Shown: piece after piece, positions 1-64,000 of the stretch
How the letters are laid out: every line of letters begins with the position of its first letter
How positions within the stretch are numbered: position 1 is the first letter of the stretch
Assembly: GCF_002095385.1 (NCBI RefSeq)
Contig: NZ_MIPP01000011.1
Coordinates: forward strand, 1-64,000
Source: Pantoea eucrina
GTDB lineage: Bacteria; Pseudomonadota; Gammaproteobacteria; Enterobacterales; Enterobacteriaceae
Reading direction: 5' to 3'
Length of the DNA: 64,000 bases
Made by a program: the position numbers and the translations under genes
The notes under the pieces: model-generated
Told to the model about the DNA's origin: nothing
Seen by the model: only the letters and a program-made list of their open reading frames with translations
Database searches by the model: none

Positions 1-755
1 AGCGCCATCAGAGCGGTCACACCGCGTCGCGCCTGCGCTGCGGCCCAGGCCTCAAGCCGCTCACCGATTAAAAACAGCAGCAGCACCATCGCAGCTTCGG
101 CATGAGCGCCCGTTACCAGCGCGCCGGCTGCAGCCGCCGTCATCAGCGTTTCGATTGAGAAAGGCGAGCCGCTGCGGATCCGCTGCCAGGCGCTGTGCGC
201 GACCGGCAGGAGAGCGGCCAGCGCGGTCGCGACAAACAGGCGATCGCCCCAGATCGGTGACTGCTGACTTATCAGCCAGCTCGTCAGCATCAGCAGTGCC
301 AGCAGCAGCAGCGCGGCGCGATCGCGCCAGCGTGAATCAGCCGGCGGGGGAGCGGGGGCATCAGCAGCGTGCAGCCTGAAGCCCGCCTGTTTTACCGCCT
401 GTTCTATGGCGGCCTGCATGGCGGCGGGGGCACAGACTTCCAGCTTTTCACTGGCAAAAATCACGCGCGCCTGCGTGACCTGCGGCAACTTTTGCACGGC
501 GGTTTCGATAGTGCGCGCGCAGCCCGGGCAGTCCATCCCGGTAATTCGCCAGCGCAGTGCAGGCTGCCCGTTAGCAGAGTCTCTGTTTTCATCCGCGTCA
601 GCTGACGCGGCGCTTCCGGCACAGCAGGCGGCGCCGGTCGTGACGGGCGTGGTCAGACGGGTGAAGCGGGCCGCGGGCAGGGGGCGCACGGCAGCGTGTG
701 GCTGCAGTTTGCTACCCGGCCGGTCACAGCCGCAGGGGGAAATCTGTTGATGCAT
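1..755 (-). CDS. zntA: ZntA Zn(II)/Cd(II)/Pb(II)-exporting P1B-type ATPase, N-terminal part
   Basis: ZntA pumps zinc, cadmium and lead out across the inner membrane. The window holds only the first 251 codons; the rest lies beyond position 1. The reading frame on the reverse strand starts at 755 and has a Cys-rich leader (CGC near residue 8, CC near residue 43), then the soluble metal-binding domain with GMDCPGC near residues 73-79, then a hydrophobic segment rich in Leu and the start of the transmembrane domain (SIETLMT, LIGERLE). These match E. coli ZntA. Upstream lies a textbook ZntR promoter, and yhhN follows as in E. coli. The phosphorylation and ATP-binding domains are not visible here. 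Confidence 0.93.
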   Translation of the reverse strand, partial: MHQQISPCGCDRPGSKLQPHAAVRPLPAARFTRLTTPVTTGAACCAGSAASADADENRDSANGQPALRWRITGMDCPGCARTIETAVQKLPQVTQARVIFASEKLEVCAPAAMQAAIEQAVKQAGFRLHAADAPAPPPADSRWRDRAALLLLALLMLTSWLISQQSPIWGDRLFVATALAALLPVAHSAWQRIRSGSPFSIETLMTAAAAGALVTGAHAEAAMVLLLFLIGERLEAWAAAQARRGVTALMA

Positions 756-769
756 GAAGCCTCCGGTAT

Positions 770-795
770 CAGTAACGGGCAGCTGCCCGTTACTG
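770..795. repeat. 26-bp perfect palindrome in the zntA leader
   Basis: CAGTAACGGGCAG is followed directly by its exact reverse complement, giving 26 bp with no loop. It starts one base downstream of the zntA -10 hexamer and therefore covers the predicted transcription start and early leader. It could form a leader hairpin or be a second operator. I know of no named site with this sequence. Confidence 0.7.
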
Positions 796-796
796 A

Positions 797-828
797 AGGC
801 TACACTCTGGAGTCAGCTCCAGAGTCAA
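797..828 (-). promoter_or_regulatory. ZntR-dependent zntA promoter
   Basis: On the reverse strand the -35 TTGACT (823-828) and -10 TAGCCT (797-802) are separated by 20 bp, the over-long spacer typical of MerR-family promoters. The spacer region carries the dyad ACTCTGGAG / CTCCAGAGT at 804-825, which matches the ZntR operator of E. coli. ZntR twists this DNA when it binds zinc and so switches on zntA. Confidence 0.9.
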
Positions 829-847
829 GCCCGGAATGGCCGGTGTA

Positions 848-1477
848 TCAGGAGAGCCAGAGTGAACGCACGATCATAAAATGACCGGCAAAATAGCAGG
901 CGGCGACAATGGCGCTGTCAGCGCTGAAGCGGCGGCGATAATGTGAAATAAACCAGATAATATTGGCCAGCAGCAGCAGGCCCGCACCAATCAGCAGCGA
1001 GAAACTGTAGTCGGTCGGACGGAAAAAGTAGTTTTCAGCCGCCATCCAGTTCATCACCAGCGTCATGCCAATCAGGGTACAGATGGGCCAGCGCAGCTCC
1101 TCCAGCCGCGTCCAGAGCAGCGCAATGACCGCAACGCCGATAATCAGAAACGTCAGCGGAATAGGCCAGTAGAAGCTCATGGTCATATGGGCGGTAAAAC
1201 TGATGGTGTAGAGCAGATGCGAAAGGAAAAACGCGCCCAGCGCATAAAGCATTTGCTGTCGGGGCAGCAGCATCAGCGCATCGCCTGCCAGCGTGGCAAT
1301 CAGTCCGGCAAGGATCAGATAGTCAGTGGTGTTCACGGCCGGTGCCTGCCAGGCCCAGGCAACCAGCAGCAGCAGGGTAACAGGTTTAAACAGCCAGCGT
1401 TGCCACTGCGGACCGCGATAGGAGGCATCCACATAAAGCCAGCCGGAAAAAAGTACTGCAAGGAAAGACCAAAGCAT
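848..1477 (-). CDS. yhhN: YhhN lysoplasmalogenase-type membrane protein
   Basis: This is a 209-residue protein of the TMEM86/YhhN family, polytopic in the inner membrane. Members of the family in animals hydrolyse lysoplasmalogens; the bacterial substrate is uncertain. It begins MLWSF and matches E. coli YhhN along its whole length, including [24 protein letters not shown] and the C-terminal [13 protein letters not shown]. The frame is open 45 codons further upstream, but homology and the GGGAG ribosome site seven bases before position 1477 fix the start. It is divergent from yhhM. Confidence 0.9.
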
Positions 1478-1636
1478 TTTTTCTCCCTTTTGTAGACCAG
1501 ATGTCCACACTGTTGAAATATCCCAGACTCTCTTTGAGTTTAAGTTACCGCTGGCAAATGTGACAATCGGGCAACTCTGGTTGTATGCTTTAGCTTCTTT
1601 TTTAATGATCAAATGAAGTGAAGTGCGAGCAAAAAC

Positions 1637-1993
1637 ATGAGCAAACCACCGCTAATCTTTTTTATCGTCCTGGCGATTATCGCCATTCTGGCGACCCGGC
1701 AGTTTATCAAGCAGCGGCGGGAAGCTGCGGTTAACGACGCCTCCCCGGTACGATCGCTGACCGTGCAGGTAAAAACCAAGCGTGAATATCCGGCACCGAA
1801 TCGTCGTTCGCGTCAGCGCGAAGAGATTGCTGGTGAAGAGATGAAATATGAAGCCTGGTTTCATCCGCTGAACGGGGCGAGCGACATTAAAACCGCGGTC
1901 AGCGCCAGCGATTATCACCAGATGGATAAGGGCGTAAAAGGCGAGCTGAAGATGCAGGGCAGCCGTTTTGTCAGCTTTACCCCCGCGCGCTGA
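1637..1993 (+). CDS. yhhM: YhhM, DUF2500 family protein
   Basis: This 118-residue protein has one N-terminal membrane anchor (residues about 5-20, [14 protein letters not shown]) followed by a basic linker and a soluble C-terminal domain ending in [11 protein letters not shown]. It matches E. coli YhhM, a member of DUF2500 with no assigned function. The position between yhhN and yhhL is the same as in E. coli. The single anchor suggests the soluble part faces one side of the inner membrane. Confidence 0.88.
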
Positions 1994-2032
1994 AACCGGA
2001 GCACCGGCAAAGGTGGTCCGGTTAGCGCCGGA

Positions 2033-2302
2033 TCACATCTTCGGATAGTGCTTTTTCTGCCAGGCGAGCAGTTCAAATACCCCGAAAAAGAAAATCTTAG
2101 CCTGCGTGGCGCCGCTCAGCTTCGGCGCCTCTTTGGGCTGGGTGGCGCGCAGCAGCACCAGCTGCAGTCCATGCATAATCACCATGAAAAACAGGGCGAC
2201 ATGCACAAAATAGCGCAGCGGTGTGGGGAAAGGGTGCACCAGATTAAGCAGCAGAAAAGCCCAGACGCAAATCATCAGTAACCGTCCCAGATTAAGCCAC
2301 AT
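2033..2302 (-). CDS. yhhL: YhhL, DUF1145 membrane protein
   Basis: This is an 89-residue inner-membrane protein with two or three hydrophobic segments and the C-terminal sequence GVFELLAWQKKHYPKM, typical of E. coli YhhL. There are two ATG codons in a row (2305 and 2302). The AGGAGG ribosome site is three bases from the first and six from the second, so the second is preferred. The gene overlaps the end of rsmD by 11 bases and is probably translated in coupling with it. The function is unknown. Confidence 0.87.
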   Translation of the reverse strand: MWLNLGRLLMICVWAFLLLNLVHPFPTPLRYFVHVALFFMVIMHGLQLVLLRATQPKEAPKLSGATQAKIFFFGVFELLAWQKKHYPKM

Positions 2303-2900
2303 CATGCGCCTCCTGTTGGCGTTGATAGAGTCGATAGGCGACCTGACCGGCGATCTTCTCCCGGTAAAGCTGCCAGCTGGCGGGCACGTCAGGGGCCCCC
2401 TGTTCCACTTCACTTTCCACATAAATCAGCGCGTCTGCGCTCAGCCACTGATTGCGCTCCAGCAGCGCCAGTGTCTCCGCCAGCAGCCCTTTGCGAAAGG
2501 GCGGATCGACAAATACGATATCAAAAGCTTCGCCAGGCTGCGCCAGCCACTGCAGCGCGCTGGTCTGCACCACCGTCGCCTGCGTGGCGCGCAGCGTGTC
2601 GACATTGCGCGACAGCTGCTGCGCTACGCTGCGCTCCAGCTCCAGCAGCGTGACTGAACCCGCATAGCGCGACAGCGCTTCGAGACCCAGCGCACCGCTG
2701 CCGGCGAAGCAGTCGAGGCAGCGCGCCTGCGGAAGGTCGGGTGCCAGCCAGTTAAACAGGGTTTCGCGTACGCGATCGGTCGTGGGGCGCAGGCCTGCGC
2801 TATCCGGCACCGGAAGTTTACGGCCGCGCCACTGGCCGCCAATGATGCGGATCTGGCCAGCGCCGCCGCCGCTGCGGGGTGATTTACTCATTTTGCTCAC
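2292..2900 (-). CDS. rsmD: RsmD 16S rRNA (guanine-966-N2) methyltransferase
   Basis: RsmD transfers a methyl group from S-adenosylmethionine to G966 of 16S rRNA in the assembling 30S subunit. The 202-residue protein shows the Rossmann-like SAM site CFAGSGALGLEALSR near residues 64-78 and the catalytic DPPF motif in FVDPPF. The N-terminal GQIRIIGGQWRGRKLPVP and GLRPTTDRVRETLFNWL are hallmarks of the family. It is divergent from ftsY, as in E. coli, and overlaps yhhL downstream. The start could be the first Met or Met4. Confidence 0.95.
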   Translation of the reverse strand: MSKMSKSPRSGGGAGQIRIIGGQWRGRKLPVPDSAGLRPTTDRVRETLFNWLAPDLPQARCLDCFAGSGALGLEALSRYAGSVTLLELERSVAQQLSRNVDTLRATQATVVQTSALQWLAQPGEAFDIVFVDPPFRKGLLAETLALLERNQWLSADALIYVESEVEQGAPDVPASWQLYREKIAGQVAYRLYQRQQEAHDVA

Positions 2901-3119
2901 AACTCGTCATAATTTGTTGCGTAGTTTAACGGGCGCGACAGGCAGAAGAAACGTAAAAAAGGGTGCTGTGGTGCGCTGGCCGGAAAGTGTTAGACTATTG
3001 AACGATACAGGCGTGCGTAATTCGCTGATTTTACGCCGCAGAAAGCTAAAAAACTGAATTTATATCCCCTGGGGACAGCGTGCTACCGGGAATAAGCCAT
3101 CGAGGAGTGTAGTTACACA

Positions 3120-4781
3120 ATGGCAAAAGAGAAAAAACGCGGCTTTTTTTCCTGGCTGGGATTTGGCAAGGAAGAGCAGGCACCCGCCCCGGCTGAAGAG
3201 CAGGTAAAAGAGCAGCCTGCAGAGGAGGCTCAGCCCGCTGCCGCTGAAGAGAGTGCGTCAGAGCGTGCCGAAGCGCAGGCAGCAGAAACCGTTGCGCTGA
3301 CGGAGCAACTGGCGAAAGAGCAGGCGGCAGCAGATCAGGCAGCCCGGCATGCGCTGCCACCTGAAGAGGCCATCATCACCGCTCAGCCGGAGGAGATCCT
3401 GCTGGAAGAGGAGCCTGAGCTGACGCCGCTGCCGGTCAATGAAGAGATCCTGCCGGAAGAGGAGCCCGGGCTGGCGCCGCTGCCGGTTAATGAAGAGATC
3501 CTGCCGGAAGAGGAGCCTGAACGGGCGCCGCTGCCGGTTGCTGAAGAGACCCTGCCGCAAGAAGAACCTGAACTGGCGCCGCTGCCGGAAGAGATACCGG
3601 CTGCCACTGCCGGGGAGCCACCGCTGACAGCCGCCGTCGCGCCGGAACCGGTTCTGCCCGGCGATGAAAGCCAGCTGGCGGAAGCGGAACCTCTGGCAGA
3701 TGAGGATGCGCCGCTCAGCGATGAAGAGCTGGAGGCACTGGCGCTGGCGGAAACCTACGCTGAAGACGCCGCTGCAGACTCTGCAGACTCTGCAGACACC
3801 GTAAGCGATCTTCCGCTGGCGGCCGCGCCTATTGTGGCGCAGGAGCAGGAGCGCCCGACTAAAGAGGGCTTTTTTGCGCGCCTCAAGCGCAGCCTGGTTA
3901 AAACGCGCACCAACCTTGGCTCAGGTTTTATCAGCCTGTTTCGCGGTAAAAAGATTGATGACGACCTGTTTGACGAGCTGGAAGAGCAGCTGCTGATTGC
4001 GGATGTGGGCGTGGAAACCACTCGCCGGATTATCACCAGCCTGACTCAGCAGGCGAGCCGCAAACAGCTGCGCGATGCTGAAGCGCTCTATGGTCTGCTG
4101 AAGGCGGAAATGGCCGGCATTCTCGATAAAGTCGATGCGCCGCTGGATGTCAGTGGCAAAACGCCGTTTGTGATCCTGATGGTCGGCGTAAACGGCGTTG
4201 GCAAAACCACCACTATCGGTAAACTGGCGCGCCAGTATCAGGCGGAAGGCAAATCGGTGATGCTGGCTGCCGGCGATACCTTCCGTGCCGCTGCGGTCGA
4301 GCAGCTGCAGGTGTGGGGAGAGCGCAATCATATTCCGGTTGTGGCACAGCATACCGGTGCGGATTCCGCCTCGGTGATTTTCGATGCTATTCAGGCGGCG
4401 AAGTCGCGCAATGTGGATGTATTAATTGCCGATACCGCTGGTCGCCTGCAGAACAAATCGCACCTGATGGAAGAGCTGAAAAAAATCACCCGCGTGATGA
4501 AGAAGCTGGATGAGGATGCGCCGCATGAAGTGATGCTGACGTTAGATGCCAGCACCGGACAGAATGCGGTGAGTCAGGCAAAACTGTTTAATGAAGCGGT
4601 AGGACTAACAGGTATCGCCCTGACCAAGCTGGACGGCACGGCGAAGGGGGGCGTTATCTTCTCTATTGCCGATCAGTTCAGCATTCCTATTCGCTATATC
4701 GGTGTCGGAGAAGGCATCGAAGATTTACGGCCATTTAAGGCCGAAGACTTTATTGAGGCACTGTTTGCCCGAGAGGAATGA
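3120..4781 (+). CDS. ftsY: FtsY signal-recognition-particle receptor GTPase
   Basis: FtsY is the SRP receptor that delivers ribosome-nascent chain complexes to the Sec translocon at the inner membrane. At 553 residues it is longer than E. coli FtsY (497). The N-terminal membrane-binding helix is MAKEKKRGFFSWLGFG. The acidic A domain contains a 17-residue repeat, three full copies and a part, at residues 96-157. The NG domain follows from about residue 250, with the P-loop GVNGVGKTT near 356-364, DTAGR and TKLDGTAKGG. The gene heads the ftsY-ftsE-ftsX operon, and its stop overlaps an ATG just before ftsE. Confidence 0.97.
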   Translation: MAKEKKRGFFSWLGFGKEEQAPAPAEEQVKEQPAEEAQPAAAEESASERAEAQAAETVALTEQLAKEQAAADQAARHALPPEEAIITAQPEEILLEEEPELTPLPVNEEILPEEEPGLAPLPVNEEILPEEEPERAPLPVAEETLPQEEPELAPLPEEIPAATAGEPPLTAAVAPEPVLPGDESQLAEAEPLADEDAPLSDEELEALALAETYAEDAAADSADSADTVSDLPLAAAPIVAQEQERPTKEGFFARLKRSLVKTRTNLGSGFISLFRGKKIDDDLFDELEEQLLIADVGVETTRRIITSLTQQASRKQLRDAEALYGLLKAEMAGILDKVDAPLDVSGKTPFVILMVGVNGVGKTTTIGKLARQYQAEGKSVMLAAGDTFRAAAVEQLQVWGERNHIPVVAQHTGADSASVIFDAIQAAKSRNVDVLIADTAGRLQNKSHLMEELKKITRVMKKLDEDAPHEVMLTLDASTGQNAVSQAKLFNEAVGLTGIALTKLDGTAKGGVIFSIADQFSIPIRYIGVGEGIEDLRPFKAEDFIEALFAREE

Positions 4782-4786
4782 TTGGC

Positions 4787-5455
4787 ATGATTCGCTTTGA
4801 AGAAGTCAGTAAGGCTTATCTGGGAGGACGCCAGGCGCTGCAGGGGGTCGATTTTCATCTGCGTCCCGGCGAGATGTCCTTCCTGACCGGACACTCCGGC
4901 GCGGGTAAAAGTACCCTGCTAAAGCTGATTTGCGGCATTGAGCGTCCGAGCGCCGGGCAGATCTGGTTCAGCGGGCACGATATCTCCCGCCTGCGTCACA
5001 GCGAAGTGCCGTTTCTGCGGCGCCAGATTGGCATGATTTTCCAGGATCACCATCTGCTGATGGATCGCTCTGTTTATGACAATGTGGCTATCCCGCTGAT
5101 TATTTCCGGCGCCAGCGGCGAAGATATCCGCCGTCGTGTTTCAGCGGCCCTGGATAAAGTCGGCCTGCTCGACAAAGCGAAAAGTTACCCGATTCAGCTC
5201 TCCGGCGGTGAACAGCAGCGCGTAGGTATTGCGCGCGCGGTGGTTAATAAACCCGCCGTACTGCTGGCAGATGAACCCACCGGTAACCTCGATAATGCAC
5301 TGTCAGAAGATATCCTGCGCCTGTTTGAAGAGTTTAACCGGGTCGGGGTAACGGTACTGATGGCAACCCACGATCTGGGGCTGATCGCGCGGCGCAACTA
5401 TCGCGTGATGACGCTGAATCAGGGACGTCTGCACGGAGGCCACGATGGTCAATAA
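4787..5455 (+). CDS. ftsE: FtsE cell-division ABC ATPase
   Basis: FtsE is the cytoplasmic ATPase of the FtsEX complex, which activates murein hydrolases through EnvC at the division septum. The 222-residue protein has Walker [10 protein letters not shown], signature LSGGEQQR, Walker [14 protein letters not shown] and the H-loop ATHD. An earlier in-frame ATG at 4778 overlaps the ftsY stop, but the E. coli protein begins MIRFE, which corresponds to 4787. It overlaps ftsX by 11 bases. Confidence 0.96.
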
Positions 5456-6440
5456 ACGCAACAAGCGCCCGGCGGCGGCCAGAGCGGCAAAGCAGCCTAA
5501 AACCCCGTCAAAGCGCAAGGCGCTGAAAGGTGGCTGGCAGGAGCAGTGGCGCTACGCCCTGCGCAGTACGCTGTCTGATATGTGGCGCCAGCCGCTGGCA
5601 ACGCTGCTTACCGTTATGGTTATCGCGATTTCACTGACGCTGCCCAGCGTCTGTTACATGGTGTGGAAAAACGTCAGCCAGGCGGCCACCCAGTGGTATC
5701 CGGCGCCGCAGCTGACGGTCTATCTCGACAAGACGCTGGACGACAGTGCGGCAGAAAGCGTCACCGCACAGCTTAAGCAGCTGGAAGGCGTCGACAGTGT
5801 GAACTACCTGACGCGCGACGAGGCGCAGAGTGAGTTTCGCAACTGGTCTGGCTTTGGCGGCGCGATGGATCTGCTGGAGCAGAATCCGCTGCCGGCGGTG
5901 GCTATCATCACGCCGAAGCTTAATTTCCAGAACTCCGACACTATGGCAAGCCTGCGCGATCGGGTGGCAAAAGTGCAGGGCGTGGATGAAGTACGGATGG
6001 ATGACAGCTGGTTTGCCCGTCTGGCGGCGCTGACCGGTCTGGTCGGGCAGGTGGCCTCTATGATCGGTCTGCTGATGATTGTGGCAGTGTTCCTGGTGAT
6101 TGGTAACAGCGTCCGGCTCAGCATCTTTGCCCGGCGTGACACCATCAACGTCCAGAAGCTGATTGGCGCAACGGATGGCTTTATCCTGCGGCCGTTCCTC
6201 TATGGCGGTGCGCTGCTCGGTTTTGCCGGTGCGCTGCTGTCGCTGGTGCTGTCTGAAGTACTGGTGCTGCGACTGCAGTCGGTGGTGGCGCAGGTCGCGT
6301 CGGTGTTTGGCACCGCCTTTACGCTGGAAGGTTTTGCGTGGGACGAAGGCCTGCTGCTGCTGCTGATTGCCGCCATTATTGGCTGGATTGCTGCCTGGCT
6401 TGCCACTGTACAACATTTACGCCGATTTACGCCGCAGTAA
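5445..6440 (+). CDS. ftsX: FtsX cell-division ABC permease
   Basis: FtsX is the membrane partner of FtsE. The 331-residue protein has a basic cytoplasmic N-terminus, a first membrane helix ([16 protein letters not shown]), a periplasmic domain of about 110 residues that contacts EnvC, then three more helices. Conserved stretches include [32 protein letters not shown] and [21 protein letters not shown]. It is about 20 residues shorter than E. coli FtsX, all in the variable N-terminus. It is the last gene of the ftsYEX operon. Confidence 0.96.
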
Positions 6441-6555
6441 CCCATGGCAACGATTTTTTGATATACTCTTCCTCTGCCGCCAGCGATGCAGGCGCAGAGG
6501 AATGCTCCGATTTTCCCCGCTGTCACCTGTGTGTAAAATATTCACTGCTATAATT

Positions 6556-6582
6556 GAACTTGTGGATAACCCTGGCGTCTAA
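6556..6582 (+). promoter_or_regulatory. Sigma-E promoter of rpoH overlapping a DnaA box
   Basis: GAACTT (6556-6561) and TCTAA (6578-6582) are 16 bp apart and match the sigma-E promoter P3 of E. coli rpoH (GAACTT-16-TCTGA). The sequence TGTGGATAA at 6561-6569 is the complement of the consensus DnaA box TTATCCACA and overlaps the -35 element. In E. coli, DnaA represses rpoH transcription through such boxes. Just upstream, TATAAT at 6549-6554 could be the -10 of a sigma-70 promoter, but I see no good -35 for it. Confidence 0.75.
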
Positions 6583-6680
6583 TTAGCACAGATTGCTGTT
6601 GGTTTTCGCCTGACGTTGACATACTGTAGCGTCTGCGTAAGGACACGCGCAGCAACTCCATTGAATTTGTGAGGGTTTGA

Positions 6681-7538
6681 ATGACCAAAGAAATGCAAAC
6701 TTTAGCGATTGCTCCTCTGGGCAACCTGGAATCTTACGTTCGGGCTGCCAACAACTGGCCGGTATTGACGGCAGAAGAGGAAAAAGCACTGGCTGAGCGG
6801 CTGCATTACCAGGGCGATCTGGATGCAGCGAAAACGCTGATCCTGTCACACCTGCGCTTTGTTGTTCACATCGCACGTAACTATGCAGGTTATGGTCTGC
6901 CACAGGCGGATCTGATTCAGGAAGGCAACATCGGCCTGATGAAAGCGGTGCGCCGTTTTAATCCGGAAGTCGGCGTGCGCCTGGTCTCATTTGCAGTGCA
7001 CTGGATCAAAGCAGAGATCCACGAGTACGTGCTGCGCAACTGGCGCATTGTCAAAGTCGCTACCACCAAAGCGCAGCGTAAGCTGTTCTTTAACCTGCGT
7101 AAAACCAAGCAGCGTCTGGGCTGGTTTAATCAGGATGAAGTTGACATGGTGGCGCGTGAACTCGGCGTCAGCACGAAAGATGTGCTGGAGATGGAGTCGC
7201 GTATGGCGGCACAGGACATGACCTTTGATATGTCCTCTGACGATGAGACGGGCGACGGCAAGCCAATGGCTCCCGTACTCTACCTGCAGGATAAAACATC
7301 AGACTTCGCTGACGGTATCGAAGAGGATAACTGGGACGCCCACGCAGCGGATAAGCTGAGTGATGCGATGCTCAGCCTGGATGAGCGCAGTCAGCATATC
7401 ATCCGTGCCCGCTGGCTGGATGATGACAATAAAACCACGCTGCAGGAGCTGGCCGACCGCTATGGCGTTTCAGCGGAGCGCGTGCGTCAGCTGGAAAAGA
7501 ATGCGATGAAAAAGCTGCGCATGGCGATTGAAGCCTGA
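6681..7538 (+). CDS. rpoH: RpoH, RNA polymerase heat-shock sigma factor (sigma-32)
   Basis: Sigma-32 directs RNA polymerase to heat-shock promoters. The 285-residue protein carries region 2 ([29 protein letters not shown]), the RpoH box ([17 protein letters not shown]) and region 4 with the helix-turn-helix [28 protein letters not shown]. It matches E. coli RpoH (284 residues). The start follows GAGGG, and the early codons after the ATG correspond to the segment that forms the thermosensor hairpin in E. coli. A strong terminator follows. Confidence 0.98.
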
Positions 7539-7556
7539 CAGTTCGCAGACGGTAAT

Positions 7557-7585
7557 AAGGGCAACCTCAGGGTTGCCCTTTTTTA
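7557..7585 (+). terminator. rpoH intrinsic terminator
   Basis: The stem AGGGCAACC / GGTTGCCCT with a short loop is followed by a run of T. It lies 20 bases after the rpoH stop and before the convergent panM gene. Confidence 0.9.
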
Positions 7586-7609
7586 TGTCCGCCGTCCGGC
7601 CGCGCAACG

Positions 7610-8005
7610 CTACTCTGCCACTTTTACCCAGCCATCTGCCTGCGCGCGGAAGCCACACGCCTGCATAAACGCTGCCCGGATCCCCTGGTCAGCATAGCCA
7701 TCATCCGCAATCCACCAGTGATCCTGCGAACCATTCTGCGCCAGAGTCTCCTCCAGTAAGTAACGCCCGACGCCGCGCCGGCGCGTAGCCTCACGGACTT
7801 CAAAGTGCGTGATTTTGCCGTGGGTACCGCGGATTTCCAGCTGCAGCGCGCCCAGCAGCCGATCGTTAAACCGCGCGGCATAGAGCCGCTGCGTATCACT
7901 CAATGTCTTTTCCAGCTGCGCAATATCCTGCTGTGGCCAGATTTTAGCGAGATCGATGCGATCCTGCGGCGTAAGTGAAACGATACGCTGAATAGTGAGT
8001 TTCAT
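7610..8005 (-). CDS. panM: PanM, PanD-maturation acetyltransferase-like protein
   Basis: PanM (PanZ, YhhK) binds aspartate decarboxylase pro-PanD and triggers its self-cleavage, giving the beta-alanine branch of pantothenate and CoA synthesis. The 131-residue GNAT-fold protein has the acetyl-CoA binding loop RRRGVGRYLLEE and the family features LYAARFNDRLLGA and AFMQACGF. The start at 8005 (MKLTIQR) follows E. coli; the frame is open ten codons further upstream. It is convergent with rpoH and divergent from livK. E. coli has livJ between rpoH and panM; no livJ is present here. Confidence 0.9.
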   Translation of the reverse strand: MKLTIQRIVSLTPQDRIDLAKIWPQQDIAQLEKTLSDTQRLYAARFNDRLLGALQLEIRGTHGKITHFEVREATRRRGVGRYLLEETLAQNGSQDHWWIADDGYADQGIRAAFMQACGFRAQADGWVKVAE

Positions 8006-8406
8006 AACCCGTACCTGTACTGGCAGAAAGGGCATAGTGTAGCGAATTTATACAGTCAGAGCGCTGTCACTTTTTTGCGATAAAAACAGGTCAAATGGCA
8101 GACACTTTGCCAGGATTGTGGAGTAAGCCCGCAACGATTGCCGAATAAGCCAGCATAACGCGCTACCCTGGTGCACAAATTACGGCCATAACCTCCAGAG
8201 TATTATGCTGTTCAGGCCGCTCATTACTGAATATGTCAGTTGATTTACAGCAGAAAATTCCTGTTTAATAACCTGAAAATAAAGCTGTTTTAACAAAAAA
8301 AGCCAGATAAGAACGCTAACTCCTTCTATCTGAATCAGTTTCCTCTTTCACTGGCTGAAATAAAACCAATCACAACAGACACGACATAACAGATGGGGAA
8401 GTACGC
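8006..8406. other. panM-livK intergenic region, no gene
   Basis: These 401 bases between the divergent panM and livK hold no credible coding frame. The AT-rich half near livK contains a possible promoter (8240-8269). A leader of this length would suit Lrp and leucine control, as known for E. coli livK, but I see no site I can name with confidence. Confidence 0.5.
8240..8269 (+). promoter_or_regulatory. Candidate livK promoter
   Basis: TTGATT (8240-8245) and TTTAAT (8264-8269) are separated by 18 bp, giving a plausible sigma-70 promoter about 130 bases before livK. This rests on consensus matching alone. Confidence 0.35.
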
Positions 8407-9534
8407 ATGAAGATGAGTAAAGGACGCGCGTTACTGGCGGGCTGCGTTGCGCTGGCAATGAGCCATGCCGCGCTGGCTGCCGATATTAAAATCGCTATCG
8501 TGGGTGCAGCAACCGGCCCGGTGGCGCAATATGGTGATATGCAGTTCACGGGTGCAGCGCAGGCGATCAAAGATATTAATGCCAAAGGCGGCGTAAACGG
8601 CGACAAGCTGGTTGGCGTGGAGTATGACGACGCGTGCGACCCGAAACAGGCGGTTGCGGTGGCGAACAAAGTGGTTAACGACGGCATTAAATATGTTATC
8701 GGCCATCTCTGCTCCTCTTCTACGCAGCCTGCATCTGACATCTATAACGATGAAGGCATTCTGATGATTACGCCGGCCGCCACTGCCCCTGAGCTGACCG
8801 CGCGTGGCTATGCTGACGTCATGCGTACCACCGGCCTCGACTCCGATCAGGGCCCGACAGCAGCGACCTATATTCTGGAGCAGATCAAGCCGAAGCGTAT
8901 TGCCGTCGTGCATGACAAGCAGCAGTACGGTCAGGGTCTGGCGGAGTCCGTGCAGAAAACCCTGAAGGCCAAAGGTGGCAACGTGGTGCTGTTTGAGGGC
9001 ATCACCGCCGGCGATAAAGATTTCTCCACGCTGATTGCCCGCCTGAAGAAAGAGAACGTCGATTTTGTTTACTACGGCGGCTACTACCCGGAGCTGGGGC
9101 AGATCCTGCGCCAGGCAAAAACTGCCGACCTGAAAGCGGGCTTTATGGGACCAGAGGGCGTGGGTAACGCCTCACTCTCCAATATTGCTGGCGATGCGTC
9201 AGAAGGGCTGTACGTCACGCTGCCAAAGCGTTATGACCAGCTGCCGGAGAACAAAGCGATCGTTGATGCCATTAAGGGCAACAGCGCTTCAAACCGCAAA
9301 GATCCGACCGGCCCGTTTGTCTGGACCACCTATGCCGCAATCCAGTCGCTGGTGGCGGGCATTGAGCGCAGCAAAAGCGATGAGCCCGATGCGATTGCCA
9401 AAAACCTGAAAGAGGGCGCACCGGTGCCAACCGTGATGGGCAACCTGAGCTGGGATCAGAAAGGCGATCTGAAAGGGTTCGAGTTCGGCGTGTTTAAATG
9501 GCACAAAGATGGCTCATCAACCGCAGTGAAATAA
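8407..9534 (+). CDS. livK: LivK/LivJ periplasmic branched-chain amino-acid-binding protein
   Basis: This protein binds leucine (and perhaps isoleucine and valine) in the periplasm and hands it to LivHMGF. The 375-residue precursor has a signal peptide with a likely cut after AALA, so the mature protein begins [17 protein letters not shown]. Conserved features are [28 protein letters not shown], the two cysteines that form the disulfide, [11 protein letters not shown] and [11 protein letters not shown]. The sequence is similarly close to LivJ and LivK; the position upstream of livH supports livK. A GC-rich hairpin separates it from livH. Confidence 0.94.
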
Positions 9535-9572
9535 GCGCTGTTAACCGGTTCTACCGCATAGCGTAACTATCT

Positions 9573-9596
9573 CCCCCTCCCGTGCGCGGGCGGGGG
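9573..9596 (+). other. GC-rich hairpin between livK and livH
   Basis: CCCCC-T-CCCG and CGGG-C-GGGGG form a 9-pair stem with one mismatch and a four-base loop in the 155-base livK-livH gap. There is no T run, so it is more likely a 3'-end stabiliser or partial attenuator than a full terminator. Such an arrangement would give more binding protein than permease. Confidence 0.55.
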
Positions 9597-9689
9597 CAGG
9601 GAGCTGGCAGACGCGCCGCGAGCGGTTTGCTGCCCTGACCCTTTCTTACCCCAGAGAGGGAATCTCTGATCCACTTGCAGGTCCTCATT

Positions 9690-10616
9690 ATGTCCGAGCA
9701 GTTTCTCTATTTTATTCAGCAGATGTTCAACGGGGTCACCCTCGGGAGCACCTATGCGCTGATCGCGATTGGCTACACCATGGTCTATGGCATTATCGGC
9801 ATGATCAACTTCGCCCACGGCGAGGTTTACATGATCGGCAGCTATGTCTCTTTTATTGTCATTGCCGCCCTGATGATGATGGGCATTGATACCGCGTGGC
9901 TGATGATCGCCGCCGGTTTTATCATGGCAGTGATCATCTCCAGCGCTTACGGCTGGAGTATTGAACGCGTTGCCTATAAGCCGGTGCGCTCTTCCAAGCG
10001 GCTGATTGCGCTTATCTCCGCCATCGGGATGTCTATTTTCCTGCAAAACTACGTCAGCCTGACCCAGGGCTCGCGCGATCTGGCGCTGCCGAGCCTGATC
10101 ACCGGCCAGTGGACATTGGGTGAAAGCAACGGCTTCGCCGCCACGCTCACCACCATGCAGCTGGTGATCTGGGTAGTGACGTTTCTGGCAATGCTGGCGC
10201 TGACGCTGTTTATCCGCTATTCGCGTATGGGTCGCGCCTGTCGCGCCTGTGCGGAAGATCTGAAAATGGCCAGCCTGCTGGGCATCAATACCGATCGCGT
10301 TATTTCGCTGACCTTCGTGATCGGCGCGGCGATGGCAGCGGTCGCGGGCGTATTGCTGGGGCAGTTCTACGGCTCAATCAACCCGTTTATCGGCTTTATG
10401 GCCGGCATGAAAGCATTTACTGCAGCGGTGCTGGGCGGTATCGGCAGTATTCCGGGCGCTATGATTGGCGGGCTGGTACTCGGCATTGCGGAAGCGCTGA
10501 CGTCAGCTTACCTCTCGACGGAATATAAAGATGTGGTCTCCTTTGCGCTGCTGATCGTGGTGTTGCTGGTGATGCCAACCGGTATCCTGGGTCGCCCGGA
10601 GGTAGAGAAAGTATGA
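9690..10616 (+). CDS. livH: LivH branched-chain amino-acid ABC permease
   Basis: LivH is one of the two membrane subunits of the LIV-I/LS transporter. The 308-residue protein is nearly identical in layout to E. coli LivH, with about eight membrane segments, [50 protein letters not shown] and the C-terminal [14 protein letters not shown]. An in-frame ATG lies five codons upstream, but the start at 9690 (MSEQFLYF) agrees with E. coli. It overlaps livM by four bases (ATGA). Confidence 0.96.
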
Positions 10617-11884
10617 AGCGTCTCGGTCTGCTTAACGCCGTGCTCTCTGCGGCAATGCTGCTGGTGCTGGCCAGCTTCTTTATGGGCATGCGTCTCGACC
10701 TGGATGGCACCCGGCTGATTGTGGTCAGCGCGGGCGAGGTTCGCTGGAACTGGATCTTCGCCGGCTGCGCGGTGGTCTTTATCTTTCAGCTGCTGCGTCC
10801 GCTGTTTTCAGGCCGGTTTCGCCGCAGCGGTAAAGCCTTTGTGCTGCCGGCGTTTGATGGATCTACCGCGAAGCAGAAACTGCTGATGGCGCTGCTGATC
10901 GTCGCTGCCGTTGCGTGGCCGCTGTTTGCCTCACGCGGCAGCATCGACATTGCTACGCTGACGCTGATCTACGTCATGCTGGGACTGGGGCTTAACGTGG
11001 TGGTTGGCCTCTCCGGACTGCTGGTGCTGGGCTACGGCGGTTTTTATGCCATTGGCGCCTATACCTTTGCGCTGCTGAACCACTACTACGGTTTTGGCTT
11101 CTGGGAGAGCCTGCCGCTGGCGGGCATCGTGGCGGGCGCCTTTGGCCTGATGCTGGGATTTCCGGTGCTGCGCCTGCGCGGCGACTATCTGGCGATTGTC
11201 ACGCTCGGTTTCGGTGAAATCGTGCGTATTCTGCTGCTGAACAGTACGTCGATTACCGGCGGGCCGAACGGTATCGCGCAAATCCCCAAACCCGGCCTGT
11301 TTGGCATTGAGTTTGGCCGCCGCGTCAGCGAAGGGGGCTGGACGACGTTCCACGAGCTGACCGGGCTTGCCTACAACCCCAATCACCGCGTGATTTTCCT
11401 CTATCTGGTCGCGCTGCTGCTGGTGGTACTGACGCTGTTTGTGATCAATCGCCTGCTGCGTATGCCGCTGGGGCGCGCATGGGAAGCGCTGCGCGAAGAT
11501 GAGATCGCCTGCCGCTCGCTGGGGCTGAGCCCGACGCGCATCAAGCTGACCGCCTTTACCATCAGCGCCGTATTTGCCGGTTTTGCCGGGACGCTGTTTG
11601 CAGCGCGCCAGGGCTTTGTCAGCCCGGAGTCGTTTACGTTTGTTGAATCCGCTTTTGTGCTGGCTATCGTGGTACTGGGCGGGATGGGGTCTCAGCTGGC
11701 GGTGATCCTCGCGGCGATCCTGCTGGTGGTATCGCGTGAACTGATGCGCGATCTTAATGAGTACAGCATGCTGGTGCTGGGCGGCCTGATGGTGCTGATG
11801 ATGATCTGGCGTCCGCAGGGGTTGCTACCGATGAAGCGTCCGCATCTGAAACTGAAAAAGAGCAAACAGGGAGAGCAGGCATGA
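10613..11884 (+). CDS. livM: LivM branched-chain amino-acid ABC permease
   Basis: LivM pairs with LivH to form the membrane channel of the transporter. The 423-residue polytopic protein has the family features [58 protein letters not shown] and [16 protein letters not shown]. Its N-terminal extension of about 100 residues with two membrane segments is also present in E. coli LivM. It overlaps livH and livG by four bases each, indicating coupled translation. Confidence 0.96.
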
Positions 11885-12648
11885 GTCAGCCTTTATTAGC
11901 CGTTGAAGGCCTGATGATGCGTTTTGGCGGCCTGCTGGCCGTCAACAATGTGGCACTGGCGCTGCATCCGCAGGAAATTGTTTCGCTTATCGGACCCAAC
12001 GGTGCCGGTAAAACCACCGTGTTTAACTGCCTGACCGGCTTCTATAAGCCGACCGGCGGCACCATTAAATTGCGCGATCGGCCGCTGCAGGGCCTGCCGG
12101 GACAGAAAATCGCGCGCATGGGCATTGTGCGCACGTTTCAGCACGTGCGGCTGTTCCGTGAGATGACGGTGATTGAAAATCTGCTGGTGGCGCAGCATCA
12201 GCATCTGAAAAGCGGCGTCTTTTCCGGCCTGTTAAAAACACCGGCGTTTCGCCGCGGTGAGAGCGAGGCGCTCGATCGCGCAGCCATCTGGCTGGAGCGT
12301 ATCGGCCTGCTGGAGCTGGCAAACCGCCAGGCGGGTAATCTGGCTTACGGCCAGCAGCGCCGGCTGGAAATTGCCCGCTGCATGGTCACGCGCCCGGAGA
12401 TCCTGATGCTGGACGAACCGGCCGCGGGCCTTAACCCGCGTGAAACGCATGAGCTGGATGCGCTGATCGCCGAGCTGCGCAGCGAGCACAAGGTATCAGT
12501 ACTGCTGATTGAACACGATATGAAGCTGGTGATGGGCATTTCCGACCGCATCTACGTGGTCAATCAGGGAACGCCGCTGGCGAACGGTACACCGGAACAG
12601 ATCCGCAACAACCCGGACGTGATCCGGGCTTATTTAGGTGAGGCGTAA
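11881..12648 (+). CDS. livG: LivG branched-chain amino-acid ABC ATPase
   Basis: LivG is one of the two cytoplasmic ATPases of the Liv transporter. The 255-residue protein has Walker [10 protein letters not shown], the signature [13 protein letters not shown], Walker [14 protein letters not shown] and the H-loop IEHDMKLV. It starts inside the livM stop (ATGA) and ends one base before livF. Confidence 0.96.
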
Positions 12649-12649
12649 G

Positions 12650-13363
12650 ATGGCAAACCCGATGTTAACGCTGCAGGGTGTAAGCGCCCACTACGGCCCG
12701 ATCCAGGCGCTGCACAATATTAATCTGCATATCAGTCAGGGGGAGATTGTCACGCTGATTGGTGCCAACGGCGCCGGTAAAACCACGCTGCTGGGTACGC
12801 TGTGCGGCGAGCCGCGCGCCAGCAGCGGCACCATTGTGTTTGACGGAAAAACCATCACCGACTGGCAGACAGCAAAAATTATGCGGGAGGCGATCGCGAT
12901 CGTGCCGGAAGGGCGTCGGGTGTTTTCCCGCATGACGGTCGAGGAGAACCTGGCGATGGGCGGTTTCTTTGCCAGCCGGCATGAGTATCAGACGCGTATT
13001 GAGCGGGTTTACCAGCTGTTTCCCCGGCTGGCAGAACGCAAAGTGCAGCGTGCCGGTACCATGTCCGGCGGTGAACAGCAGATGCTGGCGATTGGTCGTG
13101 CGCTGATGAGCCAGCCGCGTCTGCTGCTGCTGGATGAACCCTCGCTCGGGCTGGCGCCTATCATCATCCAGCAGATTTTTGACACCATCGAGCAGCTGCG
13201 TAAAGAGGGGATGACCATCTTTCTGGTTGAGCAAAACGCCAATCAGGCGCTGAAGCTCGCCGATCGCGGTTACGTGCTGGAGAACGGTCACGTGGTGCTG
13301 GAGGACAGCGGCGAGGCGCTGCTCTCTAACGAAGCGGTGCGCAGCGCCTATCTCGGCGCCTGA
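12650..13363 (+). CDS. livF: LivF branched-chain amino-acid ABC ATPase
   Basis: LivF is the second ATPase of the Liv transporter. The 237-residue protein has Walker A GANGAGKTT, the signature MSGGEQQMLAIGRAL, Walker B LLLLDEPSLGLAP and the H-loop VEQNANQALKL. The start at 12650 gives the same length as E. coli LivF and has GAGG six bases upstream; the frame is open four codons earlier, inside livG. It is the last gene of the operon. Confidence 0.96.
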   Translation: MANPMLTLQGVSAHYGPIQALHNINLHISQGEIVTLIGANGAGKTTLLGTLCGEPRASSGTIVFDGKTITDWQTAKIMREAIAIVPEGRRVFSRMTVEENLAMGGFFASRHEYQTRIERVYQLFPRLAERKVQRAGTMSGGEQQMLAIGRALMSQPRLLLLDEPSLGLAPIIIQQIFDTIEQLRKEGMTIFLVEQNANQALKLADRGYVLENGHVVLEDSGEALLSNEAVRSAYLGA

Positions 13364-13370
13364 TCGACCT

Positions 13371-13405
13371 GCGGTCCGGTATCCTGCCGGGCCGCGGTTT
13401 TCCTG
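13371..13405 (+). terminator. livF terminator
   Basis: GCGGTCCGG and CCGGGCCGC form a nine-pair stem with one G-T wobble, followed by a short T run. It lies just after livF and separates the liv and ugp operons. Confidence 0.65.
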
Positions 13406-13475
13406 CCTGCCGCTTTTTTTGCTGAAAAATGTGCACAGCGTTCACGTTTTACCGTCTGGCTGGCGCGTTTCTGTG

Positions 13476-13497
13476 TGTCATATCTCTGTCATATTTC
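13476..13497 (+). promoter_or_regulatory. Pho box upstream of ugpB
   Basis: Two direct repeats TGTCATA begin at 13476 and 13487, exactly 11 bp apart, as in PhoB binding sites. A weaker third repeat (TATCATC) starts at 13509, 22 bp after the second. In E. coli the ugp operon is induced by PhoB under phosphate starvation, so the same control is expected here. Confidence 0.85.
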
Positions 13498-13587
13498 GGT
13501 TATTTTTCTATCATCTTCCCGTGTCATGTTACTCCGCGAACAAAAAATGCGTGATATTGCGCGTACCTAACAGCACAGGAAAACTTT

Positions 13588-14904
13588 ATGACCGCTTTAA
13601 CGCTTCGTCCCCGTCTGATGAGTGTGTTGCTTGGTCTGGCGCTCAGCGGTAACGCGCTGGCTGCGACCGAAATCCCTTTCTGGCACTCAATGGAAGGGGA
13701 GTTAGGCAAAGAAGTTGACTCTCTGGCACAGCGTTTTAACCAGGCGCATCCCGATTACAAAATTGTGCCCACTTACAAAGGTAACTACGAGCAGAGCCTG
13801 GCAGCGGGGATCGCAGCGGTACGCACCGGTAAAGCGCCTGCGCTGCTGCAGGTCTATGAAGTCGGTACGGCAACCATGATGGCCTCGAAAGCGATTGTGC
13901 CGGTGCATGACGTGTTCAGCCAGGCTGGCGTGCAGATGGATGCGAAGCAGTTTGTACCAGCCGTGGCGGGTTACTACAGCGACAGCAGCGGTCAGCTGAT
14001 CTCTCAGCCATTTAACAGCTCAACGCCGGTGCTCTACTACAACAAAGATGCCTTTAAAAAAGCGGGGCTGGATCCGGAGCAGCCGCCGAAAACCTGGCAG
14101 GAGCTGGCAAAAGACGCTGCTGCGCTGCGTAAAGCCGGCATGAGCTGCGGCTATGCCAGCGGCTGGCAGGGCTGGATCCAGATTGAAAACTTCAGCGCGT
14201 GGCATGCGCTGCCGGTAGCCAGTAAAAACAACGGTTTCGACGGCACGGATGCGGTGCTGGAGTTCAACAAGCCGGTGCAGGTGCGGCATATCCAGATGCT
14301 CGAAGAGATGAACAAAAAAGGTGATTTTACCTACTTTGGACGCAAGGATGAGCCGACCGCCAAGTTTTATAACGGCGACTGCGGGATCACGACCGCCTCT
14401 TCCGGCTCGCTGGCGGATATCAAGCACTACGCCAAATTTAACTTCGGCGTAGGCATGATGCCGTATGACGAGACCGTGCCTGAAGCACCGCAGAACGCCA
14501 TCATCGGTGGCGCCAGCCTGTGGGTGATGAAAGGCAAAGATGCGGCCACCTATAAAGGGGCGGCGGAGTTTATGAAGTTCCTCGCGCAGCCGGAGATTGC
14601 CGCCGAATGGCATCAGAAAACCGGCTACCTGCCGATCACTACCGCCGCCTACGAGCTGACCAGAAAGCAGGGTTTCTATGAGAAGAACCCGGGCGCGGAT
14701 ATCGCTACCCGGCAGATGCTCAACAAAGATCCGCTGCCATACACCAAAGGGATGCGTCTCGGCAATATGCCGCAGATCCGCACGGTGGTAGATGAAGAGC
14801 TGGAAGGCGTCTGGACCGGCAAGCAGACGCCGCAGGCAGCGCTGGATAACGCGGTTAAGCGCGGTAATGCACTGCTGCGCCGCTTTGAACAGCAGGTGAA
14901 ATAA
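13588..14904 (+). CDS. ugpB: UgpB periplasmic sn-glycerol-3-phosphate-binding protein
   Basis: UgpB captures glycerol-3-phosphate and its diesters in the periplasm for the UgpAEC transporter. The 438-residue precursor has a signal peptide ending in NALA and a mature protein starting [10 protein letters not shown]. Landmarks of the family are [54 protein letters not shown] and [14 protein letters not shown] Pho box lies about 90 bases upstream. A strong hairpin follows the stop. Confidence 0.96.
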
Positions 14905-14916
14905 ATCCGATCCACC

Positions 14917-14939
14917 GGGAGCGACGCTGGGTCGCTCCC
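14917..14939 (+). other. Hairpin between ugpB and ugpA
   Basis: GGGAGCGAC and GTCGCTCCC form a perfect nine-pair stem with a five-base loop. No T run follows, so it probably protects the 3' end of ugpB mRNA and raises the binding protein relative to the permease. Confidence 0.7.
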
Positions 14940-14959
14940 GCTTTCAGCGTGAGTTCGCT

Positions 14960-15850
14960 ATGCCCTCATCGTCTCGTCCGGTCTTTCGTGCCCGGCTGCT
15001 GCCCTATTTGCTGATGGCACCGCAGCTGATTATCACCGCCATCTTCTTTCTCTGGCCTGCCGGAGAGGCCCTCTGGTATTCGCTGCAGAGCATCGATCCG
15101 TTTGGCATCTCCAGCACCTTTGTCGGGCTGGAGAACTTCAGTCGTCTGTTCAGCGATCCCTACTATCTCGACTCCTTCTGGACCACGATAGTGTTCAGCC
15201 TGCTGGTCACGGTGCTGGGGATGCTGTTCTCGCTCCTGCTGGCCGCGCTGGTTGACTATGTTGTGCGTCTGCAGAAGCTCTATCAGACCCTGCTGCTGCT
15301 GCCGTACGCGGTGGCGCCGGTGGTCGCCGCAGTGCTGTGGATGTTCCTCTTTAATCCAGGGCTTGGGCTGCTCAGCCATCTGCTTAATCAGATGGGCTAT
15401 AACTGGAACTATGCGCAGAACAGCGGTCAGGCGATGTTTCTGATCGTGCTCGCCTCTATCTGGCAGCAGATGAGCTACAACTTTCTGTTTTTCTTCGCGG
15501 CGCTGCAGTCGATTCCGAAGTCGCTGACTGAGGCGGCCGCTATCGACGGGGCCGGGCCGGTACGGCGCTTTTTTCATCTTTCTCTGCCGCTGATTACGCC
15601 GGTGAGCTTCTTTCTGCTGGTGGTCAACCTGGTCTACGCCTTCTTTGACACCTTCCCGGTCATTGATGCCGCCACCGGTGGCGGGCCGGTACAGTCCACC
15701 ACCACGCTTATCTACAAAATTTATCGGGAAGGATTTACCGGTCTCGATCTCTCCTCATCTGCTGCGCAGTCGGTCGTGCTGATGCTGCTGGTGATTGGCC
15801 TCACTATTCTGCAGTTCCGCTTTGTTGAGCGTAAGGTGCAATATCAATGA
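14960..15850 (+). CDS. ugpA: UgpA glycerol-3-phosphate ABC permease
   Basis: UgpA is a membrane subunit of the sn-glycerol-3-phosphate importer. The 296-residue protein has six membrane segments and the EAA loop [21 protein letters not shown], the contact surface for the UgpC ATPase. It matches E. coli UgpA throughout ([20 protein letters not shown] at the start, [10 protein letters not shown] at the end). It overlaps ugpE by four bases. Confidence 0.96.
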
Positions 15851-16689
15851 TTGAGAACCGACGCGGGCTGGATATTTTCAGCCACACGCTGCTGATTCTG
15901 GGCGTGCTGACCATTCTGTTTCCGCTCTATGTCGCCTTTGTCGCCGCCACGCTGGATAACACTGCGGTTTATCAGGTGCCGATGACGCTGTTGCCCGGCA
16001 CGCATCTGTGGGAGAACATTTCGCGTATCTGGACGCAGGGCGTTAACGGCAGCGCGGCGTTTGGCATGATGTTGCTGAACAGCTTTATCATGGCGCTGGC
16101 GATTACGATCGGCAAAATCAGCGTCTCTATGCTCTCAGCTTTTGCGCTGGTCTGGTTTCGCTTTCCGCTGCGCACGCTCTTTTTCTGGCTGATTTTCATT
16201 ACGCTGATGCTGCCGGTTGAAGTGCGTATCTTTCCGACGGTTGAGGTGATCGCCACCCTTAACCTGCTCGACAGCTACAGCGGGCTGACGCTGCCGCTGA
16301 TGGCGTCGGCAACGGCCACCTTTCTGTTCCGCCAGTTCTTTCTGTCGCTGCCGGACGAGCTGATTGAAGCCGCGCGCATTGACGGTGCCGGGCCGATGCG
16401 CTTCTTTTGGGACATTGTTCTGCCGCTGTCAAAAACCAACCTTGCCGCGCTGTTTGTGATCACCTTTATCTACGGCTGGAATCAGTATCTCTGGCCGCTG
16501 CTGATTATCAATGATGCCAGCCTGAGCACCGCCGTAGCGGGGGTAAAAAGTATGATCAACACCAGCGGCGGCCCGACGCAGTGGAATGAAGTGATGGCGG
16601 CGATGTTATTAACCCTGATCCCACCGGTTGTGGTGGTTCTTGTAATGCAGCGCGCGTTTGTGCGTGGCCTGGTGGAGAATGAGAAATAG
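15847..16689 (+). CDS. ugpE: UgpE glycerol-3-phosphate ABC permease
   Basis: UgpE is the second membrane subunit of the importer. The 280-residue protein begins [13 protein letters not shown], has six membrane segments and the EAA loop [23 protein letters not shown]. It ends RGLVENEK, and ugpC begins at the next base after its stop, so the two are translated as a unit. Confidence 0.96.
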
Positions 16690-17763
16690 ATGGCAGGCGT
16701 AACCTTACAGAGCGTGACGAAATCGTATGACGGCAAAAATGCGGTGATCCAGCCGCTGACCATCACCATCAACGAGGGCGAGTTTATGGTGATGGTGGGG
16801 CCCTCCGGCTGCGGCAAGTCGACGCTGCTGCGCATGGTGGCCGGACTCGAGCGCGTCAGCTCCGGCGACATTTTTATTGCTGAGCAGCGGGTCACGGAGA
16901 TGGAGCCGAAAGATCGCGGCATTGCGATGGTGTTTCAGAACTACGCGCTCTACCCGCATATGACGGTAGGCGAAAACATGGGCTATGGCCTGAAAATCCG
17001 CGGCATGGGCAAAGCGCAGATCGCCCAGCGCGTGCTGGAGACCGCGCGTAGTCTGGAGCTTGACCACCTGCTGAACCGGCGACCGCGTGAACTCTCGGGC
17101 GGGCAGCGGCAGCGTGTGGCGATGGGACGCGCTATCGTGCGTGAACCGGCTGTCTTCCTGTTCGATGAACCCCTCTCCAACCTGGATGCGCGCCTGCGCG
17201 TGCAGATGCGTCTTGAACTGCAGCAGCTGCACCGCCGCCTGAAAACCACCAGCCTTTACGTCACGCACGATCAGGTTGAGGCGATGACGCTGGCGGAGCG
17301 GGTGATGGTGATGAACAAAGGGATTGTGGAGCAGGTTGGCACGCCGGTAGAGGTTTATGAGCGTCCGGCCAGCCAGTTTGTTGCCGCCTTTATCGGCTCC
17401 CCGGCGATGAACCTGCTGCCAGGAGAGATCAGCCGCGACGGCCTGCACTTTACGCTGGATGCGCTGAACAGCCTGCCGCTGGGCGAGAGACGGCCGCAGT
17501 GGGCTAACAGGCCGCTGACGCTCGGCATCCGTCCTGAGCATATTCATCTCTCTTCGCGTGAAGCAGGCGGCGTGCCGCTGGTGGTCGATACGCTGGAGAT
17601 CCTCGGCGCAGATAACCTTGCGCATGGCCATCTGGGCCAGGCGCGGCTGGTGGTCCGGCTGCCGCACAGCGAACGTCCGCAGGCGGGCAGCACGCTGTGG
17701 CTGCATCTGCCGCCGGATGCGTTACACTTCTTCGATTCTGTTCATGGAAAACGTCTGGAATGA
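16690..17763 (+). CDS. ugpC: UgpC glycerol-3-phosphate ABC ATPase
   Basis: UgpC is the ATPase of the importer and belongs to the MalK-type group with a C-terminal regulatory domain. The 357-residue protein has Walker [10 protein letters not shown], the signature [14 protein letters not shown], Walker [13 protein letters not shown] and the H-loop VTHDQVEA. The C-terminal OB-like region contains [12 protein letters not shown] and [10 protein letters not shown]. It overlaps ugpQ by four bases. Confidence 0.96.
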
Positions 17764-18503
17764 GTAACCACAACTGGCCCTACCCGAAAATTGTGGCCCA
17801 TCGCGGCGGCGGTAAACTTGCCCCGGAAAACACGCTGGCGGCAATTGATACCGGCGCGCGTTATGGCCATACCATGATTGAGTTTGATGCCAAACTCTCG
17901 CAGGATAAACAGATCTTTCTGCTGCACGATGACACGCTCGATCGCACCAGCAGCGGCTGGGGCGTGGCTGGCGAACAGACGTGGGCGCAGCTGGCACAGC
18001 TCGATGCCGGCGACTGGTTCAGCGGGGCGTTTACGGGCGAGCCGCTGGCGCTGCTGACGGACGTGGCGGCGCGCTGTCGTCAGCACCGGATGATGGCGAA
18101 CATCGAAATTAAACCCACCACCGGCACCGACGCGGAGACGGGCGCTGCCGTGGCGCTCGCCGCCCGTCAGCTCTGGCAGGGGCAGACACCTCCGCTGCTC
18201 TCCTCATTCTCACCTGAAGCGCTGGCGGCAGCACAGCAGGCTGCGCCAGAGCTGCCGCGCGGTCTGCTGCTCGATGAGTGGGATGACGCATGGCAGGCGC
18301 TGACCAGCCGGCTGGAGTGCGTGTCGATTCACCTGAATTACCGGCTGCTCGACGCGGAGCGCACTGCGCTGCTGAAGGCAGCCGGGTTGCGTATCCTGGC
18401 CTATACGGTTAACCGGCCCGCGCGTGCCCGCGAGCTGCTGAGCTGGGGTGTGGATGCCATCTGCACCGATCGCATCGACATTATCGGTCCCGATTTCAGT
18501 TAG
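17760..18503 (+). CDS. ugpQ: UgpQ cytoplasmic glycerophosphodiester phosphodiesterase
   Basis: UgpQ hydrolyses glycerophosphodiesters brought in by Ugp to glycerol-3-phosphate and an alcohol. The 247-residue TIM-barrel protein has the catalytic signature [13 protein letters not shown], then EFDAKL and HDDTLDRTS. There is no signal peptide, which fits the cytoplasmic enzyme rather than GlpQ. The start at 17760 overlaps the ugpC stop. Its stop overlaps the convergent yhhA stop by four bases. Confidence 0.95.
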
Positions 18504-18796
18504 TTGTTATTCGGCATGGTGCCGTTCTGCTGCGTATTCTGACCCGGCTGCGACTGCAGTACCTGCTGCCGGGTGCTGTCGCGTTTTTCCTGCAGCTGCC
18601 GCTGCATATTTTGCGTCTGCCGCTGCTGATCCTGGTGCAGCAGGCGCTGCTGCTGCTGCTGCTGGGTCTGCATCTGGGTCTGCATACGCTGCTGGCTTGG
18701 GTTATAGCCGGGCTGATTCACATTATTGTTATTCAGCGTATTTGCCATACCGCTCAGCGGCAGCAGGGCTGCCAGCGCAATAAGCCATGTTTTCAT
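18500..18796 (-). CDS. yhhA: YhhA, DUF2756 glutamine-rich secreted protein
   Basis: This 98-residue protein has a signal peptide ([18 protein letters not shown]) and a mature part that is very rich in Gln and Asn, with runs such as QTQQQQQQ and NMQRQLQEK, probably a helical or disordered periplasmic segment. It matches E. coli YhhA, which has no assigned function, and holds the same place between ugpQ and ggt. It is convergent with ugpQ. Confidence 0.87.
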
Positions 18797-18997
18797 TATT
18801 CCCTCCGATCGTCTGACCTGCTGTGTAAACAGGCGGCCCGCAGGTCGTCTGCCTCTTAAGCATAAGTTTATGCGATATCACAAAGCCTGAAATCGGGCGT
18901 GCGTGCAATTTGCGTTAAGTGTTATGTTTTTACTGCTTTAGCAAACACTTGCATCGATAAATAACAAATGTAAACAACTGAAAAGGATGGTGGCAGG

Positions 18998-20748
18998 ATG
19001 AGGACAGCAGGCAGGTTGCGCCAGTTTAGCTGGGCGATGTTAATGAGTTTTACCGTGGTGCAGGGGGCTGCTGCGGCGCCCGCAAGCGCGCCGCCGATCT
19101 CCTATGGCGTTGACAGCGACACCTTTCATCCGGTAAAGGCGCAGCACGGCATGGTCGCTTCGGTGGATGCGATGGCAACGCAGGTGGGCGTGGATATTCT
19201 CAGACAGGGCGGCAATGCGGTGGATGCGGCGATCGCCGTGGGCTTTGCGCTGGCCGTTACTCATCCGCAGGCGGGTAATCTCGGCGGTGGCGGCTTTATG
19301 CTGCTGCGCACGGCGTCCGGGCGGACTGCTGCTATCGACTTTCGTGAAATGGCGCCGGCGCGCGCCTCGCGCGATATGTTCCTTGATAAGCAGGGCAATG
19401 CGGATAGTAAGTTATCACTTACTTCTCACCTGGCGTCTGGCACGCCGGGTACGGTTGCGGGATTTGCGCTGGCGGCAAAGAAGTATGGCACGCTGCCGCT
19501 GCGCACGCTGCTGGCCCCGGCTATAAAGCTGGCGCGTGACGGCATTATCGTCAACGATGCGCTGGCGGACGATCTCGCCACCTATGGCAAAGAGAACCTG
19601 ATCAATCACGCCACCAGCCGGGCAATTTTTTACAAAGCGGATGGCAGACCTTACCAGAAAGGCGATCGGCTGGTGCAGAAGAACCTGGCGCGCAGCCTGC
19701 AGCTGATTGCGCAGCAGGGAGCAGACGCATTTTATAAAGGCCGCATCGCTGATGAGATCGCCGGCGAAATGGCACAGCACGGCGGGCTGATTGGCAAAGC
19801 GGATCTCGCCGCTTACCGTGCCGTGGAGCGTAAACCGGTCAGCGGCACCTACCGCGGCTATGAAGTGTTCTCCATGCCGCCACCCTCATCGGGCGGGATC
19901 CACATTGTGCAGATCCTGAATATTCTGGAGAATTTCGATCTGGCGAAGTGGGGCTTTGGCAGCGCAGACGCCATGCAGGTCATGGCAGAAGCGGAGAAGT
20001 ACGCTTACGCCGATCGCTCAGAGTATCTTGGCGATCCCGATTTCGTTAAAGTGCCGCAGCAGGCGCTGACCAGCAAAGCCTATGCCAGGACCCTGGCGCA
20101 GCAGATCGATGTCAGCAAAGCGCGGCCGTCGTCAGAGATCAAACCGGGTAAGCTGGCACCGTACGAGAGCAATCAGACCACCCACTTCTCGGTGGTGGAT
20201 AAAGCGGGCAACGCTGTGGCGGTAACCTATACCCTGAACACCTACTTTGGCAGCGGGATCGTGGCAGGCAACAGCGGCATCCTGATGAACAACGAAATGG
20301 ATGATTTCTCTGCGAAGCCGGGTACGCCAAACGTTTACGGTCTGGTCGGCGGCGAGGCGAATGCGATTCAGCCGGCGAAGCGTCCGCTCTCCTCCATGTC
20401 ACCGACGATTGTGGCCAAAGAGGGGAAAACCTGGCTGGTCACCGGCAGTCCGGGCGCAGCCGGATCATCACGACCGTGCTGCAGATGGTGGTTAACAGCA
20501 TCGATTTCGGGATGAACGTGGCGGAAGCGACTAACGCGCCGCGTTTTCATCATCAGTGGCTGCCCGATCAGCTGCGCGTGGAGAAAGGCTTCAGTCCCGA
20601 TACGCTGCGCCTGCTGGAAGCGAAAGGCCAGCACGTGAAGGTGCTGCCGGCAATGGGCAGCACGCAGAGCATCATGATCGGTCCTGATGGCATGCGCTAC
20701 GGCGCCTCCGATCCGCGTTCGGTTGACGATCTCAGCGCCGGTTATTAA
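18998..20748 (+). pseudogene. ggt: Ggt gamma-glutamyltranspeptidase, broken by a one-base loss
   Basis: Ggt cleaves glutathione and other gamma-glutamyl compounds in the periplasm. The signal peptide, SMPPPSSGGIHIVQILN and the self-cleavage site with its nucleophile Thr (ESNQTTHFSVVD) are all intact. After TGSPG the frame is lost: the family sequence is GSPGGSRIITTVLQM, and the continuation (MVVNSIDFGMNVAEATNAPRFHH to VDDLSAGY) is read in the next frame. One extra G beside position 20456 restores the whole protein. The break removes about the last 95 residues of the small subunit. A sequencing error is more likely than real decay. Confidence 0.9.
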
Positions 20749-20784
20749 TCGCCGGTAAGTCCGATACTGCTCACGGTATTGTTT

Positions 20785-20810
20785 AGCCAGCCTGCGTGCT
20801 GGCTTTTTTT
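20785..20810 (+). terminator. ggt terminator
   Basis: AGCCAGC and GCTGGCT form a seven-pair stem with a six-base loop followed by seven T. It lies 37 bases after the end of ggt. Confidence 0.88.
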
Positions 20811-20908
20811 ATTGCCGATCAACCCATCCGGCGTGCGGGCGGGCATCAGACGCGGAAGCGGTAAAAATAGTGATAAACTCAGCCTATCTCTGGCCTCAGG
20901 TGCATACG

Positions 20909-21904
20909 ATGAAGAAGAAAAGACCGGTATTACAGGACGTCGCCGATCGCGTCGGCATCACCAAAATGACCGTCAGTCGCTATCTGCGCGACCCGGAGCG
21001 GGTCTCTGCCGCGCTGCGTGACAAAATTGCCGTCGCGCTGGATGAGCTGGGCTATATCCCTAATCGTGCACCCGATATGCTCTCAAACGCCACCAGCCGC
21101 GCCATTGGCGTGCTGCTGCCTTCCCTGACCAACCAGGTCTTTGCTGACGTGCTGCGCGGCATTGAAACCGTGACCGATGAGGCGGGATATCAGACGCTGG
21201 TCGCGCACTTTGGTTACAATCCGGAAAAAGAGGAGCGGCAGTTGCGCTCGCTGCTGGGCTGGAATATTGACGGCGTGATCTTAACCGAACGCACCCACAC
21301 CACCGGTACGCTGCGCATGCTGGAGGTAGCCGGGATCCCGGTCATTGAGATTATGGACAGCGTCACGCCGTGTCTGGATATGGCGGTGGGATTTGATAAT
21401 GTCGAAGCGGCGCGACAGATGACGCAGGCTATCCTGAAGAAAGGGCATCGCCATACGGTCTACCTGGGGGCGCGGCTCGATGAACGTACGCTGCAGAAGC
21501 AGCAGGGATATGAACAGGCAATGCGCGAGGCGGGGCTGACGCCGCACAGCGTGATGATGGAAGACGCCTCTTCCTTCAGCGCCGGCGCGCAGCTGCTGTG
21601 CGAGGCGCAAAAGCGCTATCCGGCAACCGACAGTCTGTTCTGTACTAACGATGACCTGGCCGTAGGCGCCATGTTTGAATGCCAGCGTCAGGGGCTGCGC
21701 GTGCCGGAGCAGATGGCGATCGCGGGCTTTCACGGCCACGATATTACGCAGGTCGTGACGCCGCGGCTGGCAACCGTGCTGACGCCGCGCGAACGGATGG
21801 GGAGCGCGGCGGCTGCCATGCTGCTGGCGCGCATTGGTGGCGATCGTTCATTTAGCGGCCCGCTCGATATCGGCTTTGAGATTGCTGAAGGTGACAGCAT
21901 CTGA
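20909..21904 (+). CDS. gntR: GntR gluconate-operon repressor (LacI family)
   Basis: GntR represses gluconate uptake and phosphorylation genes and is released by gluconate. The 331-residue protein begins MKKKRPVLQDVADRVGITKMTVSRYL, the LacI-type helix-turn-helix, followed by the hinge and a periplasmic-binding-protein-like sensor domain (GVLLPSLTNQVFADVLRGIE, CTNDDLAVGA, IAGFHGHDI). The start at 20909 agrees with E. coli GntR; the frame is open 13 codons upstream. A GntR operator lies before gntK. Confidence 0.95.
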   Translation: MKKKRPVLQDVADRVGITKMTVSRYLRDPERVSAALRDKIAVALDELGYIPNRAPDMLSNATSRAIGVLLPSLTNQVFADVLRGIETVTDEAGYQTLVAHFGYNPEKEERQLRSLLGWNIDGVILTERTHTTGTLRMLEVAGIPVIEIMDSVTPCLDMAVGFDNVEAARQMTQAILKKGHRHTVYLGARLDERTLQKQQGYEQAMREAGLTPHSVMMEDASSFSAGAQLLCEAQKRYPATDSLFCTNDDLAVGAMFECQRQGLRVPEQMAIAGFHGHDITQVVTPRLATVLTPRERMGSAAAAMLLARIGGDRSFSGPLDIGFEIAEGDSI

Positions 21905-21959
21905 TTTTGGCGATTGTATGAGCCACTTCACACTTTTACGCTTTTCCGGCTGGCGAGGG

Positions 21960-22014
21960 TTGTCAGCATCGGGACGCACTCCGACAATGAATGACAGATT
22001 TGTTATCGGTAACA
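21960..22014 (+). promoter_or_regulatory. gntK promoter and GntR operator
   Basis: TTGTCA (21960-21965) and GACAAT (21983-21988) are 17 bp apart. The operator TGTTATCGGTAACA at 22001-22014 is the reverse complement of the known GntR site TGTTACCGATAACA and sits where transcription should start. This makes gntKU a GntR-repressed, gluconate-induced unit. Confidence 0.85.
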
Positions 22015-22045
22015 TTGGCAGAATAAGCTGCCGGAGCGCAAAACT

Positions 22046-22585
22046 ATGATCACGCCATCTTCATCACATCACGTTTTTATCCTGATGGGTGTATCCGGCA
22101 GCGGAAAGTCTGTCGTTGCTAATCGGGTATCACACGAACTGAATACCGCTTTTCTGGATGGAGATTTCCTTCATCCGCGCAGCAACATCATGAAAATGGC
22201 GGAAGGCCACCCGCTGGATGACAACGATCGCCAGCCGTGGCTGCAGGCGCTGAACGACGCGGCTTTTGCCATGCAGCGCACTCAGGCGGTGTCGATTATC
22301 GTCTGCTCGGCGCTGAAAAAGTCCTATCGTGACATTTTACGCCAGGGCAATCACAACCTGAAATTTATCTATCTGAAAGGCGATTTCGAAACCATTGAAA
22401 CCCGCCTCAAAGCCCGTAAGGGTCACTTCTTCAAGCCGCAGATGCTGGTAACGCAGTTTGCCACGCTGCAGGAACCTGGCACAGATGAGGCAGATGTCCT
22501 GATGGTGGATATCAATCACTCGCTGGATGACGTTGTTGCAGCTACGGTTGCGACCATCAGGGATGCAATCAACAAGGGCGAGTAA
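22046..22585 (+). CDS. gntK: GntK thermoresistant gluconokinase
   Basis: GntK phosphorylates gluconate to 6-phosphogluconate, feeding the Entner-Doudoroff and pentose phosphate pathways. The 179-residue P-loop kinase has Walker A GVSGSGKS near residues 15-22, FLDGDFLHPRSN, the CSALKKSYRD segment and KARKGHFFKPQMLVTQF. It lies 31 bases after a GntR operator and overlaps gntU by one base (TAATG). Confidence 0.96.
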   Translation: MITPSSSHHVFILMGVSGSGKSVVANRVSHELNTAFLDGDFLHPRSNIMKMAEGHPLDDNDRQPWLQALNDAAFAMQRTQAVSIIVCSALKKSYRDILRQGNHNLKFIYLKGDFETIETRLKARKGHFFKPQMLVTQFATLQEPGTDEADVLMVDINHSLDDVVAATVATIRDAINKGE

Positions 22586-23925
22586 TGAGTACCGCAACGC
22601 TGGTGTTAACCGCAGCAGGCTCTGTCCTGCTGCTGCTGTTTCTGGTAATGAAAGCGCGGATGCACGCCTTTGTCGCCCTGATGTTAGTTTCTATTGGCGC
22701 CGGACTTTTCTCCGGTATGCCACTCGATCAGATCGCCGATACGATGCAGAAAGGCATGGGCGGCACGCTGGGCTTTCTTGCTATCGTCGTAGCGCTTGGC
22801 GCAATGTTCGGCAAAATTCTGCATGAAACCGGTGCGGTGGATCAGATCGCTATCCGGATGCTGAAAACCTTTGGCGAGAGCCGGGCGCACTATGCGATGG
22901 GGATCGCCGGGCTGATCTGCGCGCTGCCGCTGTTTTTTGAAGTCGCGGTGGTGCTGCTGATCAGCATCGCCTTTGCGGTGGCACGCCGCACGCATGACAA
23001 CCTGGTGAAGCTGGTGATCCCGCTGTTTGCCGGCGTAGCGGCGGCGGCGGCGTTTCTGCTGCCGGGACCTGCGCCGATGCTGCTGGCGGCACAAATGCAC
23101 GCTGATTTCGGCTGGATGATCCTGCTGGGACTCTGTGCAGCCATTCCGGGGATGCTGATCGCCGGGCCGCTGTTTGGCAGCCTGATCGCCCGCCACGTCA
23201 GCTTCAGCGCGCCGCCGGAAGAGCATCAGCCGGATGTGGATGAGGGCAGGCTGCCCTCATTTGGTTTCAGCCTCTCTCTGATCCTGTTTCCGCTGCTGCT
23301 GGTCGGGCTGAAAACCATCGGTGCGCGCTTTACCACGCCGGATACCCGGCTCTACGAATGGCTGGAATTTATTGGCCATCCGTTTACCGCGATTCTGCTG
23401 GCGCTGCTGGTGGCGATCTATGGCCTGGCGTACCGGCAGGGCATGGATAAAGAGAAGGTGATGCAGGTGTGCGGCAGCGCGCTGCAGCCCGCCGGCATTA
23501 TTCTGCTGGTTATCGGTGCCGGCGGCGTCTTTAAGCAGGTGCTGGTTGACTCCGGCGTGGGGCCGGTGCTGGGTCATGCGCTGACCGGCGCTGGTATGCC
23601 AATCGCGCTGGCCTGCTTTATTCTGGCAGGCGCTATCCGGGTTATTCAGGGCTCTGCAACCGTGGCCTGTCTGACCACCGTAGGGCTGGTAATGCCGGTG
23701 ATCGAACCGCTGCACTACAGCGGCGCACAGCTCGCGGCGCTCTCAATCTGTATCGGCGGTGGCTCTATTATTATCAGCCACGTCAACGATGCCGGCTTCT
23801 GGCTGTTTGGCCGCTTTACCGGTGCCACCGAGGGCGAGACGCTAAAGACCTGGACGCTGATGGAGACCATCCTCGGCACCACCGGCGCCATCGTCGGCAT
23901 GATTGCGTTTAGTTTGTTATCGTAA
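22585..23925 (+). CDS. gntU: GntU gluconate permease
   Basis: GntU imports gluconate with protons and belongs to the GntP family. The 446-residue protein has about twelve membrane segments and the family signatures GKILHETGAVDQIA, FFEVAVVLLISIAFAV, GPAPMLLAAQMHADFGWM, QGSATVACLTT and SHVNDAGFWLFGRF. Translation is coupled to gntK. The gene is followed by REP-like repeats and the convergent yjbB. Confidence 0.95.
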   Translation: MSTATLVLTAAGSVLLLLFLVMKARMHAFVALMLVSIGAGLFSGMPLDQIADTMQKGMGGTLGFLAIVVALGAMFGKILHETGAVDQIAIRMLKTFGESRAHYAMGIAGLICALPLFFEVAVVLLISIAFAVARRTHDNLVKLVIPLFAGVAAAAAFLLPGPAPMLLAAQMHADFGWMILLGLCAAIPGMLIAGPLFGSLIARHVSFSAPPEEHQPDVDEGRLPSFGFSLSLILFPLLLVGLKTIGARFTTPDTRLYEWLEFIGHPFTAILLALLVAIYGLAYRQGMDKEKVMQVCGSALQPAGIILLVIGAGGVFKQVLVDSGVGPVLGHALTGAGMPIALACFILAGAIRVIQGSATVACLTTVGLVMPVIEPLHYSGAQLAALSICIGGGSIIISHVNDAGFWLFGRFTGATEGETLKTWTLMETILGTTGAIVGMIAFSLLS

Positions 23926-23930
23926 ATAAC

Positions 23931-24205
23931 CCAGGGGCGCATAAATGCGCCCCCTACATCGCCCTCGTAGGGGCGTCATTAATGACGCCCTGGCCGATGT
24001 CCACACCGGATCCAACGACGCGGTTTATGGCGGTTGATACGGTGCCGCATCACACCAAGAGCGCATAAATGCGCCCCCTACATCGCCCTCGTAGGGGCGT
24101 CATTAATGACGCCCTGGCCGATGTCCGCACCGGATCCAACGACGCGGCTTATGGCGATTGATACCGTGCACACCCTAAACCAGGGGCGCATAAATGCGTC
24201 TCTGG
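23931..24205. repeat. Tandem array of REP-like inverted pairs (BIME-like)
   Basis: The array has units of about 27 bases that start with GTAG and continue as a palindrome of the form GGGGCG-NN-ATTAAT-NN-CGCCC-TGG. They occur as facing pairs: reverse unit 23931-23957 with forward unit 23967-23993, reverse unit 24055-24081 with forward unit 24091-24117, and a degenerate third reverse unit at 24180-24205. The pair and its flank are repeated with a period of 124-125 bases. The GTAG head is typical of REP elements mobilised by RAYT transposases. The array lies between the convergent genes gntU and yjbB. Confidence 0.85.
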
Positions 24206-24214
24206 TTCCTTACC

Positions 24215-25840
24215 TTAATCTACTTCCCGCTCATCATCTGGCTGGTCGAGAACGGTATAAGCCACCGCGCAGAACAGGGAATTGAGGCGCTTCATATCTC
24301 CCAGCAGCCCCAGATGCAGCGAACTGGTCTCAATGCTCTGTACATTATTCAGATGCAGCCGCTCCACGTGCGAGTGAGAGAAGCGGCGGATCAGAATACG
24401 GAAGCGATGTTTGGCCCGCCGCAGACGTTTCGCGCTGGTGATATCATGCGACAGAAATACTGAGAGGCTCAGGCGCAGGTTATTCAGCACCTGCTCCTGC
24501 AGCGTATTCAGCTCTTCCAGCCCTTCTGCCGAGAAGGCCCGCCGCGCCTGTAACGATTTATCCGCAACGTCACCGCTCATGCGCTCAATGATGTCACCCG
24601 CCTGTTCAAGATTCAGCGCCATCTCAATAATTTCAGCCCAGCGCCGCGCATCCTCCTCCGCCAGATCTTCGCGCGGCATGCGGGCCAGATAGAGTTTGAT
24701 GGCGGTATAGAGCACGTCAACATCATCATCCAGCTGCCGCACCCGGTGCGATTCACGCAGTTCGCCCCGGACTACGCGGCTGAACGACTCCAGCATCTGC
24801 TCCAGCACGTCGCCCATGCGCAGGGTCTCACGCGCGGCATTGACCAGCGCCAGCGCAGGCGTATCCAGCGCGCTTTTATCCAGATGTCTGGGCTTGAGGT
24901 GCGCCTGATGCTCTGCATCGTCAGAAATCATACGCTGGCAGAGTCGCGCCATCGGTGCGGCAAACGGCACCATGATCAGGCAGCGTGCCAGGTTGTAGAA
25001 AACGTGGAAAAAGATCACCAGCTCTTCATCATTCACCGGCAGGCGATCCAGCAGCTCAGCAATAAAATCAACAAACGGCAGTACCGCAATGCTGCCGATA
25101 AGCTTGAACAGCAGGCTGCCGAGCGCCACCCGCTTGCCAGCCGCATTGGAACCGCTGGCGTTGATCATCGCCAGCAGGCCGCTGCCGAGATTGGCACCAA
25201 TGACCAGACAGAGCGCCACCTTAAATGAGATCACGCCAGCGGCCGTCAGGGTCGCGGTGATTAGCACCGCCGCCAGGCTGGAATAGCTGATGATGGCAAA
25301 AACAGCGCCAATCAGGGCGTCCAGTAGCGTATCGCCGGTCAGGGTGGAGAAGAGCACCTGTACGCCCGAAGCCTGCGTTATCGGACGTGCTGCGGTGACA
25401 ATCAGCTGCAGTGCCAGCAGGATCAGCCCGAGACCAATGGCGGCCCGGCCCATCTGTCCGACGCGCGTCTGTTTGCGGCTGAGAAAAAAGACCACGCCAA
25501 AAAAGATAAACAGCGGGGAGAGCCAGGAGAGATCGAAGGTCAGCACGCGCGCCATAATGGCCGTGCCGACGTCAGCCCCCAGTACCACCACCAGGGCAGG
25601 CGTCAGGCTGACCAGGTTTTGCGCCACAAACGAGGTGACCAGCAGCGTGGTGGCGTTACTGCTCTGTACCAGAGCGGTAACGCCAATGCCGGCCAGAAAA
25701 GCCATCGGTTTTTTTTCCACGCTGCGGCTCAGTACCCGGCGCAGATCGGCACCGTACACGCGCATGATGCCGGTGCGCACAATGTGGGTGCCCCAGACCA
25801 GCAGTGCGACAGCAGAAAGCAGATTAAGCAGAGTTAGCAC
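24215..25840 (-). CDS. yjbB: YjbB, Na+/phosphate symporter family protein with PhoU-like domain
   Basis: YjbB in E. coli exports inorganic phosphate when polyphosphate is high. The 541-residue protein has two NaPi repeats in the membrane part with QSSNATTLLVTSFVAQ and YSSLAAVLITATLTAAG, then a cytoplasmic PhoU-like helical domain (IEMALNLEQAGDIIERM). The start is a GTG at 25840 (VLTLLNLLSAVALLVWG), nine bases after AGGAG and aligned with the E. coli start; an ATG further upstream at 25924 lacks homology. It is convergent with gntU across the REP array. Confidence 0.92.
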   Translation of the reverse strand: MLTLLNLLSAVALLVWGTHIVRTGIMRVYGADLRRVLSRSVEKKPMAFLAGIGVTALVQSSNATTLLVTSFVAQNLVSLTPALVVVLGADVGTAIMARVLTFDLSWLSPLFIFFGVVFFLSRKQTRVGQMGRAAIGLGLILLALQLIVTAARPITQASGVQVLFSTLTGDTLLDALIGAVFAIISYSSLAAVLITATLTAAGVISFKVALCLVIGANLGSGLLAMINASGSNAAGKRVALGSLLFKLIGSIAVLPFVDFIAELLDRLPVNDEELVIFFHVFYNLARCLIMVPFAAPMARLCQRMISDDAEHQAHLKPRHLDKSALDTPALALVNAARETLRMGDVLEQMLESFSRVVRGELRESHRVRQLDDDVDVLYTAIKLYLARMPREDLAEEDARRWAEIIEMALNLEQAGDIIERMSGDVADKSLQARRAFSAEGLEELNTLQEQVLNNLRLSLSVFLSHDITSAKRLRRAKHRFRILIRRFSHSHVERLHLNNVQSIETSSLHLGLLGDMKRLNSLFCAVAYTVLDQPDDEREVD

Positions 25841-26062
25841 GGTCGCAGGCTCCTGTATGCCAGGCAAAAAGCAGCCAGCTGCCTGCCTGGCAAACACGGC
25901 AGCGGGGGAAGACCGGTAGCGCACCGCATGAATTTTTCGTTAGATATAAATAACCTGAAGCGGTGTCGACCTGTTAACTGTAGCTGAATCCGGTTCACCG
26001 CGATGAGATATCCGCGGCGTTTACGCTGCCCCTGACGGAGAACCGCCACCTTAACGTCATAT

Positions 26063-26078
26063 TGTGATTCAGATCACA
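26063..26078. promoter_or_regulatory. CRP site upstream of psiE
   Basis: TGTGA-TTCAGA-TCACA is a perfect consensus CRP half-site pair. It lies 48 bases before the psiE start. In E. coli, psiE is repressed by cAMP-CRP and induced by PhoB. I find no clear Pho box here. Confidence 0.85.
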
Positions 26079-26125
26079 TTGCAGCATGATAGCGCTCTTC
26101 TTATTTGCGCATTAAGGACGCAGCA

Positions 26126-26536
26126 ATGACAGATAAATCAGCCGCCGGTCAGCTCATCGCGACGGTGCTGCAGTGGGTACTTAACATCGGCCTGTTGATC
26201 CTGGCCGTGATCCTGGTAGTGTTTCTCGGCAAGGAGACGATTCATCTGGCTAACGTGCTGTTCAGCACCGGTGAACAGGCGTCATCCTATCTGCTGATTG
26301 AAGGCATTGTGATCTACTTTCTCTACTTTGAATTTATCGCGCTGATTGTGAAATATTTTCAGTCGGGCTATCACTTTCCGCTGCGCTACTTTGTTTATAT
26401 CGGCATCACCGCCATTATCCGGCTGATTATCGTTGATCACAAAAATCCGTTCGACACGCTCTGCTATTCCGCTGCGATCCTGATTCTGGTGGTCACGCTG
26501 TGGCTGGCAAACAGCAACCGGCTGAAGCGCGAATAA
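26126..26536 (+). CDS. psiE: PsiE phosphate-starvation-inducible membrane protein
   Basis: This is a 136-residue inner-membrane protein with four hydrophobic segments and the highly conserved stretch [34 protein letters not shown]. It matches E. coli PsiE in length and sequence. The ATG at 26126 has AAGGA seven bases upstream; the frame is open seven codons earlier. The E. coli maltose genes that separate psiE from ubiC are absent here. Its biochemical role is unknown. Confidence 0.93.
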
Positions 26537-26624
26537 ACGGCTCTTATATCTCCGGCGTTCGCGGCCGTGCCAGCGGCCGCGCTCTGCGGTAAACTAAGGC
26601 AACTTTTTTGCCGGAGATCGCCTG

Positions 26625-27140
26625 ATGTCGCACGATGCGCTGCGCCAGTTATATGCCTTGCAGTGGTTACCCGCCTCCTCGCTGCTGCCCGCACCGCTGA
26701 CCGACTGGCTGATGGAAGAAGATTCCATGACGCGCCGTTTTGAGCAGCACTGCCGGCAGGTTACCGTTCAACCCATCCGTGAAGGCTTTGTCAGCGCGGC
26801 GGAGGTCGCAGCAGAAGCGGCTTTTCTGCCGGACAATACGCGCTTCTGGCTGCGCGAAATCGTGCTGTGCGGCGACGGCGAGCCGTGGCTGCTGGGCCGC
26901 ACCGTAGTGCCCGAGAGTACGCTGCAGGGACCGGAGCAGATGCTGCAGCAACTTGGCACACGCCCGCTGGGGCGCTATCTTTTTGCCTCTTCAGCGCTGA
27001 GCCGCGATTTTATTCATCCCGGCCAGGCCGGCGATCTGTGGGGACGGCGTTCGCGCCTGCGCCTGTCGGATAAGCCCCTTCTGTTAACTGAACTTTTTTT
27101 ACCGGCATCGCCGCTTTACCGCGCGCTGCAGCAAGGATGA
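26625..27140 (+). CDS. ubiC: UbiC chorismate pyruvate-lyase
   Basis: UbiC splits chorismate into 4-hydroxybenzoate and pyruvate, the first step of ubiquinone synthesis. The 171-residue protein has the family features [47 protein letters not shown] and [23 protein letters not shown]. It runs into ubiA, forming the ubiCA operon. Confidence 0.96.
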
Positions 27141-27145
27141 GACCC

Positions 27146-28030
27146 GTGCAAAAATCATTATCCGTAAGCAAATGGCAGGCTTACAGCCGCCTGATGCGCA
27201 TCGACAAACCTATCGGCACGCTGCTGCTGATGTGGCCTACGCTCTGGGCGCTGTGGCTGGCTGGCATGGCGGTGCCGCCGCTGCCGGTGCTGATTGTGTT
27301 TGTGCTTGGCGTCATCGTTATGCGCGCTGCCGGCTGCGTCATTAATGATTACGCCGATCGCAAAGTGGATGGTCACGTTAAACGCACCGCCGGCCGGCCG
27401 CTGGCGAGCGGGGCGGTTTCAGAGAAAGAGGCAAAGCTGCTGTTTGCTGCGCTGGGCCTGCTGGCGTTTATGCTGGTGCTGACCATGAATCGCATGACCA
27501 TCCTGCTCTCTTTCGGCGGGCTGGCGCTGGCTTGGGTCTACCCCTTTATGAAACGCTATACCCATCTGCCGCAGGTGGTGCTCGGCGCAGCCTTTGGCTG
27601 GGCGATCCCGATGGGGTGGGCTGCAGTAAGTGAGTCCTTACCTTTAGTTTGCTGGCTGGTGTTCTTCGCTAATATCTGCTGGACGGTGGCCTACGATACC
27701 CAGTACGCCATGGTGGATCGCGATGACGATTTAAAGATAGGCGTTAAATCTACGGCGATTCTGTTTGGTCGTTTTGACAAGCTGATTATTGGCCTGCTGC
27801 AGCTGGCCACGCTGGGGCTGATGGCGCTGGTGGGAAGTATGCTGAATCTGAACGGGGCATTCTACTGGTCACTGCTGGCTGCCGGCGCGCTGTTTGTCTA
27901 TCAGCAGAGCCTGATCGCCCGCCGCGAACGCGACGCCTGCTTTCAGGCCTTTCTGAACAATAACTATGTGGGACTGGTGCTGTTTGCTGGCGTGCTGCTG
28001 AATACGCAGCCGTTTCTGGCGCTGTTCTGA
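27146..28030 (+). CDS. ubiA: UbiA 4-hydroxybenzoate octaprenyltransferase
   Basis: UbiA attaches the octaprenyl chain to 4-hydroxybenzoate in the inner membrane. The protein has about nine membrane segments and both Asp-rich prenyl-diphosphate motifs, [15 protein letters not shown] and [13 protein letters not shown] prefer the GTG at 27146 (294 residues) because AAGGA lies eight bases upstream. The ATG at 27137 overlaps the ubiC stop, has no usable ribosome site, and would add three residues. E. coli UbiA has 290 residues. Confidence 0.93.
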
Positions 28031-28065
28031 ACCGGCAGGGACGCATCCTGCGTCCCTGCCTTGCC

Positions 28066-30489
28066 TTACTCGTGTGCGACCGCACTCTCTATCGTCAGAC
28101 GCACATCGCTGGTGACCAGCTCTGCCAGCATCTGCCACATCGCGTGCGTGCGCTCCGCATCGGCATCACCTGAGTCGCTGATATAGCGCTCATCGCGCAG
28201 CGTCAGCACCAGCGTGGTAAATACCGCCTTATCAAAGAACTCCGGCGCATTGATACCGTGCAGCACTGACAGACGCTGCGCCAGCGTGCGGCTCTCTTTC
28301 TCCAGCGTGCCGCGGTTGATCGTCGGTTTGGCACTGAGAATGGCGAAGGTGATCGCAAAGCGCTGCAGCGTTTCGCGAATACCGGCTGCCAGCAGCTGCA
28401 GCGTGCGATAGCGCGCGGCGCTCAGCTTAATCTGCCCATCCAGCTGCGTTACCAGCCCCTGTCGCGCCATCTCCGCGCACAGCGCGCTAAGCAGCGCCGG
28501 CAGTTCGGCACTTTCCCAGCGCAGGAACAGTTCACTTTTCAGCATCGGGTAGACCAGGCTTACCTGACGCAGAAGCTCTGCTTCGCTGATTTCGCGGTGC
28601 TGCTGCACAATCGCGGCAATCAGCGACGGCATCACCAGCATGTGCTGAATGTTATTCCGGTAGTAGGTCATCAGCACGGCCTGCTCGCGCGGCAGAATAA
28701 TGATATCGCCGATGCTGTCCTGCTCGGTTTCAAACTTATTCATGCCCATCGCGTGATCCAGCAGCGCTTCGGCGCTCAGATCGGGCACCGTCGCTTCCGG
28801 TGAATAGGGCACGTTGCGCAGCAGCTGGGTGTAGCACTCCAGCTGCTCCGTCAGCTGCTCACGCGTCAGCGAGCGCTGACGGGACGCAAGCAGCGCGGTC
28901 ACACACAGATTCATGGCGTTGGCCGCACCCGCTTCGTTAATGCGCACCATCAGGCGGGCAGCGATATCGTTTACCGCTGGCGTCATCCACGCGGGGCGCT
29001 GCGGATCGATCGGGTCGATCGCCTCGCGCCACTCGGGAATATGCTTGTTCAGGTAGTTAACCAGCGGCAGCGGTTCGCCAAAGTTAACGTAGCCCTGACC
29101 GAGATTGCGCAGCTTACGCAGGCCGCGCACCATCTGCACAAAGCCCTCTTTCTCTTTCGCTGCGCCGCGCAGCTCTTTGGCGTAAGTACCCACTTCCATT
29201 ACGTGCTCATAGCCGATGTAGATCGGTACAAACGTAATCGGACGGCTGCCGCCGCGCAGCAGCGCCTGCAGCGTCATTGAAAGCGTGCCGGTTTTGGGAT
29301 CGAGCAGGCGACCGGTGCGCGAGCGTCCGCCCTCAACAAAGTACTCAACCGAGTAGCCGCGGCTGAACAGCTCGCCCAGATATTCGCGGAATACGGTGGA
29401 GTAGAGTTTATTGCCCTTAAAGGTACGGCGAATAAAGAAGGCCCCCAGCCGGCGGAAAATGGGCCCGGCTGGCCAGAAGTTAAGATTGATACCGGCAGCG
29501 ATGTGCGGCGGCACCAGCCCCTGATGATAAAGCACGTAGGAGAGCAGCAGATAATCCATATGGCTGCGGTGGCAGGGCACATAGACTATTTCATGACCAT
29601 CCTGCGCCAGCTGACGCACGCGCTCGCCGCCGTTGACGCTAATGCCCTGATAGAGGCGGCTCCAGAGCCAGCCCATGATGCGGTCGGTAACGCGGATCGC
29701 CTCATATGAGAAGTCTGCCGCGATCTCTTCCATCATCTCAACGGCGTTTTGCTGCGCTTTTTCATGCGAAATCTTTTTGCTGCGCGCTTCATCTTCAACC
29801 GCTTTTTCAATCGCCTTCGACTGCAGCAGCTTGTTGAACAGATCCTGACGGGCGGGCAGGCTTGGTCCCACCGCGGCGAGACGCTGGCGGGCAAAGTGAA
29901 TACGCGCCACGCGCGCCAGCTTCTGCGCAATCGACTTATCCGTGCCGTGTTCGGTCGCCATCTGGCGCAGCGAGACGGTGGAAGAGAAACGGACAAAGCT
30001 GTCGCGACCGTGCCAGAGAATGGCGAAAAACTTCTGTACGCCATTCAGTACGCGCAGATGCGGCGTAGGCTCGCCCTGAATTTCACGACCCGGCGCACGG
30101 CCAAACATCACCGCCACCGGCAGCATCTGGACATCCAGCTGCGGGTTATTACGATGCAGATCCAGATAGTCGTGAAACAGTTTCACTGACTCCGGGTTCG
30201 CCACGTAGTAAGGAAAGACACGCGGGCCATCATGGATAAACACATGGCGCGGCAGCAGCGTGCCGTCAATCTCCAGCGGCGCGAGCGGATCGGGCAGATC
30301 AAGCCGCAGACACTGGTTGCGTAATGTAAGCAGGTCCGCCTTTGAATCATAAGGCAAAACATACATCACGGGACGAGTGGGATCGATACCGTGCTCCGAA
30401 ACCGGATCGGTCGGTATGACCTTACTTTTTACCAAAATAGAGAGTGGTAAATTCAATAATTTGTAATAGAGTTTACGCCAACCTGACAT
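28066..30489 (-). CDS. plsB: PlsB glycerol-3-phosphate acyltransferase
   Basis: PlsB adds the first acyl chain to glycerol-3-phosphate, starting phospholipid synthesis at the inner membrane. The protein has 807 residues from [12 protein letters not shown], exactly the length of E. coli PlsB. The acyltransferase motifs are present: HRSHMDY (H-X4-D, near residues 306-311), [28 protein letters not shown] and [10 protein letters not shown]. The frame is open 55 codons further upstream, but homology fixes the start at 30489. It is divergent from dgkA. Confidence 0.95.
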
Positions 30490-30616
30490 AGACAACTTGA
30501 AGCCTCTTGTTAGCAAAGCGCGGCAAGCATACCAGAAAGTGCAGCGGAGATCTGTGGCTGTGCCATCGCACGCTGCGCACTCATTGACGCCAAAATTACT
30601 CAAGGGTTCCCTATTC

Positions 30617-30985
30617 ATGGCAAATAACGTTACCGGCCTGCTGCGTATTATCAAAGCGGCGGGCTACTCCTGGCAGGGAATACGCGCAGCCTGGCAACAT
30701 GAAGCGGCCTTTCGTCAGGAGGCAGTTGCCGCGGTGATTGCGGTAGTTGTCGCCTGCTGGCTGGATGTGGACGCAGTGACGCGCGTACTGCTAATTGGTT
30801 CGGTGATACTGGTGGTGGTGGTGGAGATCCTCAACAGCGCGATTGAGGCGGTGGTCGACCGAATCGGCCAGGAGCGTCATCCGCTGGCGGGCCGCGCTAA
30901 GGATATGGGTTCTGCCGCCGTACTGCTGACGATCCTTCTCGCGCTGTTTGTCTGGATAACGCTGCTCTGGCCGCACGCATATTAA
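30617..30985 (+). CDS. dgkA: DgkA diacylglycerol kinase
   Basis: DgkA phosphorylates diacylglycerol to phosphatidic acid, recycling lipid left by membrane-derived oligosaccharide and lipid A modification. The 122-residue protein has three membrane helices and the active-site segment [18 protein letters not shown] followed by [11 protein letters not shown]. It has the same length as E. coli DgkA from the start at 30617 (MANNVTG), although the frame is open 40 codons earlier. It lies between plsB and lexA, as in E. coli. Confidence 0.95.
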
Positions 30986-31047
30986 GGCCGCCCGTACCGA
31001 TATATCGCTGATTTTTGCCGCAGCTGCGGTTTTCATTTCGCCAATAC

Positions 31048-31082
31048 CTGTATATACTCACAGCGACTGTATAAACAACCAG
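31048..31082 (+). promoter_or_regulatory. Two LexA (SOS) boxes at the lexA promoter
   Basis: CTGTATATACTCACAG at 31048-31063 and CTGTATAAACAACCAG at 31067-31082 both fit CTG-N10-CAG, and the first is identical to the E. coli lexA box. They are three bases apart (five in E. coli). They lie just before the lexA start and give negative autoregulation. Confidence 0.93.
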
Positions 31083-31090
31083 GGGGCGGG

Positions 31091-31705
31091 ATGAAAGCGT
31101 TAACCAGCAGGCAGCAGCAGGTCTATGACCTGATTCGCGACCATATTAATACAACCGGCATGCCGCCAACGCGTGCTGAAATCGCTTCACAGCTGGGCTT
31201 CCGCTCACCCAATGCAGCTGAAGAGCACCTGAAAGCGCTGGCGCGTAAAGGGGTCATTGAGATTGTCTCTGGCGCCTCGCGCGGCATTCGCTTGCTGATG
31301 GAAGAAGAGACAAGCGGCGGACTGCCGTTAATCGGGCGTGTCGCTGCCGGCGAGCCGCTGCTGGCTCAGGAGCACATCGAGACCCACTATCAGGTCGATG
31401 CTAACCTGTTCAAGCCGAGCGCGGATTTTCTGCTGCGCGTTAGCGGCATGTCGATGAAAGATATCGGGATTATGGATGGCGATCTGCTTGCCGTGCATAA
31501 AACCCAGGATGTGCGTAATGGCCAGGTCGTGGTGGCGCGCATTGACGACGAGGTCACCGTAAAACGCTGGAAAAAGCAGGGTGCTATCGTGCATCTGCTG
31601 CCGGAAAACAGCGATTTTCAGCCTATCGAAGTGGATACGCGCCAGCAGTCTCTGACCGTTGAAGGTCTGGCTGTCGGTATTGTCCGTACCGGTGAATGGC
31701 TGTAA
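31091..31705 (+). CDS. lexA: LexA SOS-response repressor
   Basis: LexA represses DNA-damage genes until RecA filaments provoke its self-cleavage. The 204-residue protein has the winged helix-turn-helix ([26 protein letters not shown]), the cleavage site Ala86-Gly87 in VAAGEP, the catalytic Ser121 in SGMSMKD and Lys158 in VTVKRW. All are shifted by two residues relative to E. coli. Two SOS boxes precede it, and dinF follows. Confidence 0.98.
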
Positions 31706-31834
31706 TACCTGGTTAGTCCCCCCGCTGCGGTCTGTGCCTGCACAGGCCGCGGTCTGCTATATTACCCCTCTGCTTCCAACCGTGGCGCCGTGCAGCTGCA
31801 TGAGGCGCGTTGCCCGCAATAACAGGACTGGCTG

Positions 31835-33156
31835 ATGCCGCTGTTTACCTCTTCTGATCGCACGCTCTGGCGCCTGGCGCTGCCCATGATCCTCTCTAAC
31901 ATCAGCGTACCGCTGCTGGGCATTGTGGATACGGCTATCATTGGCCACCTCGACAGCCCGGTTTACCTCGGCGGCGTAGCGTGGGTGCAACGGCCACCAG
32001 CTTTGTCTTTATGCTGCTGCTCTTTTTGCGGATGAGCACCACTGGCCTGACGGCGCAGGCGTTCGGCGCCCGCGATAAGCCAGCGCTGGCGCGGGCGCTG
32101 ATCCAGCCGATGCTGATTGCGCTGACGGCAGGCGTGCTGTTCATTGCGCTACGAACGCCGGTCAGCGAGCTGGCAGCCGCGCTGATGGGCGGCAGCGAGG
32201 CGGTGCAGCAGCAGGCACAAACCTTTATCGCTATCCGCTGGCTCAGCGCGCCTGCCACGCTGGCAAATCTGGTGATCCTCGGCTGGCTGCTCGGCGTACA
32301 GTATGCGCGCGCGCCGATGGTGCTGCTTATTACCGGCAACGTCGTGAATATCCTGCTCGATCTGCTGTTTGTTCTGCAGTGGCACTGGGGCGTGGCGGGT
32401 GCCGCAGCGGCCACCGCCGTCGCGGACTATGTGACGCTGGCCGTGGGGCTATGGATGGTGGCGCGGGTGCTGGCGCTGCGCGGCATATCATTTTCGCTGC
32501 TTAAAGCCAGCTGGCGCGGCGACGCCGCGCGCCTGTTCCGGCTTAACCGCGACATCATGCTGCGTTCGCTGCTGCTGCAGCTCTGCTTCGCCTCGCTGAC
32601 GCTACTGGGCGCGCGACTCGGCGCTGACGTGGTCGCCGTCAATGCGGTATTGCTGATGTTCCTGACTTTTACTGCCTATGCGCTGGATGGTTTTGCGTAT
32701 GCGGTGGAAGCCTGCTCCGGTGAGGCGACCGGCGCAGGCGATCGCAGCCGGCTGCGGCTGATCTGGTATGCCGCCTGCCGGCAGGCGGGCATTGTGGCGC
32801 TGCTGTTCGCTGTGATTTACGCCCTCTGCGGTCCGGCAATTATCGCGCTGCTGACCTCGATTGAGTCGCTGCGTGAGGCGGCTGACCGCTATCTGATCTG
32901 GCAGGTGATCCTGCCGCTGGCTGGCGTCTGGTGCTATCTGCTGGATGGGATGTTTATCGGAGCCACGCGCGGCCGGGATATGCGCAACAGCATGCTGCTG
33001 GCGGCGCTGGGCTATGCGCTGACGCTGCTGACGCTGCCGTGGCTCGGGAATCATGGTTTATGGCTGGCTATTACCGTATTTCTCGCGCTGAGAGGCATTA
33101 CGCTCGGGCTGATCTGGCGTCATCACTGGCAGCGCGACAGCTGGTTCAGCGTGTGA
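31835..33156 (+). pseudogene. dinF: DinF MATE-family efflux protein, broken by a one-base loss
   Basis: DinF is a damage-inducible MATE-type transporter of the lexA operon. The first 49 codons (MPLFTSSDRTLWRLALPMI to YLGGVA) match E. coli DinF. The frame is then lost, and the rest (GATATSFVFMLLLFLRMSTTGLTAQAFGA to the C-terminus) follows in the next frame from 31981. E. coli reads GGVAVGATATS here; one extra G beside 31981 restores it. All the membrane segments are otherwise intact, so this is probably a working gene with a sequencing error. Confidence 0.88.
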
Positions 33157-33301
33157 TAGCAGCCGGTCAGGCGGTAGCCCACAAAACTGGCAGTTTGTGC
33201 TGCAGCGGTTAACCTTAACGTGACAGCACGCGGGTTATACGGCGGTTCAGCCCGCGCTGTGGTGGCATACCGTCTGGCTCAGCAAACCGGGGAGAGATGC
33301 A

Positions 33302-33514
33302 ATGAACAAAGATGAAGCGAGTGGCAGCTGGAAACAGTTTAAAGGAAAATGCAAAGAGCAGTGGGGCAAGCTGACCGATGATGACCTGAGCGTGATCGAA
33401 GGCAGACGCGAGCAGCTGATCGGCAAAATTCAGGAGCGCTACGGCTATGCCAGAGCAGAAGCGGAGCGCGAAGTAAACGAATGGGAAAGCCGGCACAACG
33501 ATCCACCCAGCTAG
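33302..33514 (+). CDS. yjbJ: YjbJ, CsbD-family stress protein
   Basis: This is a 70-residue hydrophilic protein with the CsbD pattern SWKQFKGKCKEQWGKLTDDDLSVIEGRREQLIGKIQERYGYARAEAEREVNEWE. It matches E. coli YjbJ (69 residues), an abundant stress-induced protein of unknown function. It lies between dinF and the convergent zur, as in E. coli. Confidence 0.93.
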   Translation: MNKDEASGSWKQFKGKCKEQWGKLTDDDLSVIEGRREQLIGKIQERYGYARAEAEREVNEWESRHNDPPS

Positions 33515-33564
33515 TGCCACCCCGCTTCAGAGCATAACCCGCCCGCATGCCTTCAGGCGTGCGC

Positions 33565-34086
33565 TCAGCCCTTTTTGCCGCGTTTTTTACTCATCGCTTC
33601 ATGATCGTGCGCGCAGCTGGCGTGCTGTGTACAGGCAGCAATTTCCGCACAGTTTTCGCACAGGCCGTGCGCTTCAATTACCGTATGGCGCAGGCTGAAG
33701 TTTGCCTGGTCAGCCAGTCCCGCAATGATTTTTTCCACGCCGTGCGCCTGCTGTTCACTCACTGCGGCACAGCTGTCGCAAACCAGCATGACAGAGCTGT
33801 GGGCCGGCTCATTGAAATGATGGCAGACCACATAGCTGTTGTTGGACTCCACGCGGTGGATAAATCCCTGCTCCAGCAAAAAGTCGAGGGCGCGGTAAAT
33901 CGTGGGCGGCTTCGCCTGAGGCTCACTCATACGCAGCTGATCCAGCAGATCGTAGGCGCTGACAGAACCTTTCTGCTCAGCCATCAGGCGCAGTACTTCG
34001 GCACGCTGTGGCGTAAGACGCACGCCGCGATCGAGACAGAGCGCCTCGACCTGGGTCAGCAGCTGCGCTGGGGTAAGAGTTGACAT
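33565..34086 (-). CDS. zur: Zur zinc-uptake repressor (Fur family)
   Basis: Zur represses zinc importers when zinc is plentiful. The 173-residue protein has the winged helix domain (RLTPQRAEVLRLM, KPPTIYRALDFLLEQGFIHRVES), the first metal site residues in CHHFNEPAHSS, and the two structural CxxC pairs CDSC and CENC. The His- and Cys-rich tail (CTQHASCAHDHE) is as in E. coli. It is convergent with yjbJ. Confidence 0.94.
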   Translation of the reverse strand: MSTLTPAQLLTQVEALCLDRGVRLTPQRAEVLRLMAEQKGSVSAYDLLDQLRMSEPQAKPPTIYRALDFLLEQGFIHRVESNNSYVVCHHFNEPAHSSVMLVCDSCAAVSEQQAHGVEKIIAGLADQANFSLRHTVIEAHGLCENCAEIAACTQHASCAHDHEAMSKKRGKKG

Positions 34087-34471
34087 AATGTTCTCCGGCT
34101 AACAGGTGATGTTATTTTATCACACTCCATCCGCCCATGCTGTTTTTGCCTGCCCTGGCCGAAGCGTGCTGTCGATCACACTTATCCGGCAATTTTAAGC
34201 GTGTTTAGCGCGCTATTTTTGCTTTGCAAGTGACCAGATTCCCGATATGGTTCAGGCAGGCTAAAGTTATCACTGGCCTTATAAGAGCAATAATTCGCCT
34301 GAGTGGCTAAAAAAAGCGCAGTGTGACGCAATCGTGTCCAATTCTGCGAACAGCAGTGCTTATCCCTTTCAGTTCACAGCAATGAAGCGTTAGCCGCCAT
34401 TCAGAATAGCGGTTAACACCATTATTTCGCCTACGCGACACTCAATAATTTTTTAAGGTGATAGCAGCCTC
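34087..34471. other. zur to TraF-like gene intergenic region, no gene
   Basis: These 385 AT-rich bases hold no credible coding frame. Near the zur start there is an inverted repeat, GTGAT at 34106-34110 and ATCAC at 34119-34123 with an AT-rich centre (GTTATTTT). It could be an autoregulatory site, but it does not clearly match the Zur box. The remainder is probably the promoter and leader of the TraF-like gene. Confidence 0.4.
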
Positions 34472-35736
34472 ATGATGACAACACGCTTTACGCTGGCCCG
34501 GGTGGCTTATTTTGCTGGTTTAAACGCGCTGCTGGTTTCCTCTTCAGCGCTGGCCGCGGGAACCTGGTATGATGCGCGCAATGATGCGATGGGCGGAACC
34601 GGTGTCGCATCGTCGCACTGGAGCTCTGCCGTGCTGGCTAACCCCGCGCTGATGACACGCGCGCAGCCGGAAGAGAACGCCGGCATTATTTTTCCCTCTG
34701 CCGGGTTACAGGTGACGGATAAAGACAAGCTGGTCGATCGCATTGATGACATCACCGATACGGTTGATCGCTATCGCGACGTGATTGATAACATCAACGC
34801 GAATCTCATCTCGGATCCGTTTGCCGCCATCAATGCGGTACCGCAACTGCGTGCCGCAGCCGGTGATATGGCCGATCAGCTGCGCGGGCTTAAAGGTAAC
34901 AAAGCGGATGCCACCGCTGGCGTTGCGCTGGCCGTCACCGTTCCCAATGCGACGCTGCCGTTTGCTTTTATTACCAAAGCCTATGGCACCGCCCATATCC
35001 GGGCCAATGTGGCTCAGAGCGATATCGATTATCTGGATAGTCTGGCAAACGGGGCGTTTCCGCAGCCGGGCGATCAGGATAACCTGCGCTCCAGCGCGAA
35101 CGGACTGGCAGCGCTGGTCACCGATTATGGTATCGCCATGGCGCATGAGTTCACGGTTGCCGGTCATCCGGTCTCGCTCGGTATTACGCCCAAGCTGCAG
35201 AAGACCTGGCTCTATAACTACAGCGCCAGCGTCTATAACTACGATAAAAACGATCTTAAAAACGGACGCTATCGCAGTTCAGACACCGGCTTTAACGTTG
35301 ATGCCGGTCTCGCAACCGCGTTTGCTGAAAACTGGACGTTTGGTCTGACCGGGCAGAACCTGATCTCACGCGATCTGGAAACCAAAGTCGTCAATGGCTA
35401 TCGTGATACCTATCAAATCCGTCCGCTGGTGACAACCGGACTGGCATGGGAGCGCGGGCCGGTTACCCTGACCGGCGATGTGGACCTGACGGAAACCAAA
35501 CGCTTTAAGTCGCAGGAGAGCAGCCAGTATGCGGGCGCAGGCGCGGAATATCGCGTGCTCGACTGGCTGGCACTGCGGGCAGGCTATCGCGCCGATCTGA
35601 AATCAAATGACGTTAACGTGGTTACCGCCGGCCTCGGGCTGTCGCCGTTTAATAATGCGGTGCATCTGGATCTCGCGGCTCCGCCGGTAAAGATCGTACC
35701 TGGGGTGCGATGGTACAGCTCGGCTTTAACTTCTGA
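34472..35736 (+). pseudogene. TraF-like outer-membrane barrel protein (TraF_2 type), frame lost near the C-terminus
   Basis: The protein has a signal peptide ending in SALAAG, then TWYDARNDAMGGTGVASSHWSSAVLANPAL, a start typical of the chromosomal TraF_2/FadL-like barrel family. Beta-strand-like segments continue to residue about 400. The name comes from distant similarity to conjugation protein TraF; nothing here suggests conjugation. The raw frame ends at 35806 with a Cys-rich tail unlike a barrel. One extra C beside 35679 gives LAASAGKDRTWGAMVQLGFNF with a stop at 35736, ending in Phe as outer-membrane barrels do. I therefore treat the longer frame as an artefact. Confidence 0.75.
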
Positions 35737-35826
35737 CGGGTCTGTCACGGGCGGCTGTGTCGTCCGTGACGGCTGTGGTATCATTGCGCAGTTTCTCATC
35801 ATTTAACTCCGGATCTACTGCGCTTC

Positions 35827-36822
35827 ATGACTGATAACTTCTCTTCGCAACGCTTCTCTATCGCGCCGATGCTCGACTGGACCGATCGTCACTGCCGCTA
35901 TTTTCATCGCAAGCTGACCGGCGATACGCTGCTCTATACCGAAATGGTGACGACCGGCGCGATTATTCATGGCAAAGGCGATTACCTTGCCTATAGCGAA
36001 GAGGAGCATCCGGTTGCGCTGCAGCTGGGCGGCAGCGATCCGGCGGCGCTGGCGCAGTGTGCCCGACTGGCTGAAGCGCGCGGTTACGATCAGATCAACC
36101 TTAACGTGGGCTGTCCTTCCGACCGCGTACAGAACGGTCGTTTTGGTGCCTGCCTGATGGCGGATGCGAACCTGGTGGCTGACTGCATTAAAGCGATGCG
36201 CGATGTGGTTTCTATTCCGGTCACGGTAAAAACCCGCATCGGTATTGATGAGCAGGACAGCTACGCGTTTCTGCGCGACTTTACCGGCACCGTGGCAGAG
36301 CGGGGCGGCTGCGACACCTTTATCATTCACGCTCGCAAAGCCTGGCTGTCAGGCCTGAGCCCCAAAGAGAACCGGGAGATCCCGCCGCTGGACTATCCGC
36401 GCGTTTATCAGCTAAAACGTGATTTTCCGGCGCTGACCATGGCGATCAACGGCGGGGTAAAAACGCTGGAAGAGGCCAAGACGCACCTGATGCATCTGGA
36501 TGGCGTGATGATGGGCCGCGAAGCGTATCAAAATCCTTCCGTGCTGGCGCAGGTTGACCGCGAGCTTTTTGGCCGCACAACGCCGGCAGTGGATCTGGTC
36601 GCCGCTGTGCGTTCAATGTATTCCTATATCGAAGCGGAACTGACGCAGGGCACTTATCTGGGGCACGTCACCCGGCATATGCTGGGGCTGTTTCAGGGTA
36701 TTCCGGGTGCCCGTCAGTGGCGACGGTATCTGAGCGAAAATGCCCATAAACCGGGTGCTGATGTGCGGGTGCTGGAAGCCGCGCTGGCGCTGGTGGCCGA
36801 TCGCATCCCCCAGGAAGCGTAA
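35827..36822 (+). CDS. dusA: DusA tRNA-dihydrouridine(20/20a) synthase
   Basis: DusA reduces uridines 20 and 20a in the tRNA D-loop using FMN and NADPH. The 331-residue TIM-barrel protein has [27 protein letters not shown], the catalytic Cys in [12 protein letters not shown], the FMN contacts VKTRIGID and [17 protein letters not shown], and [12 protein letters not shown]. It matches E. coli DusA (YjbN). A terminator follows. Confidence 0.96.
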
Positions 36823-36835
36823 TCCGCGCTCTCTG

Positions 36836-36868
36836 AAAACCGCAGCAGAAATGGTGCGGTTTTATTTT
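36836..36868 (+). terminator. dusA terminator
   Basis: AAAACCGC and GCGGTTTT form an eight-pair stem with a 12-base loop, followed by ATTTT. It lies 14 bases after the dusA stop. Confidence 0.8.
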
Positions 36869-36926
36869 GCCTGAAACCTGGTTTTTCTCACCACTTCTAC
36901 AGCAGCGCCCTGAATAAATACTTTTC

Positions 36927-36970
36927 AATCAATATCTTATAAATTAACCAATCTGGCACGAAAATTGTAT
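36927..36970 (+). promoter_or_regulatory. Sigma-54 promoter and IHF site of pspG
   Basis: TGGCAC (36954-36959) and TTGTAT (36965-36970) have the -24/-12 spacing of a sigma-54 promoter, with GT instead of GC at -12. The sequence AATCAATATCTTA at 36927-36939 fits the IHF consensus WATCAA-N4-TTR exactly. In E. coli, pspG is driven by sigma-54 with PspF and IHF. Confidence 0.75.
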
Positions 36971-37003
36971 CTGTCAGCAGAGTCCTGACAGAGGAGAATA
37001 GAC

Positions 37004-37267
37004 GTGGAAATTGTATTTGTGCTTGGGTTCTTTGTAATGCTGTTGCTGACCGGCGTTTCCCTGCTGGGGGTGATTGCGGCTTTAGCCGTTGCCACCGTGC
37101 TGATGTTTTTAACCGGCCTGTTTGCCTTTGTTATAAAACTGTTACCCTGGCTGCTGCTGGCCGTGGTCGCCGTCTGGGTCTGGCGCAGCGTTACCACACC
37201 GGGTAGCAGCACCAGACTGAACCGGCTCAGGAGAAAAATCAGCAGGATGGAGCGACGCGGCTGGTAA
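37004..37267 (+). CDS. pspG: PspG envelope-stress protein
   Basis: PspG is an effector of the phage-shock response to inner-membrane stress. The 87-residue protein has two membrane segments and the conserved start FVLGFFVMLLLTGVSLLGVIAAL and centre IKLLPWLLLAVVAVWV. The start is a GTG at 37004 with AGGAGA six bases upstream. The promoter is of the sigma-54 type. Confidence 0.9.
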   Translation: MEIVFVLGFFVMLLLTGVSLLGVIAALAVATVLMFLTGLFAFVIKLLPWLLLAVVAVWVWRSVTTPGSSTRLNRLRRKISRMERRGW

Positions 37268-37410
37268 AAAATGCGGCTCAGATCACAGCGCTGAATTGCG
37301 CTGGCGCTAAATAAAACGTAAACATATTTTTTACTTATGTTTTCTGCCACTATACGTATACAGATTCAGTACCGCTGTCCCTACACAGCGCGAACTAAAA
37401 AAAGAATCAG

Positions 37411-37440
37411 GGGCTTCCTTCAGGAAGCCCTCTTTTTTTG
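37411..37440. terminator. Bidirectional terminator between pspG and qor
   Basis: GGGCTTCC and GGAAGCCC form an eight-pair stem with the loop TTCA. There is a T run after it on the plus strand and an A run before it, so it can stop transcription from both sides. It lies seven bases from the qor stop. Confidence 0.85.
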
Positions 37441-37446
37441 CCTGCA

Positions 37447-38430
37447 TCAGGGCAGCAGCAGGCTGGAGCCCTGGGTCGCACGACTCTCCAGTATCTGATG
37501 CGCGCGCATGGCATCGCGCAGCGGGAACTTCTGCTGCTCCGGTACGTTTACCTGAATGGCGCGGCTGGCTATCAGGGAAAAGAGTTCACTGCTCGCCTGC
37601 TCCAGCTCCTCACGGTTTGTGATATAGCCAAACAGCGACGGGCGGGTGACAAACAGAGAGCCTTTCTTATTAAGAATCCCTAAATCCACGCCGGTTACCG
37701 GGCCGGAGGCGTTGCCAAAGCTGACCAGCAGCCCGTGGCGCTGCAGAGAATCGAGCGATGGTTCCCAGGTATCCTTACCGACAGAGTCATACACCACGGC
37801 CACTTTTTTCCCCTGCGTCAGTTCGCTGACGCGCTGTGCAATATCCTCTTCGCGATAGTTGATGGTGGCCCATGCGCCAGCCGCTTTGGCAATCTGCGCT
37901 TTTTCGGCAGAACCCACCGTGCCGATAAGATGTGCACCCAGCGCTTTGGCCCACTGGCAGGCAATCAGACCCACACCGCCTGCGGCAGCATGAAACAGAA
38001 ACGTCTCATCCGCTTTGACTTTCCAGGTTTGTCGCAGCAGATACTGGACCGTCAGCCCTTTAAGAAATGAGGCAGCCGCCGTTTCAAAAGAGATACTCTC
38101 CGGCAGCAGCGCCAGCCGCTCTTCCGCAACGTTGTGAAGTTCACTGTAAGCGCCCAGAGCGGCCTGACAGTAAACCACCCGATCGCCAGGCTGAAAACGC
38201 GTGACCGCTGCGCCCACTTTGCTGACCACGCCTGCCGCTTCGGTACCGAGTCCGGAAGGAAAGGCTGAAACCGGGTAGAGCCCGCTGCGCACATAGGTGT
38301 CGATATAGTTGATGCCTATCGCCCGGTTTTCTACCTGCACCTCATGCTCAGCCGGATCGGCAGGATCAAAATCTGCCCACTGCAAAACCTCCGGACCACC
38401 GTGCTGACTGAACTGAATACGCTTTGCCAT
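37447..38430 (-). CDS. qor: Qor NADPH quinone oxidoreductase
   Basis: Qor is a zinc-free member of the medium-chain dehydrogenase family that reduces quinones with NADPH. The 327-residue protein has GINYIDTYVRSGLYP, GTEAAGVV, the dinucleotide-binding AAAGGVGLIACQWAKALGA and the C-terminal RATQGSSLLLP. It matches E. coli Qor in full and is divergent from dnaB. Confidence 0.95.
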   Translation of the reverse strand: MAKRIQFSQHGGPEVLQWADFDPADPAEHEVQVENRAIGINYIDTYVRSGLYPVSAFPSGLGTEAAGVVSKVGAAVTRFQPGDRVVYCQAALGAYSELHNVAEERLALLPESISFETAAASFLKGLTVQYLLRQTWKVKADETFLFHAAAGGVGLIACQWAKALGAHLIGTVGSAEKAQIAKAAGAWATINYREEDIAQRVSELTQGKKVAVVYDSVGKDTWEPSLDSLQRHGLLVSFGNASGPVTGVDLGILNKKGSLFVTRPSLFGYITNREELEQASSELFSLIASRAIQVNVPEQQKFPLRDAMRAHQILESRATQGSSLLLP

Positions 38431-38503
38431 GCTGACTCCTGTGAATGTTCATCCGGGGGCGGTATACTTGCGCGTCCCTTTCACGATCGGTAATGCATTC
38501 ACT

Positions 38504-39910
38504 ATGGCAGGAAACAAACCCACCAACAAATCGAACGAACCCCGCGATCGGCAGCTGGAAGGCGTAAAAATGCCGCCGCACTCCATAGAAGCGGAGCAGT
38601 CGGTGCTGGGTGGGTTGATGCTGGACAACGAGCGCTGGGACAACGTCTCTGAGCGCGTTGTCGCAGACGATTTTTTTAACCGCTCACACCGCATGATTTT
38701 TGCTGAGATGCAGCGGCTGCTGGAGCTGGGCCAGCCTATCGACCTGATCACGCTGTCAGAGTCGCTGGAAACGCGCGGCGAGCTGGAGATGGCGGGCGGC
38801 TTTGCCTATCTGGCCGAACTCGCGAAAAATACGCCAAGTGCGGCTAACATCGGCGCCTATGCAGATATCGTGCGCGAACGTGCGGTAGTGCGTGAGATGA
38901 TTGCGGTTGCCAATCAGATTGCCGACGCCGGTTACGATCCGCAGGGGCGGAGCAGTGAAGATCTGCTCGACTTTGCCGAATCCAACGTCTTTAAAATCGC
39001 CGAGCAGCGCGCGAATAAAGATGACGGCCCGCAGAACATTGAGCAGATCCTTGAAGCCACCGTGTCCCGTATTGAAGCGCTGGTCTCAACGCCGCACGAT
39101 GGCGTAACCGGCGTAGATACCGGCTATCAGGATCTGAACAAAAAAACGGCTGGCCTGCAGGGGTCCGATCTGATTATCGTGGCGGCGCGTCCCTCAATGG
39201 GTAAAACCACGTTCGCCATGAACCTGTGCGAAAACGCCGCGATGCTCAATGAGAAACCGGTGCTGATCTTCAGTCTGGAGATGCCCAGCGAGCAGCTGAT
39301 GATGCGTATGCTGGCATCTCTGTCGCGCGTGGACCAGACGCGTATTCGTACCGGCCAGCTGGAAGATGAGGACTGGGCGCGCATCTCCGCCACGATGGGT
39401 ATTCTGCTGGAGAAGAAAAACATCTTTATTGATGACTCTTCCGGCCTGACGCCAACCGAAGTACGCTCGCGTGCCCGCCGCGTGTTCCGCGAAAATGGCG
39501 GTCTGAGCATGATCATGATCGACTATCTGCAGCTGATGCGCGTGCCGTCGCACTCCGAGAACCGTACGCTGGAGATCGCCGAAATTTCGCGTTCATTGAA
39601 AGCGCTGGCCAAAGAGCTGAATGTGCCGGTCGTGGCGCTGTCGCAGCTAAACCGTTCACTGGAGCAGCGCGCCGACAAACGTCCGGTTAACTCCGATCTG
39701 CGTGAATCAGGATCGATCGAGCAGGATGCTGACCTGATCATGTTTATCTACCGCGATGAGGTTTATCACGAAAACAGCGATCTGAAAGGCATCGCTGAGA
39801 TCATCATCGGCAAGCAGCGTAACGGGCCGATCGGTACCGTGCGTCTTACCTTCAACGGCCAGTGGTCGCGCTTTGACAACTACGCCGGCCCGCAATACGA
39901 CGACGAATAA
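38504..39910 (+). CDS. dnaB: DnaB replicative DNA helicase
   Basis: DnaB is the ring helicase that unwinds DNA at the replication fork. The 468-residue protein begins MAGNKPTNK (start aligned to E. coli; the frame is open 25 codons earlier), with the N-terminal primase-interaction domain (PPHSIEAEQSVLGGLMLDNERW), the linker and the RecA-like domain with Walker A ARPSMGKTTFAMN, Walker B MIMIDYLQLM and the arginine finger region. The C-terminus NYAGPQYDDE is identical to that of E. coli. No alr follows it, unlike in E. coli. Confidence 0.98.
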   Translation: MAGNKPTNKSNEPRDRQLEGVKMPPHSIEAEQSVLGGLMLDNERWDNVSERVVADDFFNRSHRMIFAEMQRLLELGQPIDLITLSESLETRGELEMAGGFAYLAELAKNTPSAANIGAYADIVRERAVVREMIAVANQIADAGYDPQGRSSEDLLDFAESNVFKIAEQRANKDDGPQNIEQILEATVSRIEALVSTPHDGVTGVDTGYQDLNKKTAGLQGSDLIIVAARPSMGKTTFAMNLCENAAMLNEKPVLIFSLEMPSEQLMMRMLASLSRVDQTRIRTGQLEDEDWARISATMGILLEKKNIFIDDSSGLTPTEVRSRARRVFRENGGLSMIMIDYLQLMRVPSHSENRTLEIAEISRSLKALAKELNVPVVALSQLNRSLEQRADKRPVNSDLRESGSIEQDADLIMFIYRDEVYHENSDLKGIAEIIIGKQRNGPIGTVRLTFNGQWSRFDNYAGPQYDDE

Positions 39911-39925
39911 GCCTTTGCCTGCCAG

Positions 39926-39948
39926 TGCATGCACGTTTTGTGCATGCA
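39926..39948. promoter_or_regulatory. Inverted repeat between dnaB and the Lrp-family gene
   Basis: TGCATGCAC and GTGCATGCA are exact inverted copies separated by GTTTT. The repeat lies 16 bases after dnaB and about 90 bases before the Lrp-family regulator. The same outer half-site TGCATG recurs in an inverted repeat before the YitT gene. It may be an operator of the regulator, or a weak dnaB hairpin without a T run. Confidence 0.55.
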
Positions 39949-40038
39949 TCTCACGTCATCAGAAAATAGTGTTGGACAAGGCGACCCGCTATCAGGTTAT
40001 CTGTGCCAAAGCGAATGTGACAACGCTGTGGGATCAGA

Positions 40039-40530
40039 ATGACGCAGGTAGATGATTACGATCTTAAGATATTGACGCTATTACAATCTAACGGCCGTCT
40101 TACCAATCAGGAACTGAGCGATCTGGTGGGGTTATCCGCATCACAATGCTCACGCCGCCGCATCAACCTTGAACAGGCGAATTTAATCCTTGGCTATCAT
40201 GCCCGGCTGTCGCCTGATGCGGTGGGTCTCGGCATGGTCGGACTGATTGAAGTGCGGCTGAAAAACCATACGCCTGATTACGAAGATAATTTTTTGCAGA
40301 TGGTGGAAGCGGAACCCGCCATTGTTGACGCGTTTAAAACCACCGGAGACGCTGACTATCTGCTGAAAGTGGCGGTGGCCGATCTCGCCTCGCTGAGCAC
40401 GCTGATCAGCCAGCTGGTGGCGGGCCATCAGAGCGTGTCGCACGTTAAAACGGCGGTGGTACTCAACCGGCTGAAAGAGAATGGCCTGATGATGAAGCCT
40501 GCGCACAAAGTGCGCCATAAAGGTGCATAA
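40039..40530 (+). CDS. Lrp/AsnC-family transcriptional regulator
   Basis: This is a 163-residue protein with the Lrp helix-turn-helix near residues 7-50 (LKILTLLQSNGRLTNQELSDLVGLSASQCSRRRINLEQANLI) and a C-terminal RAM ligand-sensing domain (VDAFKTTGDADYLLKVAVADLASLSTLI). It is not Lrp itself. Such regulators usually sense an amino acid and control a neighbouring transporter or enzyme. The next gene encodes a YitT-type membrane protein, and inverted repeats flank the regulator on both sides. The last codons lie in a tandem 20-base duplication. Confidence 0.88.
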   Translation: MTQVDDYDLKILTLLQSNGRLTNQELSDLVGLSASQCSRRRINLEQANLILGYHARLSPDAVGLGMVGLIEVRLKNHTPDYEDNFLQMVEAEPAIVDAFKTTGDADYLLKVAVADLASLSTLISQLVAGHQSVSHVKTAVVLNRLKENGLMMKPAHKVRHKGA

Positions 40531-40550
40531 TGCGCCATAAAAGTGCATCA
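40511..40550 (+). repeat. Tandem 20-bp duplication across the stop codon of the Lrp-family gene
   Basis: TGCGCCATAAAGGTGCATAA at 40511-40530 is followed directly by a copy with 18 of 20 bases identical at 40531-40550. The first copy encodes the end of the regulator including its TAA stop. Each copy contains GTGCAT, the core of the nearby inverted repeats. Confidence 0.85.
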
Positions 40551-40594
40551 GACTCCCTCTCTCTGCTTATTTCTCGCGATTAATACCGAATTTG

Positions 40595-40628
40595 TGCATG
40601 AATCAACGGTTTTATTCTGATTCATGCA
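40595..40628. promoter_or_regulatory. Inverted repeat upstream of the YitT-family gene
   Basis: TGCATGAATCA (40595-40605) and TGATTCATGCA (40618-40628) are exact inverted copies with a 12-base spacer. The repeat lies 130 bases before the YitT gene and shares the outer TGCATG with the repeat at 39926-39948. It is a good candidate operator for the neighbouring Lrp-family regulator. Confidence 0.6.
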
Positions 40629-40758
40629 TAAAACTGTGCAATAAAGCGCCTTAGATATCAATGGGATATTCGCTGGCACCCTCCGGCTAAGCAGCAGCGA
40701 GGCCGGAGTGGTGCGTTTTTTGCAGCTATATCGCTTTTATTTGCACAGAGAACTCCTG

Positions 40759-41373
40759 ATGGACAACATCGCTCAGCCAGTGGCGGCTCCTCACTCCCGT
40801 ATCGAAGATGCGCTGGCTATCGTGCTGGGAACGCTGATGGTCTCATTTGGCGTCATGCTGCTGAAGCAGGCGGGCGCGCTGACCGGCGGAACGGCCGGTA
40901 TCGCGTTTTTAATCAGCTACCTTTCATCCTCCTCTTTCGGCGCCGCCTTTTTTGCCATCAATCTGCCGTTTTACTGGCTGGCGATACGCCGCATGGGGTG
41001 GGAATTTACCTGCAAAACCTTTGGTGCCGTGGCGCTGGTTTCCCTGTTCACACAGCTGCATCCGCTGTTTATCCACTTTTCGGCATTAAATCCTTTTTAT
41101 GCGACACTGTTCGGTAACGTGGTCATGGGGATCGGGTTTATAGTGTTGTTTCGTCACAAAGCCAGTTTGGGTGGTATCAATATTCTGGCGCTCTGGCTGC
41201 AGGATCGCACCGGTCTGCGTGCCGGGAAGCTACAGATGATGGTTGATACCTGTGTGGTATGCGCCTCGCTGTTTGTTGTACCGCTACCGATGCTGCTGGC
41301 CTCTGTTGCGGGCGCGGCGATCCTCAACCTTATCATTGCGCTGAACCATCGTCCTGGCCGCTATCAGGTATAA
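40759..41373 (+). CDS. YitT-family membrane protein
   Basis: This 204-residue protein has five or six membrane segments and the YitT/DUF161 pattern [56 protein letters not shown] and [11 protein letters not shown]. The substrate of the family is not established. The start at 40759 (MDNIAQPV) is chosen because the membrane domain begins soon after; the frame is open 17 codons earlier. It follows the Lrp-family regulator and an inverted repeat, which suggests regulated export or import. Confidence 0.82.
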
Positions 41374-41420
41374 AAGCGCCGTCTTACGCTTACTCATGCA
41401 TTTTTATGGAGATCTGCACC

Positions 41421-42614
41421 GTGTTTCAAAACGTTGATGCCTACGCCGGCGATCCGATTCTGTCGCTGATGGAAACCTACAAACAAGATCCGCGCGCGCA
41501 TAAAGTCAATCTCAGTATCGGCCTGTTCTACAACGAAGCAGGGATCGTTCCGCAGCTGCAGGCCGTTGCGGCAGCTGAAGAGCGTCTGCAGGCGCAGCCG
41601 CATCAGGCATCACTCTATCTGCCGATGGAAGGTTTAGGCCCTTACCGTAACGCCATTGCGCCGCTGCTGTTTGGTCACGAACACCCGGTGCTGAAAGCGG
41701 GACGCATCGCGTCTATTCAGACGCTGGGTGGTTCCGGTGCGCTGAAAGTGGGGGCTGATTTCCTGAAGCGCTATTTTCCGCACTCAGAGGTCTGGGTCAG
41801 CGATCCGACCTGGGAAAATCACGTAGCGATTTTTAACGGCGCGGGCTTCGCGGTAAACACCTACCCCTGGTACGATGCTGAGACCAACGGCGTTAAGTTT
41901 GACGCATTTATCCGCTGCCTGAAATCGCTGCCGAAGCATGCCATTGTGCTGCTGCATCCCTGCTGCCATAACCCGACCGGCGCCGATCTCACTGACGCCC
42001 AGTGGGATGAGACCACCGCCGTGCTGAAAGCGCAGGAGCTGATCCCGTTCCTCGATATCGCCTATCAGGGCTTTGGTGCAGGAATGGAAGAGGATGCTTA
42101 CGCCATTCGCGCTATCGCAGCCGCGGGTCTGCCGGCGCTGGTGAGCAACTCATTTTCCAAGATCTTCTCGCTCTATGGCGAGCGCGTGGGCGGGCTCTCT
42201 GTGGTCTGCGACAGCGCTGAAGAAGCGGGACGGGTGCTGGGTCAGCTGAAAGCCACCGTGCGCCGCAACTACTCCAGTCCGCCAAATTTTGGTGCGCAGG
42301 TAGTCTCCTGCGTGCTGAATGATGCCGTACTACTGAACATGTGGCTGGCAGAAGTTGACGCGATGCGCCTGCGTATTGCGGAGATGCGCCAGGCGCTGGT
42401 CAGCGAGCTGCAGGCAATTCTGCCGGGTAAAAATGTCGACTATCTGCTGAAGCAGCGCGGTATGTTCAGCTATACCGGTCTCAGCGCACAGCAGGTTGAT
42501 CGCCTGCGTGATGAGTTCGGCATCTATCTTATCGCCAGCGGACGTATGTGCGTTGCTGGTCTGAACCACGGTAACGTTAAACGCGTTGCAGAGGCGTTTG
42601 CTGCCGTTATGTAA
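41421..42614 (+). CDS. tyrB: TyrB aromatic-amino-acid aminotransferase
   Basis: TyrB makes tyrosine, phenylalanine and leucine from their keto acids with pyridoxal phosphate. The 397-residue protein has the family features [55 protein letters not shown] and the PLP lysine in [17 protein letters not shown]. The start is a GTG at 41421 with GGAG nine bases upstream, giving the same length and start as E. coli TyrB. A terminator follows. Confidence 0.96.
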
Positions 42615-42634
42615 CCGCCGGACGCGAAACCAGA

Positions 42635-42668
42635 AACCATCCGTTTTCATGCGGATGGTTTTTTTTTG
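42635..42668 (+). terminator. tyrB terminator
   Basis: AACCATCCG and CGGATGGTT form a nine-pair stem with an eight-base loop followed by a run of T. Confidence 0.92.
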
Positions 42669-42764
42669 CGTCTGCCAGGCAGGCTGATGCTTTTTCCTGC
42701 GGCAGGGTTTACCTTTCGCCAACATGCTGCACACTTAAGAGACCTGTTTTTTTAGGACTTTGCT

Positions 42765-43181
42765 ATGTGGCAGCAACAGACCCTCACCCTGAGCGCAAAA
42801 GCGCGCGGGTTTCACCTCATTACCGATGAGATCTTAAGCCAGCTTAACGGCCTCAATGGCGTGCGCATCGGCCAGCTGCATCTGCTGTTACAGCATACCT
42901 CCGCGTCGCTGACGCTGAATGAAAACTGCGATCCCACCGTGCGCAGCGACATGGAGCAGCATTTCTTACGCCAGGTGCCTGAAAACGCAGGGTGGCAGCA
43001 CGCTTATGAAGGCGCAGACGATATGCCTGCCCATATCAAGTCGTCACTGCTGGGCGTTTCACTGCTGCTGCCGGTCAGTCGCGGGCGGCTGATGCTGGGG
43101 ACCTGGCAGGGCATCTGGCTGGGCGAACATCGCATACAGGGCGGTGCCAGACGCATCGTCGCGACTTTACAAGGGGAATAA
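42765..43181 (+). CDS. yjbQ: YjbQ, UPF0047 family protein
   Basis: This 138-residue protein has the UPF0047 pattern [40 protein letters not shown] and [13 protein letters not shown]. It matches E. coli YjbQ, for which weak thiamine-phosphate-synthase activity has been reported. yjbR follows three bases after its stop, so the two form an operon. Confidence 0.92.
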
Positions 43182-43184
43182 CCA

Positions 43185-43535
43185 ATGACGATTTCTGAGC
43201 TATTGACCTACTGTATGAGCAAACCCGCCGCAGAACAGGACATTAAAGAGGCGTGGGATGCAACGCAGATTAAGAGCCACGGTGTGCTGTTTGCCATGCT
43301 TTATGAGAAAGCAGGGCGGCCGGCGGTGACGCTGAAAACCTCTCCCGCACTGGCTGAACTGTTGCGTGAAGAGCACAGCGACGTCTTTCCCAGCGAATAC
43401 CTGAATAAATCCTGCTGGAGCACGCTGTGGCTGGATGGATCGCTGAAGGATTCGCAGATTTACTATCTGGTTGACGCCTCTTACCAGCAGGCCGACGCCA
43501 CGCACGCGGCGGGCGCCAGCCAGCACAGCGCCTGA
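43185..43535 (+). CDS. yjbR: YjbR, MmcQ/YjbR-family protein
   Basis: This 116-residue protein has the MmcQ/YjbR pattern HGVLFAMLYEKAGRPAVTLKTSPALAELLREEH and FPSEYLNKSCWSTLWLDGSLKDSQI. It matches E. coli YjbR, a small alpha/beta protein with a CyaY-like fold and no settled role. It is convergent with the alcohol dehydrogenase gene. Confidence 0.92.
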   Translation: MTISELLTYCMSKPAAEQDIKEAWDATQIKSHGVLFAMLYEKAGRPAVTLKTSPALAELLREEHSDVFPSEYLNKSCWSTLWLDGSLKDSQIYYLVDASYQQADATHAAGASQHSA

Positions 43536-43539
43536 GCCG

Positions 43540-44603
43540 TTACGCCGCAGGCGTATCGCGCAGGGTATTGATATCGATGACAAAGCGATATTTTACATCG
43601 CTTTTCAGCATGCGCTCATACGCCTCATTAATTTGATCCATGGCAATCAGTTCAATGTCTGAGGTGATGCCGTGCTTGCCACAGAAATCGAGCATCTCCT
43701 GCGTTTCAGCGATGCCGCCGATCAGCGAGCCAGAGACACTGCGGCGTTTGAAAATCAGGTTAACCACCTGAGGTGCCGGATGATCGTGCTCGGGCACACC
43801 GACCAGCGTCATATTGCCATCACGCTTCAGCAGGGTGATAAACGGGTTGAGATCGTGCTGTGCGGCTACCGTGTTCAGAATAAAATCGAAACTGTTAGCG
43901 TGGGCCGCCATCTGATCGGCATCTTTAGATATCACCACTTCATCAGCGCCAAGACGTTTGCCATCTTCGACTTTTGATGGCGATGTCGTAAACAGCACGA
44001 CCTGCGCGCCCATCGCATGGGCAATTTTCACCCCCATATGGCCCAGGCCGCCGAGGCCTACGATACCCACTTTTTTGCCCGGCCCGACATTCCAGTGGCG
44101 CAGCGGCGAATAGGTGGTGATCCCCGCGCACAGCAGCGGCGCAACGCCTGCCAGGTCGAGGTTTTCCGGCACGCGCAGCACAAAATCTTCGTTGACCACC
44201 ATGCTGGTGGAGTAGCCACCGTAGGTGACCGCGCCGGTTTCGCGATCCTGGCCGTTGTAGGTGCCCGTCATGCCCTCTTCGCAATACTGCTCCAGCCCTT
44301 CGTGACAGCTCGGACAGCTGCGGCAGGAGTCAACCATACAGCCAACGCCCACCAGGTCACCGGGCTGATATTTATGGCTGTGCGCGCCCACGGCGGTTAC
44401 GCGACCGACAATTTCATGGCCCGGTACGACCGGAAAAATTGTGTTGTTCCATTCGTTGCGCGCCTGGTGCAGATCGGAGTGGCAGACGCCGCAATAGAGC
44501 ACTTCAATCTCCACATCATGCTCACGCAGTTCGCGCGGTTTGTAGTCGAACGGGGCGAGTTTTGATTTGGCGTCCTGTGCAGCCAGGCATGGGTAATATT
44601 CAT
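43540..44603 (-). pseudogene. YahK-type zinc-dependent alcohol/aldehyde dehydrogenase, frame lost near the start
   Basis: This medium-chain zinc dehydrogenase resembles E. coli YahK, an NADPH-dependent aldehyde reductase. Catalytic zinc ligands are in CGVCHSDLH and GHE, structural zinc ligands in CRSCPSCHEGLEQYC, and the NADP-binding loop in GLGGLGHMGVK. The main frame is open far upstream, but that part is not protein-like. A clear start (ATG at 44603, MNITH, with GGAG upstream) is one frame off. One extra base beside 44589 joins it as MNITHCLAAQDAK. I treat this as a sequencing error in a complete gene of about 354 residues. Confidence 0.82.
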
Positions 44604-44802
44604 GGTGTCTCCAGTCGGATGTGTCGTGAGTAGGGTATGCAAACGCCTTACGGAGTTCGAAAGGCCGCAACGCTGAGGCAGCGTTGCAAGCAGACCGCTA
44701 TAAGCGTAGTCAGCTCGCCTGGATGCGACCATGCCTGAAATTGTCTGATTCTTGCCTGTTTCTGCATTTTGTTGCGTAATCAGGCACGTCTGAATAACCG
44801 GC

Positions 44803-44830
44803 AAATAAAAAGCCGCCCCGGAGGGCGGCC
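44803..44830 (-). terminator. uvrA terminator
   Basis: On the reverse strand GCCGCCC and GGGCGGC form a seven-pair stem with a four-base loop, followed by TTTTTATTT. It lies just after the uvrA stop. Confidence 0.9.
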
Positions 44831-44861
44831 TGATAATGGTAAAGGCGCAGACAGAAAAGCC

Positions 44862-47688
44862 TTACTTCTTCAGCATCGGTTTCAGGAAGCGTGCGGTATG
44901 TGACTTTTCACACTCTGCCACGGTTTCCGGCGTACCGGCGACCAGGATCTCACCGCCGCCGCTGCCGCCTTCGGGACCCAGATCCACGATCCAGTCTGCG
45001 GTTTTAATCACATCCAGATTATGCTCAATCACCACAATGGTATTGCCCTGATTACGCAGCTGATGCAGGACTTCCAGCAGCTGCGCAATATCGGCAAAGT
45101 GCAGGCCGGTGGTCGGCTCATCCAGAATATAGAGCGTCTGTCCGGTACCGCGCTTCGACAGCTCACGCGCCAGCTTGACGCGCTGCGCCTCACCACCAGA
45201 GAGCGTGGTGGCGGACTGGCCGAGACGGATATAGGAGAGGCCGACATCCATCAGCGTCTGCAGCTTGCGTGCCAGCGCCGGGACCGCTTCAAAGAAGTCG
45301 CGCGCTTCTTCAATCGTCATCTCCAGCACTTCGTGAATGCTTTTGCCTTTGTACTTGATCTCCAGCGTTTCGCGGTTATAGCGTTTGCCTTTACACTGAT
45401 CGCACGGCACATAGATGTCGGGCAGGAAGTGCATTTCCACTTTGATCACGCCATCACCCTGGCACGCTTCACAGCGTCCGCCGCGCACGTTAAAGCTGAA
45501 GCGGCCCGGATTGTAGCCGCGCGAGCGCGACTCCGGCACACCGGCAAAGAGTTCACGCACCGGCGTAAAAATGCCGGTATAGGTCGCCGGGTTAGATCGT
45601 GGCGTACGCCCGATCGGGCTTTGATCGATGTCGATCACTTTATCGAAGTGCTCAAGGCCGGCGATCTCACGATAAGGTGCCGCTTCACCGCTGGTTGCAC
45701 CGTTAAGCTGCTGCTGCGCGATCGGGAAAAGCGTATCGTTGATAAGCGTTGATTTCCCGGAGCCGGAGACGCCGGTGATGCAGGTAAACAGGCCAACCGG
45801 CAGCGTCAGCGTCACATCCTTCAGGTTATTGCCGCGCGCGCCGGTGAGCTTCAGCACTTTAGCCGGATCGCCTTTCACCCGCTCGGCCGGCACTGCGATT
45901 TCGCGCTTGCCGCTCAGGAACTGGCCGGTCAGCGACTCTTCATGCGCCATAATGGCGTGTACATCACCTTCAGCCACTATCTGTCCGCCGTGCACGCCCG
46001 CGCCCGGACCGATATCAATGATATGGTCAGCCGCTCTGATCGCGTCTTCGTCATGCTCTACCACAATCACGGTATTGCCGAGATCGCGCAGGTGGATCAG
46101 GGTCGAGAGCAGGCGTTCGTTATCGCGCTGGTGTAACCCGATAGAGGCTCATCAAGAACGTACATGACGCCAACCAGGCCCGCGCCAATCTGGCTGGCCA
46201 GACGAATACGCTGCGCCTCGCCGCCGGAGAGCGTTTCAGCCGAACGTGACATGGAGAGATAGTTCAGGCCGACGTTGACCAGGAAACTCAGCCTATCGCC
46301 GATCTCTTTCAGGACTTTCTCAGCAATTTTTGCGCGCTGGCCGCTCAGTTTAAGGTTGGTGAAAAACTCCATCGCATGACCAATACTCATTTCAGAGATG
46401 GTAGGCAGGTTAGTATCTTCAACAAACACGTGGCGCGCTTCGCGGCGCAGGCGGGTACCGTGACAGCTGGTGCAGGCGCGGTTGCTGATAAACTTCGCCA
46501 GTTCTTCGCGCACCGCATTGGACTCCGTCTCTTTATAACGGCGCTCCATATTATGCAGCACCCCTTCAAACGGATGACGCCGCACGGAAGTATCACCGCG
46601 ATCGTTGATATATTTGAATTCAATATTCTCTTTGCCCGAGCCATACAGGATCACCTGACGCGCTTTGTCGCTCAGGCTGCTGAACGGCGCCTCCACGTCA
46701 AAATCGAGATGCTCAGCGAGCGAGCGCAGCATCTGAAAATAGTAGAAGTTGCGGCGATCCCAGCCGCGAATCGCACCGCCCGCCAGCGACAGCTCAGGGT
46801 TCTGCACCACGCGATCGGAATCAAAGTATTGCTGCACGCCAAGGCCGTCACAGGTTGGACAGGCGCGGCCGGGTTGTTGAACGAAAACAGGCGCGGTTCC
46901 AGCTCACGCATGCTGTAGCCGCAGATCGGGCAGGCGAAGTTGGCGGAGAAGAGCATCTCTTCGCTGTCAGGATCGTCCATGTCCGCCACGATCGCGGTGC
47001 CGCCGCTGAGTTCAAGCGTGGTTTCAAACGACTCCGCCAGACGCGTGGCGAGATCGTCGCGCACGCGAAAACGATCGATGACGACTTCAATAGTGTGCTT
47101 TTTCTGCAGCTCAAGTTTCGGCGGATCGGAGAGATCGCACACTTCGCCATCGATGCGGGCACGGATGTAACCCTGCGCCGCCAGGTTTTCCAGCGTTTTA
47201 GTGTGCTCACCTTTGCGATCTTTCACCACCGGCGCCAGCAGCATCAGGCGGCGACCCTCTTCCTGCGCCAGCACCTGATCCACCATCTGGCTTACGGTCT
47301 GCGCCGCAAGCGCGACGTCGTGATCGGGACAGCGCGGCTCACCCACGCGGGCAAACAGCAGGCGCAGGTAGTCGTGGATTTCAGTAATAGTACCCACCGT
47401 CGAGCGCGGGTTATGCGAAGTCGATTTCTGCTCAATGGAAATGGCGGGCGACAGGCCTTCGATATGATCGACATCCGGCTTCTCCATCAGCGAGAGAAAC
47501 TGGCGCGCGTAAGCAGAGAGGGACTCTACATAGCGCCGCTGACCTTCGGCATAGAGCGTATCAAACGCCAGCGATGACTTCCCGGAACCTGAGAGACCGG
47601 TGACAACGATCAGCTTATCGCGTGGAATGATCAGGTTAATATTTTTCAGATTGTGGGTGCGAGCACCGCGGACTTCGATCTTATCCAT
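44862..47688 (-). pseudogene. uvrA: UvrA excinuclease ABC subunit A, broken by two one-base losses
   Basis: UvrA recognises bulky DNA lesions for nucleotide excision repair. All parts are present: N-terminal Walker [10 protein letters not shown], zinc-finger cysteines [17 protein letters not shown] and [18 protein letters not shown], two LSGGEAQR signatures and C-terminal Walker [10 protein letters not shown]. The frame is lost at about 46866 ([14 protein letters not shown] expected after FSF, one C missing on the plus strand) and again at about 46145 ([16 protein letters not shown] expected, one A missing on the plus strand). Repairing both gives a full-length protein close to E. coli UvrA (940 residues). 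It is divergent from ssb. Confidence 0.9.
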
Positions 47689-47771
47689 TCACCTTTCCCG
47701 GATTGAACTACACCCGCTATGCCAGCAAAGCATAACGGATAGAAACGCATCATTATGGCACAAAAAATAAC

Positions 47772-47787
47772 CTGAATAAATATCCAG
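47772..47787. promoter_or_regulatory. LexA (SOS) box between uvrA and ssb
   Basis: CTGAATAAATATCCAG fits CTG-N10-CAG and has the AT-rich centre of LexA boxes. It lies 84 bases before uvrA and 127 before ssb, in the place where E. coli has the shared SOS box. Confidence 0.75.
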
Positions 47788-47914
47788 TAGTTTTATCCTT
47801 TGGTACACTAGAGGCGCAAAACTGGAAGCACGCTCCAAAGTATCCATCATAGATCAGGACGTGTTAAACTTTGTCGTTTAGACTTATAGCATCAACTCAT
47901 CGGGAGAGAGCAAC

Positions 47915-48475
47915 ATGGCCAGTCGTGGCGTAAACAAAGTGATTCTTGTCGGGAATCTGGGTCAGGATCCGGAAGTGCGTTTCATGCCAAACGGTGGCGC
48001 TGTAGCCAACTTTACGCTGGCCACGTCTGAAAGCTGGCGTGACAAGCAGACCGGTGAAAACAAAGAGAACACCGAATGGCACCGCGTTGTGCTGTTTGGC
48101 AAACTGGCTGAAGTTGCCGGTGAATATCTGCGTAAAGGCTCACAGGTCTATATTGAAGGTCAGCTGCGTACGCGCAAGTGGCAGGACCAGAGCGGCCAGG
48201 AAAAATATACCACCGAGGTTGTTGTCAACGTAGGCGGCACCATGCAGATGCTGGGCGGACGTCAGCAGGGCGGTGCGAATGCAGGTGGCGCACCGATGGG
48301 CGGCCAGAGCGGCGGCGGAAATAACAACGGCTGGGGTCAGCCACAGCAGCCGCAGCAGCAGCAGTCTCAGGGCGGCAATCAGTTCAGCGGCGGCGCGCAG
48401 CAGCGTCCACAGCAGCAGAGCGCACCGGCGAACAACGAACCGCCAATGGATTTCGACGACGATATCCCGTTCTGA
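47915..48475 (+). CDS. ssb: Ssb single-stranded DNA-binding protein
   Basis: Ssb coats single-stranded DNA in replication and repair. The 186-residue protein has the OB fold ([60 protein letters not shown]), a Gly/Gln-rich linker and the partner-binding tip DFDDDIPF. It is divergent from uvrA and followed by a terminator. Confidence 0.98.
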
Positions 48476-48512
48476 AGCTGACTGATCAGTCACCTTTAAA
48501 AATATGTGCGCA

Positions 48513-48545
48513 AGCCCCTGTTAATACAGGGGCTTTTTATTTTGT
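48513..48545 (+). terminator. ssb terminator
   Basis: AGCCCCTG and CAGGGGCT form an eight-pair stem with a six-base loop, followed by TTTTATTTT. It marks the left edge of the accessory region. Confidence 0.9.
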
Positions 48546-48696
48546 ACTTTTGGCACTCATCAAATATCAATTCATATCCGTTTTTTGATCCAAAGATCCT
48601 GCATGACAGCCAGGAGAAAAAAGAGTGGCATATTTTATCTGTATGGACGCGCCAGCTGATGCAAAGCAGAAAAGACCAATATTAGCCTTAAACTCA

Positions 48697-48718
48697 TTAT
48701 TAGCTGCGCAGCTAATAA
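48697..48718. promoter_or_regulatory. 22-bp perfect palindrome before the AbiEi-like gene
   Basis: TTATTAGCTGC is followed directly by its exact reverse complement. The palindrome ends ten bases before the AbiEi-like start. AbiEi antitoxins are known to bind inverted repeats in their own promoter, so this is a likely autoregulatory operator. Confidence 0.65.
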
Positions 48719-48728
48719 CGGGCTGGAA

Positions 48729-49853
48729 ATGAATGTCATGAGCCATTACCCACATTATTCAGAATTCGAACAACAGATGCTGGATGCACTGAGGGAAGCT
48801 ATTGCTGAAGCCTTCGGCTCCGAAGCTTCTGTACTGAATGCCTCACACGAGCTTCCCGAAGCTGGAGTTGAACTTGATGGCAAGATTGTGATCAAGACTC
48901 CGGGTAAAACCCTGCAGGTATTCGTCGAGGTCAAAAAACAGGTCTACCCAAGAGACCTGAGAAATGCTGTCTACCAGCTTCGCAGAGGCATAGATGAAAC
49001 CAGTGATTGTCACGAAGCGATTGGACTGCTTGCTGCAGGTGAGTTGAGTCCCGGGGCTAAACAGGAGCTCAGGAATCAAAATATCGCCTCATTCGAGCTG
49101 GGGGGTAGCCTTTATCTGAAGCATGAAGGCTGGTTCATTAACATCGAAAAGCCTTCCCACCGTAGCAAAAAGAACACTCATGGCATTGAGCTTTTCACTG
49201 AGGCTCGGGAAAGTGTAATACATGCGCTTCTGATGAATAGCCATAAGTGGTTGACCGGCGCAGAACTGGCCGAAAAAGCCGAAACATCTCCATACACCTG
49301 CTCTCTCGTCCTGCAGGAGCTGACATTGCGTGAATGGGTGGAGTCTACTGGTAGAGGACCGGGCAAGCGCAGAATGCTCACTCACCCTGATAAGCTTTTG
49401 GACGCCTGGTCTGAGCAGTGGCAGGGACGTAAAGAAAAGAGGTCAAAGTGGTACACCTTTGTCGAAACGCCCGAGCATCTGCTGGCTCACCTGGCGGAAG
49501 AGATAGACCGTCAGAAAGTGGATTATCCGTGGGCATTTACGGGTGCTGCTGCAGCGAATGTTTATGCTCCACTGCTGACCAGTACTGAGGGAGCAGAAAT
49601 TATTGTGCCCAGGGGCTACGCGGATAAGATGGCTGATAGATTAGGCCTGAAGCCAGTGAGCAGAAGGGCAAACGTTACGCTCATTGAGCGCGAACCTGCG
49701 AGTTTGCTTTATCGATATATGCGCTCGGATCAGCCTGTCTTTTTTGCCAGTCCTTACATTCTGTATCTGGACTTATTAGATGGTCGGGGCCGCAACAAGG
49801 AACTGGCGCAACATATCAGAGAACGATTGGAGTCTTTATGGCAACGGAATTGA
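48729..49853 (+). CDS. AbiEi-type antitoxin / transcriptional regulator with nuclease-like N-terminal domain
   Basis: I assign this 374-residue protein to the AbiEi family of type IV toxin-antitoxin systems. It has three parts. Residues about 10-130 look like a PD-(D/E)XK fold (Asp50, then Glu67-Val-Lys69 in FVEVKKQ). Residues about 158-215 form a winged helix (LTGAELAEKAETSPYTCSLVLQEL, then GRGPGKRRML). Residues about 240-374 match the AbiEi C-terminal domain (PWAFTGAAAANVYAPLL, EIIVPRGYADKMADRLGL, YILYLDLLDGRGRNKELAQHIRERL). The start could also be Met4. The next gene overlaps its end by 16 bases but is a remnant of the toxin. The surrounding DNA is clearly acquired. Confidence 0.72.
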   Translation: MNVMSHYPHYSEFEQQMLDALREAIAEAFGSEASVLNASHELPEAGVELDGKIVIKTPGKTLQVFVEVKKQVYPRDLRNAVYQLRRGIDETSDCHEAIGLLAAGELSPGAKQELRNQNIASFELGGSLYLKHEGWFINIEKPSHRSKKNTHGIELFTEARESVIHALLMNSHKWLTGAELAEKAETSPYTCSLVLQELTLREWVESTGRGPGKRRMLTHPDKLLDAWSEQWQGRKEKRSKWYTFVETPEHLLAHLAEEIDRQKVDYPWAFTGAAAANVYAPLLTSTEGAEIIVPRGYADKMADRLGLKPVSRRANVTLIEREPASLLYRYMRSDQPVFFASPYILYLDLLDGRGRNKELAQHIRERLESLWQRN

Positions 49854-50105
49854 AACCTCGTACAGCGGCTGGATACGATCAAAATGTCACACTGGCATGC
49901 GAGAGGACGCTGCTTACACTGTTAAGCGCCTTTGGAAATTTGAGAGAAACTCTGAGACTTGTCGGTGGTTTGGTCCCCCGTTGCCTATGCACGTTTCCAT
50001 AGCGGGAACGATGAAGACGAAGATGAGCTTGTTAGCCGACAGCGTTTTGCTGCAGGGTTAGTCCAGAAGTTACTGACTGAGATTGAGAGGCAACGGACAG
50101 CCTGA
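49838..50105 (+). pseudogene. Remnant of an AbiEii-like nucleotidyltransferase toxin gene
   Basis: Translation from the ATG at 49838 (with GGAG upstream) gives MATELKPRTAAGYDQNVTLA and then LRLVGGLVPR, which is how AbiEii-type nucleotidyltransferases begin. It stops at 50000-50002 after 54 residues. In another frame, from about 49980 to the stop at 50103, the reading is VAYARFHSGNDEDEDELVSR then QRFAAGLVQKLLTEIERQRTA, which looks like a natural protein C-terminus. The middle of the gene, including the catalytic aspartates expected after LVGG, is missing. This is an internal deletion, not a point frameshift. Confidence 0.6.
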
Positions 50106-51203
50106 CGAAAACAGAAGTGCCGTAGCGTCAGCCCGGCAGGTTTACGCTGCGATATAGCCCGCCAGCAGTGACGCGCTTTTTACAGCCAGAGGCGTGCCGG
50201 TTTTGCTCTGCGTATTATGTCGCTAACAGCTTTTGCTGAGGTTTCCGGACTCTCTGTTCTTCACGCCTCCTCATTCTGTGGCTACGACCAGCGATGTTCA
50301 GGCAGCGTTGATCTGCAGCGTTATACCGGCGTTTTTAAGAATTTAGCCCACCCGTTTTTGCCTGGTTTGCCCGTCTTACCGCCTGAACATTCGCCGCTAT
50401 ATGCTCCTGAGCAGGCAGACAGGTTGTCTTTTAATCACCTTTTGACATAACGCCCGGCTGCTATAGCGTGCTTACCCCGGTGATAGATGTGTCTTGGCGT
50501 CTGTTTTTTATGCAGAACAGAGCAGCAGTTGCATATTGATGAGACGAAATGAGAATAAAAATTGGCTGTAACCGCTCTGCGGCCCCCGGTTTTAATCAGA
50601 GAGTGGCCCTGTTTAGTGGTAAGAAAAACCATTCAGGTATCAAGCGAGGGCGCTGCGGTTAAGAATGATCCCGGTCACATTCCGCATAAAAATATTAAAA
50701 CCCGCGACAAATAACCGAATGTTATTTATCGATCATATCGCTTTTTATCTTACATAGTTTAAAGCTCATTACGTTTTTGGGCGGGAAAATTCCTGGAGAA
50801 ATTAAATCATAAATTGTTTATCCCACGCGACGCGCCGATTTTTAAGCGCAACCGTCAGGGCCAGGATAAATGAGAGGAGAAAAGTGGTGCAGCCGGAGGA
50901 GATGTTCAGTTGTGCTAACTAAAAACAACTGTGATTTAAGGTCAGCAACAGCGGCGTTAATGCAATAAACGAAGCGCCAATCTCACCGCAATGAGATTGG
51001 GCAACGTCTAAATGACTTAAAATACAAGACTTTTGCTGGTGTGAATCAATTTTACCGCAAAAAAAGAAGCATTTTCCTGCCATTAATCATCAGGAAAAAG
51101 AGGTGCGAATTGTTATATTGTGAACGCCGGATTAAATGATCTTCATCTCTTCTGGTAAGAACAAATCTCAGCATTTAGTCAAATAACAGCGGCCTTACAA
51201 CTA
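50106..51203. other. 1.1-kb stretch without recognisable genes
   Basis: I find no frame here that looks like a protein. The first 350 bases are mixed in composition and may be decayed coding DNA. From about 50640 the DNA is AT-rich. It contains hairpins without T runs, for example CCAATCTCA / TGAGATTGG at 50977-51000 and CAGTTGT / ACAACTG at 50907-50931. It lies between the toxin remnant and the IS3 fragment and is probably residue of earlier insertions. Confidence 0.55.
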
Positions 51204-51599
51204 TTAGCGATTTTCCGATCCTGACGGATAGTGGTAAACGCTGCGGCTGATGTCGAGCAAACGACAGCTGCGGCGGGTTCCAATATCAAAGGTTGTCTGC
51301 AAAAAGTTGACTGCCTGACGCTTTTCATTGGTGGTAAAGAAGTTTTTGAGCACGCTCTGCAGCATCTCTTTATCGGAACTCAGCGTTTGCAGTTCGCGGG
51401 TAAGGTTCTGTAGTTTGTCCTCTAACTCTTTGATCTTTCTTCCTTCTTCAGAAGAAAGGCCTGAAAATTTCTTCTTCCAGCTGTAGAAGGTAGCCTCTGA
51501 AATGCCGAGCTCTTCACAAATCTCCCTGACTTTTACTCCTGTTTCAGAAGCTTTAATGGCATTTGTGATTTGCTCTTCGCTATATCGTGACTTTCTCAT
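51204..51599 (-). mobile_element. IS3-family transposase fragment (OrfA with the start of OrfB)
   Basis: The frame encodes MRKSRYSEEQITNAIKASE, then VREICEELGISEATFYSWKKKFSGL, the helix-turn-helix of IS3-family OrfA. A leucine-zipper-like helix follows (LEDKLQNLTRELQTLSSDKEML), then KRQAVNFLQTTFDIGTRRSCRLLDISRSVYHY, which belongs to the beginning of OrfB. The reading stops in flanking DNA soon after. The integrase domain with its DDE residues is absent. I see no terminal inverted repeats, so this is a dead remnant. Confidence 0.82.
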
Positions 51600-52126
51600 A
51601 AATGCTCTTACCTTTCTTATCAATTAGTGGATGAGAATTACTGTATTAATATCTGGTACTGCAAAAACGGTATTAATGCAGTATTAAAGTGCGCGATTTG
51701 AATTGCGAGGGATAAATTAAGATATTTAGAATAAATATCATCATGGGATAAATCTTATTTTATTATGAATGCCAATGAACATCTTCCTGGTATTGGCTTT
51801 TTGATATAGATTCATTCCATCCCAAATGCAGAAAAATACGACAAACATTGGATATTCGGTACAGCTTTCTTGCAAAAAAGAGAGGGCGTGCCAGTAAACT
51901 TTTGTCTCGAATTCGGGTTGAAATCGTTTACATCCGCTGAAATTCGCACCAGATTTAATCAGAATTTTCCTGAATTTCTCTTCTAAATCCTGACGCGAGT
52001 CTCATTTTTCGGACCAGCCTGGTTTGAAGTTATTAATTTTTGTCAGGCCCACTGAGCGCTTGTTAATTCATTTCAAGGACGTTTTACCGCAAGGCAGTTG
52101 CTGTAAGTAATACTAAGGACCAGTCA
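51600..52126. other. AT-rich region before the flippase gene, no gene
   Basis: These 527 bases have no credible coding frame. The composition is AT-rich, unlike the flippase gene that follows. It probably contains the promoter and a long leader of the two-gene polysaccharide cassette. I looked for a JUMPstart or ops element and did not find one. Confidence 0.5.
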
Positions 52127-53383
52127 ATGAAATTGAGCGTAATGTCTAATGCCGTCTGGATGATGTCTGAAAAAGTCGTCTCGGTGTTCGGCGTCATCTT
52201 TGTCACCTCCTATGTGGCAAAATCGTTTGGCCCGACCATATTTGGCCAGATGGCATTTTCAGCTTCGCTATTCTCCATGGTGCAGACCGTGGCGATTTTC
52301 GGTACCGAAACCATCCTGTTTAAGCGCATCAGCAAAAGTGCGCCTAAAGGTCTGCGTCTGATGGCCGTGGCGCGCACCATGCGCCTCGCGCTGCTGCTGC
52401 TGACCTCCATTCCGGTCTTGATTTGGGTCTGGTACAACATGCAGGAGAATTTTCTCGCATTTGCGCTGGCCTCATTTATCTCCTCGGTATTTGTAACGCA
52501 GGACACTTTTAGCGTCTACAACAATGCGCGTCTCGCGTCGCGGCTCAATACGCTGGCTAACTCAGTGGGACTGCTGCTTGGCTTCGCGCTGAGCTTTACC
52601 ATCGCGTGGCTGCATCTCAATCCGCTGTGGCTGACCGTATCCATCGTGGCGGTAACGCTGGTGCCTTATCTCATCAAGCGCATCAATTTTTACCGTGAGC
52701 ATCAGGACATTGCGCCGCCGCAGCAGAAACGCACTACCTATCTGCGCTACCTGATGTATGCCGGTCTGCCGCTGGCTATCTCCAGCATTTTTATCTCCGT
52801 GCAGGTAAAAGCGGCGCAGATGTTTCTGGCCGGTATCGCTTCCGCCCGCGATCTGGGCCTGTTCGCCGCGGCCAACACCATTTCGGCTTCCTGGATTTTT
52901 ATCCCGGTTGCCATCATCACTTCCTGCTTTTCGGAAATTTTCCGTGAGCGTGGAGCAGCCGCAATCAAACTCACCGCGCGGCTGAACGGCTATGTCATGG
53001 GAGTTTCATTGCTGTTATTGGCGGTGATCGCCATGTTTGGCGAGAAGATCATCATCGCGTTATATGGTCACGAGTACACACAATCGGGAAGTCTCGTTAC
53101 GTTACTGTCGTTAGCAACCTGCTTTTCGGCAATGGGGACCGTAGCTTACCGCTACATGGTCAAAGAGGGCGGGTTTAACTATCTGCTGAAGAAGATCCTC
53201 TGCCTGATGGTTATCAGCCTGCCGCTCTCATGGTGGCTGATCCAGGGGTACGGCATTATGGGTGCCGCCTGGAGCGTCTTCATCACTGAGCTGCTCTCCC
53301 TTACCGTAATGAATTACTTCTTTAAAAACGGCGTCATTCAAAAAATTCAGGTTTCCTCACTCAACTACAAAACCTACAAATGA
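52127..53383 (+). CDS. Wzx-like polysaccharide flippase / MOP-superfamily exporter
   Basis: This 418-residue protein has about twelve membrane segments. The start MKLSVMSNAVWMMSEKVVSVFGVIFVTSYVAKSFGP and the central PLAISSIFISVQVKAAQMFLAG are typical of O-antigen and exopolysaccharide flippases, which move lipid-linked sugar units across the inner membrane. It is followed directly by an ATP-grasp gene, with the ATG at 53380 overlapping its stop. No glycosyltransferases or polymerase lie nearby, so it is either an isolated cassette or serves a distant pathway. Confidence 0.82.
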   Translation: MKLSVMSNAVWMMSEKVVSVFGVIFVTSYVAKSFGPTIFGQMAFSASLFSMVQTVAIFGTETILFKRISKSAPKGLRLMAVARTMRLALLLLTSIPVLIWVWYNMQENFLAFALASFISSVFVTQDTFSVYNNARLASRLNTLANSVGLLLGFALSFTIAWLHLNPLWLTVSIVAVTLVPYLIKRINFYREHQDIAPPQQKRTTYLRYLMYAGLPLAISSIFISVQVKAAQMFLAGIASARDLGLFAAANTISASWIFIPVAIITSCFSEIFRERGAAAIKLTARLNGYVMGVSLLLLAVIAMFGEKIIIALYGHEYTQSGSLVTLLSLATCFSAMGTVAYRYMVKEGGFNYLLKKILCLMVISLPLSWWLIQGYGIMGAAWSVFITELLSLTVMNYFFKNGVIQKIQVSSLNYKTYK

Positions 53384-53391
53384 GGTCAGAT

Positions 53392-54342
53392 ATGCTCAGG
53401 TTGAAAGAAGAACTCAGAAGAAGCGTTCAGTATTTTATCAAGAAGATGCCCTGGGCTACGCAGGATCGCATCTACTACTTCCGTAAATTCCGTAAGCTGC
53501 CTAATCTGCGCGAGCCAAAGGTGTTTAACGAGAAGGTGCTGTATCGCAAATTTGTGTATGGCGACTATCAAATCTATGGTCGCCTGTCGGACAAGTATTC
53601 AGTACGTGAATACATTGCTGAGAAGGTAGGCAGTGAGTATCTGATCCCGCTGGTTTACGAGACCAGCGATCCGCATTCGCTTCACACGCTGTCGCAGTGG
53701 AAGAATACTGTGATCAAGCCTAACCATGGTTCCAACATGGTTGAGATCCTGCTGGAAGAGCCGGATGCGCTGAAGAAGCAGCAGATCATCAGCGACTGTC
53801 ATCGCTGGCTGAAAACGGACTTCGCTAATGAAGCGCGTGAGATCCACTATCGCTACATCAAGCCGCGGATTCTGGTAGAGCAGTACATTGGCGATGGCAA
53901 AAGTGCGCCGATTGACTACAAATTTCACATGTTCAATAAGCGCGATGGCAGTTTTGAATATGTGCTGCAGGTGATCTACAACCGCTGCAACCCGCTGTTG
54001 TCGATGAACTTTTACGTCAACAATCTGAACGAGGCGTATCATAAGATCCGCGATACCGGTCTGGATGTTGAGCCTATTCTGCCGCAGCTGCAGAAGGCGC
54101 TGGCGCTGAGCAAGACGCTGGCCAGCGATTTCGACTATGTCCGCGTTGACTGGTATATCCACGGTGAAGAGATCTACTTTGGTGAGCTGACCTTCACGCC
54201 GGGTGCCGGACTGGTAACGGGTCTGGACCGCGGGCTGGACCAGATGATGGGTGATATGTGGATTCAGGATCGTCGCGGTACGAAGAGACCGGGCGTTTCG
54301 GTTGCGGAAGTCGGTATTCCCGCCGTGTTGAAGAAAATTTGA
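53392..54342 (+). CDS. TupA-like ATP-grasp protein
   Basis: This 316-residue protein resembles TupA-like ATP-grasp proteins found in polysaccharide and teichuronopeptide gene clusters. Features are PNLREPKVFNEKVLYRKFVYGD, DKYSVREYIAEKVG, VIKPNHGSNMV, PRILVEQYIGDGKSAPIDYKFHMFN and the metal-binding DYVRVDWYIHGEEIYFGELTFTPGAG. It may link an amino acid to a sugar chain. Databases often label such proteins as glycosyltransferases. The start at 53392 has GAGG six bases upstream; an ATG at 53380 overlaps the flippase stop. A terminator follows. Confidence 0.78.
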   Translation: MLRLKEELRRSVQYFIKKMPWATQDRIYYFRKFRKLPNLREPKVFNEKVLYRKFVYGDYQIYGRLSDKYSVREYIAEKVGSEYLIPLVYETSDPHSLHTLSQWKNTVIKPNHGSNMVEILLEEPDALKKQQIISDCHRWLKTDFANEAREIHYRYIKPRILVEQYIGDGKSAPIDYKFHMFNKRDGSFEYVLQVIYNRCNPLLSMNFYVNNLNEAYHKIRDTGLDVEPILPQLQKALALSKTLASDFDYVRVDWYIHGEEIYFGELTFTPGAGLVTGLDRGLDQMMGDMWIQDRRGTKRPGVSVAEVGIPAVLKKI

Positions 54343-54360
54343 TCGCACAGCAATATAAAG

Positions 54361-54384
54361 AACCCCGCAGCGCGGGGTTTTTTA
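54361..54384 (+). terminator. Terminator of the flippase/ATP-grasp operon
   Basis: AACCCCGC and GCGGGGTT form an eight-pair stem with a three-base loop, followed by TTTTTT. It marks the right edge of the accessory region. Confidence 0.92.
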
Positions 54385-54394
54385 TGCATACTAT

Positions 54395-54676
54395 TCAGGG
54401 AATTGGCCACTCAGTCGGCGCCTGACTCATCACATCGATAAAAGCCTGTTTGCCAATCTGCATAAAGTTGTGCACGTTCTCCATGCTCAGCGTAATACCC
54501 AGCAGTCCGGTCACAAACCAGCACGACATCCCCACGCCCAGACCGCCACACAGCAGCGCCATAATCGGATGGCTCTTTTGCCGCAGTTTTATTTTCATTG
54601 AGCTGGCGAGAAACATCAGAACGGCGCTCAGAATACCCCAGCGCATTACCAGTAAACTGGTTGTTAACGTAGCCAT
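54395..54676 (-). CDS. yjcB: YjcB membrane protein
   Basis: This 93-residue protein begins MATLTTSLLVMRWGILSAVLMFLASSMKIKLR and ends MSQAPTEWPIP. It matches E. coli YjcB, which also lies just beyond ssb. It has two membrane segments and no known function. The start at 54676 is set by homology; the frame is open 29 codons earlier. Confidence 0.85.
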   Translation of the reverse strand: MATLTTSLLVMRWGILSAVLMFLASSMKIKLRQKSHPIMALLCGGLGVGMSCWFVTGLLGITLSMENVHNFMQIGKQAFIDVMSQAPTEWPIP

Positions 54677-54893
54677 TAACGCAAAACCTCTTCGAATCAG
54701 TGATATCCCTGACATTAACCGGACATCACTGACGGCAAAGAGCGCGTCAGGAAACGCTCTCACGTCGGATTAAGTGTGATTTGGATCACATTATATCAGC
54801 GGATTTGAATTTTTGAACAAATTTTGTACCCGCGAAGGCGGGCTGGGACGCGCGGCTAAAGCTGGAAGAGAGCGCCTGAAGCAGGCGCGCTGA

Positions 54894-55322
54894 TTACCGG
54901 ACAGGGCAGCATTCACCGGTGGTGCGCTGGGCGAAGCTGTTCATATTGTCGCTGCAGTCAAAGCTAAGCAGGCGAGGCCGTTGCGCAATCGCCTGACGAC
55001 GCATGGCGTGACGATACGCCGTAGGCGTCTGCGAAAACTGCCGGCGAAACACGCGCGAAAAGGTTTGCTGCGAATCGTAACCATACTGCATAGCGATATC
55101 AAAAACCGGTCGCTGCGTCTGCAGCAGCGCTTCTGCCGCCATCGTCAGACGCCGTTCACGAATATAGCCACCCAGCGTCTGTTTCGTCACGGTACGGAAC
55201 ATACGCTGCAGGTGCCATTTTGAGTAACCCGATTTTGCTGCCACATCATCAATCGACAGTGCTTTATCCAGATTCTGATCGATCCAGTTAGTCAGTGAAT
55301 GAATGATTTCCTGTTGCATCAT
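54894..55322 (-). CDS. soxS: SoxS superoxide-response activator (AraC family), with a C-terminal extension
   Basis: SoxS activates the oxidative-stress regulon. The protein has about 142 residues: two helix-turn-helix motifs (LSIDDVAAKSGYSKWHLQRMFRTVTKQTLGGYIRERRL and VFDIAMQYGYDSQQTFSRVFRRQFSQTPTAYRH) like the 107-residue E. coli SoxS, then an extra tail of about 33 residues. There are two Met codons at the start (55322 and 55319); AAGGA lies seven bases before the first. The promoter to its right is a perfect SoxR target, which supports the name. Confidence 0.88.
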   Translation of the reverse strand: MMQQEIIHSLTNWIDQNLDKALSIDDVAAKSGYSKWHLQRMFRTVTKQTLGGYIRERRLTMAAEALLQTQRPVFDIAMQYGYDSQQTFSRVFRRQFSQTPTAYRHAMRRQAIAQRPRLLSFDCSDNMNSFAQRTTGECCPVR

Positions 55323-55382
55323 AGCCTCATCCTTCTGAAGGGGTATCACCCGGTGAGAAATTCGTACTTTTGATGGTGAGCG

Positions 55383-55413
55383 AGTATAGTTCCTCAAGTT
55401 AACTTGAGGTAAA
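55383..55413 (-). promoter_or_regulatory. SoxR-dependent soxS promoter
   Basis: On the reverse strand TTTACC (55408-55413) and TATACT (55383-55388) are separated by 19 bp, the over-long spacer of MerR-type control. The 18-bp palindrome CCTCAAGTTAACTTGAGG at 55392-55409 is identical to the SoxR site of E. coli. Confidence 0.95.
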
Positions 55414-55418
55414 GGCTG

Positions 55419-55898
55419 ATGGTAAAAAAAGAGCGTAACTATCCAAAGCCGGTGCTGACGCCAGGAGAAGTGGCAAAACGTAGCGGCGTAGCGGTCTCGG
55501 CACTGCACTTTTATGAAACCAAAGGATTGATCTCCAGCACCCGTAATAATGGTAATCAGCGACGCTACAGCCGTGACGTACTGCGCCGCGTAGCGATTAT
55601 TAAAATTGCGCAGCGTATCGGTATTCCGCTGGCGACGGTGGGTGAGAGCCTGATGCATGTCCCGGCGAATAAACGGATGTCGACGCAGGAGTGGGATGCA
55701 CTGACGCAGCACTGGCGTGAAGAGCTGGATAAACGCATAGAGACGCTGACGCGGCTGCGGAACGATCTGGACGGATGTATTGGCTGTGGCTGTTTGTCGA
55801 TGCGCGACTGTCCGTTACGCAATCCCGGCGACCGGCTGGCGCAGCAGGGTTCAGGCGCCGTGCTGCTTGACCCGGAGCAGGATGAGCAGGGGCGTTAA
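55419..55898 (+). CDS. soxR: SoxR redox-sensing activator (MerR family)
   Basis: SoxR senses redox-cycling drugs through a [2Fe-2S] cluster and activates soxS. The 159-residue protein has the MerR helix-turn-helix ([31 protein letters not shown]), a dimerisation helix and the cluster motif [12 protein letters not shown] (C-X2-C-X-C-X5-C). It is divergent from soxS. Confidence 0.96.
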
Positions 55899-55941
55899 TC
55901 CGCTATACTGGTGCGATACCTTTATCAGCAAGGAGCTGTAC

Positions 55942-56607
55942 ATGATCACCGTTCATCATCTGGAAAACTCCCGTTCGCATCGTGTGTTATGGCTGCTGGA
56001 AGAGCTGGCGGTGCCGTATCAGATCAAACGTTATCAGCGGGAAAATACGATGCTGGCACCCGATGAGCTGAAAAAGGTGCATCCGCTGGGAAAATCACCG
56101 GTGATAACCGATGGCAACCGCGTTATTGCTGAATCCGGCGCCATTCTGGAGTATCTGCAGCTGAAGTATGACAGCGAGCAGCAGCTGACGCTGAGCAATG
56201 AAGATGAACAGATTCAGGGACGCTACTGGCTGCATTATGCCGAGGGATCGCTGATGCCGCTGCTGATCATCAAGCTGGTTTTTGCGCAGCTAAGCAAAAA
56301 ACCGGTTCCCTGGCTGCTGCGCCCGATCGGTGGTGCCATGCGTAAAGGAATGGAGAAAGCCTGGCTGAATAAGCAGCTGGCGTTGCATACCCGCGTGATT
56401 GAACAGCATTTAAGTCAGCATGCGTTTTTTGCCGGTTCGCGTTTCAGCATCGCTGATGTTCAGATGAGTTTTCCGCTGCTGGCGCTTCAGATGCGCGGCG
56501 GCCTGCACAATCTGCCTGCCACCACCCGCTGGCTGGAAGAGATGCAGCAGCGCGCCGCCTGGCAGCGAGCGCTAAAGCAGGGCGGCCCGATTAAATTCAG
56601 CGACTGA
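55942..56607 (+). CDS. Glutathione S-transferase family protein
   Basis: This 221-residue protein has an N-terminal thioredoxin-like domain (MITVHHLENSRSHRVLWLLEEL, HPLGKSPVI, the glutathione-binding AESGAILEYL) and an all-helical C-terminal domain with FFAGSRFSIADVQMSFPLL. The substrate cannot be told. AAGGAG six bases before 55942 fixes the start. It lies 43 bases after soxR on the same strand, so it may be co-transcribed with it. Confidence 0.88.
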   Translation: MITVHHLENSRSHRVLWLLEELAVPYQIKRYQRENTMLAPDELKKVHPLGKSPVITDGNRVIAESGAILEYLQLKYDSEQQLTLSNEDEQIQGRYWLHYAEGSLMPLLIIKLVFAQLSKKPVPWLLRPIGGAMRKGMEKAWLNKQLALHTRVIEQHLSQHAFFAGSRFSIADVQMSFPLLALQMRGGLHNLPATTRWLEEMQQRAAWQRALKQGGPIKFSD

Positions 56608-56630
56608 CGCCGGCCCGGAATCCGGTAATC

Positions 56631-56654
56631 GTAGGGGGCGCATTAATGCGCCCC
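56631..56654. repeat. Single REP-like palindrome
   Basis: GTAG is followed by the 20-bp perfect palindrome GGGGCGCATTAATGCGCCCC at 56635-56654. It is the same family as the units at 23931-24205 and 62859-63012. It lies 24 bases after the glutathione S-transferase gene. Confidence 0.85.
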
Positions 56655-56785
56655 GAATTAATCCGCCGTCACCGCAGGCGTGCTTTCTCCAGTCCGGTGA
56701 CGATTAACAGTTGAAAACGTCACCCCAAACGCCAGATAATCGCCTGCCATTTTATCTCCCCCTCTTTGACGGGAAGTACATAGCT

Positions 56786-56801
56786 GCGTAATCGTTTGCG
56801 C
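56786..56801. promoter_or_regulatory. Possible PurR box upstream of ghxP
   Basis: On the reverse strand GCGCAAACGATTACGC contains the perfect half CGCAAACG and a weaker second half of the PurR consensus ACGCAAACGTTTNCGT. E. coli ghxP belongs to the PurR regulon. It lies about 90 bases before the start. Confidence 0.45.
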
Positions 56802-56890
56802 CTCTTTTCTCTTTGAGAAATCCCCACCAGGATGATGCGTAAGCGGCAGCTGTGCGGCGACTTACATCTAAAATATGCAGAGGAATAATT

Positions 56891-58240
56891 ATGTCTGGCG
56901 ACTCACGCCCGGCCAGTGGAAAACTGGACGCCTGGTTCCACATTTCAGCACGCGGCAGCAACGTGCGGCAGGAAGTGCTGGCGGGGCTTACCACCTTCCT
57001 GGCCATGGTCTACTCAGTTATTGTGGTACCGGGCATGCTTGGTAAAGCGGGCTTTTCTCCGACGGCGGTATTTGTTGCCACCTGCCTGGTCGCCGGGTTT
57101 GGCTCCCTGCTGATGGGACTCTGGGCCAATCTGCCGCTGGCTATCGGCTGTGCTATCTCGCTGACCGCCTTCACTGCATTCAGCCTGGTCCTTGGGCAGC
57201 ACATCAGCGTACCGGTCGCGCTGGGCGCCGTATTCCTGATGGGATTACTGTTTACGTTTATCTCGGTAACCGGTATCCGCGCCTGGATCTTACGCAATCT
57301 GCCGATGGGCGTGGCGCACGGTACCGGGGTTGGTATCGGCCTGTTTTTACTGCTGATTGCAGCAGACGGTATTGGCCTGGTGGTAAAAAACCCGGCCGCA
57401 GGCTTGCCGGTGGCGCTGGGCGATTTTACCGCGTTTCCGGTCATCATGTCGCTGGTGGGTCTGGCGGCAATCTTTGGCCTGGAAAAACGCCGCGTACCTG
57501 GCGGCATCCTGCTGACTATACTGGCTATCTCACTGATTGGGCTTGTGTTTGATCCGGCGGTGACCTGGCAGGGGCTGTTTGCGATGCCAAGCCTGAAGGA
57601 TGCCAGCGGTCAGTCAGCGATGTTCAGTCTGGATATCGCAGGCGCGCTGCAGCCAGCCGTACTGCCCAGCGTTCTGGCGCTGGTTATGACAGCGGTATTC
57701 GATGCGACCGGCACCATTCGTGCGGTTGCCGGGCAGGCCAATCTGCTGGATAAAGAAGGGCAGATCCTCAATGGCGGCCGGGCGCTGACCAGCGACTCCC
57801 TCAGCAGCCTGTTTGCCGGCCTGGTCGGTGCGTCTCCGGCAGCAGTCTATATTGAATCAGCAGCCGGTACGGCAGCGGGTGGCAAAACCGGCTTAACCGC
57901 TATCGTCGTAGGCGTACTGTTTCTGCTGATGCTGTTCATGTCGCCGCTTGCCGGTCTGGTGCCGGCCTATGCGACCGCGCCGGCGCTGATGTATGTCGGG
58001 CTACTGATGCTGAGCAACGTGGCAAAAATTGATTTCAGCGATTTTGTAGATGCCATGTCAGGCCTGCTGACCGCGGTGTTTATTGTGCTGACCTGTAACA
58101 TCGTGACCGGCATTATGCTGGGCTTCGCCTCGCTGGTGATTGGCCGTCTGTTTGCCGGGGAGTGGCGCAAACTCAACGTGGGGACGGTAGCGATCGCTGT
58201 TGCACTGGTCACCTTTTATGCGGCAGGCTGGGCTATCTGA
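56891..58240 (+). CDS. ghxP: GhxP guanine/hypoxanthine permease
   Basis: GhxP (YjcD) imports guanine and hypoxanthine with protons and belongs to the AzgA-like NCS2 branch. The 449-residue protein has about 13 membrane segments, with [68 protein letters not shown] and [21 protein letters not shown]. It has exactly the E. coli length from the start at 56891, with GAGGA upstream. A terminator follows. Confidence 0.94.
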
Positions 58241-58284
58241 CCACAGGTTCCAGTAATTTCCAGATAATCCCCTGACTTTGCCAG

Positions 58285-58325
58285 CGCCGCACATCGGGTC
58301 CCCCTATGTGCGGCGTTTTGTTTTA
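58285..58325 (+). terminator. ghxP terminator
   Basis: CGCCGCACAT and ATGTGCGGCG form a ten-pair stem with an 11-base loop, followed by TTTTGTTTT. Confidence 0.9.
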
Positions 58326-58381
58326 CACTTTTTAGCGTAACGACCCTCGCTTTTAACCATTTCGATTCGCCTAAGGAAAGC

Positions 58382-60030
58382 ATGGAAATCTTTTTTACTA
58401 TTCTCATTATGACGCTGGTTGTGTCACTCTCCGGCGTCGCGGCAAGAATCCTGCCGTTTCAAATTCCGCTGCCGCTGGTGCAGATCGCAGCGGGTGCCTT
58501 ACTTGCCTGGCCCACGTTTGGCCTGCATGTCGATTTCGATCCGGAACTCTTTCTGGTGCTGTTTATCCCGCCGCTGCTGTTTGCTGACGGCTGGAAGACG
58601 CCTATCAATGAGTTTCTGAGCCACGGTCGCGAGATCCTCGGGCTGGCGCTGGTACTGGTGCTGATCACCGTGGTCGGTATCGGCTACCTGATCTACTGGC
58701 TGGTGCCGGGTATTCCGCTGATCCCGGCTTTTGCGCTGGCAGCCGTGCTGTCACCGACCGACGCCGTGGCGCTGTCGGGTATCGTTGGCGAAGGGCGCAT
58801 CCCAAAGAAAATCATGTCGATTGTGCAGGGTGAGGCGCTGATGAACGACGCCTCTGGCCTGGTATCGCTGAAATTTGCGGTCGCCGTGGCGATGGGCACC
58901 ATGGTCTTTACCTGGGGCGGCGCCAGCGTGGAGTTTCTTAAAGTGGCCATTGGCGGACTGATTGCCGGCGTGGCCGTTTGCTGGCTCTATGGCCGCTCGC
59001 TGCGCCTGCTGAGCCGCTGGAGCGGAGACGATCCGGCGACGCAGACCGTGCTGCTGCTGCTGCTGCCGTTTGCCTCCTACCTGATTGCTGAACATCTCGG
59101 CGTCTCCGGTATCCTTGCCGCCGTCGCGGCCGGGATGACCATCACGCGCTCCGGCATCATCCGTCAGGCGCCGCTGGCGATGCGCCTGCGTGCAAACAGC
59201 GTCTGGCAGATGCTGGAGTTTGTGTTCAACGGCATGGTGTTCCTGATGCTCGGCCTGCAGCTGCCGGATATCCTTGCGACGTCCGTTGAGCAGGCGAATG
59301 CCGATCCCAACGTCGAGCTGTGGATGCTGTTTACCGATGTCGCGCTGGTGTATGCGGCGCTGATGATTGTGCGTTTTGGCTGGCTCTGGATCATGAAGCG
59401 CGCCAGCATGCGCCTGCTGAAGAAAAAACCGCTGGAATTCTCAAACTACTCGCTGCGCGAGCTGCTGATTGCCTCTTTTGCGGGCGTACGCGGTGCGATT
59501 ACGCTGGCGGGCGTGCTCTCTATTCCGCTGTTTCTCAGTAATGGCGAGCCCTTCCCGGCGCGTTATGAACTGGTATTCATCGCCACCGGCGTGATCCTCT
59601 TCTCGCTGTTTGTTGGCGTTATCCTGCTGCCTCTCCTGCTGCGCGGTATCGACAGCCATGATAAAGCAGGCCACCGTCATGAACTGCAGCATGCGCGAGC
59701 CGCGATGGCGGGTGTGGCGATTGAAAGCTGCATAAGATGGAGCAGCGGCTGGAGAGTGATACCGAAGAGAATATCGATCCGGAGCTGCTTAAAGAGGTCA
59801 GCCTGCGGGTGATTGGCAACCTGCGCCGCCGCGTGGATGGCAAGGATGACGTGGATCAGGCGCTGTTTGCTGAGAACCTGGAGCGTCGTTTCCGTCTGAC
59901 CGCGCTGCGCGCCGAGCGTGCTGAAGTGTATCACCTGCGCGCAACGCAGCAGATTTCCAATGAAACGATGCAGCGCCTGCTGCGCGATCTCGATCTGCTG
60001 GAAGCGCTACTGATCGAGAAAGAGGAGTAA
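58382..60030 (+). pseudogene. yjcE: YjcE Na+/H+ antiporter (CPA1), broken by a one-base loss
   Basis: YjcE belongs to the NhaP/CPA1 family of sodium/proton exchangers. The membrane part is intact, with VLSPTDAVALSGIVGEGRIPKK, the ion-binding EALMNDASGLVSLKFAVA and FAGVRGAITLAGVLSIP. After AMAGVAIES the frame is lost; the cytoplasmic tail (KMEQRLESDTEENIDPELL to DLLEALLIEKEE) continues in the next frame from 59737. One extra C beside 59728 joins the two and matches the E. coli tail. Total length would be about 549 residues. Confidence 0.9.
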
Positions 60031-60053
60031 CCTCCTTTGCATGCCGCCGCGTC

Positions 60054-60956
60054 TCACACCTGCAGACGCGGCGCATCATCCGGCCAGTGTGTGCGACAGC
60101 AGCTGATCCAGGCTTCCGCACTGCGCGACAGATAGCTCCCTTCACGCCAGATCAACCCGATACGCCACTCCAGCGCAGATGCCAGCGGCAGCCACGCCAG
60201 CGACTGCGGATCCAGCCGCTGACAGATAGGTTCCGGCAGTACGGCTACGCCCATCCCCGCCTGCACCATCGCAGCCAGAAAATCCCACTGACCGCTGCGC
60301 AGCGCAATCTGAGGCGTTACGCCTTCACGCTGAAATGCCTGCATCAGCTGGCGGTTAAGGGCAAACTCTTCATTCAGGATCAGCAGCGGATGCTGCGCCA
60401 GTTCTGTCAGCGTCAGATGCGGGCGGGCGTGCCAGGCCGCGCTGCGCGACACCAGCACGCAGAGCGGATGGCGCATCAGCTCCAGCGTGTTAAGCGGTAA
60501 ATCGGGCTCAACCGGCAGGGCGGTAAGCGCAATATCCAGCGCGCCGCTCAGCACCGCCTGCTGTGCGGTCAGCCCGCCTGATTCTGCAATATGCAGCTGC
60601 ACGCCGGGATAGCGGCGCTGAAATGCTGAAATTGAGCCGGCAATCTGCATGCCCACCATCGGCGGAATACCCAGGCGCAGCTCACCGGTTTTCAGCTGAT
60701 TGATATCACCAATCTGCGCCTCCAACTGATGAAACTCCTGCAGGATCGCGAGACCGCGCTGGTAGACCGCCTGACCGCTGTCGGTGAGATGCAGACGGCG
60801 TCCCTCCCGCCGCAGCAGCGCGCACCCCAGCTCCTCTTCCAGCTGGCGCACCATTTTGCTGATGGTGGGCTGCGTAACATAAAGCTGCTCTGCTGCACGG
60901 GTAAAGCTCTGCTGCTGTACTACGGCGACAAAGTAGCGCAGGGCACGTATATCCAT
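60054..60956 (-). CDS. LysR-family regulator, probably of the adjacent cidAB-like genes
   Basis: This 300-residue regulator has the LysR helix-turn-helix (MDIRALRYFVAVVQQQSFTRAAEQLYVTQPTISKMVRQLEEELG) and a substrate-binding domain (GELRLGIPPMVGMQIAGSI, GALDIALTALPVEPD, MVQAGMGVAVLPEPIC). It is divergent from cidAB-like genes, the same arrangement as CidR/YwbI regulators in Firmicutes. The start at 60956 has AAGGA six bases upstream; an ATG two codons earlier is less suitable. Confidence 0.87.
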   Translation of the reverse strand: MDIRALRYFVAVVQQQSFTRAAEQLYVTQPTISKMVRQLEEELGCALLRREGRRLHLTDSGQAVYQRGLAILQEFHQLEAQIGDINQLKTGELRLGIPPMVGMQIAGSISAFQRRYPGVQLHIAESGGLTAQQAVLSGALDIALTALPVEPDLPLNTLELMRHPLCVLVSRSAAWHARPHLTLTELAQHPLLILNEEFALNRQLMQAFQREGVTPQIALRSGQWDFLAAMVQAGMGVAVLPEPICQRLDPQSLAWLPLASALEWRIGLIWREGSYLSRSAEAWISCCRTHWPDDAPRLQV

Positions 60957-61058
60957 GATCATTCCTTAATGGCATAGTCCGGATGATTTTAATTCATTTC
61001 TTTCACGGTTAGCGGCAGATTTATACTGCGTTTCTCACATTCCTTACCGGAGATCGCC

Positions 61059-61480
61059 ATGCTGCCGCCATTAATCCGCGCCCCCGTCTGTTACAACATC
61101 TGATACTGCCGCTGCAGCTGCTGCTTTATATCGGGCTATTCAGCGTCTGCGATCTTCTGGTGCGCTGGCTGCACCTGCCGCTACCGGCAAATGTACTCGG
61201 CATGGTTATGCTGCTGTTATTGATTGTTTTGCGCGTATTGCCGCTGGGCTGGGTCCGGGCCGGGGCAAACTGGCTGCTGGCTGAAATGCTGCTGTTTTTT
61301 ATTCCGGCAGTGGTGGCGGTGGTCAATTACAGCGATCTGCTGCGCAGTGAGGGATGGCGTATTTTTATCGTGATTGCGATCAGCACGCTGCTGGTGCTGG
61401 CGGTCACATCGCTGGTGGTTGATCGCCTCTACCGGTTTGAAATGGCGCGTGCGGCACGCAGGCAGGATATCCATGAGTAA
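61059..61480 (+). pseudogene. CidA/LrgA-like holin-type membrane protein, broken by a one-base loss
   Basis: The ATG at 61059 follows GGAGA and reads MLPPLIRAP, then the frame is lost at the C run 61081-61085. From there the next frame reads RLLQHLILPLQLLLYIGLFS, then LLVRWLHLPLPANVLGMVMLLLLIVL, the LrgA/CidA family pattern, with GANWLLAEMLLFFIPAVVAVVNYSDLL further on. Six instead of five C would make one protein of about 140 residues. These proteins act with CidB-type partners at the membrane, possibly as holins or in pyruvate/overflow export. It overlaps the cidB-like gene by eight bases. Confidence 0.82.
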
Positions 61481-62168
61481 CGCCATCATCAGTCTGCTCT
61501 GTCTGGCACTCACCCTGCTGGTCTATTACCTCAACAAGCGTCTCTACCGGCGCTGGCGGCGGCTGATGCTGATGCCGCTGGTGCTGACGCCGCTGATACT
61601 GGTCGGGCTGCTGCTTATTACGCATGTCAGCTGGCAAAACTATATTGCGGAGAGTCACTGGCTGCTCTGGCTGCTGGGACCCGCCACGCTGGCGTTTGCC
61701 GTGCCGGTGTATGAAAACATGGCGCTCATCCGGCGTCACTGGCTGTCGCTGAGTGCGGGGGTTCTGTGCGCTACCACGGTTGCCGTGTGTAGCTCAGTCT
61801 GGCTGGCGCGATTACTGGCGCTGCCGGAGAGTATTCAGCGTAGTCTGGCCGTGCGTTCAATCACCACGCCATTTGCGCTGGCCGCCGCCGGTCCGATGGG
61901 CGGACAGCCCGATCTGGTCGCGCTGTTTGTGGTGATCACAGGCGTGTTTGGCATGGCGGCAGGGGATATTCTTTTTCTGCGCATCGCGATAAAACAGGGG
62001 GTGGCGAAAGGCGCCGGGCTGGGTGCTGCCTCTCACGGTGCCGGAACTGCGCGCGCCTATCAGATTGGTCAGCAGGAGGGGGTGGTATCCAGCCTGGTGA
62101 TGATGCTTTCGGGCGTCGTCACGGTTCTGCTGGCGCCGCTTCTGAGCCATCTGCTGTGGCACGCATGA
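61473..62168 (+). CDS. CidB/LrgB-family membrane protein
   Basis: This 231-residue protein has six or seven membrane segments and the LrgB pattern LGPATLAFAVPVYENMALIRRHW, SVWLARLLALP, ITTPFALAAAGPMGGQPDLVALFVVITGVFG and GAASHGAGTARAYQIGQQEGVVSSLVMMLSG. It is the partner of the CidA-like gene it overlaps. The start at 61473 (MSNAIISL) follows family length. The role in bacteria of this group is uncertain. Confidence 0.88.
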   Translation: MSNAIISLLCLALTLLVYYLNKRLYRRWRRLMLMPLVLTPLILVGLLLITHVSWQNYIAESHWLLWLLGPATLAFAVPVYENMALIRRHWLSLSAGVLCATTVAVCSSVWLARLLALPESIQRSLAVRSITTPFALAAAGPMGGQPDLVALFVVITGVFGMAAGDILFLRIAIKQGVAKGAGLGAASHGAGTARAYQIGQQEGVVSSLVMMLSGVVTVLLAPLLSHLLWHA

Positions 62169-62298
62169 CACGTTTATCGATAAATCGTTCCCATTGTAAT
62201 TTAATTTTACGTAAAGGTTTCCAATAAAAGTTGTGTCTGACGACTATGCTAACTACTCTTTGCGCCGACTTATTTTTTACTTCATGGAGTGGATTAGC

Positions 62299-62844
62299 AT
62301 GATCAAGCAACTTGTTACCGGAAGCGTTTTGGGCCTTGCACTGCTGAGCGGTAGCGTACAGGCGATTGAGGGCAGTGTTGACGTGGGTGAGCACAGCACC
62401 AACCTGAACCTTGGCCTCGGTACTACCTCTCCGGGTCTGTTTCTGAAAGGTAACTGGCTGCGCAGCGACCATGACGGCAGCACCTACGGTGCAGGTCTGG
62501 GCTATAACATCGATGTTGGCGATCTGCGCGTCGCGCCGACGGCAAAAGCGCTGTTTACGCACCCGGAAGATGGCCGTGATGGCTTCACCATCGCCGTGGG
62601 TGCAGGTGCACAGTACAGCTTCAACAGCATGTGGGGCCTGTATGGTGAATATTACTATGCGCCAGAGGCGTTTTCCGATCGTCTGGACAGCTATCAGGAA
62701 GCGTCAGGCGGCCTGAGCTTTACGCCAGTTTCACTGCTGAACCTGCGCGTGGGTTACCAGTATATCGAGCTGAACAATAAAGGCAGCCGCAAAGATAACG
62801 TGCTGGTAGATGGCCCATACGTAGGTGCCTCACTCCGCTTCTGA
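62299..62844 (+). CDS. YfaZ-family outer-membrane protein
   Basis: This 181-residue precursor has a signal peptide (MIKQLVTGSVLGLALLSGSVQA) and a mature part of beta-strand-like segments ending in Phe (GPYVGASLRF), as outer-membrane barrels do. It matches the E. coli YfaZ family, including GLGYNIDVGDLRVAPTAKALFT and LLNLRVGYQYIELN. The pore function is not established. It is convergent with actP across a REP-like cluster. Confidence 0.85.
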   Translation: MIKQLVTGSVLGLALLSGSVQAIEGSVDVGEHSTNLNLGLGTTSPGLFLKGNWLRSDHDGSTYGAGLGYNIDVGDLRVAPTAKALFTHPEDGRDGFTIAVGAGAQYSFNSMWGLYGEYYYAPEAFSDRLDSYQEASGGLSFTPVSLLNLRVGYQYIELNNKGSRKDNVLVDGPYVGASLRF

Positions 62845-62858
62845 TCTGCCGCTGCAAA

Positions 62859-63012
62859 CCAGGGGCGCATAAATGCGCCCCCTACATCACCTCGCAGGGG
62901 CGCCATTAATGGCGCCCTGGTTGATATCCGCCCCGGTTCCGATGACATCATTAATGACGCCCTGGTCGATTCCCGCACCGGATCCGATGACGCCATTTAT
63001 AGCGCCCCTGTC
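62859..63012. repeat. REP-like cluster between the YfaZ-like gene and actP
   Basis: A facing pair of units lies at 62859-62885 (reverse) and 62894-62920 (forward, head GCAG instead of GTAG). Two more partial units follow around 62944-62965 (CATTAATGACGCCCTGG) and 62989-63012 (GACGCCATTTATAGCGCCCC). The flanks (GATCCGATGACG, CCGCACCGGATCC) resemble the flanks of the array at 23931-24205. The cluster lies between convergent genes. Confidence 0.82.
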
Positions 63013-63031
63013 GAACCCGGTGCGGCTGCGA

Positions 63032-64000
63032 TCAGTGCGATTTCCCCTGTGAAATACCGATACCGGTTTGCGAACGAATAAACTGTCCGCGGAACCGTGC
63101 GCGCTCCTGTGCACCCTGAGCGGAGTGATCGGTGATGGAAAAGAACCAGGTGCAGACAAAAGCGACCAGCATGGAGAACAGCGCCGGGTACTCGTAAGGA
63201 TAGACCGGGGTAGCGTGACCCAGCACCTGAACCCAGACGGTAGGGCCCAGAATCATCAGCACCACCGCCGTCAGCAGTCCCAGCCAGCCGCCCACCATCG
63301 CGCCGCGTGTGGTGAGCTTCGACCAGTACATGGAGAGCAAAATAATCGGGAAATTGCAGCTGGCTGCAATAGAGAAGGCCAGACCGACCATAAAGGCGAT
63401 GTTCTGCTTCTCAAACAGGATCCCCAGCGCAATGGCAACCACACCCAGCACCAGCACGGTAATTTTAGAGACGCGCAGCTCTTCACGCTCCGTTGCCTGA
63501 CCTTTGCGGATCACGCTGGCGTAGAGATCGTGCGACACTGCCGACGCGCCCGCCAGCGTCAGCCCGGCGACAACGGCCAGAATCGTGGCGAAAGCCACCG
63601 CCGAGATAAAGCCGAGGAACAGGCTGCCGCCTACCGCATTCGATAGATGCACCGCTGCCATATTGGTGCCGCCAATCAGGGCGCCGCTGGCGTCTTTAAA
63701 CAGCGGGTTTGCACCCACCAGCAGAATCGCACCAAAGCCGATAATAAAGGTCAGGAAATAGAAGTAACCCATAAAGCCGGTGGCCCAGAACACGCTTTTA
63801 CGCGCCTCGCGCGCATCCGCCACGGTAAAGAAGCGCATCAGAATGTGTGGCAGTCCCGCTGTACCAAACATCAGCCCCAGCCCCAGCGACAGGGCGGAGA
63901 TAGGATCTTTCACCAGTCCGCCGGGCTGCATAATCGCCGCGCCTTTAGGATGGACCGCCATCGCCTCCGTAAACAGCGTGTTAAAGCTGAAACCGGTAGC
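63032..64000 (-). CDS. actP: ActP acetate/glycolate:cation symporter, C-terminal part
   Basis: ActP imports acetate and glycolate with sodium and belongs to the SSS family. The window holds the last 322 codons; the start lies beyond 64000. Visible features are [71 protein letters not shown] and [21 protein letters not shown]. The frame is open to the edge. In E. coli this gene (yjcG) follows yjcE and yjcF and is co-transcribed with acs. Confidence 0.94.

Follow-up and report, generated by a model that had tools for sequence, protein, structure and literature searches.

The segment behind ssb in Pantoea eucrina raises the question of what becomes of an antitoxin gene when its toxin gene has been gutted, and whether the survivor has a role of its own or is a remnant on its way out. 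The window (the whole stretch of DNA analysed here, 64,000 nucleotides at positions 1 to 64,000 of contig NZ_MIPP01000011.1) carries at this place an AbiE-type (type IV toxin-antitoxin) operon. The explanation that we consider probable is that this is a horizontally acquired AbiE operon in a variable slot behind ssb, caught in early decay with the toxin lost first and the antitoxin now weakly expressed or silent. The features on which the argument draws are the following (window coordinates).

47915 to 48475, plus strand: ssb (open reading frame), the chromosomal neighbour at the left edge of the variable slot
48512 to 48535, plus strand: terminator-like site (intrinsic) 3' of ssb, with a 10-bp stem, a 4-nt loop and a T run (inverted repeat I3)
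48649 to 48676, plus strand: degraded operator site 1 and hexamer place, located by alignment with relatives
48697 to 48718, no strand: perfect 22-bp palindrome, the surviving operator site 2 (core 48700-48715)
48738 to 49853, plus strand: orphan AbiEi-type antitoxin/repressor (PF09952), listed as an open reading frame from 48729, 371 or 374 residues
48747 to 49130, plus strand: predicted N-terminal PD-(D/E)XK nuclease-like domain, residues 7-134 of the 374-residue frame, with D50, E67 and K69
49173 to 49445, plus strand: predicted winged-helix DNA-binding domain, residues 149-239 of the same frame
49461 to 49841, plus strand: predicted C-terminal AbiEi_2 domain of nucleotidyltransferase-like fold, residues 245-371 of the same frame
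49838 to 49981, plus strand: 5' remnant of the AbiEii-type toxin gene, comprising the first 48 codons including motif I, with a 16-nt overlap with the antitoxin gene
49980 to 49982, plus strand: deletion junction, about 3 bp common to both sides, 638 bp missing
49980 to 50105, plus strand: 3' remnant of the AbiEii-type toxin gene, comprising the final 41 codons with the stop, in a different frame from the 5' remnant

Complete AbiE pairs are present in five relatives available as DNA, namely Alteromonadaceae bacterium XY-R5 (L002), Erwinia sp. 198 (L003), Aeromonas caviae NZ_AP026896.1 (L004), and the genomes G116 (L008) and G166 (L009), and these five also make up the operator comparison below. 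In L002 a phage-type integrase (PF00589; 883-1878, minus strand) lies about 2 kb from the intact pair, which suggests that the pair there is carried on an integrative element.

The antitoxin gene is listed as an open frame at 48729-49853, which encodes 374 residues from the listed start. The ATG at 48738, giving 371 residues, is the probable start judging from the alignment, since the ATG of the relatives falls there and P0001, the nearest of the antitoxin homologues among the matches listed (505 found), starts at the same place. The sequence GGAGG stands eight bases upstream of the start in L003 and L008, and the window has GGAAA at that position. P0001, seen as a protein only and named Pantoea sp. 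Acro-807 by a source, is 98% identical to the window protein, which itself matches AbiEi_2 (PF09952) with E=7.4e-9 and 36.5 bits against a cut-off of 21. Alignment A1 of the AbiEi proteins has 115 rows, comprising the window and 114 of 120 listed homologues (of 505 found) after five were left out for length along with P0011, and PF09952 matches all 115 members at E up to 1. The window antitoxin keeps 95 of the 97 highly conserved residues; its two substitutions (K312R and G313R) compare with none or one in the 19 relatives listed next to it. K312R is common to one other row, while G313R is unique among the 115 and may impair the C-terminal domain. Private changes number 27 non-synonymous and 36 synonymous, as compared with 18-23 and 19-26 in four intact relatives, and we regard them as within the range of these relatives, so that they give no measure of either decay or selection in the time after the deletion. 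Private non-synonymous changes are not in excess in the antitoxin, and so do not demonstrate that this gene is itself decaying.

The toxin gene has fared very differently. The frame at 49838 encodes 48 residues of an AbiEii-type toxin, and the last part of the gene is found, in a different frame, at 49980-50105, with approximately two thirds of the gene lost to one deletion. The same 638 bp are missing between two collinear BLASTN pieces in comparison with each of L002, L003, L004 and G116 (here locus L038), and since 638 is not a multiple of three the end of the toxin gene is out of frame. In L002, L003, L004 and L008, 212 residues lie between the surviving motifs. The deletion takes residues 49-260 in L003 numbering, together with the conserved motif residues from D66 onward, so the DxD metal motif and motifs III and IV are gone and the window keeps only motif I of the four that a complete toxin gene encodes. 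It is clear that the sequence-only reading had the outline right: it took the 374-residue protein for an AbiEi-type antitoxin with an intact frame and the overlapping gene for a toxin gutted by one large deletion whose start and end survive. It had proposed looking for short repeats at the junction near 49980, and no junction repeat beyond about 3 bp was found in the alignments with L002, L003, L004 and G116 or in the flanks in four relatives; the overlap between the two pieces is 3 bp against L003, L004 and G116 and 7 bp against L002. The first 48 remnant residues are identical at every position to the intact 301-residue toxins P0149, P0151 and P0152, and the last 41 are identical at 40 positions to the same proteins, which are the closest intact toxins and were seen as proteins only. 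The deletion looks young on this count, as the remnants are nearly identical to intact toxins elsewhere. A further toxin entry from an uncultured Pantoea sp. (P0214, 235 residues) has its start at a methionine within the toxin sequence, next to the DxD motif, and its end is identical to the window remnant; it may carry a second, different lesion or a misplaced start.

The family of the lost toxin can be judged from its relatives. Alignment A2 of the AbiEii proteins has 91 rows, comprising L003 and 90 of 120 listed homologues (434 found), with 30 left out by hand, mostly near-duplicates or fragments. Residues G43, G44, D66, D68, R196, K200, D201 and D204 are invariant in all 91 rows, and K189 is present in at least 90%. 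These residues fit AbiEii motifs I-IV as given in the available text of PMC3985639 (hG[G/S]...DhD, a lysine motif III and +DxxD as motif IV), and the gap between motifs I and II is longer in the A2 toxins than the 15 stated there. The Pfam model PF08843 recognises these toxins poorly at its cut-off of 22.5 bits, with L003 scoring 13.4 bits and L002 and L004 unmatched, and it matches 38 of the 91 A2 members at E up to 1 (best 0.00019). Most of the named toxin relatives are annotated as hypothetical proteins by their sources. A structure model of the L003 toxin (mean pLDDT 86.3, pTM 0.88) has MenT1 (8an4) as its best match, with E 2.0e-4, probability 1.00, a TM score of 0.58 by target length, an rmsd of 6.5 and 19% identity.

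Upstream of the antitoxin, the 22-bp perfect palindrome at 48697-48718 that had been called a palindromic operator is indeed present and is the putative operator site 2. Allowing up to two mismatches, its core TTAGCTGNNCAGCTAA is expected 0.23 times in the window and was found once with no mismatch; allowing up to one, the entire 3.89-Mb assembly contains it at a single place. The same palindromic element is found in the five relatives at a distance to the start codon that is equal within 1 bp, with one mismatch in each of L002, L003, L004, L008 and L009 and none in the window. What the earlier description missed is that this perfect site amounts to half an operator. Four of the five intact relatives (L002, L003, L004 and L009) carry two copies of TTAGCTGnnCAGCTAA with 0-1 mismatch, 54-55 bp apart, upstream of the antitoxin, and in the window the upstream copy is lost, with no second site found there within five mismatches. 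Inverted repeats thus appear to mark the operon promoter as expected for an AbiEi system, with two sites in four relatives and site 2 alone in L008 and the window. L008 retains site 1 with five mismatches together with an intact toxin, so site 1 can be lost without the toxin having been lost beforehand.

Promoter-like hexamers overlap site 1 in L003 (TTGTTA-16-TACTAT), L004 (TTGTTA-16-TACGAT) and L008 (TTGCCA-16-TAGTAT); the aligned place in the window reads GCGCCA-16-AAAGAC and is about 7 bp shorter. These hexamers are weak, with 8 of 12 consensus matches in L003 and L004 and 9 of 12 in L008, and the fit is poorer in L002 and L009. A general promoter scan calls the hexamer promoter in L008, prefers a different pair in L002, and calls none in the window, L003 or L004. 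As far as the alignment goes, the relatives' site 1 and promoter-like hexamers are gone from the window, and a promoter may well have gone with them. Farther upstream, the window contains unrelated hexamer pairs that match at 8 of 12 positions and could serve as a promoter, and the terminator-like site at 48512..48535 should limit read-through from ssb into the AbiE segment.

The foreign origin proposed for the segment agrees with its distribution. ssb is matched in all 61 genomes of the genus (own included) and is identical at 550 of 561 bases to that of the nearest congener, G008, which is without the segment and has 323 bp between ssb and the sequence resuming at 50305. Counting the strain's own genome each time, the antitoxin occurs in 1 of 61 genomes of the genus; with an E limit of 1e-10 it is found in 6 of the 392 family genomes, and with a limit of 1e-40 in 3 of the 369 class genomes. 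An intact pair occupies the same slot behind ssb in L003 and L008. Congener loci were fetched for 58 of 60 genomes (not G009 and G043; L073 ends early and G024 is represented by the copy on C33), and no AbiE was found in the stretches fetched. PsyrTA lies within 0.6 kb behind ssb in five of these loci (L023, L024, L025, L027 and L028) and RES-Xre in seven (L026, L034 and L043-L047). PADLOC identified PsyrTA in L023, Pfam identified RES-Xre in L026 and L034, and the other assignments come from tblastn; several more loci carry other cargo there. The slot (window 48476-50304) therefore looks like a toxin-antitoxin exchange site, in which three unrelated systems stand in place of one another.

The wider surroundings also vary. 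A block whose products we take to be isochorismatase-like, AraC and EamA proteins follows ssb in 46 of the 58 congener loci and is absent behind ssb in the window (48476-50955) and in G008. On the other side of ssb, the gene that we assume to be uvrA (44862-47688, minus strand) apparently falls into at least three frames (46672-47688, 46097-46837 and 44862-46070), which could reflect a pseudogene or sequencing errors. An open frame at 51204-51623 (minus strand), approximately 1.1 kb downstream of the AbiE remnant, is presumably the OrfA-like part of an IS3-type transposase.

The architecture of the antitoxin is less ordinary than its situation. The structure model of AbiEi (pTM 0.64) has three domains, in which a domain with the fold of a PD-(D/E)XK nuclease precedes a predicted winged helix (149-239) and a predicted C-terminal antitoxin domain (245-371), the last two being in the order expected of an AbiEi. 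The putative catalytic residues D50, E67 and K69 are all present in the window protein. Across alignment A1, D50 is found in 108 of 115 rows, E67 in 101 and the full D-E-K triad in 48. With K at the third position in 52 rows and L, I or V there in 62, catalysis cannot be a property of the whole family. The YPRD motif directly after the nuclease-like strand (residues 73-76, window 48945-48956) is invariant in all 115 AbiEi relatives and is more conserved than the catalytic-type residues. In the literature searched we found no description of AbiEi antitoxins with a nuclease-like extra domain.

According to the explanation that we favour, a horizontally acquired AbiE operon would have settled in the variable slot behind ssb, where the intact pair would have worked as a known AbiE does, with AbiEi repressing the operon via the palindromes and counteracting AbiEii, presumably a MenT-like nucleotidyltransferase. 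A single 638-bp deletion removed residues 49-260 of this nucleotidyltransferase-type toxin, and the toxin would have gone first since prior loss of the antitoxin would be harmful. The upstream operator copy and the overlapping promoter-like hexamers are also gone, with the antitoxin frame and the downstream operator remaining. The orphan AbiEi would then be weakly expressed or silent and, with no known toxin to neutralise in the genome, would bind at most its own palindrome and be expected to erode. In the genome (99.75% complete) a toxin query for another AbiEii gave nothing besides the two remnants except a single match at noise level (E 2), and PF08843 found nothing as compared with matches in 6 of 14 control genomes, although the PF08843 result is by itself poor evidence of absence because the model misses most of these toxins at its cut-off.

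The sequence-only reading had instead suggested a role for the survivor. An anti-addiction module, in which the orphan AbiEi is kept because it neutralises a related incoming AbiEii and lets the cell shed elements or escape abortive infection, seems unlikely to us. The idea draws on the open frame with its conserved residues, on the existence elsewhere in public sequence of intact toxins whose ends are almost the same (P0149, P0151 and P0152), and on orphan antitoxins having been discussed as anti-addiction molecules (PMC10790755, in the part of the paper available). Against this, the gene is present in one of 61 genus genomes, the window lacks the promoter-like hexamers of the relatives (although weak pairs are left elsewhere) and has a terminator-like site upstream of the gene, and an open frame is expected anyway after a deletion that looks young. 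For the same reason, namely that the deletion looks too young, the open frame is not evidence of selection. We give even less credit to a DNA-binding regulator or nuclease acting on a target other than its own operon: the modelled winged helix and the PD-(D/E)XK-like domain keeping D50, E67 and K69 would suit such a role, but with up to one mismatch allowed the 3.89-Mb assembly contains the operator core at a single place, the third catalytic position is occupied by L, I or V in 62 of the 115 family rows, and G313R may impair the C-terminal domain. Equally improbable is the more ambitious view of a three-domain AbiEi class in which a complete-triad PD-(D/E)XK nuclease is joined to the repressor and antitoxin domains, making the antitoxin itself a DNA-acting effector that, as an orphan whose toxin is lost, still works as a single-gene anti-invader or anti-addiction device.

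It might also be argued that the deletion arose in the assembly and that the toxin gene is whole in the strain, since the assembly is a draft of 108 contigs. This is very improbable, as the junction shares about 3 bp rather than a repeat of the kind that assemblers collapse, and no other toxin piece was found in the 99.75% complete assembly. With no other AbiEii and no second operator found in the genome and a deletion that looks young, the anti-addiction or regulator role is unsupported, and a function for the orphan AbiEi is possible but unsupported. A decaying remnant is the simplest reading because the relatives' promoter-like site is lost, a terminator-like site lies upstream and the deletion appears young. 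The locus would thus be an ordinary case of the expected order of toxin-antitoxin decay, toxin first, caught early; the more useful pointers are the AbiEi antitoxins with a nuclease-like extra domain and the slot behind ssb.

Among known systems, the nucleotidyltransferase toxin MenT1 (8an4) is the best fold match of the intact L003 toxin and differs from it in sequence and in the closeness of the superposition, as the identity and rmsd given above indicate. The closest known systems for the N-terminal domain are the PD-(D/E)XK nucleases PaqCI (8epx) and NucS/EndoMS (2vld, 5gke), but here the nuclease-like domain is joined to a repressor and its third catalytic position is not conserved in the family. 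The partner protein of MenT1 is of another kind. In Rv2827c/Rv2826c of Mycobacterium tuberculosis, too, an AbiEi-like protein represses its own operon and inverted repeats, in more than one set, precede a DUF1814 toxin gene, whereas the antitoxin there has two domains and the word "nuclease" is absent from the main text of that paper (PMC7319586). The nearest parallel for the operon is AbiE of Streptococcus agalactiae, a type IV system that, in the available text of PMC3985639, has the same bicistronic antitoxin-toxin order, a repressor that combines a winged helix with an antitoxin domain at the C terminus, a promoter with two inverted repeats, and the VGG, DxD, K-x6-R and +DxxD motifs that the relatives' toxins carry. 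Relative to that account, the antitoxin described here has about 370 residues and carries an additional nuclease-like domain at its N terminus, the operator of the relatives consists of two short palindromes 54-55 bp apart, and the window has lost the toxin and one operator.
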